Assembly (NCBI GenBank): GCA_011364925.1
Contig: RDOA01000030.1
Location: forward strand, 1 to 41,244
From: Promethearchaeota archaeon
Lineage (GTDB): Archaea; Asgardarchaeota; Lokiarchaeia; Sigyniarchaeales; SOKP01
Length of the DNA stretch: 41,244 bases
Direction: 5' to 3'
Shown: positions 1-41,244 of the stretch, in pieces
Layout of the letters: each line of letters starts with the position of its first letter
How positions within the stretch are numbered: position 1 is the first letter of the stretch
Program-made: the position numbers and the translations under genes
The notes under the pieces: generated by a model
Databases searched by the model: none
Told to the model about the DNA's origin: nothing
Seen by the model: only the letters and a program-made list of their open reading frames with translations

Positions 1-2
1 GT

Positions 3-1100
3 ACGACTGGAGTTCCTAAACCTGCTATTATCACTCATTACAACGCCGTCACTAATGCGAAACAAAACGTTATGTGGATGCCGGATGCAGAACATCCTAT
101 GGCATGCGTCGGTATTTTACCGATGTTCCACGCTTTTGGGATGACGATTGTTCAAAATGTGGTGATAGAAGGAGGGGATTTTAATATACTCTACGCGAAA
201 CGAGAACTCGATTTAAAAGAAGTCCTAGATATGATTACAGAAGTCGGACCCTCTGGAGGGGTCATATTACCAGGAGTGGAAAATCTTTTTATTGGTCTCA
301 CTCGTTATTTAAAAGAGAATCCCGACCCTAAACTTAAATCTATGTTCCGTTTATGCGTTAGCGGAGCAGGTCCATTACATAAACCTGTTAAGGATGCGTT
401 TGAAGCTGTAACTGGTGGAACTTTGGTAGAAGCGTATGGTCTTACTGAATGTACAACAGCAGTCAGTGCAGGACCCTTTAATGGAACAGATACACCTGGA
501 ACAATAGGATTACCTTATCCTGGTGTTGATTGGGCAATTTTTGATTCTGAAGATTTTAATAAAGGTCCAATAAAAGGATTTGGAATAGAAAATACCGGAG
601 AGATATGTGTTTGCGGTCCACAAGTGATGAAAGGTTATTTGAATAGACCTGAAGCAACTGTAGAAACTTTAAAGGAGTGGGACGGGAGAACTTGGTGTCT
701 AACGGGTGATATTGGCTATATGGATGAATATGGGCAAATGGTCATTAGAGATCGAAAGAAACAAATGATCAAGTATAAAGGATATTCAGTCTTTCCGAAG
801 GAAGTCGAAGAACTTTTAGGTTCTCATCCCGATGTAATGGAAGTTGCGGTCGCTGGCTTGCCCGATCTTGAAACAGGAGAAATGGTTAAAGCTTGGGTTC
901 AATTAAAGGACGAATCAGTAGGAAAGATTACATCTGAAGAATTGATTGCTTGGAGCAAAGAAAATATAACTCATTATAAGTGTCCTAAGCAGATTGATAT
1001 AATTGAAGAAATCCCCAAATCCATGGTAGGTAAAGTCCAGAGAAGAGAATTACAAATCAACGATCCAATTTGGAAAGAGAAATTCGGAAGCAATAAATAA
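3..1100 (+). CDS. Acyl-CoA synthetase (AMP-forming), 3' part
   Basis: This is the C-terminal 365 residues of an AMP-dependent acyl-CoA/fatty-acid ligase. Such enzymes activate a carboxylic acid to acyl-AMP and then to acyl-CoA. The frame is open from base 3 and begins inside the P-loop (TTGVPKPAIITH), so the true start lies left of the window. Other hallmarks are YGLTE near 435-449, the GEI...VMKGYLNRPEA segment, TGDIGYMDEYG near 703-735 followed by RDRKKQMIKYKG, and PKSMVGKVQRREL near 1015-1053 with the catalytic lysine of the C-terminal lid. It ends just before a T-rich stretch. The exact acyl substrate cannot be read from sequence. A medium- or long-chain fatty acid is plausible, given the hydratase and dehydrogenases elsewhere in the window, but that is inference. 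Confidence 0.93.
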   Translation, partial: TTGVPKPAIITHYNAVTNAKQNVMWMPDAEHPMACVGILPMFHAFGMTIVQNVVIEGGDFNILYAKRELDLKEVLDMITEVGPSGGVILPGVENLFIGLTRYLKENPDPKLKSMFRLCVSGAGPLHKPVKDAFEAVTGGTLVEAYGLTECTTAVSAGPFNGTDTPGTIGLPYPGVDWAIFDSEDFNKGPIKGFGIENTGEICVCGPQVMKGYLNRPEATVETLKEWDGRTWCLTGDIGYMDEYGQMVIRDRKKQMIKYKGYSVFPKEVEELLGSHPDVMEVAVAGLPDLETGEMVKAWVQLKDESVGKITSEELIAWSKENITHYKCPKQIDIIEEIPKSMVGKVQRRELQINDPIWKEKFGSNK

Positions 1101-1208
1101 ATTTTACTTTCATTTTTTTAATTCTACTCGTCATTTAAGTTATAAGAAGCAAGTATTTATTCAATTATAATCAAACCAATTTAGTATACAAATAATCTGT
1201 GAGAGTAG

Positions 1209-1676
1209 ATGAAAGATAAATTTCAACTCATAGGTAAGAAAATTCAAGAATTTTCATTACCAAATACGAAAGGAGAAACAATAAATATTAGATCTTTTGA
1301 AGGAAAGAAAAATGTAATCGTCATATTGTTTCGGAGTATCAACTGACCTTACTGTAGATGGCATGCAGCACATTTAAGGAAAGATTATGAAAAATTCGGA
1401 GAAATGGAAACCGTCCTTTATCCAATTTTAGCAGATTCTGAAAATAATGCGAAAAAATTAGAACAAAAATATGCTCGTAAATATCCGATATTCTACGACC
1501 CAACAAAGAAGGTGCCAAAAATGCTGAATCAAGAGGTAAAATTATTAAAACTCGGGAGGATGCCGGGACTTTTGATTATAGATAAAGAAGGGATTATTCA
1601 ATATGCTTATTACGGAGACAGTATGAGTGATATTCCTGAGAATGAAATACTTTTCGAGGTATTAAAAAAAATATAA
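1209..1676 (+). CDS. Predicted selenoprotein, peroxiredoxin/thioredoxin-like (UxxC)
   Basis: Read through one in-frame TGA (1344-1346), this is a 155-residue AhpC/TSA-type thioredoxin-fold protein. Residues 1-45 give the usual N-terminal strand (IGKKIQEFSLPNTKGE) and the strand before the active site (VIVILFRSIN). The TGA is codon 46, followed by PYC, giving U46-P-Y-C49 where the family has CxxC. The same frame then continues with HLRKDYEKF, ILADSENNAKKLEQKY and PGLLIIDKEGIIQYAYYGDS, normal for the fold. No frameshift is needed, and the part before the TGA is as well conserved in style as the part after it. TGA decoded as selenocysteine is therefore the best reading. An automatic caller would probably report only a truncated protein from 1404. 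Likely role: thiol/selenol peroxidase or redox protein. The selenocysteine machinery is not in this window. Confidence 0.85.
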
Positions 1677-1683
1677 ATAAAGC

Positions 1684-1754
1684 ATTTGGAGAAAGTAGAA
1701 TCGAAAACCAAAATGACATTTTACTTTTAAAAGGTTAGCCACACCTTTCCAAAT
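1684..1754 (+). promoter_or_regulatory. Structured 3' region, SECIS candidate
   Basis: Begins 8 bases after the stop of the first predicted selenoprotein. An outer pairing ATTTGGA (1684-1690) with TCCAAAT (1748-1754) encloses two hairpins. One is AAAGTAGAAT (1692-1701) with ATTTTACTTT (1718-1727), 10 bp with one G-U. The other is AAAGGT (1730-1735) with ACCTTT (1743-1748), which shares one base with the outer helix. The inner loop contains GAAAACC and ATGA. Archaeal SECIS elements lie in 3' untranslated regions, so the place fits. I could not match it convincingly to the methanogen consensus. Confidence 0.35.
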
Positions 1755-1794
1755 CAATATAAATTTGTTTATGAAATTTGGGTATTTATATGAG

Positions 1795-1822
1795 TTTTTA
1801 ATTTTTTTTTCTCTTTTTTTAT
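1795..1822 (+). terminator. T-rich transcription terminator
   Basis: A pyrimidine tract with runs of 5, 9 and 7 T follows the selenoprotein gene and its structured 3' region. Archaeal RNA polymerase terminates at such T-runs. A similar tract lies at 2252-2287. Confidence 0.5.
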
Positions 1823-2431
1823 TAGAATTTTTCAATTATTCTTTACATCCAATATAGATATTTTGATAGAAGCAAGCTGGTTCTACAAGAGTTTAATAAA
1901 TGTTTGAGAGTTCATTAAAAGTTTTGCATGGCAAACTACATATATATTTTTATCATATTATAATTTAATAAAGAAACAATTGAAAAAAAAGGTTAAAACA
2001 AAATGAATGGAAAAGGAAAGGAATTGATGGTAAAGAACGCGGGATTTGTCCCTAAATATCCCATTTATTAATCAAATTCAATTTTATTTAATTTTTATAT
2101 TCACGCTCACAAAATTAACAGAATTTCCTGAAAAGAAAAATAATAATAAAAAACATAGTAAACCAAAAAAACAATATGGAGGTGGAAAGGATGAATAAAG
2201 CGAATAGAAAGCAAGAACCTCGTTTCTCATGTTATTTTTCTAGATATACCAGTTTTTAATTTTTTTCTCTTTTTATTTTTAATTTTTCTATTTCTTAAAA
2301 TTGTTTACTCCTTATCTTTTAGTTCTTTATAGTCTTATTAATTACGTCTTTTTTGGTGTTTTCCGTGATTTTAAGACAAAATTCAAATTTAGTCCAAGAT
2401 CCCATTTGTAGTTTACAAGTGAAAACTACTA
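1823..2431. other. Gene-poor AT-rich stretch with two 22-codon frames
   Basis: No recognisable gene lies between the first selenoprotein region and 2432. Two frames of exactly 22 codons have Shine-Dalgarno-like sequences: 2003-2071 (AAAGGTT before ATG; peptide ends VPKYPIY) and 2191-2259 (GGAGGTGG before ATG; begins MNKANRKQEPRF). A T-rich tract follows at 2252-2287, as expected at a transcript end. They may be small proteins, the ends of a small RNA, or nothing. I recognise no family and saw no tRNA-like fold. Confidence 0.3.
2191..2259 (+). CDS. Possible 22-residue small protein
   Basis: ATG at 2191 follows a strong Shine-Dalgarno GGAGGTGG (2178-2185), and the 22-codon frame ends in TAA directly at a T-rich terminator-like tract. 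The peptide is basic at its N-terminus (MNKANRKQEPRF) and aromatic towards its end. I recognise no family. The ribosome-binding site is the only positive evidence. Confidence 0.2.
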   Translation: MNKANRKQEPRFSCYFSRYTSF

Positions 2432-3160
2432 ATGGATTTTTTCAAATTTATACATATAATGCAGATCACGGGTAGGTATGTAGATTTAGAGAATTTTTAT
2501 ATTAATGTTCTATTTAATGACGGGGAATGTCTTGAGGGATTTAAGGCCGCTTTTGGATTTGCTGCCTTAGTTTATAACGGAGAAACTGGAGGTTATATTC
2601 TATTTGATACAGGTAGCAATGGAGATGTTTTACTTCATAATCTTAATCAGTTAGACATAGCTGTTTCCGAAATCGCAAAAGTGGTAATATCACACAATCA
2701 TCCAGATCATACCAATGGTTTAGAGAGTATCTATAGCAAAAATAGCAACCTAGAAATCTTTGTTCCTGTAGAAAATCAAATTACATACAACAGAAAATAT
2801 CCTCTATCTAAGGTGTTTGGTGTAAGCGAAGAAATGGAGATAGAGAAGAATGTGTTTCTTTCGGGACAATTAGGGAATTACCTAAAAGAACAGGCAATGT
2901 TATTAAAAACGCGAGAAAATAAAGGAATCTTGCTCGTAGGGTGTTGTCATCCTGGCTTGATTGAAATCTTCAATGCTTTTTCGAATCGAGGAAAAATTGA
3001 AGCCATTATCGGAGGCTTTCACAATACCAGAATCTTTTCGCCTTTAGAATCGTTAAATTTCATTGGAGCTTGTCATTGTACCAAATATAGTGACATTTTA
3101 AAGGTAAAATATCCTGGAAAGTTTCACGAGATTAAAGTAGGCGAAGGACTCTTTTTTTAA
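2432..3160 (+). CDS. Metallo-beta-lactamase-fold hydrolase (COG1237-like)
   Basis: A 242-residue metallo-beta-lactamase-fold protein. The metal-binding signature is SHNHPDHTNGL (H88, H90, D92, H93), preceded by YILFDTGS and followed by a VGCCHPG segment and IIGGFHN. That combination is typical of the subfamily containing archaeal dihydropterin-methyl-ribofuranosylaminobenzene phosphate synthase-like proteins, although the subfamily's exact reaction is uncertain. The usual SHGHWDH sequence is changed to SHNHPDH, keeping the ligands. There is no clear ribosome-binding site. A second ATG at 2459 (MQITGRYVDLE) would start closer to the first beta strand and could be the real one. It stands alone and converges with the DUF364 gene, 24 bases away. 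Confidence 0.8.
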   Translation: MDFFKFIHIMQITGRYVDLENFYINVLFNDGECLEGFKAAFGFAALVYNGETGGYILFDTGSNGDVLLHNLNQLDIAVSEIAKVVISHNHPDHTNGLESIYSKNSNLEIFVPVENQITYNRKYPLSKVFGVSEEMEIEKNVFLSGQLGNYLKEQAMLLKTRENKGILLVGCCHPGLIEIFNAFSNRGKIEAIIGGFHNTRIFSPLESLNFIGACHCTKYSDILKVKYPGKFHEIKVGEGLFF

Positions 3161-3184
3161 TTTAAATCTTTTTTTTTAATTATT

Positions 3185-3997
3185 TTATTCTTTAATAAAA
3201 TTGTATTTTTTCCCATATCTTTTAAAAAGTTTAGTTCCTCCTCCCTCCTGTAAGATTTTTATTGTAGACTCGGAATCAAGCATTTTCATTCCTCCAACAA
3301 TATTCACACCTTTATCAAATAAAATGTCGGGGAGAAAACTTACACTAGGTCCGAGTATAACAATTGCATTGGCTCTGTTCTTAAAAAGTGATAAGATGTG
3401 TTCTAAAGTATCGTTGATTAATGTCGTACCTGTGCAAAATAAAATATCCGTTTCCATTTCGCTTTCTTTTAACTCTTCAACATCTTTTATTATTGGGATA
3501 TTACGATAAGACGAGTTAATCAAGGGATTATTATCAATTATTCTAATTAGCCTTGTTTTGGTTAATACGCTTTTGATCATGGGTTTCATGAAACCAATAA
3601 AAATTGTTCTTGTCTGTTTGTTAATTTTTAAAAAATCTATTAAATTCTCTTTAACTTCTTTATAAGGGTTTCTTATTTCCAAAATATGCTGAGATGCAGC
3701 GTTTAACGATGCGATACCAATAATTTTTTCTAAACTAGGTCCATTATAAGACCAACTCATTAACTCTTTAAAAGATTTATCAGTTAACTTTCCTGCAAAT
3801 TCAATTTTAGTACAATATGTTGATTGGATAATATTTGGTAATGTAGATGCTAAGCCTAAAAACGGATCATATGCGTAACTAATTAATTCTACTCCAGTAT
3901 ATCCTAGTCCTATTACCACTCTGTTTACTTTTGGAGGTAAAATTTTGTGATATTTGTAAATCTGTTCTACGAGGTTTACTGTTTTTTCTAAAATCAT
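3185..3997 (-). CDS. DUF364 family protein (putative heavy-metal chelation)
   Basis: A 270-residue protein of the DUF364 type. Family features visible are VVIGLGYTGVEL near residues 27-38, GIASLNAASQH, a Rossmann-like C-terminal half with DILFCTGTTLINDTLEHIL, and ILGPSVSFLPD followed by GVNIVGGM and a final EGGGTKLFKRYGKKY. The family has been proposed to chelate metals or handle a metal cofactor. No reaction is established. The gene is alone, with its promoter facing the cyclophilin-like gene across 173 bases. I am confident of the family and make no claim on function. Confidence 0.75.
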   Translation of the reverse strand: MILEKTVNLVEQIYKYHKILPPKVNRVVIGLGYTGVELISYAYDPFLGLASTLPNIIQSTYCTKIEFAGKLTDKSFKELMSWSYNGPSLEKIIGIASLNAASQHILEIRNPYKEVKENLIDFLKINKQTRTIFIGFMKPMIKSVLTKTRLIRIIDNNPLINSSYRNIPIIKDVEELKESEMETDILFCTGTTLINDTLEHILSLFKNRANAIVILGPSVSFLPDILFDKGVNIVGGMKMLDSESTIKILQEGGGTKLFKRYGKKYNFIKE

Positions 3998-4170
3998 CGT
4001 TTACTTAAGTGATATGTTTTTTATGCTTGTGCTGAAATTCATAAGTCATTCTAGATTAATTAATTATCAGTAATTTAGAAAACTTTCTTGCCATGCACGA
4101 AACATTAAAAAAATATGGTAAATATCCTATCCAAGTTAATTAAAATAATTCAAAAACGAGAGTGTAAAGA

Positions 4171-4551
4171 ATGGAATACATAATAATTGAAAACGAGAAG
4201 CTTGGTCAAATTAAGGCAAAGTTGCTTATTGAAAAAAATCCAGAGACATGTAAAGCAATATGGGAAAAGCTACCATTCGACTTAAATCTAGCAAGGTGGG
4301 GAGAGGAACTTTATGGAGAAATACCTGTTGATATCGGTAAAGAAAATGGACAAGTTGATTGTGAAGTTGGAGATGTAGGGTATTGGCCGGATGGAAATGG
4401 TTTTTGTATATTTTTTGGTCCTACACCAGCAAGTAAAAGTGAAAAACCAAGAGCTGCATCTCCTGTTAACATATTTGCTAGAATTGAGGGTGACGCAAAA
4501 GTCTTCAATCAATTTCCTTCATTCAAAGGTTCTGTAAGGAAAGGAGTTTAA
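4171..4551 (+). CDS. Cyclophilin-like fold protein (TM1367 type)
   Basis: A 126-residue single-domain protein resembling the small cyclophilin-like family typified by Thermotoga TM1367. It has an N-terminal strand pair (IKAKLLIEKNPETCKAIWEKLPF), a central WGEELYGEIPVD segment, GDVGYWPDGNGFCIFFGPTPAS in the barrel, and PVNIFARIEGDAKVF at the end. True cyclophilins are peptidyl-prolyl isomerases. The catalytic arginine arrangement is not conserved in this subfamily, whose ligand is unknown. Monocistronic, with a TATA-like TTAATTAAAATAAT about 30 bases before the start. Confidence 0.72.
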   Translation: MEYIIIENEKLGQIKAKLLIEKNPETCKAIWEKLPFDLNLARWGEELYGEIPVDIGKENGQVDCEVGDVGYWPDGNGFCIFFGPTPASKSEKPRAASPVNIFARIEGDAKVFNQFPSFKGSVRKGV

Positions 4552-4666
4552 CATCTTAAGCAACTTGTTTAGTTGGATACTATAAATAAGAAAAACTTAA
4601 TTAGCTTACATCTCTCTCCTATAAAAGCTAATTTTAGAATTTAATTTTTGATGTGAATCCTTCTTA

Positions 4667-5899
4667 ATGACTCAAGAGGAAAAATTCGACAAACGCCTTT
4701 TAATCATTTTCATGATTCAATTTACGGAAGTCTTAGGATTCAGCAGCGTAATGCCTTTAATACCGATTTTAGGGATAGATTTGGGTTTAACCACGTTTCA
4801 AGTGGGATTAATTTTAAGTATTTTTAGCTTATGCCAACTATTCGCAAGTCCAATTACAGGTAAAATTAGTGACAGGTTCGGAAGAAAGCCGTTGTTATTG
4901 TTCAGTCAAATGAGCACTCTTATAGGATTTATTCTTCTTGGATTTGCTAATAATGTCTGGATACTAATTGCCGCTCGTCTTGTAGACGGTCTTTTAGGAA
5001 GTAATATGACGGTTACTCAAGCATATATTAGTGACGTAACGACTCATAATCAAAGAACTAAAACTTACGGTTATTCAAGCGCAGTTTTTGGTGCAGGATT
5101 AATTTTTGGCCCTATGATTGGAGGAGTGTTATTAATAATCAGCTTTTCGGCTCCCTTTTTCTTTGCAGCTGGCGTGTGCCTTCTTTCTATTATTTTAGTA
5201 ATACTTTTTCTACCAGAGTCAATACCAGAAAAAAAAAGTAAGTTTAGCTTGAAGTTTAGAGAGATATTACCTATTAATGAAACTAAAAGCTTTTTCAAAT
5301 CAGCAGAAACTCGAGGCATTTTAATAGTTTTCTTCCTTTATAGCTTCGGATTCTTTCTGTTTATTTCGACATTTGCTCTTTTTACTACAGAGCAGCTTAC
5401 TATAACACCCCAACAAATTACTTTTTATATGTCCTGGCTCGGTATTCTTAGAGTACTATTTCAAAGCGTTCTGATTACCCCAATATTAAAGAAAGTGAGT
5501 GAAAACACAACGCTGTTTTCAGGTATCGTAGCATTAGCATTCACGATGCTATTTCTTATTTTCGTATCAAATTACTGGATCGCATTCATTCCAATTTCCT
5601 TTTTAGCCTTTGGAACCGGGGTAACTCGTCCTATTCTAACCAGTAAATTGACAAAAGTAGGTAAAAGGGAAGATGTTGGTAGTTTACTTGGCGTGAATAA
5701 TGCGTTAAATAGTATCGCTCAAATTATAACCCCAATTCTTGGTGGAGCAATCTTAGAACTTTTCCCCCCTCAAATACTCCCTCTCTTATCAGCAATCATA
5801 TTCTCTGTTATATTTATTTTATGGCGCTGGGCATTTGTTAAACCTTTTCAAGAACAAAAAGAATCATTAATAAAATCAAAAGAACCTATTATCGCCTAA
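4667..5899 (+). CDS. MFS transporter, drug-efflux type
   Basis: A 410-residue major facilitator superfamily transporter of the usual length with about 12 hydrophobic segments. The first lies near residues 10-32. The diagnostic loop between helices 2 and 3 is GKISDRFGRKPL (residues 65-76), and the helix-5 region carries SAVFGAGLIFGPMIGG, the antiporter-type motif C. A charged central loop (LPESIPEKKSKFSLKF) separates the two halves. These features place it near DHA1 (TetA-like) multidrug:proton antiporters of the cytoplasmic membrane. The substrate cannot be inferred. The reading frame starts at the first ATG after a short AT-rich gap and the gene is monocistronic. Confidence 0.88.
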   Translation: MTQEEKFDKRLLIIFMIQFTEVLGFSSVMPLIPILGIDLGLTTFQVGLILSIFSLCQLFASPITGKISDRFGRKPLLLFSQMSTLIGFILLGFANNVWILIAARLVDGLLGSNMTVTQAYISDVTTHNQRTKTYGYSSAVFGAGLIFGPMIGGVLLIISFSAPFFFAAGVCLLSIILVILFLPESIPEKKSKFSLKFREILPINETKSFFKSAETRGILIVFFLYSFGFFLFISTFALFTTEQLTITPQQITFYMSWLGILRVLFQSVLITPILKKVSENTTLFSGIVALAFTMLFLIFVSNYWIAFIPISFLAFGTGVTRPILTSKLTKVGKREDVGSLLGVNNALNSIAQIITPILGGAILELFPPQILPLLSAIIFSVIFILWRWAFVKPFQEQKESLIKSKEPIIA

Positions 5900-6016
5900 G
5901 AATTTTAAATGTTTTTCTCCTCCTATAGAATTTTTATCGAGAAAAATATTCCAAAAATTGAAATAAAACAAAAAAAAATGTATTATTAATTTATATCTCG
6001 TTACATAAAACTATGA

Positions 6017-6232
6017 TTAAAAACCAGTTCCAAGCATTACATTAGTTGCTTTTATAATTGCTACAACATCTTTTCCTTCTTTTAACTTTAACCTTTCAGC
6101 GGATGCCTTTGTAATTATGGATGCTATTTCCATGTCTCCTGGTAATTGAATAACAACTTCAGAATTAACAGCACCATGAGTTACTTTTTTTACTTTACCT
6201 CTTAATACATTTCTAGCACTTATTTCTGGCAT
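6017..6232 (-). CDS. mop: Molbindin (single TOBE/Mop domain)
   Basis: A complete 71-residue Mop protein. It shows the whole family pattern: ISARNVLRGKVKKVTHGAVN, then EVVIQLPGDMEIASIITKAS, AERLKLKEG and VVAIIKATNVMLGTGF. Such proteins assemble into oligomeric rings that bind molybdate or tungstate in the cytoplasm and store it or deliver it for pterin-cofactor synthesis. An oxyanion carrier fits a genome encoding the tungsten-type aldehyde oxidoreductase at 15343-17217. It stands alone, divergent from the decarboxylase gene. Confidence 0.92.
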   Translation of the reverse strand: MPEISARNVLRGKVKKVTHGAVNSEVVIQLPGDMEIASIITKASAERLKLKEGKDVVAIIKATNVMLGTGF

Positions 6233-6444
6233 GAGATTTGATAAGTTAACAAAGTATATATTTATGGTGGTAAAACTTCTAATGTAAAACTCTTTTCGTA
6301 GAAATAATAATTAAAGAAATATTCCACACTTGAAAACAATAAGACTGAGAAACAACCTAATTTTATAAAAGAATATCAAATTCTTTTTAAAACACGAAAC
6401 TAATATTTTTCTTAATTAAAGACTAAAACGAATTAGATATTGGA

Positions 6445-7581
6445 ATGATAAAAGAATCAAAAATTTTAGATATTGCCTCTGAAAATGGAACACCCTTAAT
6501 TATTATTGATCATAACCAAATAAAAAAGAATTTTGAAATTTTCCGCAAAAATCTTCCTCGTGTGAAACCTTATTATGCGATTAAAGCCAATCCTGAACCT
6601 GAAATAGTAAAAACGTTATATAAAATGGGAGCTGGATTTGATATCGCATCTTGGGAAGAGTTTGAAATAGTTTACAATGCAATTGAAGGAATGGAGAATG
6701 AAAAAGATAGGTTTATGAACGACAAAACAATTTACGCTAACCCTGTAAAGAGAATTGATTCATTAAAGAAATTAGCTGATTACTCCTTACGAATGACCTT
6801 TGATAATTATATTGAAATAGAGAAAATTGCTCAGTACTGTAGAAATTCTCGCTTGGTTTTGAGAGTGGATGTACCTAATTTAAGATCAATCGTAGAGTTA
6901 TCTACTAAATTCGGAGCTAATCAAGAAATTTGTATGGATCTCATAAATTACGCAAAAAAATACGGTTTATATGTAGAAGGATTAAGCTTTCATGTAGGGA
7001 GTCAGTGTATTAATATTGATAACTATGCTCAAGCATTTAAAATTAATCGTAATATTTTCAAACAAGCAGAGGAAATTGGTATAAAATTAAAACTATTAGA
7101 TATAGGAGGCGGTTTTCCAGCCCCATATGAAGAAGATGTACCATCATTTGAAAGCGTTGCCGAAGTAATTAATGAAAATATAACTCATTACTTTGATGAT
7201 CCTGATATAGAAATTATTGCTGAACCTGGACGTTTTTTAGTAGCAACAGCAGCAGTAACAGTTGTAGAGATTAATGGTAAAGCTTTACGGGACAATAAAA
7301 TATTTTACTATGTTAATGATGGAGTATATAATACCTTTTCTGGAACGATTTTCGATCATATTCAATACCATTTTAAAGCATTCAAAACTGGTGAGTTAAA
7401 GGAGAGCGCTATAGTAGGACCTACATGCGATGCTCTAGATAAAATTTCCCTTAATGAACACTTACCAGATTTGAATATAGGTGATTTAATTTATTCTGAA
7501 AAAACGGGTGCTTATACTAATGCTTCTGCTACACATTTTAATGGTTTTCCTCCCGCCAAAATTGTCCACATTAATATTTAA
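6445..7581 (+). CDS. Ornithine/lysine decarboxylase-like enzyme, PLP fold type III
   Basis: A 378-residue PLP-dependent basic amino acid decarboxylase of the alanine-racemase fold. YYAIKANP carries the PLP lysine (K47). Next are GAGFDIASWEEFE, HVGSQC, the glycine loop LLDIGGGFP (residues 218-225), AEPGRF (259-264) and GPTCDALDKI with catalytic C328 from the neighbouring subunit. GVYNTFSGTIFDH and the GAYTNASATHFNGF ending resemble ornithine decarboxylase more than diaminopimelate decarboxylase, which usually has CESGD at the cysteine motif. The expected role is diamine production (putrescine or cadaverine) for polyamines. Substrate choice between ornithine, lysine and related compounds is uncertain. 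Monocistronic. Confidence 0.85.
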   Translation: MIKESKILDIASENGTPLIIIDHNQIKKNFEIFRKNLPRVKPYYAIKANPEPEIVKTLYKMGAGFDIASWEEFEIVYNAIEGMENEKDRFMNDKTIYANPVKRIDSLKKLADYSLRMTFDNYIEIEKIAQYCRNSRLVLRVDVPNLRSIVELSTKFGANQEICMDLINYAKKYGLYVEGLSFHVGSQCINIDNYAQAFKINRNIFKQAEEIGIKLKLLDIGGGFPAPYEEDVPSFESVAEVINENITHYFDDPDIEIIAEPGRFLVATAAVTVVEINGKALRDNKIFYYVNDGVYNTFSGTIFDHIQYHFKAFKTGELKESAIVGPTCDALDKISLNEHLPDLNIGDLIYSEKTGAYTNASATHFNGFPPAKIVHINI

Positions 7582-7655
7582 TCAATCTTTAAGATTTTAG
7601 CTTACAGATTAAATATATTATTGTTTTTTTTAATAATATTGGTATATATACATTT

Positions 7656-7681
7656 GATCGTGAAACTCAGCTTTCACGATC
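7656..7681 (+). promoter_or_regulatory. Perfect 10-bp inverted repeat, operator candidate
   Basis: GATCGTGAAA (7656-7665) and TTTCACGATC (7672-7681) form a perfect 10-bp inverted repeat with a six-base centre. It sits just downstream of a TATA-like GGTATATATACA (7641-7652), about where transcription of the next gene would begin. That suggests a repressor site or a 5' RNA hairpin. It could instead be a terminator of the decarboxylase gene, but no T-run follows it. Confidence 0.5.
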
Positions 7682-7765
7682 TTAGATGTTAGAGAAATTT
7701 TAAGAAGATTTTAAATTCTTTTTTATCTTGTTTGTTTAATAGAAATTAAGAAGTGAAATAATCAA

Positions 7766-8263
7766 TTGAGGAAAAAAATTGGCTTAGTCTTAGCGCTTGT
7801 TAGTTTTACATTATTTTCAACGGTCTTATTAATTTATATGTGGCCTTTCCCAGATTCTGGATGGGACTATTATACTGAGCCAAGTATATTTTCAGCTATG
7901 GAAGAAGTTGATGTTAATGGTATAATATATTCTTTAGAGCCCTATATGTGGCGTGATTTCATGCCAAGTTCACCTCCAGATGGCAAACCTTTAATTGTTA
8001 TTGTAAGAATACGCGCACTAGGGGTAGATATTTTTCCTTCCTTAACGAAAATTGAGCGATTGTGGTTAATTGACGGGTTAAATGTCATTTCAGCATTACC
8101 TACAGAAGAATTATCAGTAAATGGTAATGTGTTAGAAATGGTATTTCGAAATGGACCAAAATGGGGACCGGGTATAACTGTGGATGTTATTGTAAAACTT
8201 AATGATAATAATTTTCCTTTTTGTGTTAAGGCTGTTAATCAAACAATTCAACGAACAGATTAA
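7766..8263 (+). CDS. Membrane-anchored extracytoplasmic protein, unknown
   Basis: A 165-residue protein with one N-terminal hydrophobic segment (about residues 5-26, after RKK) that could be an uncleaved anchor or signal peptide. A soluble domain rich in aromatic residues and prolines follows (WPFPDSGWDYY, YMWRDFMPSSPPDGKP, NGPKWGPGITVDV). The only usable start is TTG at 7766, 85 bases after the perfect inverted repeat. I recognise no family. It precedes the two GNAT genes by 27 bases but those have their own conserved promoter, so operon membership is doubtful. Confidence 0.6.
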   Translation: MRKKIGLVLALVSFTLFSTVLLIYMWPFPDSGWDYYTEPSIFSAMEEVDVNGIIYSLEPYMWRDFMPSSPPDGKPLIVIVRIRALGVDIFPSLTKIERLWLIDGLNVISALPTEELSVNGNVLEMVFRNGPKWGPGITVDVIVKLNDNNFPFCVKAVNQTIQRTD

Positions 8264-8271
8264 TTACATTT

Positions 8272-8290
8272 AAATAGGCTCTAGCTTATC
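8272..8290 (+). promoter_or_regulatory. Promoter copy 1 of the GNAT pair
   Basis: AAATAGGCTCTAGCTTATC runs directly into the ATG of the first acetyltransferase. It matches AAATAGGCTCTAGTTTATT (8877-8895) before the second at 17 of 19 positions. The TTTAAATA at its 5' edge can be the TATA box, implying a leaderless or nearly leaderless transcript. Confidence 0.55.
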
Positions 8291-8848
8291 ATGAACTTTA
8301 GATTAGCCACCATTGAAGATATCCCAGGTATCATTAAAGTAAGTATAGACACATGGAGAACCACTTATCGAGAGATTCTTCCTACTGATTTTTTGAACAA
8401 CTTATCTTACGAAGACGGTATATCAAAATGGCAACAAAGATTTACTGAACCAGAGAGATACATCTTTTTTTATATTGCAGAAACAGACTCCAAAGAAGTT
8501 ATAGGATTCGCTTTAGGTAGTTTAGAACAGAGTGATCCTACTCCTAATATTCCCGATATTAATAAGTATATTGGAGAATTGAAGGCCATTTATGTGCTTA
8601 AGGAAAACCAGCGAAGAGGAATTGGTGTAAGGTTGGTGAAGTTAATAGCAGAAAAATTAGTTGAACAAGATATCAACAGTATGGTCGTTTGGGTCTTAAA
8701 GGATAATCCCAATTGGAAGTTTTATGAGATTTTAGGAGGTAAATATCTAGGTCAAGGAATACAGAAGATAGGAGAATCTGATTATATTAAAATTGCTTTC
8801 GGTTGGGAGGATATCAGTAAAATTCTTACATATAAAAGATCAATATAG
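8291..8848 (+). CDS. GNAT N-acetyltransferase, copy 1
   Basis: A 185-residue GCN5-related N-acetyltransferase. It begins with the typical MNFRLATIEDIPGIIKV strand-helix. ELKAIYVLKENQRRGIGVRLV contains the acetyl-CoA pyrophosphate-binding motif QRRGIG, and NPNWKFYEILGGKYLG is the C-terminal motif B region. These cytosolic enzymes move an acetyl group from acetyl-CoA to an amine (antibiotic, polyamine, amino acid or protein N-terminus). The acceptor is unknown. The next gene is a paralogue of the same layout with the same upstream sequence, so the two arose by tandem duplication including the promoter. Confidence 0.9.
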   Translation: MNFRLATIEDIPGIIKVSIDTWRTTYREILPTDFLNNLSYEDGISKWQQRFTEPERYIFFYIAETDSKEVIGFALGSLEQSDPTPNIPDINKYIGELKAIYVLKENQRRGIGVRLVKLIAEKLVEQDINSMVVWVLKDNPNWKFYEILGGKYLGQGIQKIGESDYIKIAFGWEDISKILTYKRSI

Positions 8849-8876
8849 GAGAGCAGATTGCAAAAATTTTAAACTA

Positions 8877-8895
8877 AAATAGGCTCTAGTTTATT
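8877..8895 (+). promoter_or_regulatory. Promoter copy 2 of the GNAT pair
   Basis: AAATAGGCTCTAGTTTATT abuts the ATG at 8896 and is nearly identical to the element at 8272-8290. Its conservation between diverged paralogues suggests selection on the promoter or operator. Confidence 0.55.
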
Positions 8896-9441
8896 ATGAT
8901 CTTCAGATCTGCTACTATAGAGGATATTCCAGCGATTGTTAAAATTAATTTAGACACATGGAAAACCGCTTACAAATCAATTTTTCCTTCTCAATTTTTA
9001 CAGAATTTATCGTATAAAGAAAAGGAATTAAGATGGCGAGAAAGGTTTAATAATCCTGAAAAATGTGAGTTCATTTATCTCGCCGAAACAGATTCGAAAA
9101 AGATCATTGGATTTTCTATGGGTAGCTTACAACAAACGGATTTTACGCTTAAAATTCCAGGCATTAGTAGATATGTCGGCGAATTAATGTCTATTTACAT
9201 TCTTCAGGAATACCAACGAAGACATATCGGAACAAAATTAGTGAATATGGTTGTAGAACGATTACTTGAAAGCGAGATAAATAGTATGATTGTTTGGGTG
9301 TTAAGAGAAAGTTCAAATTGTAAGTTTTATGAAACACTAGGAGGGAGGTATGTTGGACAAAAGTTTCTTGAATACGGGGGAGTCAACTACGCCACAAATG
9401 CTTATGGATGGGATGATCTCAGTAAAATCTTTTCCAAGTAA
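8896..9441 (+). CDS. GNAT N-acetyltransferase, copy 2
   Basis: A 181-residue paralogue of the preceding acetyltransferase, collinear over its whole length (MIFRSATIEDIPAIVKI; ELMSIYILQEYQRRHIGTKLV; NCKFYETLGGRYVG; NAYGWDDLSKI). In the acetyl-CoA loop the central glycine of QRRGIG has become histidine (QRRHIG), which may alter cofactor binding or merely be tolerated. The acceptor is unknown. It converges with the membrane winged-helix regulator gene; only 5 bases separate the two stop codons. Confidence 0.88.
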   Translation: MIFRSATIEDIPAIVKINLDTWKTAYKSIFPSQFLQNLSYKEKELRWRERFNNPEKCEFIYLAETDSKKIIGFSMGSLQQTDFTLKIPGISRYVGELMSIYILQEYQRRHIGTKLVNMVVERLLESEINSMIVWVLRESSNCKFYETLGGRYVGQKFLEYGGVNYATNAYGWDDLSKIFSK

Positions 9442-9446
9442 ACTAA

Positions 9447-9983
9447 TTACACTAATTTTGCAGGTTTTCTTTCCCATAATTTTATAGATTCGTAAATATT
9501 AACAGAAGTGCTAAAAATTAAGAACAACAGTAAAAGTATACCCCCTGGATTGGTGATGAATGTGTCACCGTGTGTACCCGCAAAAAAAATATATCCTACA
9601 AACCCCAGAATATTGATGACTAAATACAAAGAAAATCGGGGGATCATAAAGGTCCCTATATGAAAATAGAATCCTAATACACCCTTTTTTATATCTTCCT
9701 TCACATAATATTTTCCATCTATATGGCTTTTTGAAATAATACCCGCATTTAACAATTTATCTACTTGATAAGAAACAGTTCCAGGAGACGATATCTTTAA
9801 TGACTTTTGAATCTCCCTTACTCCAGCACCGTTATGAGTCAATAAATACCAATAAATTTGGAGTGTCTTGCCTTGCAAAACTTTTTCCTTTTCCATCTTT
9901 AAATTTTTTGCTTCAACTTCTTGATCCGACTGTACCACTAGTTTCCTATGTTCATTATTTAGACCTATTCTTCTAGGATTCAT
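9447..9983 (-). CDS. Membrane-bound winged-helix transcription regulator
   Basis: A 178-residue protein with a cytoplasmic winged-helix domain (about residues 35-100: LQGKTLQIYWYLLTHNGAGV, REIQKSLKISSPGTVSYQVD, LLNAGII) followed by two hydrophobic segments (about 115-135 and 147-165). The start ATG overlaps the stop of the upstream surface-protein gene (ATGA at 9983-9980), so the two are translationally coupled. The regulator encoded at 24461-25225 is a clear paralogue over the same winged-helix and membrane parts. Likely role, by inference: a membrane-tethered regulator responding to an envelope signal, perhaps through the beta-propeller protein. Confidence 0.82.
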   Translation of the reverse strand: MNPRRIGLNNEHRKLVVQSDQEVEAKNLKMEKEKVLQGKTLQIYWYLLTHNGAGVREIQKSLKISSPGTVSYQVDKLLNAGIISKSHIDGKYYVKEDIKKGVLGFYFHIGTFMIPRFSLYLVINILGFVGYIFFAGTHGDTFITNPGGILLLLFLIFSTSVNIYESIKLWERKPAKLV

Positions 9984-11884
9984 AGTAAGTCAAGTTCCTC
10001 ATGTGTTTTTTTGATTCTTTTGCGATTTTTAATAATAATTAGAATCGCAATTCCAACAAACGGGATACTAATAAATAGAACAATTGGAAAGTAGTTTAAA
10101 GGTGGTGGAATGCTTTTTATAACAATAACACTTGCACTGCCTATCTTCCCGGTTATATCCTGAGCATAAAAAGTTATGTTTATCTCTCCTTGAGGTAATC
10201 TATCCCAAAAATAGTGACTAAATGTTCCTGACACTTCAGAAATATCTTCAGGTATAGCACCCCTTATAGGCGAGAAAATATTCTCGCCATTGAGTTCAAT
10301 CCAAAATAGTTCAAAATTAGGCTCTACAATTGAAAATTTATAACTAGGAGGATTAAATCTATATTTTTCATTTTGTAGGGGGCTGATTATGGTAATTTTT
10401 GGGCTATATGTATCCTTGATAACTGAAACCTCCACATATTCTTCTTTACCCAAAGTATTATTCATGAAAAATCTAATATTCACTACACCATCTTTTTGTT
10501 TATCCCATTCTGCTTGATTGATTACTCCTGTCGAACCTGAAAATGTAATGTTAACGATTCCGCCATCCAAAGTATACCAAGTAGAATCTAAATTTGAATC
10601 AAAAGTTGATATATCGAAATTAGGGGATATACTCCCATAAAAGCTAAATTGACTTGGGAAATTGATTGTGATATTGCTAATAACGCATTTTACGGTAACT
10701 GTTCTACCCCAGAAAACTTCTCCCGAAATGTATACGTTGTTAGAAGAATCTACTGCTACTCCGTTAGCCTCATCCCCAGTCAATGTACGATACCATTGGA
10801 AACCCCCTGAGCTATTATACTTCAATAAAAGCATATTACTATTTTCCACACCGAAACTTTCTGTTCCTCCTACAAGGTACAAAAAGTCAGATGAGTCTAC
10901 TGCTACTCCACTTGCCCAATCACGGTCACTTCCCCCCCATGTGCGAGACCATTGCAATTCCCCAGAACTATTATATTTCACTAGAGCAACATCACTCTCC
11001 CCCATTCCGAAACTCTCTGTGTTTCCTGCAAGATACACATTGTCAAACGAGTCTACTGCTATTCCATCAGCGCTTTCCCGTTCACTCCCTCCCCATGTGC
11101 GAGACCAGAGTTCCGCCCCAGAACTGTTAAATTTCACCAAAAGCATATTGATATTAAATACAGGAGATGTAATTCTACTTCCCGTAAGATACACATTATC
11201 AGAAGAATCTATAGCCACTCCATTACATTCACTATCAACATAATCTGGACCCCATGTGAGGTTCCATTGCTTTATACCAAAACTGTCATATTTTTCCAAG
11301 AAAATTTTAAAACCCTTTTGAGTATTTACGGTTCCAGCAATATATACATTATCAGAAGAGTCCACTCCCAGTTTCCCATTATATTTATATATGGTGCGAT
11401 TCCATAGTTGCACCCCAGAGCTGTCAAATTTCACTAAAATTATGTTTTCAGGTAGATTTCCCGCAACGTACACATTATCAGTGGAATCCACAGCTAACGC
11501 AGCATCTCCCCAGAGTGGACTTACCGATGTGTAATTCCATAGTTGTACCCCGGAACTATCATATTTCACCAAAAAAAGCTTGTGTATATTATCTATGAAT
11601 AAATGACCACTTTTTCCTATAGTATACACATTATCAGACGAATCTTTAGCCACTCGTAATCCCGCCATGTCTCCTGATTTGTCCCATAAACGCATCCATT
11701 GTATTGTTTCGGAACTACTGGCAGAAGAATGTATCAGAATGTTTTGATTATCCTTAGCATATTGTTCATTAAAGACGGATGTGGTATTTTGTAATTTTGG
11801 GCTAAAACACCAAATTAAAATAATTAGAATAATGAAGATTTTTAACTTTTTCATCTTCAGGCTTGATTTAATTCTTAATTTCAT
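9980..11884 (-). CDS. Surface beta-propeller protein with SBBP repeats
   Basis: A 634-residue protein with an N-terminal hydrophobic signal or anchor after KSLK-like basic residues (IFIILIILIWCF). About seven tandem repeats of the type GVAVDSSDNVYLAG with ...LVKYNSSGELQWSRTWGG follow (SBBP/beta-propeller repeats, DNA roughly 10700-11670). Next come two Ig-like stretches, and a C-terminal membrane helix followed by a basic cytoplasmic tail (KNRKRIKKTHEE). It should be anchored in the membrane with the propeller outside. I chose ATG 11884 over the ATG at 11908 because GGAG lies 8 bases before it. It is coupled by ATGA to the winged-helix regulator downstream. The repeats create long antisense open frames that are not genes. 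Confidence 0.85.
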   Translation of the reverse strand: MKLRIKSSLKMKKLKIFIILIILIWCFSPKLQNTTSVFNEQYAKDNQNILIHSSASSSETIQWMRLWDKSGDMAGLRVAKDSSDNVYTIGKSGHLFIDNIHKLFLVKYDSSGVQLWNYTSVSPLWGDAALAVDSTDNVYVAGNLPENIILVKFDSSGVQLWNRTIYKYNGKLGVDSSDNVYIAGTVNTQKGFKIFLEKYDSFGIKQWNLTWGPDYVDSECNGVAIDSSDNVYLTGSRITSPVFNINMLLVKFNSSGAELWSRTWGGSERESADGIAVDSFDNVYLAGNTESFGMGESDVALVKYNSSGELQWSRTWGGSDRDWASGVAVDSSDFLYLVGGTESFGVENSNMLLLKYNSSGGFQWYRTLTGDEANGVAVDSSNNVYISGEVFWGRTVTVKCVISNITINFPSQFSFYGSISPNFDISTFDSNLDSTWYTLDGGIVNITFSGSTGVINQAEWDKQKDGVVNIRFFMNNTLGKEEYVEVSVIKDTYSPKITIISPLQNEKYRFNPPSYKFSIVEPNFELFWIELNGENIFSPIRGAIPEDISEVSGTFSHYFWDRLPQGEINITFYAQDITGKIGSASVIVIKSIPPPLNYFPIVLFISIPFVGIAILIIIKNRKRIKKTHEELDLL

Positions 11885-11908
11885 TCTAGTTTCTCCAAAA
11901 TTGTACAT

Positions 11909-12230
11909 TAGTTTAATAATTATTAAATAATTATTTACTGAACTAGATTAAATACCTATTTTTCGTACTGAATGTTCGAATCTCGGTACAATTCTAAATT
12001 TCCGGATTACATCTATAATACATTTCTTTTTTCAGCAGAATTTAAATCCCTTAGAATTAGAAGCTCTTTAATAATTCTTTTAAGACTAGCAAAATTAAAA
12101 CTGCATTTTATTAATGAAAATTGATATTATAATTACAATAATAGAAATTTAAGTTGAAGAAATGTTATGAAGTTTTTAGTAAAAATGCAATCATAACTAC
12201 TTCTTTAAAATAAAAAATAGGTCGAAATTT
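11909..12230. other. Divergent intergenic region
   Basis: 322 bases between the surface-protein operon (minus) and the membrane protein gene (plus). It holds AT-rich promoter-like sequence, including TTTAATAATTATTAAATAATTATT next to the minus-strand start. I see no gene, tRNA or strong hairpin. Confidence 0.5.
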
Positions 12231-13187
12231 ATGACTGTTCAAGTAACGAAAATGATCTTTCATGGGATTTTAAACGCTCTTTTCTATATCGCTTTGCCGT
12301 TAATTCTCTTTGAAGTACTCGAAATATACGGATTGATGACTTTTACTCAACAATTTAAAATAACTATTATAATTTTTGGAATAATTGGAACAGTTTTTGC
12401 CATGTTGCGGCACGCATTTCCAAAGGATACCTCAGCAAATCGCTTAATGGCTTTTGGATCTACGATATACTCTGGACTCTATCTGTTCTACTTTTTCGGG
12501 GGTTTTACGCCAGGAGTTCAATTAGGAATGTATTCTATAAATATACCTCCACTTGAGGTAGAGCTAGGTTTACAAACAATAGCTTGGATGTTGTTAGGAG
12601 CATCTGGAATTAGAGCCTTACAATACTTGATCGAAGCAATAGAACTACGAAAAGGAAAGGAATATCGTGCGAAAGTTAGACTAAGCAAACTGTTTAAAGT
12701 GTTGGGAACAATAATGAGCCTTGTTATACTTGGCTATCTTGGAAGTATTGTTTATAGCGGAATGAACCTAGGATTTAGTTTTCACCCCACATTTGTTCCA
12801 GATTATGATAATGGGGGAACACCTCAGTTTACTGATGATACATTAAGTGTTAATATTACTTTTGATCTCGATAACCAAGGTTTTTACGCGATTTACAACG
12901 CTGAGGTAGGAGCAGAACTTACAGTACAGGCTAGTACAAATACGTCTGCGCTCCCATTAGGGCTCAAAGTTGGAGGAGGATCGAAAGTATTCCCAACTTT
13001 TCACGCCTTCACAAATAATCTGAATAACACAGTAACAGTTGTAATGGATAATACTTATATGTTTGAATTAGCAACTACAGATGCAACTTTTCAGCTGAAA
13101 TTCTCGTTCAATACGATATTCGCAACAATTCTCATTGATTTGAATATAACAATACCAGATATCCCTTGGACACATTTTTACCCATAA
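12231..13187 (+). CDS. Multi-pass membrane protein with ectodomain, unknown
   Basis: A 318-residue protein with four to five predicted membrane helices: residues about 10-30, 42-60, 73-92, 112-130 and 155-175. KRKGKE-like and KVRLSKL basic loops lie between the later helices. The C-terminal extracytoplasmic domain of about 140 residues is rich in Asn, Thr and beta-type sequence (DDTLSVNITFDLDNQGFYAIYNAEV; NITIPDIPW). The ectodomain looks like a LEA-14 or Ig-type beta sandwich, but I cannot assign a family. Monocistronic. The second predicted selenoprotein starts 98 bases downstream. Confidence 0.65.
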   Translation: MTVQVTKMIFHGILNALFYIALPLILFEVLEIYGLMTFTQQFKITIIIFGIIGTVFAMLRHAFPKDTSANRLMAFGSTIYSGLYLFYFFGGFTPGVQLGMYSINIPPLEVELGLQTIAWMLLGASGIRALQYLIEAIELRKGKEYRAKVRLSKLFKVLGTIMSLVILGYLGSIVYSGMNLGFSFHPTFVPDYDNGGTPQFTDDTLSVNITFDLDNQGFYAIYNAEVGAELTVQASTNTSALPLGLKVGGGSKVFPTFHAFTNNLNNTVTVVMDNTYMFELATTDATFQLKFSFNTIFATILIDLNITIPDIPWTHFYP

Positions 13188-13285
13188 ACAAAAATTCTCT
13201 TTTTCTTTTTTTTATATTTGAATTTTCTTAATATAACCTTTTTATAGTCATTCACTTTAAATTTTAAATTATTTTATTAAACAAT

Positions 13286-13798
13286 ATGAACGACGAAGAA
13301 CCCCCAAGACCAAGTGGATTATCAGAGAATTCTATCGCACCAATATTTGATACAAAAGACATTTACGGAAAAGAAATGAACTTAGAGAACTTACTTGAAG
13401 AATATAACGGAGTTTTGATAGATTTTTTTCGAGGTAACTGGTGAAGCCACTGTAAAAAACATCTATATCTTCTTACAGAAAACATTAAAGAATTCGAGAG
13501 CAGAAATATTAAATTAATATCAATAGCTAGCGATAGTGAACGACTTCTGAGGAAATTTAAGGAAGAGAACAATTTTGCGATTGATATGATTTCAGATAGA
13601 GGGGCAAAAATCGCAAAGGATTACGATGTGTATTGGTTTGCTCCTGGTGGAGGAGGAACTATACCTATAAAACAAGCTGTACCGAGCAAATTTTTGATAA
13701 ACAAGGAAAGAAAAATTGTGTGGACGTACATCGGAAAGGATAAAACAGATAGACCCTCAATAGAAATGTTGACGACTATAATTGACGAAAAATTATAA
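13286..13798 (+). CDS. Predicted selenoprotein, thioredoxin/AhpC-like (WUxxC)
   Basis: A 170-residue AhpC/TSA-like protein when the in-frame TGA at 13442-13444 is read as selenocysteine (codon 53). The first part is MNDEEPPRPSGL, SIAPIFDTKDIYGKE and GVLIDFFRGNW. Then come U53-S-H-C56 and KKHLYLLTENIKEF, followed by IKLISIASDSERLLRKF, ISDRGAKIAKDYDVYW and PSKFLINKERKIVWTY, the normal order for this fold. Tryptophan directly before the UxxC matches the usual WCxxC active site. The frame is intact on both sides and the start ATG lies just after a TATA-like AT tract. It is a second, clearly diverged gene with TGA at the equivalent position to the one at 1209-1676. Likely a thiol/selenol redox enzyme. 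The region 3' of it is structured. Confidence 0.87.
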
Positions 13799-13868
13799 CC
13801 CCCTATGGATGAGTCGTGTATAAAAATTATGGATACATGAGGACAACCTTGCCCTGGTAGGGGACTCT
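13799..13868 (+). promoter_or_regulatory. Structured 3' region, SECIS candidate
   Basis: Directly after the stop of the second predicted selenoprotein. TCGTGTAT (13814-13821) pairs with ATACATGA (13833-13840), 8 bp with one G-U, around an A-rich loop (AAAAATTATGG). CCCCTA (13800-13805) pairs with TAGGGG (13858-13863). GAGTC/GACTC (13811-13815 / 13863-13867) is a competing helix. Unpaired ATGA occurs at both flanks of the central helix. Position, A-rich loop and ATGA are SECIS-like, but the fold does not match a published consensus that I can verify. A T-run at 13871-13877 follows and may terminate transcription. Confidence 0.4.
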
Positions 13869-14027
13869 TATTTTTTTAAAAGGATATGTATAATTTAGTA
13901 AGTATAAAATCACTTATACAATAATGTCAAATCACGCGCTCAATAAGTATTTATTCAAGTTTATATCCAATAAATTATAAATAAAATTTTTTCTGAAAAA
14001 GGAACTCTTCAAGGAGGTTAAACTAAA

Positions 14028-15320
14028 ATGGTGCAAAAAAAACCAGCTTGGTATGAAGCAACTATTATAAAAGACATGATGGGCTTAATGGGTGGCAGAG
14101 CTTTGAGAGGTGGCATGTCACATTTCATCTCATCTAGAATATATCAAGGTAAAGCTTCCCTGCTTCGGGTAGCTCATTTATTAGAGGCAACAATTGATAA
14201 AGAAGATCGACGAGCATTAATAATAACAGATTTATTTACCCAAAAATATGCAAAATACGTTACAGAGTATCTTGAAATGATAGGAATGGAGTATAGGATT
14301 TGGACTGGTGTCGAACCTGAAGTACCCATCTCTACTATCTATGAAGGTGCTAAAATATGCGAAGAATTCAAACCCCAAGTCTTGATTGCGATAGGCGGGG
14401 GTAGCGTAATGGACACCACGAAGATGGTTATGGTTAAGTATGAGAAACCAGAAGTAAACATTTTCATGATTTTACCGTACTTTGGTTCTATTGGATTGCG
14501 AAAAAAAATGAAATATTTTATTGCAATACCTACGACATCGGGAACTGGTTCTGAAGTAACCCAAATTGCAGTTATTACTGATACTGATCGAGATCCTCCA
14601 AAAAAACTAGAAATCCTAAGCGATGAATTCTGTGCAGATATTACTATCTTATTCACCGATTTTGTCAAGGATATGCCTCCCTTTTTGACCATGGCTACAG
14701 GTTTGGATGCTTTCTCACATGCAATTGGAGCTTTTGTATCAAATTGGGGCAGTCCCTTTGCTGATGCAATGAATTCAACTGCAATCAAAGAAGTTATCAA
14801 ATATTTACCACGTGCTTATAAGTATGGCGCCAAAGATATAGAAGCACGAGAACACATGCAAATGGCAGCGTTAATGGCAGGGATAGGATTTGGAAACACG
14901 ACGCCGGGAATTGATCACGCACTAGGACATAGTTTAGGTAAGATCTTTAACGTACACCACGGTCTCAGCGTTGGATTGTTTACAATTTATTCGATTATGT
15001 TTCAAGCACAAGTAACCGATAGATGGAAGTTATTACTACCAATTTTCGACATTCAAGAGGACAGCAAGAGCAGAGAAGAACTCTTCAAAGAATTTAGTCA
15101 AGCTATAAAGGATTTTATTACATCGCTTGATGCACCAGTTTGTGTAAAAGATATGAAAAATCCTGAGATTACTAAAGAAGAATACTTTGAGAAACTTGAT
15201 CTATTAACTGAATACGCTGACGACGACGCTGTAGCTCTAACATCCTTCAGAACAATGAGTAAAAAACTTTTTAGAACAATTTTTGAATATGCGTGGGATG
15301 GTAAAGATATAGATTTTTAA
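14028..15320 (+). CDS. Iron-dependent alcohol dehydrogenase
   Basis: A 430-residue group III (Fe-ADH) dehydrogenase. It has the nucleotide loop AIGGGSVMDTTKM (residues 121-133) and IPTTSGTGSEVTQIAV (167-182). By the family pattern the metal ligands are D227 and H231 (TGLDAFSHAIGA), H297 (PGIDHALGHSLG) and H311 (NVHHG). It interconverts a primary alcohol or semialdehyde with NAD(P)(H). A strong Shine-Dalgarno AAGGAGGTT (14011-14019) fixes the start. The aldehyde ferredoxin oxidoreductase starts 22 bases downstream, so the pair can link alcohol, aldehyde and acid with NAD(P)H and ferredoxin. Substrate unknown. Confidence 0.92.
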   Translation: MVQKKPAWYEATIIKDMMGLMGGRALRGGMSHFISSRIYQGKASLLRVAHLLEATIDKEDRRALIITDLFTQKYAKYVTEYLEMIGMEYRIWTGVEPEVPISTIYEGAKICEEFKPQVLIAIGGGSVMDTTKMVMVKYEKPEVNIFMILPYFGSIGLRKKMKYFIAIPTTSGTGSEVTQIAVITDTDRDPPKKLEILSDEFCADITILFTDFVKDMPPFLTMATGLDAFSHAIGAFVSNWGSPFADAMNSTAIKEVIKYLPRAYKYGAKDIEAREHMQMAALMAGIGFGNTTPGIDHALGHSLGKIFNVHHGLSVGLFTIYSIMFQAQVTDRWKLLLPIFDIQEDSKSREELFKEFSQAIKDFITSLDAPVCVKDMKNPEITKEEYFEKLDLLTEYADDDAVALTSFRTMSKKLFRTIFEYAWDGKDIDF

Positions 15321-15342
15321 TCGAATGATATGAGGGAAAAAA

Positions 15343-17217
15343 ATGAGTGAAAATTTAATAGGTTATAATGGAAAAATAGCGTACGTTAATTTAACTGAGG
15401 AAAAAGTGGAAATAAAGGAGTTGAGTCCTGACATTGCAAAAGGCTATCTTGGCGGTACGGGACTTAGCGCAAAATTAACGTACGATCTACTGAAAAATAA
15501 TGATTATGAAATGTTAAAAAGCGATCCTTATGCTGAGATAAATCCTTTAATATTTGCTACCGGTCCAGTGACAGGTACAACGAGACCATCCTCGGGAAGG
15601 TATTCTGTAACCGCAATCTCTCCTCTTACGGGAATTTGGGGAGAAGGTACTTCTGGAGGGTACTTCCCTATTTCCTTACGAAATAGTGGATTCGACGCAA
15701 TAGTCATTACTGGGAAAGCAAAAAACCCTACCTATCTCTACATTCACGATGAAACTATAGAATTTAAAGATGCAAGTTCCATTTGGGGGAAAGATACGTA
15801 CGAAAGCCAATCAATATTGAAAAGCCAGCTTAATAACGATAAAATTCGGATCGCTACAATTGGTATTGCTGGTGAAAATCTCGTCAAATACGCAGGAATC
15901 TTTAACGATGAAGGTCGTGCTATAGGGCGCTCAGGTATGGGTGCTATAATGGGCTCAAAAAATCTGAAAGCAATTGCGATTCATGGAACAAAAAGAGTTC
16001 AAATCGCTGATCCCACTGTTGGTAAAGAACTACTAAAGGAAGAAGAGGATATGTTTCGAAACGACCTTCTCAAAACATTAGTCCCATTTCTTTTCACATT
16101 ATATGGAACCAACTGTTATCTAGACATGGGAATGGCACTTGGAGATGCCCCCGGCTATTATTTTACGAGAAACGAATTTTTTGCTGATAAACTTACGGGA
16201 AAAACCTTACGAGAAGAATACCCTGTTTTAGATTATGGTTGTGCTGGATGTACTATGAGATGTGGTAAAACAACCATTATAGAAAACGACGGAAAAGAAA
16301 TTAAAGTTGATGGACCAGAATACGAATCAGTAACAGCTCTTGGACCTTTAGTAGGTGTATTTGACTCTAAAAGTGTGATTCTTTCCAATCACATGTGTAA
16401 TGTTTATGGTTTTGATACTATTTCAGGAGGAGTCTCTATCGCATTCTTAATTTACTTGGTAGAAAATAACTTAGGAATAGAGCAAATAAGCAAATTCTTA
16501 GAAGATATCAATATTGGTGATATTAAATGGGGAAACGGGGATCTAGTGTTGAAATTGATCGAAAAAATTGCTAAAAGAGAAGGAATTGGCAATATTCTTG
16601 CTGATGGCGTAAGGGTTATGGCTAAGGAATTCGGAGTTGATCCCGAATTAGCTGCCCATGTGAAAGGTTTAGAAATTCCAATGCACGATCCCAGAGCTTT
16701 TGCGGGGCAAGCGTTAAGTTATATGACATGCTATATGGGAGCGAATCATGTTAAATGCGATTGGTATGGTGCCGAGTTGATGCTCTTTAAATTTCCTAAA
16801 ATTCGAGTTAAACCCGGCGATAGGGTTTCAATAAAGGGTAGAGAAAAAGGCGTAGCTAGTTTACAAGATCTACGAGCGATAGACGATTCAGCGACTAATT
16901 GCAACTTTTTAAACCCACCCCTCGATCACATTATTCAGTATGTTAACGCTGCTACTGGTTTCGATTACAACAAGAAATCGCTGATGCTTGTAGGTGAACG
17001 TATCAACAATTTAAAAAGATTGATTAGTTGTAAACTCGGAATTACAAGAGAAGACGATAAATTACCTAAACACAATTTAGCAGAATTGAATTCTGGTAAA
17101 ACAGAAGGCGTAAAATTAGACATGGAAGGGAGTTTAGAAACTTATTATAAGGTTAGAGGTTGGGATTGGGAGACTGGTTGGCCAACAAAGGAAAAACTCG
17201 AAGAACTTAATATTTAA
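15343..17217 (+). CDS. aor: Aldehyde ferredoxin oxidoreductase (tungsten type)
   Basis: A full-length 624-residue AOR-family enzyme. It oxidises aldehydes to carboxylic acids with reduction of ferredoxin, using a tungsten bis-pterin centre and one [4Fe-4S] cluster. Visible signatures are the N-terminal GYNGKIAYVNLTEEK, the pterin-binding GRAIGRSGMGAIMGSKNLKA (residues 191-210), CAGCTMRC (C300, C303, C307) and the fourth cluster ligand in SATNCNFL (C520). It is cotranscribed with the Fe-alcohol dehydrogenase 22 bases upstream, which could supply or remove the aldehyde. The molbindin at 6017-6232 is consistent with pterin-metal enzymes in this organism. Whether it prefers acetaldehyde, longer aldehydes or aromatic ones cannot be told. 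Confidence 0.93.
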   Translation: MSENLIGYNGKIAYVNLTEEKVEIKELSPDIAKGYLGGTGLSAKLTYDLLKNNDYEMLKSDPYAEINPLIFATGPVTGTTRPSSGRYSVTAISPLTGIWGEGTSGGYFPISLRNSGFDAIVITGKAKNPTYLYIHDETIEFKDASSIWGKDTYESQSILKSQLNNDKIRIATIGIAGENLVKYAGIFNDEGRAIGRSGMGAIMGSKNLKAIAIHGTKRVQIADPTVGKELLKEEEDMFRNDLLKTLVPFLFTLYGTNCYLDMGMALGDAPGYYFTRNEFFADKLTGKTLREEYPVLDYGCAGCTMRCGKTTIIENDGKEIKVDGPEYESVTALGPLVGVFDSKSVILSNHMCNVYGFDTISGGVSIAFLIYLVENNLGIEQISKFLEDINIGDIKWGNGDLVLKLIEKIAKREGIGNILADGVRVMAKEFGVDPELAAHVKGLEIPMHDPRAFAGQALSYMTCYMGANHVKCDWYGAELMLFKFPKIRVKPGDRVSIKGREKGVASLQDLRAIDDSATNCNFLNPPLDHIIQYVNAATGFDYNKKSLMLVGERINNLKRLISCKLGITREDDKLPKHNLAELNSGKTEGVKLDMEGSLETYYKVRGWDWETGWPTKEKLEELNI

Positions 17218-17271
17218 TTATAATATTTTTAATTTTCTATTTCATTCAACAAAGTAATCATAAGAGCATAA

Positions 17272-18378
17272 TTAACACTCAATTTTGCAGATTAGTTCTT
17301 CTTTATATCCAATAATAATCTTTGTAAGTCCAGACAAAATGTTATCTAATTCATCATCACCAGTATCAACTCTTAAGCATTTAAAACTCTTAATCTTTTC
17401 TTCAGTTCCGATAATTATGATGTTGTTCTTCCCAATTTTTTTTAACACTTTGGCTGTGAATTGTTTGTTTCCTCGACCAAAAACGAAGCCTTGGCCTCCT
17501 ATTGGACTTACTATGATTTTTGCTTTAGGATATTCATTTAATAGGTCAAGAATATCGTTTTCGTTCACATCCTTTCCAACTAAAAATTTACTGTAAAGAG
17601 CGTCTACGCCAAGTAGAGATTTCTCTAAATTTAATTTATCCGTTATTGATTTTACGGTTGTTCCTGGTCCCAAAAGGTATAGCGTGTCATTTTCAAAGGT
17701 TTCAACAATTTGCTGCGCTATTTCTGCTTTATTTTCTTGCTCACTCCTCCCAATTTTAGAGCTACTCTTAGAACTTTGAGTAAGATCTAGGACTTTAGGG
17801 ACGAGTAAATAACCATATAGCTTCGAAACTAATCGACCGCCTCTGTATGCCTCTTCGTCAATATCTAATATCTCTTTTTCTTGGGTTTCTGTGGATTTTT
17901 CTACGAATTTATCTACAATTTGAGCAGCCGCTTTTGGATTCAGCGCAAACACAGAGCTAAACATTTTGACTCCAGACGGAATAGCTACAACTGGGATATT
18001 CAAGTCAATCGAATCATAGATGTCCCTCGCTGTTCCATCGCCACCGCAAAAAGCAAGCAGTTCAATATTTTTTTCTACCATTAATTTTGCGATTCTTTTT
18101 GTATCCTCAGCAGTCGTATGTGGTTGAACGTGACCTATAACTTCGTATTTCAACCCTTTACCTTCTACTAACGCCTCTCCCATTTTTTCAGGTGCAACTA
18201 GTAAAAGAATTTCATCCTTAGAATTCAAGTGTTTTAAAAATACTTCGATTCTCTTTGGGACAACAGGTGTGGCACCCAATTTAATAGCTTCCTTAACGAT
18301 CTCTCCATCTGTTCCTTTTAATCCTACACTACCGCCCATACCCGCGATTGGATTTACTATAAATCCAATTTTCTTCAT
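17272..18378 (-). CDS. ATP-NAD kinase / AcoX family protein
   Basis: A 368-residue protein of the ATP-NAD kinase superfamily. It begins MKKIGFIVNPIAGMGGSVGLKGTDG, has ELLAFCGGDGTARDIYDSI with the kinase GGDGT motif, and VVAIPSGVKMFSSVFALNP. The C-terminal half (YLLGPGTTVKSI, VSPIGGQGFVFGRGNKQ, DTGDDELDNIL) is that of the archaeal/AcoX-type branch rather than classical NadK. It may phosphorylate NAD or a related polyol. The exact substrate is not established for this branch. It is convergent with the AOR gene and divergent from the methyltransferase gene. Confidence 0.85.
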   Translation of the reverse strand: MKKIGFIVNPIAGMGGSVGLKGTDGEIVKEAIKLGATPVVPKRIEVFLKHLNSKDEILLLVAPEKMGEALVEGKGLKYEVIGHVQPHTTAEDTKRIAKLMVEKNIELLAFCGGDGTARDIYDSIDLNIPVVAIPSGVKMFSSVFALNPKAAAQIVDKFVEKSTETQEKEILDIDEEAYRGGRLVSKLYGYLLVPKVLDLTQSSKSSSKIGRSEQENKAEIAQQIVETFENDTLYLLGPGTTVKSITDKLNLEKSLLGVDALYSKFLVGKDVNENDILDLLNEYPKAKIIVSPIGGQGFVFGRGNKQFTAKVLKKIGKNNIIIIGTEEKIKSFKCLRVDTGDDELDNILSGLTKIIIGYKEELICKIEC

Positions 18379-18532
18379 TATGGTCTTATCTCATTTTAAC
18401 TTTACAATAATTAAAATAAAAAAAGGATGATTATTTAGATTTAACTTAAAGATTTATCGAAAGAGCAAGATAGCAAATAATACTTTTTGCCAGTAAAACA
18501 TATTTAAAAAATAAAATTAATCTCCTTGGAAT

Positions 18533-19159
18533 ATGGAATATTGGGAAAGGCGTTTCATTAAGGGAGGAAAAATATGGGGAGATAGACCGAGTAATACTGC
18601 ATTTTATGCTCTTGACCTGTTTAAAAGACATAATCTTAACAAAATTTTGGTACCAGGTGCAGGTTACGGTCGAAATGCGAAATTGTTTACGGATGCGAAC
18701 TTAGATGTAGTTGGTATTGAGGTTTCTAAATCCGCAATTAATATAGCGAAAAAATTCGACCCAAAAACAAGATTTTTTCACGGATCAGTATTAGACATGC
18801 CTTTTAAAGACGAAAAGTACGACGGAATTTACTGTTTTAATGTCTTGCATTTATTTCTAAAAAACGCTCGTATTCTGTTCTTAAGTAAATGTTATAACCA
18901 ACTAAAGAATGACGGATTTGCCTTTTTTGTGGTATTTTCCGATAAAGAGAGAAGTTTTGGAAAGGGGAAACAGGTTGAAAAAAATACTTTTGAAAGTAAA
19001 CCCGGAAGACCAGTTCACTACTTCAGTGAATCTGATTTAAGGAAACACTTTAGGAAATTTTCTGTTATAGAAACGGGAACTATAGAAGACACAGAAAATC
19101 ACGGCGAGTTAGGTTTGCATACGCACATTTTAAGATATATATATGTAGAGAAGAAATAA
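18533..19159 (+). CDS. Class I SAM-dependent methyltransferase
   Basis: A 208-residue methyltransferase. It opens with MEYWERRFIKGGKIWGDRPS, carries motif I ILVPGAGYGRNAKLF (a glycine-rich SAM loop), an acidic residue at the end of strand 2 (VVGIEVSKSAI), FFHGSVLDMPF and YDGIYCFNVLHLF. The C-terminal part (HYFSESDLRKHFRKF; HGELGLHTHILRYIYV) resembles the TPMT/tellurite-resistance-type small methyltransferases. The methyl acceptor is not known. A TATA-like TATTTAAAAAATAAAA (18500-18515) lies just before the ATG, suggesting a short-leader transcript. Confidence 0.85.
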   Translation: MEYWERRFIKGGKIWGDRPSNTAFYALDLFKRHNLNKILVPGAGYGRNAKLFTDANLDVVGIEVSKSAINIAKKFDPKTRFFHGSVLDMPFKDEKYDGIYCFNVLHLFLKNARILFLSKCYNQLKNDGFAFFVVFSDKERSFGKGKQVEKNTFESKPGRPVHYFSESDLRKHFRKFSVIETGTIEDTENHGELGLHTHILRYIYVEKK

Positions 19160-19291
19160 AAAAATCTCTTTTTATTTCGGTTGGTTAATGAGATTTATCG
19201 ATTTTAAAATCTTTAAAACAATAAGGAATATATAGGGCACAATCCTATCGTTAATCTTCCACCATCATTTCTTGAAAGATTTCATTCTTCT

Positions 19292-19402
19292 TTAAGATTT
19301 ATTCCTTTTTAATTTAAAGTAATGCGCAAATTCCTCGTTATCCTTTCCATATTTCTCTATGATTTTTCTTCTAAAGGTCTCTATATCTAATCTATTTTTC
19401 AC
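19292..19402 (-). CDS. Possible 36-residue helical protein
   Basis: GTG at 19402 opens a 36-codon frame to TAA (19294-19292). The peptide (MKNRLDIETFRRKIIEKYGK, then DNEEFAHYFKLKRNKS) is strongly amphipathic-helical and basic. It starts 10 bases after the stop of the upstream small gene. It is also in frame with that gene across two consecutive TGA codons, so it could be a broken-off C-terminus rather than a separate gene. No family recognised. Confidence 0.3.
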   Translation of the reverse strand: MKNRLDIETFRRKIIEKYGKDNEEFAHYFKLKRNKS

Positions 19403-19411
19403 TTTTTCTCA

Positions 19412-19768
19412 TCAACATCCAACATCTTGCTGTAATTCAATAATAGTATCAGGAAATAGATTGAATTTTATATCCTCTCTTATAGGATTGAATTTTCTAT
19501 AAAAACCCTGTTCGTCAGGAGCATAGGGGGATAAACCGACATCATCATAAATTGTTTCTTCCTCCAAGTTTACAAATAATTGAAGATAATTATGGATATA
19601 ACCATCATATAGAGGAAAAATTGTATTCTCTGAGCTTTGCAGTTCTATTTTATCAACTAAAGCTAACGCATCAATAAAATTTGCGTCGTCCTTAATGTCA
19701 AATTTGAATTCCTTTCCACTTTGCAAACCTTTTACTGGAATTGATATTTTAAATTTTAGTTTTTTAAC
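19412..19768 (-). CDS. Small beta-rich protein without a standard start codon
   Basis: The open frame covers 118 residues, from a GTT codon at 19768 to TGA at 19412. It begins VKKLKFKISIPVKGLQSGKE and ends DTIIELQQDVGC. The N-terminal strand pair and the end resemble a beta-grasp (ubiquitin/MoaD-like) shape, but I cannot assign a family. A good Shine-Dalgarno GAGGTG lies six bases before the GTT. The nearest ATG (19772) is one base out of frame and stops at once, and an in-frame TGA directly precedes the GTT. The first in-frame TTG (19726) would delete the first strand. Options are a GTT start, a one-base assembly error, or a decaying gene. Confidence 0.5.
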   Translation of the reverse strand, partial: VKKLKFKISIPVKGLQSGKEFKFDIKDDANFIDALALVDKIELQSSENTIFPLYDGYIHNYLQLFVNLEEETIYDDVGLSPYAPDEQGFYRKFNPIREDIKFNLFPDTIIELQQDVGC

Positions 19769-19818
19769 TCATCTCACCTCACAGGAATGTAATGGATACA
19801 CATCTCTAAAAAAATAAA

Positions 19819-20673
19819 TTAAATTTTTTTACCCATTTTCTTTCGAGCTTTTTTAACATCGCTATCGGCAAATGAATGTACAAGCTTGGGGAACAATCGC
19901 ATTAATCTCCAATAAATTTTTGATTTTCCCGCGTGAATATAGAGTTTTTCTTTCAATACTCCCTTTAGGATAATTTCGGCGACATCATCAGGTTGCATAA
20001 GTCCAGCTCTTTCAGCTATAATATTCAGCTCTTCAGGTCTCGTCTTTGCTTCTTCATGCAGGCCAAATGTATCAGTATCGGGGGGATACACTATAGAAAC
20101 TTTAATGTTATATGCCTTGTATTCGTTTCTCAAGACTTCACTTAATCCTACGATAGCAAATTTTGTAGGAGTGTAGGCTGCATAACCCATTATGCCAATG
20201 TATCCCGCGATAGAAGACATATTAACGAAATGACCTCTCTTTTGTTCCATATAATAAGGTAAGACTGTTAAAATAGCGTTTAATTGACCATAAAAATTTG
20301 TGTCCATATGTAATTTGTAATCTTCGAGTGTTAACTTATCTGTATAATTTGGATAAGAGATGCCTACAATGTTAAATAAGTAATCTGGAACGCCAAACTT
20401 TTTAATGTGTTCGTTAAACAGCTTTTTAACTTGTTCGGCGTTTGTCATATCGCAAGAGATCACTTCTACTGATTGATTATCATCTACTCTCAAACTTTTA
20501 ATCTCTTCTGAAGCTTCATTTAATGGCTCTATAGTCCTTGCGACTATACACACATTCCCACCAAGTTGTACGAACAATTTTGCCGTAGCCTCTCCAATCC
20601 CTTTTGAACCACCGCTAACTATTGCCCATTTTCCTTTAAATGGTTGCTTTTTTATTAGTTTATCTTTAGACAT
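19819..20673 (-). CDS. Short-chain dehydrogenase, 3-ketodihydrosphingosine reductase-like
   Basis: A 284-residue classical SDR. It has the cofactor loop IVSGGSKGIGEATA, DMTNAEQVKKLF, the substrate-side serine in NMSSIAGYIG and the catalytic YTPTK. The segment VSIVYPPDTDTFGLHEE and the C-terminal basic membrane-proximal tail (LMRLFPKLVHSF, KKARKKMGKK) are characteristic of 3-ketodihydrosphingosine reductase-type SDRs, which normally act on long-chain 3-keto lipids with NADPH. In an archaeon the actual lipid or acyl substrate is unclear. ATG 20673 is preferred over an upstream TTG. The next gene upstream, a small membrane protein, ends 24 bases before that ATG. Confidence 0.82.
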   Translation of the reverse strand: MSKDKLIKKQPFKGKWAIVSGGSKGIGEATAKLFVQLGGNVCIVARTIEPLNEASEEIKSLRVDDNQSVEVISCDMTNAEQVKKLFNEHIKKFGVPDYLFNIVGISYPNYTDKLTLEDYKLHMDTNFYGQLNAILTVLPYYMEQKRGHFVNMSSIAGYIGIMGYAAYTPTKFAIVGLSEVLRNEYKAYNIKVSIVYPPDTDTFGLHEEAKTRPEELNIIAERAGLMQPDDVAEIILKGVLKEKLYIHAGKSKIYWRLMRLFPKLVHSFADSDVKKARKKMGKKI

Positions 20674-20697
20674 TAGAATCAATTCTTTGCTATATTT

Positions 20698-21093
20698 TTA
20701 GAAATTAAAATATCCATAAATTAAATTTAGTACGCCCATAATTAAAACAATCGCAACAATCGCTATACTCATATATGCATCCATATTTTTAGTTTTGAAC
20801 AATCCATTTTGTAAGTTAAAGGCTAAATCTATTAGTCCTAAAAACATCAGTCCTCCTCCAGCTACAATCGTAAAAAATATCCCAAATCGTTCCCCTATTA
20901 TAAGTCCTACAGCTGCAACTAGTAGACATACTGTGACTAACCCTAAATCGGGAAGAGGAAAAGATCTCTCGTGTTTTAAATACCAATCTTCTTTTTCGGG
21001 ATTTTTGTTTTCAATCATAAAAAAATATATCCAGAAAGCAGCTATTCCCACGGCTAGAATTATTTGGAGTATTGCTAATACAATTTCAATCAT
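20698..21093 (-). CDS. Small four-helix membrane protein, unknown
   Basis: A protein of 131 residues (134 if GTG 21102 is used) with about four membrane helices: IVLAILQIILAVGIAAFWIYFF, then after a charged loop (KNPEKEDWYLKHERSF) VTVCLLVAAVGLII, FFTIVAGGGLMFLGLI and a final IAIVAIVLIMGVLN. No family recognised. It lies just upstream of the KDSR-like dehydrogenase and could be cotranscribed with it. Confidence 0.6.
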   Translation of the reverse strand: MIEIVLAILQIILAVGIAAFWIYFFMIENKNPEKEDWYLKHERSFPLPDLGLVTVCLLVAAVGLIIGERFGIFFTIVAGGGLMFLGLIDLAFNLQNGLFKTKNMDAYMSIAIVAIVLIMGVLNLIYGYFNF

Positions 21094-21206
21094 TTTTATC
21101 ACTTTTTAAAATCAAATTTTTTCTAAAGTTATAATTAATTATCGATTTTCTTTTTTATATAAATTTTTAACTTAGTTTAAAATCAAAAACAGTAAAAAAA
21201 TAGATT

Positions 21207-22025
21207 TTAAATATCTGACTTTAAATAGTTTGCTGGAACGCCTACTTCTGCAATTCCACCATCTACGGGGATATTATGCCCAGTTATAAAGTCTGATAAA
21301 GGAGAAGCTAAAAATACACTTATATTTGCGACATCTTGAACTGTTCCTATTCTATTTAAAGGTGTTTTAACATGTCCGTCATCCATTGTGGCTTTCATCA
21401 CGTCTTCAGAATTATTATATATCCCTGTTACATGATAACCTGGTGAAATCGCATTAACAGTTATATTTGGAGCTAAACTTTGCGCAAGCATTTTCACCAT
21501 CGCAATTACTCCCACTTTACTCAAAGTATATGCTGATAATTTGAGATCAACAACCACTCCAGCGATAGACGCGGTATGAATTACCTTTCCAGATAATGGT
21601 TCGTTTTCAAACTTTTGAGCTTTCATTTTTTTGCATACATATTTGGAGACTAACCATTGACCTCGTAGATTAACACTCATTATTCTATCGAACATATCCT
21701 CTTTAATTCTTAGTAAATCGGGTCCATATAGATCGCCAATCCCAGCATTATTATTTAGAACATAAATATTATCTAATTCTTTAAAAGCCATCTTTGCCAT
21801 ATTTTGTACTTGTTCCGAATTTGAAACATCACATACAATAGGGATAACTTCTTGCTTATATTCTTCTTTAATTTTCTTACAAGTTTCATTTAAAAGTTCT
21901 TCATTTATATCAACTAAGATTAAATCTGCTCCTCTTTTTGCGTATTCAATTGCGATACCCCTCCCAAAACCAGAGGCACCCCCAGTAATAAGAGCACCCT
22001 TTCCATCAAGAAACCTTTCAACCAT
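21207..22025 (-). CDS. Short-chain dehydrogenase/reductase
   Basis: A 272-residue classical SDR. It has the cofactor loop ALITGGASGFGRGIAIEYAK, acidic D at the end of strand 2 (LILVDINEEL, suggesting NAD(H)), CDVSNSEQV, NNAGIGD, TASIAGV and the catalytic YTLSK. The ending SVFLASPLSDFITGHNIPVD is standard. These enzymes oxidise or reduce hydroxyl/keto groups. Candidates include 3-hydroxyacyl-CoA or polyol substrates, and nothing in the sequence decides between them. Its own promoter region (AT-rich, 141 bases) lies between it and the ABC permease genes. Confidence 0.88.
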   Translation of the reverse strand: MVERFLDGKGALITGGASGFGRGIAIEYAKRGADLILVDINEELLNETCKKIKEEYKQEVIPIVCDVSNSEQVQNMAKMAFKELDNIYVLNNNAGIGDLYGPDLLRIKEDMFDRIMSVNLRGQWLVSKYVCKKMKAQKFENEPLSGKVIHTASIAGVVVDLKLSAYTLSKVGVIAMVKMLAQSLAPNITVNAISPGYHVTGIYNNSEDVMKATMDDGHVKTPLNRIGTVQDVANISVFLASPLSDFITGHNIPVDGGIAEVGVPANYLKSDI

Positions 22026-22166
22026 ATTATGTCACTATATTTTTCATATTGTTATTTTTTATATCGTCGCATTCTTTTTTAAATTTTTAATTTAAGCAGC
22101 GATATACAAAAATAGAAGGAAAAAAAAAAGAAAATCTTTAGATAAATTATTGTTACATTAAATTTG

Positions 22167-23168
22167 CTACAAGTTCTTTAATCTCGGATCTAAGGCGTCT
22201 CGCAGTCCATCTCCGAGCAACATAAACCCTAACACGGTTAACACGATCATAAATCCGGGCCATAACGCTGCCCAAGGAGCGTCGTATAAGTGATATCGTC
22301 CGATTGCGATATCGTTTCCCCATTCAATTAAATGGGCGTCGCCGTACCCGAGAAAGCTTAGACCAGCTAAACTGAGGATGATACCTCCAATATCAAATGT
22401 GAACGAGATCAGGACCGGCTGGAACGTGTTGGGGAGGATGTGCCGAAAGATCAACCGCCAATGGCCTGCTCCGGATACCCTCGCGGCTTCAACGTAGGGC
22501 AGTTCTTTAGCTTGCAATACGCTCCCTCTTATCAATCGAGAGTAGCCCGCAACTCCTAAAATCCCGTAAGCCAGCATAAAAAACTCCATCCTCGGGCCAA
22601 AAATGGAAATCATCACTAAGATCAAGATAATACCCGGAAACGCTAAGAAAATGTCCATGATTCTCATGAGAATCCCATCGACCCAGCCACCAAAATACCC
22701 CGAAACGATCCCAATGATCACTCCGAAAAACACCGCAAATAAAAGCGCGGGAAGTGCGATGGTAAGCGAGGACCTCGCTCCCCAAATTAACCTTCCTAAT
22801 ACGTCGCGCCCGTAATCAGTCGTACCAGCGGGATGTGCGCCACTTGGAGCCTGCCACGCGTTCCAGAAAAACGAGGTTAAATCGTAAAACGAGTATTGAG
22901 CGATCCATGGCGCAAACACGGCGAACGTGACAATAATAAAGATGAGACCAATTCCAAACATCGTTAACGCGGATCTCAATCGACGAATGAACTTTCTCTT
23001 ACTTCTGAGCATTTCGAAATCTTGTCTGCGCTTGATTAAGTCCTCTGGGATATACCCTGGGACAAAAAGGAATTTAAAGTTCTTCCCGAGCCACGAAAAA
23101 ATGGTACCAAAATAGCCCTTCTTTTCTCTTTCTTCTTCGTAGGTTTCTACTACATGTTCTTCAATCAT
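22167..23168 (-). CDS. ABC transporter permease, DppC/OppC type
   Basis: A 333-residue inner-membrane permease. A cytoplasmic N-terminus leads to the first helix (FGIGLIFIIVTFAVFAPWIA). The loop GAHPAGTTDYGRDVLGRLIWGARSS is diagnostic of DppC-type subunits. The EAA cytoplasmic loop reads EAARVSGAGHWRLIFRHILPN, and the end is LGDGLRDALDPRLKN. It pairs with the DppB-type subunit encoded 24 bases upstream; GGAGGAG precedes its start. Substrates of this group are oligopeptides, sugars or nickel. No ATPase or binding protein lies beside the pair. This gene and its partner are distinctly richer in G+C than their neighbours (for example 40 of 60 bases at 22801-22860). Confidence 0.93.
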   Translation of the reverse strand: MIEEHVVETYEEEREKKGYFGTIFSWLGKNFKFLFVPGYIPEDLIKRRQDFEMLRSKRKFIRRLRSALTMFGIGLIFIIVTFAVFAPWIAQYSFYDLTSFFWNAWQAPSGAHPAGTTDYGRDVLGRLIWGARSSLTIALPALLFAVFFGVIIGIVSGYFGGWVDGILMRIMDIFLAFPGIILILVMISIFGPRMEFFMLAYGILGVAGYSRLIRGSVLQAKELPYVEAARVSGAGHWRLIFRHILPNTFQPVLISFTFDIGGIILSLAGLSFLGYGDAHLIEWGNDIAIGRYHLYDAPWAALWPGFMIVLTVLGFMLLGDGLRDALDPRLKNL

Positions 23169-23192
23169 TTTTTTATTTCACTCCTCCTCACA

Positions 23193-24245
23193 TTAAAATC
23201 TAATTCGCGGATCAAGCAATCCGTAAATAACGTCCATTAAGAGATTGACCACGACAAAGATGAGCGCCGTTAAAAACACAGTGGCGTTAATGACGTAATA
23301 ATCGTAGCGTCGAATGGCGTTAATGATCAGATTTCCCATACCCTTTAGGTTGAACGTCGTTTCCGTTAAAACCGCGCCTCCTAATAGACCTCCGAAGTTA
23401 AGCCCAATAATCGTTACCGTCGGGATTAACGCGTTTTTCAGCGCGTGGGAATGGACTACGTCCTTTTCGTTGCATCCCTTCGCTCGCGCGGTTCTAATAT
23501 AATCTTGTTGTAACACTTCTAACATGCTTGAGCGCGTTTGTCTCGTGATCGAAGCTAAGGTAATGAACGCTAAGGCAATTACCGGCAATATTAAGTGGTG
23601 TAAATAGTCGATAAATAAATAGAGTTGTCCCGACATCAACGAATCAATCAATCTAAACCCAGTGATCATCGGCGGGTCGGGGTAACCTGGTGTTTTATAT
23701 CCGGTTGCAGGAAATATCTTTACATCTACTCCAAAAGTAGCGTAGATCCAATTTGGGAGCATGTAGGTCAAAGAATATTGCATAAGCATGCCCAGCCAGA
23801 ACACCGGAATCGAAACCCCCACCAAAGCAAACCCTCTAACGATGGTATCTTGAGCTTTATTTCTATGTTTTGCGGTTAACACTCCTGCTCTTATCCCTAT
23901 TAAGGACGCAATCAAGATCGCGAATATCGTCAGCTCCATGGTGCGCGGAAAGCGCTCCCAGATTAATTCCCAAACGGGTTGCCCTTTCGAAATGTTGGAC
24001 GATAACCCCCAATTTCCCGTTAATAAATCTCCAATATATCTGAAATATTGAATGATCATTGGTTGATCCAAACCTAAATAGCGCCGAATAGCTTCTTGCT
24101 GTTCAACTGTAGCGTGTATAGGCAAGTAAGCAGAGGTCGGATCACCTGGCATCAACCTTGAAAGGATAAAAACTACGGTTATAGCTCCGAATAACACCGG
24201 AATCATTATTAAGACTCTTCGAATTACGTATTTTAGCAAACTCAT
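23193..24245 (-). CDS. ABC transporter permease, DppB/OppB type
   Basis: A 350-residue inner-membrane permease. The N-terminus is the family hallmark: a first helix with PVLFGAITVVFILSRLMPGDP. It continues through GLDQPMIIQYFRYIGDLLTG and LTGNWGLS. The EAA loop is RTARAKGCNEKDVVHSHALKN followed by ALIPTVTIIG, and the end is LLMDVIYGLLDPRIRF. A periplasm-side insert of about 40 residues (YATFGVDVKIFPATGYKTPG) is common in this family. AAGGTGA serves as ribosome-binding site. The promoter region carries a 37-base imperfect tandem repeat and the shared palindrome at 24366-24381, so this operon may be under specific control. Confidence 0.93.
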   Translation of the reverse strand: MSLLKYVIRRVLIMIPVLFGAITVVFILSRLMPGDPTSAYLPIHATVEQQEAIRRYLGLDQPMIIQYFRYIGDLLTGNWGLSSNISKGQPVWELIWERFPRTMELTIFAILIASLIGIRAGVLTAKHRNKAQDTIVRGFALVGVSIPVFWLGMLMQYSLTYMLPNWIYATFGVDVKIFPATGYKTPGYPDPPMITGFRLIDSLMSGQLYLFIDYLHHLILPVIALAFITLASITRQTRSSMLEVLQQDYIRTARAKGCNEKDVVHSHALKNALIPTVTIIGLNFGGLLGGAVLTETTFNLKGMGNLIINAIRRYDYYVINATVFLTALIFVVVNLLMDVIYGLLDPRIRF

Positions 24246-24287
24246 TTTTTAATTAGTCACCTTTTAATAGATTTTCTCTCAATTATG

Positions 24288-24361
24288 TCATAAAATGAGA
24301 TCGCATGTAAACTAATAAACATAATCATAAAATGAGATCGTAACTATCCTAATAAATATAA
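24288..24361. repeat. Two tandem 37-base repeats in promoter region
   Basis: TCATAAAATGAGATCG is repeated exactly at 24288-24303 and 24325-24340. The following 21 bases are similar too (both contain CTAATAAAYATAA), giving an imperfect tandem repeat of 37-base units. It lies between the ABC permease start and the palindrome and may be a regulator-binding array or a slippage duplication. Confidence 0.7.
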
Positions 24362-24365
24362 TTTT

Positions 24366-24381
24366 GTTCAGACTTCTGAAC
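24366..24381. promoter_or_regulatory. Palindrome GTTCAG-N4-CTGAAC, site 1
   Basis: GTTCAGACTTCTGAAC is a 16-base palindrome. It directly precedes the TATA-like AATTATATTTATTAG read towards the ABC permeases (minus strand) and lies about 80 bases upstream of the winged-helix gene on the plus strand. The same arms recur at 25901-25916, so this is a candidate operator, perhaps of the adjacent regulator. Confidence 0.6.
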
Positions 24382-24460
24382 GGAGTAAATTCGCGATTAT
24401 TTTAAAAATATTTAAAAATAGAATATGGATAAACTAGATTAGTAGAAGAAAAATTTGATT

Positions 24461-25225
24461 ATGACACCAAAAAAATACCAATATGATGTGTTAAATAGTA
24501 ATTCAAAAGTCAAACTTAAAAATAAGACGATATATCTCGTAATCTACTTACTTAAAAGGATTTCTTATTACATTACTTTAGTTTATGGCGCTTTAGCAAT
24601 TCTATTTCTATTTTCTTTTTTCTTCCCTGGAGTTAATGAGTTTGAAATTGTGGTATTTTTCCTATACTTTTCTCTTGTAATGTTTATAATCTATGGAGCA
24701 ATAATATATTCTATCCATCTACTTCAGAAATCTTACATAAAGGCATTCAAGGATGAATCTTCAGAATTGAAGATCAATCCTGATTTAGCTAACAATTTAT
24801 TACAAGGAAAAACTCTTCAAGTGTATTGGTATATCTTTACTCACGACCAAGCGGGAATAAGAGAGATACAGAAAGCGTTGAATTTTACATCATCTGGAAC
24901 AGTATCTTATCAAATCACAAAACTATTGAACGCAGGTATAATTACAAAAGACGAATCAGAAGGAAAATATGCGATAAACAAGGAGATAAAAATTGGAATA
25001 TTAAAATTCTTCATTCGAATAGGGAATAGGATGATACCTCGAATATCTTTATACTTAATAGTCTATGCTCTAGGCTTTACGGTGTTTTTATTGCTTATGT
25101 TTCTAAGTGACTACATTTTTATTTGGAATCCTGTAAATATTTTATTGTTAGTATTGTTGTTCGCCGGTATAATTATTTTTTGTGTGGAGTCATATCGGAT
25201 TTGGAAGTTAAATCCTACAAAATAA
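24461..25225 (+). CDS. Membrane-bound winged-helix transcription regulator
   Basis: A 254-residue protein. Two membrane helices (about residues 25-45 and 52-75) come first, then a winged-helix domain (LLQGKTLQVYWYIFTHDQAG, IREIQKALNFTSSGTVSYQI, LLNAGIITKDESEGKY) and two further helices (ISLYLIVYALGFTVFLLLMF and ILLLVLLFAGIIIFCVES). It is a paralogue of the regulator at 9447-9983 with an extra N-terminal membrane pair. The DNA-binding domain should face the cytoplasm. The palindrome at 24366-24381 lies in its promoter region and may be its own site, by inference only. ATG 24461 is preferred over TTG 24455. Confidence 0.8.
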   Translation: MTPKKYQYDVLNSNSKVKLKNKTIYLVIYLLKRISYYITLVYGALAILFLFSFFFPGVNEFEIVVFFLYFSLVMFIIYGAIIYSIHLLQKSYIKAFKDESSELKINPDLANNLLQGKTLQVYWYIFTHDQAGIREIQKALNFTSSGTVSYQITKLLNAGIITKDESEGKYAINKEIKIGILKFFIRIGNRMIPRISLYLIVYALGFTVFLLLMFLSDYIFIWNPVNILLLVLLFAGIIIFCVESYRIWKLNPTK

Positions 25226-25262
25226 CCGATTAAGTTGTCGTATAGTTTACAAAAAGTCCAGG

Positions 25263-25286
25263 AACCTCTCTTTTTAAAGAAAGGTT
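25263..25286. terminator. Bidirectional terminator hairpin between convergent genes
   Basis: AACCTCTCTT (25263-25272) pairs with AAGAAAGGTT (25277-25286), with one mismatch, around a four-base loop. It overlaps the end of the minus-strand gene and lies 38 bases beyond the stop of the winged-helix gene. It has T-rich sequence on both strands, as expected for a shared terminator. Confidence 0.45.
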
Positions 25287-25798
25287 TCTTTCATTTCTAC
25301 GGAATAAAAGGGGGGATAATAATACGTTATCACTTCGACATCCTTAAATAAGATTTCAAATACAAAATATAGCACAAATATGAACAGAACAACAGCTAGA
25401 ATTAAACTAATTCTTCGTAATCTTTTATTAAAAGATCTGTCAGTAGTGATAGATAAGAAACCAACTATTATAAGAAGGAAACCAATATTTAAAAGAATTT
25501 TTGCGAAATTAGCAATTATTAAACTAATCCATTGGATGAAATCTTGATTATACTCTAACTGTGCTTTAAACTTATAATATGAATCAGAACTGATTATACC
25601 TTCTTGATAACTCAAGTAGTATCTTTGAATGACAAGATCAATCCAATTATGATAGATATCGTTTAGAGTCTTAGCAGTAACAACTACAATTACTAAAATT
25701 ATCACGATAATAACGCCAGTCTTAATCTGTCTAATCTTTTTATTATAAATTTCTAGATATCTATGTTCGTTTATTCTTGTATTATACAATTGATTCAT
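25274..25798 (-). CDS. Three-helix membrane protein, unknown
   Basis: A 174-residue protein. A basic N-terminus (NKKIRQIKTG) is followed by a membrane helix (VIIVIILVIVVVTAKTL). A hydrophilic segment of about 45 residues rich in Tyr (YYLSYQEGIISSDSYYKF) comes next, then two more helices near residues 90-117 and 130-155. No family recognised. AGGAGGT seven bases before ATG 25798 fixes the start. Its promoter carries the second copy of the palindrome (25901-25916), directly upstream of a TATA-like ATTTTTAAAG, so it probably shares control with the ABC permease/regulator region. Confidence 0.65.
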   Translation of the reverse strand: MNQLYNTRINEHRYLEIYNKKIRQIKTGVIIVIILVIVVVTAKTLNDIYHNWIDLVIQRYYLSYQEGIISSDSYYKFKAQLEYNQDFIQWISLIIANFAKILLNIGFLLIIVGFLSITTDRSFNKRLRRISLILAVVLFIFVLYFVFEILFKDVEVITYYYPPFYSVEMKETFL

Positions 25799-25900
25799 TC
25801 GCATGACCTCCTAAATTTTAAGATTTTGACCTAGGGTAAATAATTTTAATTTATACTTTCTACTCAAAAAGATCAGTTCTAACTTTAAAAATGTTTTTCT

Positions 25901-25916
25901 GTTCAGATTACTGAAC
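25901..25916. promoter_or_regulatory. Palindrome GTTCAG-N4-CTGAAC, site 2
   Basis: GTTCAGATTACTGAAC has the same six-base arms as site 1 at 24366-24381 and the same spacing. As at site 1 it sits immediately upstream of a TATA-like box read on the minus strand, here for the three-helix membrane protein, and upstream of the coiled-coil gene on the plus strand. Confidence 0.6.
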
Positions 25917-26029
25917 AAATCGAGAATTCAATGGTCAAACAACAAAGTAATTTGAAAAAACTAGACGCAAATATTTATTTATATAGCTCATTTTAAGATT
26001 TAATATAGAAAACTCAAGTGATTAATAAA

Positions 26030-27610
26030 ATGGTAGATAAGATTATCCCCTTTCTCATCAATGTGGGGGACGTAATTCCGGCACGCTCAAAAGCTACTCT
26101 ATTAGATGAGATGGCTATGGCATTAAATGAGTGTATTAATGTTTATGGAAAAAGTCTGAGGAAATTAGGTAAAGTTAATAGAATTTCTATGTGTTTCTGG
26201 CCCGTTCGTTTAGTTCCTCTAAATGAAACTCGCGCTTGTGTTTGTAGTTATTTATTGAACAAGCAAGAAAAGTTAGCTGTAGGGAAATTCTCACAAACAC
26301 CCCCCAATCCAGATAATATTGTTCAGGGTGCAGATCCCACATCTTTTTTGAGTTCTCTGTCCTCTTACAATAGCACATATCTCAAGAAACCTAAAAATTA
26401 TAAAAGAGGTACTGTTATTCAAGAAGCCTTATTTAGCGCAAGCGAAGTTGATTACTTTAAAAACTTTTTCTTAAATCAGTACAATATTGGTGCATTCAGC
26501 GAGCCGTATTTCCTTTTAGAAGGTGGTCCTATTCCAAAAAGTATAAACCAAGCGAAAATAGCCCCAGAAGTGTTTGAATTTATCTCTCAGAAAGATGTTG
26601 GGCTATTGGATAGTTATGGACAAACGATAATTAAACTATGCGATAAATTTATCCAAAAGGGTAGTCAAGAAACTGACCGGTTGAGAAGTCGAAAAGTAGA
26701 TACTAGCGAAGAAGAAAAGCAATTAGCTCAGATAACAAAAGAATTAGAGGCAGAAAAGGCTCGAAAAATAGAAGAATCTCCTGAGGAATTGGTGAAGAGT
26801 GGAAAGTATAAAATGAGTGATAAAACGGGTGACCTCTATGACAATTTAAATACCACGAAAAACTCCGTTGATAGGTTGAAAAACGCAGTTAATAAGAACG
26901 ACCTTTTTGAAGCAGAGGGGGCGCTTAATGATGTAAACATCAAATATACGGATTTAGGAAATACTATTAGTAGATACCAAACTGAATTAGCTCAAATCAG
27001 AAAGAATGTACAACGAGAACTAAGTGACTTTGAAAAGACAAAGCAACAAAAAATAAGAGATCTCGAAAGGAAAAAATCTGAAGTAGAGAGCAAAATCCAA
27101 GCAAAGCATAGTGAAATAAGCAGTAACTTGAGCTCTGCTGAAGATATGGTAGCAAAAATCAAGGAGGAAAAACAATCCTGTTTGGATAATATCGAGAGAA
27201 TTAAAGATGTCGAAATGACTGCTGTACAAAGCTTCTTCAAAACCTATTCTCTTGAAATCAAAACGAAAGATGTTGTTGTAGGTGTGCCTATGTTCATTTT
27301 CTACTTCATTGATCCAAACACTCGTAGGACAACGGAACGAGCTCCAGTATTTCCTATATTAATTGAAAGCGGTAGAATCCACAGAACAAAAGTAACTGAT
27401 GCCTTCAGAACAAAATTAAGAGATTTGATGAACAAGGACAATGCGATGATAAATTTAGTTGAAAAAGGTGGAGAAACAGGTAACTTAATGGAGATTAAAA
27501 ATCTAGACACAAAACTTGAAGAAGCGATTAATGATTTACGTATTCGAAAGATCTTAGGCAAAAAAGAAGCTGAAAGAGACAAAGAAATTATCTATAGTTT
27601 AGTGTGGTAA
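26030..27610 (+). CDS. Large coiled-coil protein, unknown
   Basis: A 526-residue cytoplasmic protein with no signal or membrane helix. Residues about 1-200 form a globular domain (MVDKIIPFLINVGDVIPARS; RISMCFWPVRLVPLNETRACV). Residues about 215-400 are charged coiled coil (EEEKQLAQITKELEAEKARK; ELSDFEKTKQQKIRDLERKK), and a C-terminal globular part (KTKDVVVGVPMFIFYFIDPN, RAPVFPILIESGRIHRTKV) ends in KIIYSLVW-like sequence. I recognise no family. A domain-coil-domain layout suggests a scaffold or an assembling protein. ATG 26030 was chosen over GTG 26018. It follows the palindrome at 25901-25916. Confidence 0.65.
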   Translation: MVDKIIPFLINVGDVIPARSKATLLDEMAMALNECINVYGKSLRKLGKVNRISMCFWPVRLVPLNETRACVCSYLLNKQEKLAVGKFSQTPPNPDNIVQGADPTSFLSSLSSYNSTYLKKPKNYKRGTVIQEALFSASEVDYFKNFFLNQYNIGAFSEPYFLLEGGPIPKSINQAKIAPEVFEFISQKDVGLLDSYGQTIIKLCDKFIQKGSQETDRLRSRKVDTSEEEKQLAQITKELEAEKARKIEESPEELVKSGKYKMSDKTGDLYDNLNTTKNSVDRLKNAVNKNDLFEAEGALNDVNIKYTDLGNTISRYQTELAQIRKNVQRELSDFEKTKQQKIRDLERKKSEVESKIQAKHSEISSNLSSAEDMVAKIKEEKQSCLDNIERIKDVEMTAVQSFFKTYSLEIKTKDVVVGVPMFIFYFIDPNTRRTTERAPVFPILIESGRIHRTKVTDAFRTKLRDLMNKDNAMINLVEKGGETGNLMEIKNLDTKLEEAINDLRIRKILGKKEAERDKEIIYSLVW

Positions 27611-27647
27611 AGAAATTTTTATTTCTTTTTATTACTTTTTATTTATT

Positions 27648-27827
27648 TTAAGTTCTAACATAATTCATTTTTTGACCGCAACATTCAGGAATTGGTTGAT
27701 ATCCACAATCTTCTGACTTACAGCAACATAACATGTAGTCATCCTTAACAATCATCGATTGTTCGCAACACACCGGCACATCTGTTTCATTACCGCATAC
27801 TTCACATACTAATTTTGCTATAATCAT
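27648..27827 (-). CDS. Small zinc-ribbon-like protein
   Basis: A 59-residue protein with ten cysteines. CEVCGNE at residues 8-14 is a typical CxxC knuckle. It is followed by VCCEQSM, MLCCCKSEDCGY and ECCGQKM, enough to bind two metal ions. The GGAG five bases before ATG 27827 fixes the start; a longer frame upstream is probably not used. Rubredoxin-like or zinc-ribbon small proteins of this type are common in archaea and of unknown role. Monocistronic. Confidence 0.7.
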   Translation of the reverse strand: MIIAKLVCEVCGNETDVPVCCEQSMIVKDDYMLCCCKSEDCGYQPIPECCGQKMNYVRT

Positions 27828-28044
27828 CAACTCCAATTTAAAAATTCTATTATTTATGAATAAAATCAAGGAAAGAAAAAAGCTTGTTTTATGTATTATA
27901 AAAATCTTTTATATCTATTTTTTAAAAATAAAGTTTCTGTATTAGAAAGTTTGTGAAATATTAAGTCTATGCTATTTATTAAATTTCATTTAAAAATTTT
28001 CAATAATTATGAATCTTACTCACTAAATTAAATGGAGATTTATT

Positions 28045-29289
28045 GTGGTAGAAAGACTAAATTTAGATAATTCTAATCGAATCTATGAAGAAGCATTGGA
28101 TTTAATCCCTGGAGCTATATTAGGCATAAGGCGACCCTATAATTTTGTTGTTGGGGAGTATCCTATTTTTTTTGAGAGCGCAAAGGGAGGGAAAGTTATC
28201 GATGTTGATGGTAACGAATACTTGGATATGCTATGTGCCTATGGTCCTATTATCATTGGACATAGGGAAGAAGAAATAGATAACGCTGTCATTGAGCAAA
28301 TTAAAAACAAGGGATTTTGTATGTCCCTTACTCAACAGATTCAAAATAAATTAGCTAAAAAATTGAGAGAATTGATTCCTTGTTGCGAGAAGATGGTCTT
28401 TGTTAAAACTGGTTCTGATGCTACAACGGTTGGAATTCGCGTTGCTCGCGGCTACACAAAACGGACGAAAGTATTACGGTGTGGGTATCATGGGTGGCAT
28501 TCTTGGTGTGTTGAGAATAAAGGGGGTATTCCTGAAAAACTCTACGAAGATGTCTATGAGTTTGAATACAATAATCTTGAAAAAGTAACTGAAATGATGC
28601 GAGAATTTGGCAACGAAGTAGCTGCTATAATTATTACTCCTATTAATCATCCAGGAGCTCACGAAGTAGAGATGCCGAAACCTGGGTTTCTGGAAGGGCT
28701 CCGAAAATTAGCTGATACTTATGGTTCTGTGTTGATTTTTGACGAAATTCGCACAGGTTTCAGAGTTAATCTTGGAGGCGCTCAAAAAGAGTTAGGTGTT
28801 ATTCCTGACTTGGGTGCTTTCGGTAAAGCTATGGCTAACGGGTATTCTATAAGTTTTCTTGGAGGAAAAAAGGAAATTATGGACATTTTAGTTGAGGAAG
28901 TATTTCTAAGTTCAACATTCTTTCCAAATAGTTTACCACAAGTAGCTGCACTTAAAACCATCGAAATCATGGAACGGGAAGATGTTTTAGGAAGTATTCG
29001 CGCAAAAGGTAGTCAGTTTGCTAAAAGTGTTATCGATATTATTAAGGATAGCGGGGTCCCTTGCACCTTTTCAGGTGGACCTTGGATGCCATATATAACA
29101 TTTGACGCTGATCCCAACTTTTTATATAGAGAACTGAGAGAGGAATTTTATAGACAACTAATTCGACGGAAAATTTTCCTTCAGCCGTATCATCACGGTT
29201 ACATCTGCTATAGACACACAGAAGAAGATTTAGAAAATGCAATAAATATGATTAGTGAATCTCTAAAGGAATGTAAAAAATTAATGTAG
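28045..29289 (+). CDS. Class III aminotransferase (GSA-aminomutase-like)
   Basis: A 414-residue PLP enzyme of aminotransferase class III. It has VKTGSDATTVGIRVARGYTK, CGYHGWHSW (aromatic stack on PLP), IFDEIRTGFR with D233, and FGKAMANGYS with the Schiff-base lysine K261. Overall it resembles glutamate-1-semialdehyde aminomutase relatives, many of which are beta-amino acid aminotransferases. It starts at GTG 28045 after GGAG. The kce gene follows after 23 bases, so its substrate may be a diamino or beta-amino acid of the lysine pathway, for example 3,5-diaminohexanoate or 3-aminobutyrate. That is inference from context. Confidence 0.87.
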   Translation: MVERLNLDNSNRIYEEALDLIPGAILGIRRPYNFVVGEYPIFFESAKGGKVIDVDGNEYLDMLCAYGPIIIGHREEEIDNAVIEQIKNKGFCMSLTQQIQNKLAKKLRELIPCCEKMVFVKTGSDATTVGIRVARGYTKRTKVLRCGYHGWHSWCVENKGGIPEKLYEDVYEFEYNNLEKVTEMMREFGNEVAAIIITPINHPGAHEVEMPKPGFLEGLRKLADTYGSVLIFDEIRTGFRVNLGGAQKELGVIPDLGAFGKAMANGYSISFLGGKKEIMDILVEEVFLSSTFFPNSLPQVAALKTIEIMEREDVLGSIRAKGSQFAKSVIDIIKDSGVPCTFSGGPWMPYITFDADPNFLYRELREEFYRQLIRRKIFLQPYHHGYICYRHTEEDLENAINMISESLKECKKLM

Positions 29290-29312
29290 AACTATTATTT
29301 TTGATTGTTGTC

Positions 29313-30140
29313 ATGGGAAAATTAATTATAACCGCTGCAATATGTGGCGCTGAAGTAACGAAAGAACATAATCCTAATGTGCCTTACACAGTTAGAGAGA
29401 TAGGTATTGAAGCAGAAAAAGCGTTTCTAGCTGGTGCTAGCATTATTCATCTACATGTGAGGGAGGATAATGGAAAGCCTACTCAAGAATTAAAGAGATT
29501 TCAAGCATGCGTAAACGAAATCAAAAAGAGGTCTCCTGATCTTATCGTTCTCCCTTCGACAGGAGGTGCCATCGGGATGAGTAATGAAGAGAGATTACAG
29601 CCATTATTTATAAATCCAACTCCCGAAATGGCTACATTGGATATGGGAACCATGAATTTTGGTGGTGATGATATTTTTGTTAATACAGAAAATACCATTA
29701 TATCTTTCGCAAAAGAGATGAATTCACGGGGAATTAAACCAGAACTTGAGTGTTTTGATAAAGGGATGATCGATATGACGCTAAGATTGCAAAAAAAAAG
29801 GTATCTTAAAGAACCTATGCACTTTAACTTCATGATGGGAGTTGTAGGAGGAATGGCTGCGACTCCACAGAATTTACTTTTCTTAGTAAACAGCATTCCA
29901 AAGGGATCAACATTCTGCGTAGGTGGTATTGGTAAACACGAGTTTCCAATGGTTTCAATGTCAATAGCTCTTGGAGGACACGCTCGAGTAGGTTTTGAAG
30001 ATAATATATACCTTTCAAAAGGATTTTTAGCTAAATCGAATAGCGAACTTGTAGAAAAAGTCGTAAAGATTTCACAAGAATTTGGAAGAGATATTGCTTC
30101 CCCCTATGAAGCAAGATTTATTTTAGGATTAAAGAGTTGA
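29313..30140 (+). CDS. kce: 3-keto-5-aminohexanoate cleavage enzyme (BKACE family)
   Basis: A 275-residue BKACE (DUF849) protein closely resembling Kce. Kce converts 5-amino-3-oxohexanoate plus acetyl-CoA to 3-aminobutyryl-CoA plus acetoacetate in lysine fermentation. The start LIITAAICGAEVTKE is the Kce form. Zinc ligands H46 and H48 are in IIHLHVRED, and the third ligand region is VGFEDNIY near 227-233. CVGGIGKHEFPM and GGHARVGFED are also family-typical. ATG 29313 is preferred over a TTG 12 bases earlier. It lies between an aminotransferase and an N-methyltransferase-like gene, and kdd of the same pathway is at the right edge of the window. Confidence 0.88.
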   Translation: MGKLIITAAICGAEVTKEHNPNVPYTVREIGIEAEKAFLAGASIIHLHVREDNGKPTQELKRFQACVNEIKKRSPDLIVLPSTGGAIGMSNEERLQPLFINPTPEMATLDMGTMNFGGDDIFVNTENTIISFAKEMNSRGIKPELECFDKGMIDMTLRLQKKRYLKEPMHFNFMMGVVGGMAATPQNLLFLVNSIPKGSTFCVGGIGKHEFPMVSMSIALGGHARVGFEDNIYLSKGFLAKSNSELVEKVVKISQEFGRDIASPYEARFILGLKS

Positions 30141-30167
30141 AAAACAAAAGTTAAAGGAAGTAAAATT

Positions 30168-30875
30168 ATGTATAAAGAATTAGCCAAATATTACGATTTA
30201 ATTTATCATTGGAAGGATTACGAGGCTGAAGCTAACGCAGTTAAAGAATTGATTGAAAAATACAATAGATCTGACGGAAAAGATCTCCTTGATGTAGGGT
30301 GCGGCACGGGAGCGCATTTAAAATACTTTAGAAAAGATTTTTCTTGTATGGGCATCGATATCAACAACGAAATGGTAGAGGTCGCTAAAGGTAAATTCAA
30401 TAATGTAGTTTTTAAACAAGGCGATATGATAGACTTCAATTTGGAAAAGGTATTCGATGTAGTCCTATGTTTATTTAGCTCAATTGGGTATGTAAAAACT
30501 TATTCTAATTTAGAAAAAACCTTCTTAAACTTCGCAAACCATCTAAAAAAAGGTGGAGTTCTAATTGTAGAACCATGGTTTACAAAATCTACGTTCTGGG
30601 CTGGTAAGCCAGGAATGACAACTTACGATGGTGATGATGTTAAAATTGCAAGACTCAATACTACAAAAGTACAAGGAGATTTGTCAATAATGGAAATGCA
30701 TTACCTAATTGCCGAGTGGGAAGAAAATATTAAGCATTTTGTTGATATCCATGAATTAGGGTTGTTTGAAACTGACAAAACTCTTGAACTTATGGCTAAA
30801 GCTAGCCTAATATCTGAATTTCTCAGAGATGGATTGATGAAAGATAGAGGTTTGTTTATTGGAGTAAAGATGTAA
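30168..30875 (+). CDS. SAM-dependent methyltransferase, TylM1/DesVI-like
   Basis: A 235-residue class I methyltransferase. KELAKYYDLIYHWKDYEAEA, motif I LLDVGCGTGAHLKYF, GIDINNEMV, FKQGDMIDF and the run VLCLFSSIGYVKTYSNLEKT, then GGVLIVEPWF, match the TylM1/DesVI aminosugar N,N-dimethyltransferase group, which methylates amino groups. Cotranscription with the aminotransferase and kce (27 bases from kce) suggests an amino compound as acceptor, perhaps an intermediate or product of that pathway. This is inference; glycine-type N-methyltransferases share the fold. Confidence 0.85.
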   Translation: MYKELAKYYDLIYHWKDYEAEANAVKELIEKYNRSDGKDLLDVGCGTGAHLKYFRKDFSCMGIDINNEMVEVAKGKFNNVVFKQGDMIDFNLEKVFDVVLCLFSSIGYVKTYSNLEKTFLNFANHLKKGGVLIVEPWFTKSTFWAGKPGMTTYDGDDVKIARLNTTKVQGDLSIMEMHYLIAEWEENIKHFVDIHELGLFETDKTLELMAKASLISEFLRDGLMKDRGLFIGVKM

Positions 30876-30950
30876 ATAGCAAGACAATTTTTTTTTCAAA
30901 TATTCTTTTTTGATAAATCTTTAAATAGTTGAACATCATTTCATAAATTC

Positions 30951-32504
30951 ATGACTGGCAAAAATAAATATGGTTTAATTGTCGTTGGTGGTGGCATCAC
31001 TGGGTTAAGTAGTGCTCTAACATGGGCGCTAAACCACGATGTTAAAGAAGAACCCGTTTTGTTAATTGAGAAAGAGCCTAAAACTGGAGGGTATGTTACT
31101 TCTTATGAACGAGAAGGATTTTTATTCGACACATGCCAAATGATTCCAAATATTTCGGATATTCTTAGCTATCTAGGCATCGAGATTGAATTGAAAAAGT
31201 TCAAAGGATATTATATGAGAATCTTCTTGGTAAATCCCGAAACAGATGAAATTAAAGTTCTTGAGCTTCCTTCAGGTGTAGACACATTCAAAAAGCAATT
31301 AATGGCGTTATATCCTAATAATGCAGCGGAGATCGAGAAGTTCTTAGATTACTCTCGAGAGATGTATCTTGAGCTTTTTGATTTGAAGCTGGAACCGACT
31401 GCTAAAGAAATCATGAAAACGCTGAAGAATTGTCCTAAAATTGTTGCTAACTCGTCGAAAACGTTCAAAAAGTATTTTGAGAAGTTCAACATTACAGAAC
31501 CAGATGTTGAAGAAATTTTCAATGTTTTTGCTGAATTTAGCGCGCTTCCCGCGGAACAAGTAGCTGCAATAGTTCCTATTTCTGCCATGAATTCCTTGTT
31601 AGATGGGGCTTTTAGGCCCAAAGATGGATTTGTTGAATTTTCCAAGAAAATTGAGAAGAAATATCAAGATTTAGGTGGAGAATTGCTATTAAAAACTGAG
31701 GTTGAGAAAATTCTGGTGGATGATGGAGAGGTAGAAGGCGTTCAACTAAAAGACGGTGAGAAACTATATTCAGATTATATAATTACTACAGTAGATCCTA
31801 TGGTAGCAATGAAATCGATGGTAGGATTAGATAAAATTAGAGCACTCGATAAAAAATTCGCTAAAAAAGTAGAGGAAGTAAAAATGTCTACATCTTCCAT
31901 GAACCTCAGCATCGGTTTAGACGATGAAATAGATTTAGATGCATTGGGTATGGATTGCGGATATAACGTAATAACTACTGGGGGAGACACATATGATCGC
32001 TTATTTGATGCATATGAAGAGGGAGAAATAGGTTTTACTGACAAACGATTCCACTTAGGGGTCGTATGTCCTTCCCTAACCACAGGAGGAAAGCCAAACT
32101 TAACTGTTAGAATTTCACCAATGGCTTTAGCTGATTGGTTGGAGTTAAGGAAAAACGATCCAGAAAAATATAAAGAACGGAAACAAAATTGGGCTGATTT
32201 TTTCATTGATAAAATTGAGAAATACTTAATCCCTGATTTGAGGAAACACATTAAAGTCGTAGATATTTCCACACCTGCTACATACGCACGCTATTCCGGT
32301 TCTCCCACGGGATCAGTTTACGACATGGCTCCTTATCCAGATAATTTTGGTAGAACGAGATTAAAAATGAGAACTCCAATTAAGGGATTATTTCAACCAA
32401 AATTCGTTCATGGCGTATTCGGATGTTTGCTCGCTGGGATGCAAGCGAACGATATGATTCTTGACAGAAAAATTATGGATGGAAACGCGAGATATAAACC
32501 TTAA
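30951..32504 (+). CDS. FAD-dependent oxidoreductase, phytoene desaturase/retinol saturase family
   Basis: A 517-residue CrtI/retinol-saturase-type flavoprotein. The N-terminal dinucleotide-binding loop is IVVGGGITGLSSALTWAL, followed by VLLIEKEPKTGGYVTSYERE. The middle contains GFVEFSKKIEKKYQDLGGEL and DYIITTVDP. The C-terminal FAD site reads YSGSPTGSVYDMAPYPDNFG and VHGVFGCLLAGMQAND. Such enzymes desaturate or saturate isoprenoid chains or other lipids. In archaea they may act on carotenoid or isoprenoid lipids. Substrate undetermined. Monocistronic with a TATA-like TTTAAATAG 27 bases before the ATG. Confidence 0.87.
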   Translation: MTGKNKYGLIVVGGGITGLSSALTWALNHDVKEEPVLLIEKEPKTGGYVTSYEREGFLFDTCQMIPNISDILSYLGIEIELKKFKGYYMRIFLVNPETDEIKVLELPSGVDTFKKQLMALYPNNAAEIEKFLDYSREMYLELFDLKLEPTAKEIMKTLKNCPKIVANSSKTFKKYFEKFNITEPDVEEIFNVFAEFSALPAEQVAAIVPISAMNSLLDGAFRPKDGFVEFSKKIEKKYQDLGGELLLKTEVEKILVDDGEVEGVQLKDGEKLYSDYIITTVDPMVAMKSMVGLDKIRALDKKFAKKVEEVKMSTSSMNLSIGLDDEIDLDALGMDCGYNVITTGGDTYDRLFDAYEEGEIGFTDKRFHLGVVCPSLTTGGKPNLTVRISPMALADWLELRKNDPEKYKERKQNWADFFIDKIEKYLIPDLRKHIKVVDISTPATYARYSGSPTGSVYDMAPYPDNFGRTRLKMRTPIKGLFQPKFVHGVFGCLLAGMQANDMILDRKIMDGNARYKP

Positions 32505-32528
32505 TCCTATTTTTTTTTATTCTATTTT

Positions 32529-33359
32529 TTAACCGATAATAGCATAAGCGTTACTCAGCACGATTGCTCTATCTGTCTTTACTTGGATGATGTATTTTCC
32601 GTTAACTTTCCATCCCTCAGTAGTTAAAGATTCACCGGGATACACTACATTTGTAAATCGAACTTTGAATTCTTTAAAGCGTGAAATGTCTCCGTCGCAT
32701 ACGCTATATAAAATTGCTCTTGTAGCAAACCCATAAGTGCATAATCCGTGTAAAATTGGTTTTTCTTGACCTCCAAAACGAGCAGCCTTAGGGTCTATAT
32801 GCAGAGGATTTAAATCCCCGCTTAGGCGATATAATGCGGCTTGATTTTCTGCTGTTTTATAGGTAACACTAAAGTCTGGTGACCTGTCCTCTGGCGGAGT
32901 TATTGGTTCTGTTTTAGGTCCACGTTCTCCTCCAAATCCTCCAGCTCCTAAGTAAAAAAATGAGGATTCAATTTCGAATAATGGGGATCTATCGTTTGAA
33001 AGACCTGTAGTTTTTACATTAATTACTGCTGCTTTTATTTTATCATAAATACTTGTAACTTCGCTAAAACAAATAACCTCTCCTTGTGGGTTAAATGGTT
33101 TATATAATCGGACTAATTCTTCTCCGTGAATAAATTTAGGAAAGCTTATGTTACCCAAATGAGGGAAGACACTATACCTAAGAACCGTTGCATAACTTGG
33201 AAATACTTTAAGACCCCCTGAAGCCCCTTCGTAAATGAACGAAAGCTCTGAGGTTTGAGCCCCAATTCCTAATGCGTAAAGAATAACATCCTTACTGTTA
33301 TATTTTAATATTTTTTCTGGATTTTTTTTTCCCACGACACTAAAATCTAATCCCGACAT
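32529..33359 (-). CDS. MaoC-type enoyl-CoA hydratase 2
   Basis: A 276-residue protein with two hot-dog halves. The C-terminal half has the hydratase-2 motif YRLSGDLNPLHIDPKAARFG (catalytic Asp and His) followed by PILHGLCTYGFATRAI. The N-terminal half (YALGIGAQTSELSFIYEG; FPSYATVLRYSVFPHLG) is the degenerate domain seen in peroxisomal multifunctional enzyme type 2. It hydrates trans-2-enoyl-CoA to (R)-3-hydroxyacyl-CoA or the reverse. With the acyl-CoA synthetase and the short-chain dehydrogenases in this window it suggests fatty acyl-CoA metabolism, though the genes are not adjacent. Confidence 0.9.
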   Translation of the reverse strand: MSGLDFSVVGKKNPEKILKYNSKDVILYALGIGAQTSELSFIYEGASGGLKVFPSYATVLRYSVFPHLGNISFPKFIHGEELVRLYKPFNPQGEVICFSEVTSIYDKIKAAVINVKTTGLSNDRSPLFEIESSFFYLGAGGFGGERGPKTEPITPPEDRSPDFSVTYKTAENQAALYRLSGDLNPLHIDPKAARFGGQEKPILHGLCTYGFATRAILYSVCDGDISRFKEFKVRFTNVVYPGESLTTEGWKVNGKYIIQVKTDRAIVLSNAYAIIG

Positions 33360-33423
33360 TTTATATCAGTATAATATTTGGTTTACGAGTTTAAAAATGT
33401 TCTCAATCTCAATTAGAATCCAA

Positions 33424-34926
33424 TTAAATCCTTACTAGAATATCATGAGTGTTCATATAATCCTTTAAGTCTTTAATTTTCAAAAGATTATAATGGAATA
33501 ATGAAGCTGCTAGAACTGCTTCAGCTCCGTTATTGATAGCTTCAATGAAATGGTCTTTATTACCAGCCCCACCAGACGCAATTACGGGTACAGAAACTCT
33601 ATCTGTTATAGCTCGAATCAGGTCAAGATCATATCCTTGACTTGTTCCGTCTCTATCCATACTTGTTACTAACAGCTCTCCCGCTCCTTTTTCAACAACT
33701 AATTTTGCCCATTCTAACACATCGAGACCAGTGGGTTTAGTACCACTATGTGAATATACTTCCCACGATTGACCCTTTTTCTTTGCGTCAATTGCGACGA
33801 CGATGCACTGAGCTCCGAATTTATTCGCTCCTTTAGTTATTAAATTTGGATCTTCTATCGCCGCTGAATTTATACTCACTTTTTCAGCTCCAGCTTTGAT
33901 TATTGCTGTCATGTCCTCGATTGTTTTAATTCCTCCACCAACTGTAAGTGGAATGTATACTTCTTCGGCAACGGAACGAATCGTATTGAGCATACTTTTT
34001 CGTCCTTCTAATGTAGCCGATATGTCTAAAAAAACTAACTCATCTGCGCCACTCTCGTTGTAATATTGAGCAAGTTCAACTGGGTCTCCACTATCTCGTA
34101 ATTCTTTGAACTTTATCCCTTTAACAACTCTTCCATTTTTCACATCAAGACAAGGGATAATCCGTCGTACTAAATGAGAACCATGAAGCTTATCTAGGAA
34201 CGAGCTTAATGTTTCAATTGCAATACTTCCATCATATAATGCTTTCCCTACTATTACTCCATCTGAAAAATTTAGCGCATCTTCTACATCTTTTATGTTT
34301 GATATTCCACCAGACGCAATAATTCTAGTGTTGATATTCTTTTTCTCCCTCAATTCCAAATAAAGCTCTGTATTTAAACCAGAAGAGGTACCATCTCTCA
34401 TTATGTCAGTAACAATGAAATCGCGTATTCCTACGTTTTCCAGTTTAGAAAGCGCGTCAAAAACGTTTAGATTTGTATCATACTGCCATCCTTTAGTACG
34501 AACTGTTTTATTGGAGGAATCTAAAGCAATTGCAATTTTCCTTCCATACTTTTTCGATAAATCTTCCAAAAGGTTATTATCCTCAAAAGCAACAGTACCT
34601 AGTATTATTCGGTCGGCTCCCTGAATTAACAACTCATCTATCACATCAACGCTTCGGATGCCACCACCAATCTGTAACTTGATTCCGGCTTTTTTTGACA
34701 AATTAAGTAAGTTTAAAATTTTAGAATAGCTAGCATTGTTCCGATAATCTCCTGTCAATGCTCCGTCTAGGTTGATAATGTGAACCCACAAAGCACCAGC
34801 TTCTATGAAGTGTCCTAAAATAGCTACTGGATCGTCAGAATATGTGGTTTGTTTTAAATAGTCCCCCTGAATAAGTCTAACAACTCGTCCTTCCCTTATA
34901 TCAATAGCAGGTATTACAGTTTTCAT
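33424..34926 (-). CDS. hisAF: HisA-HisF fusion protein
   Basis: One uninterrupted 500-residue frame contains two complete (beta/alpha)8 barrels. Residues 1 to about 247 are HisA (VIPAIDIREGRVVRLIQGDY; LQIGGGIRSVDVIDELL; FIVTDIMRDGTSSG; IIASGGISN), the ProFAR isomerase. Residues about 253-500 are HisF (RRIIPCLDVKNGRVVKGIKF with D261; LTVGGGIKT; VVAIDAKKKGQ with D380; MDRDGTSQGYDLDL; VIASGGAGN), the cyclase subunit of imidazole glycerol phosphate synthase. The junction KLHGSHLVRR has no ATG, GTG or TTG in frame, so HisF can only be made as part of the fusion. It is the last gene of the his operon, just downstream of hisH, its glutaminase partner. Confidence 0.95.
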   Translation of the reverse strand: MKTVIPAIDIREGRVVRLIQGDYLKQTTYSDDPVAILGHFIEAGALWVHIINLDGALTGDYRNNASYSKILNLLNLSKKAGIKLQIGGGIRSVDVIDELLIQGADRIILGTVAFEDNNLLEDLSKKYGRKIAIALDSSNKTVRTKGWQYDTNLNVFDALSKLENVGIRDFIVTDIMRDGTSSGLNTELYLELREKKNINTRIIASGGISNIKDVEDALNFSDGVIVGKALYDGSIAIETLSSFLDKLHGSHLVRRIIPCLDVKNGRVVKGIKFKELRDSGDPVELAQYYNESGADELVFLDISATLEGRKSMLNTIRSVAEEVYIPLTVGGGIKTIEDMTAIIKAGAEKVSINSAAIEDPNLITKGANKFGAQCIVVAIDAKKKGQSWEVYSHSGTKPTGLDVLEWAKLVVEKGAGELLVTSMDRDGTSQGYDLDLIRAITDRVSVPVIASGGAGNKDHFIEAINNGAEAVLAASLFHYNLLKIKDLKDYMNTHDILVRI

Positions 34927-34931
34927 ATTTC

Positions 34932-35531
34932 TTACACCTTATCTTTTAGCGATTCAACCCAATATTTCAAGATACTTTCTCCTAATGTTTTACTTTTCTC
35001 TGGGTGGAACTGGATTGCTAAGATCGTTCCGTACTTAAAAATAACTCCAAATTTAATCCCATGTAAGGTAAATGCAATCATAGAAGTTTTATCAGCCGCG
35101 TCACAGTAGTATGTGTGGTTAAAGTAAGCAAATCCCGAAAAGTATGGCTCTTTTATAGAAATGACGCGGTTCCAACCTGTGTGTGGCACTCGAATCATAC
35201 CAGTAAAGCTCAATTTTTTCACGCTTCCCGGAATAATTCCTAATCCCTCAAAACCTGGGCTTTCTTCTGATTTGCTAAATAATAGTTGTAAACCTAAACA
35301 GATTCCTAAAGTTGGAGTTTTAGGAATAATCTGTTTTAACAGTTCAAAAAGATCTTTTTTCCTTAGTTCTTGAACTGCGTCTCCAAAAGCGCCTACACCT
35401 GGTAAAACAATCCCTAATGCTCCTTTGATTTTATGTTTTTCATTAGAGATTATCACATCAGGGTAAAACCGTTGTAAAGACCGTTGAACAGAACGTAAAT
35501 TCCCACTTCCATAATCGATTATTGTGATCAT
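34932..35531 (-). CDS. hisH: Imidazole glycerol phosphate synthase, glutaminase subunit
   Basis: A 199-residue class I glutamine amidotransferase that supplies ammonia to the HisF barrel. It has MITIIDYGSGNLRSV at the start, the oxyanion segment GIVLPGVGAFGDA, the nucleophile C78 in GICLGLQLL and the His-Glu pair in IQFHPEKS. The start is ATG 35531, after AAAGGA, rather than the frame's first ATG at 35558. It lies between hisB and the hisA-hisF fusion, five bases from the latter. Confidence 0.95.
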   Translation of the reverse strand: MITIIDYGSGNLRSVQRSLQRFYPDVIISNEKHKIKGALGIVLPGVGAFGDAVQELRKKDLFELLKQIIPKTPTLGICLGLQLLFSKSEESPGFEGLGIIPGSVKKLSFTGMIRVPHTGWNRVISIKEPYFSGFAYFNHTYYCDAADKTSMIAFTLHGIKFGVIFKYGTILAIQFHPEKSKTLGESILKYWVESLKDKV

Positions 35532-35570
35532 TAGTAAATCCTTTAACTGATCGAACAAATATTTAATTTC

Positions 35571-36176
35571 TTATAATGTTCCCTTAGTAGATGGAACACT
35601 GTTTCGTCGTTTAGGGTTAAACCTAGATGCCATATCCAGAGAAGAGCCAAGAGCCTTAAAAACAGACTCTGCTATGTGATGATCGTCTTTTCCAGAAAGT
35701 ACCTTAACATGAAGTGTTATACCGGCGTGGACTGCAAATGTTTGTAAAAAATGTTCTACTAAGGTAAGTGGTATTAACTCGTCTTGAACTTTCCCTAAAT
35801 ATGTACCAGTCCAAGGGATATCGATACTTGAATATGGTCGGTTTGAAAAATCAACAACTACTAAGGCAAGGGCGTCATCCATCGGTACATACGAAAAACC
35901 AATGCGAGTTATTCCAGTTTTATCTCCAATTGCTTGTTTGAAAGCCGCACCTAGTACTATTCCCACATCTTCTATGGTATGATGAGTATCAACATGTAAA
36001 TCCCCTTGAGCCTTTACTTCAATATCAAATGTCCCATGAACAGCGATATGATCTAACATATGGTCCAAAAATCCAACACCCGTATTTATATTAGAATTTC
36101 CAGAACCATCGATATTCAACAAAACTCTAACATTTGTTTCTTTAGTTGTTCTTTCTTGAGTAGACTTGCGATCCAT
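35571..36176 (-). CDS. hisB: Imidazoleglycerol-phosphate dehydratase
   Basis: A 201-residue monofunctional IGPD. Family features are NVRVLLNIDGSGNSNINTGV, FLDHMLDHIAVHG, VDTHHTIEDVGIVLG and KDDHHIAESVFKALG, carrying the histidines and acids that bind two manganese ions. ATG 36176 follows a GGTGG ribosome-binding site lying inside the end of hisC and is preferred over an upstream ATG (36215) that would overlap hisC by 38 bases. No histidinol-phosphatase domain is fused, unlike enterobacterial HisB. Confidence 0.95.
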   Translation of the reverse strand: MDRKSTQERTTKETNVRVLLNIDGSGNSNINTGVGFLDHMLDHIAVHGTFDIEVKAQGDLHVDTHHTIEDVGIVLGAAFKQAIGDKTGITRIGFSYVPMDDALALVVVDFSNRPYSSIDIPWTGTYLGKVQDELIPLTLVEHFLQTFAVHAGITLHVKVLSGKDDHHIAESVFKALGSSLDMASRFNPKRRNSVPSTKGTL

Positions 36177-36177
36177 T

Positions 36178-37302
36178 TTAATTTCCACCTTTGAAAAATA
36201 ATTTGATTTTATCAATAACTTTTTCCATATTTTCTTGTAGACCGATGCTAATCCTTAGATTATTAACCATATCCTGTGATGAATAATAACGTACAAGAAT
36301 CCCTTTCGAATATAAATATTCGTAAAGGCTTTTTGCTACTTCTGGAGTTTCAAATGTGAGTAAAATATAGCAAGCTTCACTCCGATGAATCCAGAATGCT
36401 TTATTTTGATTTTGAATTAATTTAAGTTGATTAATAAACCATTCTCTTGTTTTTTTAATTTCAATTATTCGTTTCTCCACTAAATGACTTGATAAGGCTG
36501 CTATCGCCGCTTTTTGTCCAGCAATATTAACATTGTAAGGCTGTTTGATCGACACTAAGACTTTTCGGATATCGTTTGGTATTATCCCGTACCCCACGCG
36601 TAGCCCACCTAAACCATAAGCCTTGCTAAATGTTCGAAGAACAACAATATTATCGTATTGAGGGATCCAATTAGCTAAACTCTGATAATTTGAGAATTCT
36701 ATGTACGCTTCGTCAACAATCAATAATATTGGGAGAGAAACTAAGGACTCAACAAACTTTTCAGATAAAACTGTTCCATCAGGGTTATTTGGACGAGCGA
36801 TAAAAACTATTTTTGCATGTTTGGCTGCATCTAAAAATTTAGCCTCGTCGAGGATATAGCGAGCAAAAGATTCATCTTTAACTAGCTGCATGGGAACGGT
36901 TACGTGCTTAATTCCGTAGACTTGAGATAAAAACGAAATCATACCAAAAGTGGGAGAAACGGAGAGTATTGAATCATAGGGATTTGCGTAAGCTTTAATG
37001 AGCAATTCAATCAACTCGTCAGATCCAGAACCTACAATAATGTTGTTGGCAATCAAATTCTCTTTAATTGCTATACTCTGAATTAAGATTGAACATAAGG
37101 GATCTGGATAGAAATTAATTCTCTTGAGAGAACTTAACGCATTCAATACTTCTGGCAATGGTTCATAAGGGTTTTCATTTCCGTCAAGTTTAATAATATT
37201 CGAAGTAGGAATCTGTAATTCTTCGGCAATTGCTTCTAAAGGTTTCACTCCGCTATAACTTTTGATTGAAGCTAAACGGTCTACGATTTTAATTTTCGTC
37301 AT
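36178..37302 (-). CDS. hisC: Histidinol-phosphate aminotransferase
   Basis: A 374-residue class I/II PLP aminotransferase. It has NIIKLDGNENPYEPLPEV near residue 36, VGSGSDELIELLIKAYANP, FIARPNNPDGT, VDEAYIEFS and LRTFSKAYGLGGLRVGYG with the PLP lysine, and ends NLRISIGLQENM. It converts imidazole acetol phosphate to histidinol phosphate. Its ATG overlaps the hisD stop by four bases, and hisB starts one base after its stop, so the three genes are translationally linked. Confidence 0.94.
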   Translation of the reverse strand: MTKIKIVDRLASIKSYSGVKPLEAIAEELQIPTSNIIKLDGNENPYEPLPEVLNALSSLKRINFYPDPLCSILIQSIAIKENLIANNIIVGSGSDELIELLIKAYANPYDSILSVSPTFGMISFLSQVYGIKHVTVPMQLVKDESFARYILDEAKFLDAAKHAKIVFIARPNNPDGTVLSEKFVESLVSLPILLIVDEAYIEFSNYQSLANWIPQYDNIVVLRTFSKAYGLGGLRVGYGIIPNDIRKVLVSIKQPYNVNIAGQKAAIAALSSHLVEKRIIEIKKTREWFINQLKLIQNQNKAFWIHRSEACYILLTFETPEVAKSLYEYLYSKGILVRYYSSQDMVNNLRISIGLQENMEKVIDKIKLFFKGGN

Positions 37303-38624
37303 TTAGCTCTCCTCCTTGCAGCCTCTGAATGAGCTTGAAGTTCTTCATTACAAGCTAATATTTCAGCTAATGGTGCAATCGATTTTACCGTCTTCCTGTC
37401 CAGTGATATAAGACTTGTGATTTTGATGAAATCTAAAACTGAAAGTGGTGATGAAAATTTTGCCGCACCACCTGTTGGCATTACATGACTTGGTCCAGCG
37501 ATATAATCCCCCAATACTTCGCAAGAAGATTCACCTAAGAAAATGCCCCCTGAATTTTTAATAAGCGGTAATAATTGTTTGGGATTCTTAGTTACAATAG
37601 ACAAGTGTTCTGGTGCGAAATTGTTAATCACAGATATCGCTCTCTCAGTGTTAGGAACTACTATAATACCTCCATTATTTTTTATCGCGTGTTCTGCGAT
37701 TTTGGAACGAGGTAAATCGAGAATTTGTTCCTCTATTGATGTCTTGACCTTATTTGCAAGATCTTGGCTTGTTGTCATTATTATCGGAATTGCTAAATAA
37801 TCGTGTTCAGCTTGAGCAAGCAAATCAGAAGCAATCAATTCTGGATTTGCAGACTCGTCAGCGAAAATTACAGCTTCTGTTGGACCGGCTATACCGTCAA
37901 TTCCAACGATGCCAAAAACCTCTCGCTTAGCTAAAGTCACGAAAATATTCCCTGGACCAATGATTTTATTAACTCTTGGAACTGATTCGGTACCATATGC
38001 AAGTGCCGCAATTGCTTGGACACCACCAATTTGTAAAACCCTGATTTTAGCATGCAGAGCGCGCATTATATTACACGTTGCTAAAATTATAGAAGAAATT
38101 GGAGGTGGACTTACTATCACTATTTCTTCAACTCCCGCAACAATCGCGGGAGAAACACTGTGGATGACGGTTGATGGAAGAGGAGCAGATCCTCCCGGTA
38201 TGTAAAAACCCACTCGCCGAATAGGATTAATAATTTGACCTAAAGATCCTCCTAATTCTTCTGTGGTCCAAGACGACAAAGGTTGCTTTCTGTGAAATGC
38301 TATTATTCTATCTCTAGCACTGATTAATGCTTCCTTTACCTCATCATCTATAGACTTCAAGGCAGATTCCAATAACTCCGATTTGACTTCAATGTTGTCG
38401 CCAATATTGAATTTATCTAGTTTCCAAGTCCATTCAATAAGAGCACGATCTCCTTTTTCAATAACATCGTTAATAATTTTCCTGACAACTTCTAGAGGAG
38501 TTAAAAGTTCTCCAAATAGTTCAACAATCCGTTTGTTTATTTGAGGTGGAAGAGATACATCTACGATTGGTTTGCGTATCAGTATAGATTTCTCAGCTTC
38601 TTCGACAGTGTAGATTGGAATCAT
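37299..38624 (-). CDS. hisD: Histidinol dehydrogenase
   Basis: A 441-residue zinc enzyme catalysing the last two oxidations to histidine with NAD. Characteristic stretches are RRVGFYIPGGSAPLPSTV, VAGVEEIVIVSPP, QAIAALAYGTESVPRVNKI, GPGNIFVTLAKREVFG, GIAGPTEAVIFADE, the zinc/active-site region LLAQAEHDYLA, NFAPEHLSI, GEYIAGPSHVMPTGG-like sequence (here GDYIAGPSHVMPTGGAA) and the C-terminal LQAHSEAARRR. ATGA overlaps join it to hisG upstream (38624-38621) and hisC downstream. Confidence 0.95.
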   Translation of the reverse strand: MIPIYTVEEAEKSILIRKPIVDVSLPPQINKRIVELFGELLTPLEVVRKIINDVIEKGDRALIEWTWKLDKFNIGDNIEVKSELLESALKSIDDEVKEALISARDRIIAFHRKQPLSSWTTEELGGSLGQIINPIRRVGFYIPGGSAPLPSTVIHSVSPAIVAGVEEIVIVSPPPISSIILATCNIMRALHAKIRVLQIGGVQAIAALAYGTESVPRVNKIIGPGNIFVTLAKREVFGIVGIDGIAGPTEAVIFADESANPELIASDLLAQAEHDYLAIPIIMTTSQDLANKVKTSIEEQILDLPRSKIAEHAIKNNGGIIVVPNTERAISVINNFAPEHLSIVTKNPKQLLPLIKNSGGIFLGESSCEVLGDYIAGPSHVMPTGGAAKFSSPLSVLDFIKITSLISLDRKTVKSIAPLAEILACNEELQAHSEAARRRAK

Positions 38625-39634
38625 TGATTTCCCTCTAACTTCTTTAATAATTTTTTATATCGCAATGGTTCTTCTTCGAAGATGAATAAAGTAGGACTCA
38701 CGACAACCCCACTTCCGCCAATTTCTCTCAGTGCTCTTATAGTTTTAGTCAATTTTCTTTTTTCAACAATAATATGAATCGCAAACCAAGATCCGCCTTC
38801 TGAAGAAATGATTGGAGAGATAGTGGGACCTTGAAGCCCCATTAAATTTTCTTTCGTAGCCATTTTTTCTGCAATACTTTCTGGAGTGTCTCCTCGCATA
38901 TTTATAAATACTGATATGTAATTTTTTGCTCTTAGAGTAGCTTCAAAGTATTCTAAAAATGTTCGACAGGTTTCTAATGCGTGTTGATTTTCTCTTAAGA
39001 TCTTTCGGTTTGCTATAAAGCAGGCTTGTGATTGAAGAATACAACCCCCTTGAATTCTTTTAAGCCTATTATCTTTTAGTGTTTGGCCTGTCGAGACTAA
39101 ATCGACAATAATATCTGAATATCCCAACGTAGGAGCGACTTCTAACGTACCTTCAGCCCGAAATAACTCAAAATCTAACCCGCGCTTATTGAAAAACTCT
39201 TTTGTTAATGAGGGGAATTTAGAGGCAACGCGTAAAGTTTGATTGCGTTGTTTTAACTCTTCTATTGAATTTTCAACCCAATTTTCCGGTATTGATACTT
39301 CAAGAGTACAACTTCCGAAACCTAAATCCTCGTGAACAATTAGAATTTTATTTGGTTCTTGCAGTGTAAACTCAGATAATATATCCAAACCAACTATACC
39401 ATAGGCTAAATTCCCGTTAAAAACTCCGTTGATTATATCCTTTTGCCGTTGAAATACTACTTGAATATCTGGGAATCCTTCTAACCATCCTATATATTGC
39501 TGTCGATTTCTTCTAAGTTTGAATCCACAAGAATCAAGAAAGTCTTGAGTTTCGGAAGTCATACGACCTTTTGAGGGAATTCCAATTCGTAGCATATTCG
39601 AATTAAAATTCTCCTTTACATTTTTAGTTTCCAT
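38621..39634 (-). CDS. hisG: ATP phosphoribosyltransferase, long form
   Basis: A 337-residue HisG, first enzyme of histidine synthesis (ATP + PRPP). It has LRIGIPSKGRM, FQRQKDIINGV, AYGIVGLDIL, FRAEGTLEVAPTLGYSDIIVDLVSTGQTL (PRPP loop) and a C-terminal ACT-like domain of about 80 residues (LMGLQGPTISPI; GSWFAIHIIVEKRKL; GGSGVVVSPTLFIFEEE). That domain marks the long, histidine-feedback-inhibited form, so no HisZ is needed. A GGGAGGAG ribosome-binding site eight bases before ATG 39634 supports this start, although it overlaps hisIE by 11 bases and adds 13 residues before the usual beginning. Confidence 0.94.
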   Translation of the reverse strand: METKNVKENFNSNMLRIGIPSKGRMTSETQDFLDSCGFKLRRNRQQYIGWLEGFPDIQVVFQRQKDIINGVFNGNLAYGIVGLDILSEFTLQEPNKILIVHEDLGFGSCTLEVSIPENWVENSIEELKQRNQTLRVASKFPSLTKEFFNKRGLDFELFRAEGTLEVAPTLGYSDIIVDLVSTGQTLKDNRLKRIQGGCILQSQACFIANRKILRENQHALETCRTFLEYFEATLRAKNYISVFINMRGDTPESIAEKMATKENLMGLQGPTISPIISSEGGSWFAIHIIVEKRKLTKTIRALREIGGSGVVVSPTLFIFEEEPLRYKKLLKKLEGNQ

Positions 39635-40544
39635 TTTTTCTTCTCCTCCCTAATTCATTTAAAATATCTTGAAGTTTTACCCCTTCTTTAACCATTAAAA
39701 CTAAAATAAAATAGGTTAAGTCGGCGATTTCCCAAACAAGATTATCCTTATCAGTAAAATTTATTACTTCCAAGCTTTCTTCCCTGATTTTTGAAAGCAA
39801 CAATTTATTGTCTTCAGCAAGCTTCTTAGTATATGAATTTGATACTATCGAGTTCTGAATTCTATCGACAAGTATATCATAGAGAACGCTTAAGGAAAAT
39901 TCTCTATCTTGAAAACATGAATACGTTCCTCTGTGGCAAGCGTATCCACATTGCTCAACTTTGAACAAAAGAGCGTCGTTATCGCAATCAAAAAGAATCT
40001 TTTTTACTTCCTGATAATTTCCCGACTCCTCTCCCTTTATCCATAACTTATTTCTTGATCTACTGAAATATATCGCTTTCCGAGTGCTTATCGTCTGCTT
40101 CAAAGATGCTTTAGAAGAATAAGCAAGCATTAGCACTGTATTGTTTTGATCTTGCACTACAGTTGGAATTAGTCCTAATCCTTTATCAAAATCGAGAAGA
40201 TTGAGCAAGCGATCGTCTATGAAAGAATATTTCATTTTTGGATCAAAATGAATAACTTCATAAAAATTAGGCAAGGAGTGAGTAATAATTCTGTAACCAT
40301 TTTTGTTTAACAGGTTTTTCAACTCGCACTGGTCCTCATCAATATCAAATCTAAGATCTAAATTCCAAAATAGTTCATTCAATTCTTTCCTATTTAAGTC
40401 TAGCTTTTCGAAATCCTGCTTATTGATTTTAATTACTAAAGTACAAAAGACATCCCAATTCCGCTTTGTAAAGATTTCTTTAATAAACTGAGTAATTCCT
40501 CCAACCTGTTCAAGATCTTTCATTTCCACTTTTAATATTAACAT
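39624..40544 (-). CDS. hisIE: HisI-HisE bifunctional enzyme with extra N-terminal domain
   Basis: A 306-residue protein. Residues about 118-215 are phosphoribosyl-AMP cyclohydrolase (VLMLAYSSKASLKQT; AIYFSRSRNKLWIKGEESGN; the magnesium site DCDND at 186-190; zinc ligands C203 and C210 in YACHRGTYSCF). Residues about 220-300 are phosphoribosyl-ATP pyrophosphatase (KIREESLEVINFTDKDNLVW; EIADLTYFILVLMVKEGV). Residues 1 to about 115 are an extra, apparently soluble domain (IKEIFTKRNWDVFCTLVIK; LKNLLNKNGYRIITHSLPNF) that I do not recognise and that usual HisIE proteins of about 200 residues lack. It is first in the operon, after GGGGGTGA, and its leader carries the histidine-rich reading frame. 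Confidence 0.92.
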   Translation of the reverse strand: MLILKVEMKDLEQVGGITQFIKEIFTKRNWDVFCTLVIKINKQDFEKLDLNRKELNELFWNLDLRFDIDEDQCELKNLLNKNGYRIITHSLPNFYEVIHFDPKMKYSFIDDRLLNLLDFDKGLGLIPTVVQDQNNTVLMLAYSSKASLKQTISTRKAIYFSRSRNKLWIKGEESGNYQEVKKILFDCDNDALLFKVEQCGYACHRGTYSCFQDREFSLSVLYDILVDRIQNSIVSNSYTKKLAEDNKLLLSKIREESLEVINFTDKDNLVWEIADLTYFILVLMVKEGVKLQDILNELGRRRKNGN

Positions 40545-40557
40545 AATTCACCCCCAA

Positions 40558-40577
40558 AACTGAATAAGATTTCAGTT
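40558..40577 (-). promoter_or_regulatory. Hairpin directly before the hisIE ribosome-binding site
   Basis: On the minus strand AACTGAA (40577-40571) and TTCAGTT (40564-40558) form a 7-bp hairpin with a six-base loop. TT and the Shine-Dalgarno GGGGGTGA follow. It could affect hisIE translation or be the second arm of an attenuator. Confidence 0.45.
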
Positions 40578-40583
40578 CGATTT

Positions 40584-40632
40584 AATTCCAATGAATTATC
40601 GAATATAAGTACTACCTTAATTCATCGGAATT
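40584..40632 (-). promoter_or_regulatory. 15-bp hairpin overlapping the leader stop codon
   Basis: Minus-strand AATTCCGATGAATTA (40632-40618) pairs with TAATTCATTGGAATT (40598-40584): 15 consecutive pairs with a single G-U and a 19-base loop. It starts within the TAA of the histidine-rich leader frame. A ribosome stalled on the His codons would cover its 5' arm, so its formation could depend on histidyl-tRNA supply. Confidence 0.65.
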
Positions 40633-40777
40633 ATTCATGATGCTGATGATGATGAAAATGTGAAAATTGTTGAGAACAATTTAGTATTTCATCCGATCGA
40701 ATAACTATAGTGTTATTTGACCCATCAACTACAACTAAACTCAATAGATTTACTCCTTTCTTTATTAGAAATCCCAT
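40631..40777 (-). CDS. Histidine-rich leader peptide of the his operon
   Basis: A 48-codon frame from ATG 40777 to TAA 40633-40631, or 37 codons from TTG 40744 with a better Shine-Dalgarno (AAAGGAG). It lies upstream of hisIE on the same strand and ends SHFHHHQHHE: six His codons, five CAT and one following Phe, within the last nine sense codons. Position, length, strand, the His run at the end and the 15-bp hairpin opening at its stop codon are what enterobacterial his leader peptides show. In those systems ribosome stalling at His codons controls attenuation. A small 8-bp hairpin (40664-40682) precedes the His run. The alternative is a small metal-binding protein. No homologue search was possible. 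Confidence 0.6.
   Translation of the reverse strand: MGFLIKKGVNLLSLVVVDGSNNTIVIRSDEILNCSQQFSHFHHHQHHE
40664..40682 (-). promoter_or_regulatory. 8-bp hairpin before the His codons
   Basis: Minus-strand AAATTGTT (40682-40675) and AACAATTT (40671-40664) form a perfect 8-bp stem with the three-base loop CTC inside the leader frame, just upstream of the His codon run. It may act as a pause hairpin. Confidence 0.4.
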
Positions 40778-40894
40778 ATCAATTACCTATTGAGTTCTTA
40801 TTCTATAGATAAAAATGTATTTTATTGACTACTATATGCACCGTAAACTAAAAAAGTTAACTATGATGGAATGATTTCATATAACTGAAATTTA

Positions 40895-40926
40895 GTCTGG
40901 TTAGACCTTTTTTAGTTGGACTAACT
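40895..40926. promoter_or_regulatory. Paired palindromes between his operon and kdd
   Basis: GTCTGGTTAGAC (40895-40906) and TTAGTTGGACTAA (40912-40924, extendable to AGTT-GGACT-AACT at 40914-40926) are two adjacent short palindromes with related arms (TTAGT, GGTTAGAC, GGACTAAC). They lie in the divergent promoter region and are candidate operators for kdd, his or both. Confidence 0.45.
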
Positions 40927-40974
40927 ATTTTAAAAAATTTATAATTCTAACGATTCTTAAGTTAGATCAGATTC

Positions 40975-40986
40975 TTTTATAAAAAA
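40975..40986 (+). promoter_or_regulatory. TATA box of kdd
   Basis: TTTTATAAAAAA lies about 30-40 bases upstream of the kdd ATG, the position expected of an archaeal TATA box with a short leader carrying GGAG (41003-41006). Confidence 0.5.
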
Positions 40987-41014
40987 TCCTATAGAAATAG
41001 ATGGAGTATATCCA

Positions 41015-41244
41015 ATGGTAAAAGGAAATAAGTATGGAACTCATCGAGTTATTGAACCTAAGGGAGCACTTCCTCAACCCGCACATAAAATTTCAAACGA
41101 CATGACCCTCTTTGATAATGAAATTCTAATAGATGTTAATTACTTAAACATCGATTCTGCAAGCTTTACTCAATTAATGGAAGAAGCAGACGGAGATGTA
41201 GAAAAAATCAAGACTAAAATCTTGGAAATAGTCCAAAAGCGGGG
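41015..41244 (+). CDS. kdd: L-erythro-3,5-diaminohexanoate dehydrogenase, 5' part
   Basis: Only the first 76 residues are in the window; the frame is open at the right edge. The beginning GNKYGTHRVIEPKGALPQPA is the conserved N-terminus of Kdd. It is followed by HKISNDMTLFDNEILIDVNY and NIDSASFTQLMEEA, also as in that family. Kdd oxidatively deaminates L-erythro-3,5-diaminohexanoate to 5-amino-3-oxohexanoate with NAD(P), the step directly before Kce in lysine fermentation. ATG 41015 has GGAG eight bases upstream; an earlier ATG (41001) stops after six codons. It is divergent from the his operon. Kce is encoded about 11 kb to the left. Confidence 0.85.
   Translation, partial: MVKGNKYGTHRVIEPKGALPQPAHKISNDMTLFDNEILIDVNYLNIDSASFTQLMEEADGDVEKIKTKILEIVQKR

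Follow-up and report, generated by a model that had tools for sequence, protein, structure and literature searches.

Can an in-frame TGA that falls on the catalytic position of a redox protein be read as selenocysteine (Sec) in a Lokiarchaeia genome, and if so, what directs its decoding? The question is raised by a locus in a 41,244-nucleotide stretch (contig RDOA01000030.1, assembly GCA_011364925.1 of a Promethearchaeota archaeon), referred to here as the window. The gene, prxL-A, and the codon are the following.

1209–1676, + strand: prxL-A, gene of a predicted peroxiredoxin-like (Prx-like, AhpC/TSA) selenoprotein of 155 aa with one Sec (translation, Pfam, orthologues, structure model)
1344–1346, + strand: predicted Sec codon UGA, codon 46, motif U-P-Y-C (translation, orthologues, aligned column)

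Translation of 1209–1676 yields 155 codons followed by TAA, and the TGA at codon 46 is the sole internal stop (context ...FRSIN-U-PYCRWH...). The initial annotation of this DNA had stated that the frame is open on either side of the TGA, that the codon is the first position of U-P-Y-C and that ordinary gene calling loses the N-terminal 65 residues with the active site. Translation bears out all of this: gene calling under table 11 starts at 1404 and returns only 1404–1676 (90 aa), from which those 65 residues are missing. On either side of the UGA, dN is much lower than dS, and the UGA/active-site column does not vary among 31 aligned homologues. Together with the structure model described below, this indicates that the reading frame is not due to chance. 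The initial annotation included neither a SECIS element nor the second UGA-containing gene of the window.

The UGA is conserved among relatives. Matches to prxL were found in 53 of the 65 genomes of the same family, and the orthologues (identity about 57% or higher) all exhibit one TGA at the same codon; within the family the UGA is kept at protein identities of 58–80%. A scan of the phylum found prxL-A matches in 51 of 227 genomes at 1e-12. The initial annotation had proposed a search for Cys or Sec at codon 46 of the homologues: UGA is present there in 12 of 12 homologues from Chloroflexota/KSB1 (L009–L020; about 35–43% identical) and in all intact Asgard orthologues examined except one (L120, genome G156), which has GAT (Asp). 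A true stop codon at this position, or a sequencing error, leaving a pseudogene or two frames, would fit the split produced by standard gene calling, but this has next to no probability: the same UGA in dozens of independent genomes and in the 12 bacteria excludes the sequencing error considered in the initial annotation, and such conservation already refutes the whole explanation, against which the low dN/dS on either side and the invariant column also speak.

The Asgard copies also include several variants. Paralogues with two UGA codons (U-x-x-U) are present in L121, L122 and L129, in tandem with a U-P-Y-C copy in the first two. A subclade (the second copy of L037 at 295–759, L048, L049 and L050) exhibits U-P-Y-A or U-P-Y-S and thus has no resolving Cys. 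Remnants of tandem copies were seen in L031 (2212–2439, with its 3' RNA element retained) and in L035 (with extra stops). L133 is a divergent Asgard UGA homologue (39%) in which the prxL-A RNA element was not recognised. One candidate orthologue (L135, E-value = 8e-13) was rejected as a regular BCP-type protein in which Thr occupies the Sec position.

With the UGA taken as a residue, the Pfam AhpC-TSA family matches residues 8–132 (E-value = 9e-23); over the full prxL-A length the AhpC/TSA domain (PF00578) scores 81 bits against a cut-off of 26. In the alignment, the UGA falls where members of the AhpC/TSA family have their catalytic Cys. A structure model built from 31 homologues, without templates, has a mean pLDDT of 95.5 and places residue 46 immediately N-terminal to the first active-site helix (47–58). 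Its nearest solved folds are peroxiredoxins of the BCP type (BCP/PrxQ; 3drn, Bcp1, TM 0.83, 22% identity), with ResA-type proteins also near (4nmu, TM 0.78). In contrast to both, prxL-A has a predicted Sec for Cys in a UxxC motif and lacks PxxxT/S before the nucleophile. The canonical peroxiredoxin motif PxxxT/S-x-x-C is absent from the prxL-A family sequences, in which position -7 is not Pro and position -3 relative to Sec is S, N, D, G or others. Because of this absence, "Prx-like thiol/selenol oxidoreductase" is the more cautious designation; the label "peroxiredoxin-like" of the initial annotation stands, and a true peroxiredoxin is doubtful. The score against the SelL-related redox protein model NF040769 is 46 bits, under the curated cut-off of 120. 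As such an oxidoreductase, the product would use the selenol at residue 46 to attack a peroxide or a disulfide, presumably its substrate, and Cys49 would act as the resolving residue.

The use of Sec by Asgard archaea has been published (PMC11227280, PMC9723677), and Prx-like (prxL) selenoproteins are known from 43.2% of the Sec-using Asgard genomes (PMC11227280). Those proteins are of the AhpC/TSA type with Sec in Lokiarchaeia, as in the window, and prxL-A is a further member of this already reported group.

The host genome (G000; 3.9 Mb, completeness 100) was searched for the Sec machinery. SepSecS was identified over the cut-off (473 bits). A SelB homologue, the candidate EFSec, lies about 3.4 kb away on the same contig; it passes the Pfam model aSelB_III (archaeal domain III) and scores below the NCBIfam cut-off. 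A PSTK-like kinase was found with 168.7 bits across 248 positions, which is below the curated NCBIfam cut-off. The genome also contains two neighbouring selD genes with one UGA each and four frhD genes with two UGA codons each (L075–L078), each adjoined by an hdrA with one or two UGA codons to form four hdrA-frhD pairs. A tRNA-Sec was not recovered from the host genome by RF01852 or ARAGORN, and the best RF01852 matches (31.5 and 30.7 bits) are a tRNA-Gly and a tRNA-Leu. The tRNA-Sec of Lokiarchaeota is reported to carry a T-arm intron of 31 nt (PMC5330540, PMC9499178), which could explain why neither program recovered one. Of the Sec genes that the initial annotation had proposed to look for, SepSecS, selD, a SelB homologue and a PSTK-like gene were thus found, and tRNA-Sec was not. 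Measured by the published criterion of at least three Sec-system genes plus a known selenoprotein gene (PMC11227280), the genome, with its SepSecS, SelD, EFSec and PSTK candidates and its UGA-containing selD, hdrA and frhD, qualifies as Sec-using. The prediction of a selenoprotein is strongly supported by these genes and by the UGA kept in orthologues. Readthrough by itself names no residue, and a code change or a suppressor tRNA might insert another amino acid (e.g. Trp or Cys); this is scarcely credible, since the remaining window genes are open under table 11, UGA serves as a stop in relatives (e.g. L035), Sec genes are present and the codon aligns with a catalytic Cys.

What, then, would direct the decoding? 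A conserved block lies immediately 3' of the stop codon in all 31 family loci. In the window it comprises the following features.

1684–1754, + strand: putative SECIS of prxL-A, a three-way junction in the 3' UTR (fold, covariation, models)
1684–1689 and 1749–1754, + strand: P1, AUUUGG pairing with CCAAAU (double changes between A-U and G-C among relatives)
1691–1728, + strand: P2, 11-bp stem 1691–1701/1718–1728 with an A-rich apical loop at 1702–1717 (covariation)
apex of P2, + strand: GA...AUGA, a possible kink-loop (apex count in relatives)
1731–1747, + strand: P3, stem 1731–1735/1743–1747 with the loop UAGCCAC at 1736–1742 (pairing, loop conservation)

The minimum free energy fold of 1684–1754 is exactly this P1/P2/P3 junction (z = -2.63; none of 200 shuffles reached its stability). 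Two models match the window, R1 with 71.3 bits and R2 with 73 bits (1683–1755), the window being in the training set of both. Covariation is well above the controls. The 31 loci exhibit 42 double-change cells, where shuffles give 10.0; when loci of other families and classes are added (34 loci), the count is 62 against 12.3, with 15 pairs changed on both sides against 7.0. These shuffles ignore relatedness. Slid versions of the alignment, which preserve it, have at most 58% of cells paired, compared with 90.9% for the proposed structure of the 34 loci. P3 is paired in 97% of cells (pair 58-68 is G-C in 21 loci, C-G in 10 and U-A in 1), and its loop stays UAGCCA in nearly all loci. RNAalifold recovered only part of the helices from the raw alignment, in which P2 is out of register. 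The fit is poor at some GC-rich or distant loci: neither R1 nor R2 matched L126, L130 or L131, though UAGCCA and a short P3 are readable there by eye. Outside prxL, the prxL model had no match in the selD or frhD loci, and the UAGCCA pattern had few matches in the host genome, no more than a reversed-pattern control.

The published model of the Asgard SECIS consists of a single hairpin bearing AUGA_[G/A]A (PMC11227280), and a review describes the Lokiarchaeota SECIS as having only one apical loop (PMC9499178). The prxL-A element shares with the eSECIS-like elements of Asgard archaea its 3' UTR position, a lower stem, a long upper stem (7–15 bp being the criterion) and an A-rich apical loop. 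It differs from them in the third arm P3 with the loop UAGCCAN and in the Watson-Crick pairs at the base of P2. Those pairs covary (11-51 to 13-49), so that the published AUGA_GA quartet is absent there, whereas the reported prxL SECIS elements are mainly of type I with AUGA_GA (PMC11227280). The GAA_A bulge and G-C clamps of the euryarchaeal SECIS are likewise absent, P2 being a continuous A-U-rich helix. At the apex of P2, 16 of 33 relatives have GA...[AG]UGA, which is the AUGA_GA core with its strands swapped, compared with 1.1 expected from shuffled loops; the remainder lack it. For this reason, a general kink-loop core of the prxL-A element is not part of the main claim.

The second UGA-containing gene of the window, prxL-B, allows a comparison with an element that fits the published prxL SECIS type (PMC11227280).

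13286–13798, + strand: prxL-B, second UGA gene, AhpC/TSA, 170 aa, motif U-S-H-C (AhpC-TSA E-value = 4.4e-22; UGA in homologues)
13442–13444, + strand: UGA codon of prxL-B (UGA in homologues of relatives)
13800–13863, + strand: putative SECIS of prxL-B (read from the sequence; core in homologues)
13809–13812 and 13842–13843, + strand: AUGA_GA core of this element, with an apical AAAAA (core in homologues)
13800–13804 and 13859–13863, + strand: P1 of this element, with P3 as ACC-UUGCCCU-GGU (read from the sequence)

The product of prxL-B is 23% identical to that of prxL-A, and the UGA of prxL-B recurs at the same codon in homologues from relatives. The AUGA_GA core is present in 18 of 18 prxL-B homologues, window included. 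Single-sequence folding of the element is not significant (z = -1.02). Automatic picking of P1 and P3 is noisy in these A-T-rich sequences, and only the core count and a test of 7-nt loops were used: P3 loops of 7 nt with the pattern NNG[C/U] occur in 14 of the 18, against 1.5 in shuffles. In L143, the prxL-B element has the AUGA_GA core beside a P3 loop of the prxL-A type (UAGCCAA), and from its sequence this locus may be taken as a bridge between the two types of elements. In the selD genes of the same clade, P1 encloses a classical AUGA_GA hairpin and, after it, a second one (P3); pairing holds in 97.0% of cells, and 42 double-change cells are observed against 9.1, the second hairpin included. 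The four frhD elements of the host genome, singly read or folded, exhibit AUGA...GA, a later hairpin and a closing stem. Elements of the published type in selD, frhD and prxL-B thus appear to carry the third arm P3 too.

The P1 and covarying P3 of selD, the 7-nt P3 loops of prxL-B and L143 tie the prxL-A element to SECIS. Its tie to Sec function comes from L120, the sole orthologue with Asp, whose locus gave no R1 or R2 match; this is one genome searched with models only, and a diverged element could have escaped them. L120 would be a natural loss of Sec, in which UGA and the recognisable element are gone together. We consider it highly probable that prxL-A encodes a Sec protein decoded by the archaeal route and directed by a SECIS variant at 1684–1754.

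It might still be argued that prxL-A is a selenoprotein gene whose 3' element serves mRNA stability or regulation, the true signal being elsewhere, either within the coding sequence or at some distance past the stop. As this explanation would have it, the basal AUGA_GA of the published model is missing from the element, and no Rfam family matched it in the window. We nevertheless find it improbable. The element lies directly past the stop codon and is linked to the UGA, it was not found in L120, where the UGA has been lost, and it shares the junction and P3 with AUGA_GA elements, L143 forming the bridge. In the 60 nt past the prxL-A UGA, a bacterial-type SECIS hairpin was not seen and no significant structure is present (z = -0.82).

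Decoding through the SECIS variant would proceed as follows. PSTK would phosphorylate Ser-tRNA-Sec, SepSecS would convert the product with selenophosphate supplied by SelD, and EFSec would deliver Sec-tRNA to UGA 1344–1346. The RNA element directly past the stop would direct this decoding as an Asgard SECIS variant in which Watson-Crick pairs have replaced the basal AUGA_GA quartet, with a pair of the same kind (GA...AUGA) located at the apex of P2 in roughly half the relatives. The frame, the conserved UGA, the protein family, the Sec genes and the RNA structure emerge from comparison of sequences; from these we infer the insertion of Sec at codon 46, the directing role of 1684–1754, its binder and the substrate of the protein.

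A broader proposal, to which we would give an even chance, is that Lokiarchaeota SECIS elements are three-way junctions with P3 as a second recognition arm, absent from published models and often with a 7-nt loop NNG[C/U]NNN. The prxL-A elements would then be a distinct class recognised through P1, P2 and the UAGCCA loop, in which the basal kink-turn quartet was lost or shifted to the apex, where it forms a kink-loop. In the main text of PMC11227280 neither "hairpin" nor "additional stem" occurs, and no mention of a third arm was found there; judged against that main text and the review, the three-way junction is likely a new SECIS feature. The third arm bears on how archaea recognise a SECIS: no SBP2 is known from them, their SelB failed to bind its SECIS, and the SECIS of a Loki vhuU did not function in Methanococcus maripaludis (PMC11881835). 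P3 is common to several selenoprotein genes, with a near-invariant loop in one of them; it is a candidate contact for a protein or the ribosome, and its conservation makes recognition testable by mutation. Asgard SECIS elements serve arguments on the origin of the eukaryotic system. Searches with AUGA_GA only would miss or misplace elements of the prxL-A type.

Bacterial Prx-like thiol:disulfide oxidoreductase selenoproteins with UxxC and UxxU are tabulated in PMC13188914. They share PF00578 and UxxC with prxL-A, and the Chloroflexota homologues share the position of the UGA. In contrast to prxL-A, a short hairpin (UGGCGC-AGUU-GCGCCA or similar) is conserved in the bacterial homologues about 20–38 nt past the UGA, with a single-sequence folding energy that is not significant, and SelA is over the cut-off in all 12 Chloroflexota/KSB1 genomes. 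In the prxL tree, the bacterial sequences and the Asgard sequences each fall into a supported clade of their own (98/92, 100/94). If the Sec gene was shared between bacteria and Asgard archaea, its decoding signal was swapped. A further homologue, on a plasmid of Thermomicrobium roseum (L152), has UGA at the same codon and a hairpin of the bacterial type; the record annotates only a 43-codon "hypothetical protein" there.

Follow-up and report, generated by a model that had tools for sequence, protein, structure and literature searches.

Does an archaeal histidine operon carry a leader-peptide attenuator? Attenuation of amino-acid operons by the translating ribosome is a classic bacterial mechanism, and the question is raised by a 41,244-nucleotide contig, analysed in its full length and referred to here as the window, of a 3.9-Mb Lokiarchaeal genome. 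The window contains a seven-gene his operon on the minus strand in the order hisIE-hisG-hisD-hisC-hisB-hisH-hisAF. Its first gene, hisIE (39624..40544), is the presumed first target of the regulation and encodes PRA-CH and PRA-PH domains, which bears out the original prediction of a his operon headed by hisIE. The gene is preceded by the Shine-Dalgarno sequence GGGGGTGA (40548..40555, minus strand), and hisG, hisD, hisC, hisB, hisH and hisA-F occupy the remainder of the operon (33424..39634, minus strand). HisA and HisF form a single 500-aa protein with two His_biosynth stretches (33424-34926).

Leader peptide and RNA structure in the window

The 48-codon frame ending in SHFHHHQHHE that had been predicted upstream of hisIE is present on the minus strand (MGFLIKKG...SHFHHHQHHE, 40777..40631). 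Its start codon is preceded by GGTAATTGAT, at the place where most relatives have GTGAAT, and its end holds the His-codon run CAT TTT CAT CAT CAT CAG CAT CAT (40637..40660, minus strand). Farther upstream lies AACTTTTTTAG (40848..40858, minus strand), a putative promoter box; an identical or similar box is found in five genomes, 76-98 nt 5' of the leader start.

Such a frame might be no more than a His-rich ORF end that happens to lie among ordinary AT-rich hairpins, since AT-rich intergenic DNA readily folds and CAT easily arises. The frequency of similar ORF ends was estimated in simulated sequence from a third-order Markov model built from the window. ORF tails with at least six His in the last 10 codons were absent from ~2.5 Mb of this sequence, and tails with at least four occurred at 6.5 per Mb, both strands counted. 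Among the fetched loci, only one of the 826 non-his ORFs has an ORF with a His-rich end in the 150 nt ahead of it.

The segment 40540-40790 folds at -59.6 kcal/mol (z = -3.7), and none of 200 shuffles was equally stable. The consensus fold of five homologous sequences consists of five helices, P1 to P5, given here with their minus-strand positions in the window. In P1, supported by the consensus fold and pair counts, AACTCAATA (40788..40796), upstream of the leader start, pairs with TATTGAGTT (40738..40746); this helix is nearly invariant around the leader start and hence provides weak covariation evidence. P2 is the hairpin AATAAC/GTTATT (40700..40717), in which four pairs are changed on both sides. 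P3 joins region 1, GATGAAA (40687..40693), to region 2 within the His codons (40648..40654), both arms being supported by pair counts. The 5' arm of P4 begins with the leader stop codon (40618..40633; 97% of cells paired, three pairs changed on both sides) and its 3' arm is TAATTCATTGGAATTA (40583..40598; fold and pair counts). P5 is the hairpin AACTGAA/TTCAGTT (40558..40577), likewise supported by pair counts; its arms (40577-40571/40564-40558) end two bases before the hisIE Shine-Dalgarno sequence, and the motif has one copy only in the genome.

The three hairpins of the original prediction fared differently. The 15-bp hairpin starting in the stop codon corresponds to P4, which has 16 consecutive pairs in the minimum free energy structure (40633-40618 with 40598-40583), and the 7-bp hairpin that was placed two bases before the ribosome-binding site is P5. 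The 8-bp hairpin ahead of the His-codon run is real in the window (40682-40675/40671-40664) but is not conserved, unlike P3 (40693-40687 with 40654-40648), whose 3' arm is formed by the His codons themselves.

Conservation among hisIE relatives

Homologues were found by a hisIE search through the family. The unusual N-terminal region of the window's HisIE is shared by relatives in G057 (75% identical), G061 (58%), G063 (54%), G020 (55%) and G071 (partial), and at convincing E-values it is confined to six genomes of the 228 in the phylum. The same element is found in G057, G061, G063 and G020, and a diverged version in G071, always before hisIE. All six leader tails are His-rich (SHFHHHQHHE, SHHLHHK, VHHWLHH, LHHWLHHE, AHHWHYHL and MHHFPTHK) and the His codons of the homologous tails are CAT every time, with His positions that shift between species. 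The cluster of His codons starts 18-27 nt upstream of the leader stop, from which the hisIE AUG of the six homologues is 89, 89, 90, 89, 86 and 89 nt away.

Up to about half of the bases differ among the five leaders of the window, G057, G061, G063 and G020. Frame 0 is open in all five of these diverged leaders, the other two sense frames contain 3-13 stops each, and the simulated probability of the frame remaining open is 3% at 51% divergence. Substitutions fall evenly on all codon positions, with no third-position excess; the peptide sequence as such is therefore hardly constrained, as expected if just the frame and the His codons matter. The conserved frame, together with a middle segment that is similar in the five leaders, would also be compatible with a working His-rich microprotein (for metal binding or similar) and incidental RNA folds. 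This explanation is at odds with the even substitution pattern, the mobile His positions and the covariation of the helices; moreover, the conserved middle overlies helix P2 and the leader peptide has no match in Pfam, and we regard a microprotein as very improbable.

Paired cells make up 93% of the consensus helices, a share that falls to 29-45% if the partner is displaced by 1-3 columns. Two-sided changes affect 11 pairs against 4.2 in shuffles (0/500), a shuffle figure that is not to be taken as a probability. The clearest compensations fall in P2 (C-G to G-C in G020), P4 (U-A to C-G) and P5 (G-C to A-U in G063). Derived from five good sequences of one family, all presumed metagenome assemblies, this covariation is good, although not exhaustive. 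A covariance model built on the His codons, P4 and P5 was run over 65 family genomes and gave a single strong match in each of exactly five (E-values of 1e-18 to 1e-23), before hisIE only; the next matches across the 65 genomes were no better than 0.13. The leader of G071 is too diverged for this model.

Conserved His codons and compensatory stem changes in relatives had been proposed as the check on the original prediction, and both were found. It had also named relatives whose his operons lack the His run and the hairpins as evidence against an attenuator. Most same-genus his operons do lack the element, but their hisIE is a different one, with another N-terminal region, and their intergenic region is much shorter. 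In seven genomes of the genus, a leaderless hisIE of the 405-aa type, which differs in its N-terminal part, follows a short intergenic region. The observation is confirmed as real and conserved, and the comparison of sequences supports a putative His-codon leader peptide with selected RNA structure ahead of an archaeal his operon, in which the sensor and its linkage to the operon are well supported.

Proposed mechanism and other Asgard leaders

We consider it likely that the element is a cis-acting, ribosome-sensing attenuator of the his operon, and have higher confidence still that the His codons serve as its sensor. When charged tRNA-His is scarce, a ribosome would stall at the first His codons and break P3, with P4 left free to form because of the 18-27 nt that separate the first His codon from the stop. 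When histidine is plentiful, the ribosome would reach the stop codon and cover the 5' arm of P4. The altered fold would set the translation of hisIE, and hence of the operon, so that starvation turns it on and repletion turns it off. In a duplex test, from which rows with region 4 were left out, the 1:2 pairing (P3) is stronger than in shuffles in five of five sequences and the 2:3 pairing only in G061 and G020.

HisG is present in 69 of 228 Asgard genomes, and when 108 starts of Asgard his transcription units were surveyed, two leader types besides that of the window came to light. Among these starts, His-rich ORF ends near the first his gene are found in the six homologues, G041, G039 and G119. 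In G041 and G039 the ORF end NPHHHKQHS lies ~130 nt before hisC of a his operon with another gene order (L097:5790-5891 and L098:5930-6036); the leader region contains U-runs of 5-6 and the upstream frame is not kept between the two genomes, so that its assignment as a His leader is tentative. A candidate Trp leader before trpE in G061 was rejected, as it lies within the preceding gene and overlaps it out of frame. Conservation with covariation refutes the chance explanation raised above, and the covariance model, Markov simulation, pair counts, Asgard survey and non-his ORF control jointly exclude it for practical purposes.

The best of the further types belongs to G119, a member of another, distant Asgard family, where a leader with the tail SHHHHIHHHL (MKCGIIKARGNLNSRIQNLIDLVSHHHHIHHHL) ends 97 nt before hisIE (L108:8225-8435). 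At the start of this leader, UGUGGCAUUAUCA can pair with the segment at the first His codon or, over 13 bases, with UGAUAAUGCCACA of the Shine-Dalgarno-proximal hairpin, adjoining the hisIE Shine-Dalgarno sequence; this 13-nt complement was matched by two of 5000 shuffles. In silico, the first pairing (1:2) of the ribosome-free leader has a probability of 0.90 and the Shine-Dalgarno core is 26% open, whereas with a ribosome stalled on the first His codons P(1:5) climbs from 0.08 to 0.94 and the accessibility of the core from 0.26 to 0.66. With the ribosome at the stop codon the picture is mixed (P(1:2) of 0.24), only the ribosome-free state being clearly off. On paper, the G119 leader would thus operate as a translational attenuator.

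The output step of the window's own leader type is a separate matter. The likeness to the architecture of bacterial his attenuation that had been suggested for this locus holds for the His-codon leader peptide and the selected RNA; it fails for the intrinsic terminator, which is lacking, and for the unconserved 8-bp hairpin. From the leader stop to the hisIE AUG, U-runs in the six homologues do not exceed 4 nt (the longest being 3-4), and the Shine-Dalgarno-proximal hairpin is therefore not an intrinsic terminator. P5 leads into a short U-run and then GGGGG; an intrinsic terminator was rejected, and no antiterminator/terminator pair was found.

Three further candidates for the switch found no support in computations on the window's leader type. 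Constrained folding of a nested Shine-Dalgarno sequestration gave no consistent change in accessibility of the hisIE Shine-Dalgarno sequence among the stalled, stop-codon and ribosome-free states. When ribosome masks for the stalled and the stop-codon state were applied to the consensus fold, helices were lost and no alternative partner was gained. A pseudoknot between the P3 loop and the Shine-Dalgarno sequence was no better than with shuffled loops (P 0.31-0.82).

The same His-codon sensor could instead act through premature transcription termination, either intrinsic in the enterobacterial style or mediated by the archaeal factor FttA/aCPSF1. The latter variant, in which RNA polymerase would continue uncoupled after release of the ribosome at the stop codon, is the main rival to a translational output. 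Transcription and translation are coupled in archaea, an FttA check on this coupling has been hypothesised (PMC11616081), P4 and P5 sit at the position expected of an attenuator, and the U-runs of the G041/G039 leader region fit this explanation as well. On the other hand, the polymerase would be uncoupled by a stalled ribosome too, GGGGG follows P5, and G119, like the window's type, has no U-run longer than 4 nt from stop to AUG. Overall, we find termination an unlikely output, and translation initiation or factor-dependent termination more likely than termination of the bacterial style. Two points favour control of translation initiation, namely the lack of an intrinsic terminator and the in silico switch of the G119 leader; for the window's own leader type we hold this output with moderate confidence.

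The extended covarying structure, the near-invariance of P1 around the leader start and the failure of the computations to yield an alternative fold would all agree with P1-P5 being a riboswitch-like binding site for a protein or ligand, in which the His codons are secondary. Such a site leaves unexplained both the His codons in every homologue and the unrelated His leaders elsewhere among Asgard his operons, and it has no Rfam match; we judge it improbable to a high degree.

Relation to known systems and history of the operon

The closest counterpart of the proposed attenuator is the proteobacterial hisL leader (RF00514, His_leader), in which a short ORF likewise precedes the first his gene and has a cluster of His codons just upstream of its stop; the His codons form a stem there as well, with further stems downstream. 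The window's element differs in having a Shine-Dalgarno-proximal hairpin in place of an intrinsic terminator, in the position of hisIE as first gene and in its archaeal host, and cmscan at E <= 1 gave no match to His_leader (RF00514) or T-box models. Candidate His-leader attenuators predicted by comparison in the Bacillus cereus group, Eubacteriales and Erysipelotrichales (PMC9413887) also have attenuator stems immediately downstream of a leader peptide with His codons, but they are bacterial and have terminator and antiterminator hairpins. Both terminator-type and RBS-sequestering attenuators have been described in bacteria (PMC9413887), and translational attenuation through a sequestered ribosome-binding site is known among some amino-acid attenuators (PMC9413887, PMC10219788). 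In ermC translational attenuation, too, a ribosome stalled on the leader ORF refolds the RNA near the Shine-Dalgarno sequence of the next gene, a scheme that G119 fits in silico; here, by contrast, the signal would be histidine supply and not a drug, and computation gave no consistent Shine-Dalgarno switch in the window's type. T-box elements, which are tRNA-sensing leaders, likewise sense amino-acid supply upstream of biosynthetic genes, but need no ORF.

Archaeal amino-acid biosynthesis operons are also controlled by TrpY and TK0271, which are transcription regulator proteins and not leader peptides (PMC6737238). It has been stated in general terms that uORFs act via attenuation in archaea too (PMC10219788), and uORF candidates have been reported in Methanosarcina (PMC11456600). 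In agreement with the original prediction, which knew of no leader-peptide attenuator for an archaeal his operon, we found no description of an amino-acid leader-peptide attenuator in archaea in the open-access literature, where older reports may be missed; leader-peptide control of archaeal amino-acid operons has apparently been undescribed before. With a conserved Asgard case, a possible tuning of gene expression by leader-ORF translation becomes directly testable in these archaea, and its logic is reminiscent of the eukaryotic uORF control of amino-acid synthesis, Asgard archaea being relatives of eukaryotes.

The his operon of the window appears to be of mixed origin. Its hisIE clusters with the G057 gene at a support of 0.99 (80% in the IE part), whereas hisG and hisD are nearest to those of leaderless genus-mates (72-79%). 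DNA similarity to G057 extends to 40870, and similarity to G017 and G013 stops at 40171 and restarts at ~40922. The gene trees point to joint movement of leader and hisIE, and the simplest reading is that both were exchanged as one cassette by recombination, which would make the operon a mosaic. The broader proposal, that Asgard archaea control histidine synthesis at translation initiation by ribosome-stalling leader peptides of several types and that the leader-hisIE cassette recombines between lineages, seems to us evenly poised.

Several observations concern the his genes more generally. The divergent neighbour at 41015 (40923-41244 of the window) is also nearest to same-genus leaderless genomes. 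G061 and G063 (L083, L131 and L143) have a second HisG elsewhere, of the shorter kind found in leaderless family members, and G061 also has a second HisI elsewhere. A HisIE/HisG match is absent from many near-complete same-genus genomes (G004, G008, G009, G019 and others); the pathway is therefore patchy and probably lost in many Lokiarchaeal species. Finally, the N-terminal ~110 residues of HisIE before the HisI domain (40187-40544) are without a Pfam match, and G041 and G039 have a HisA-like domain fused to HisIE at the corresponding place, so that the N-terminal part in the window may be a shrunken HisA remnant.
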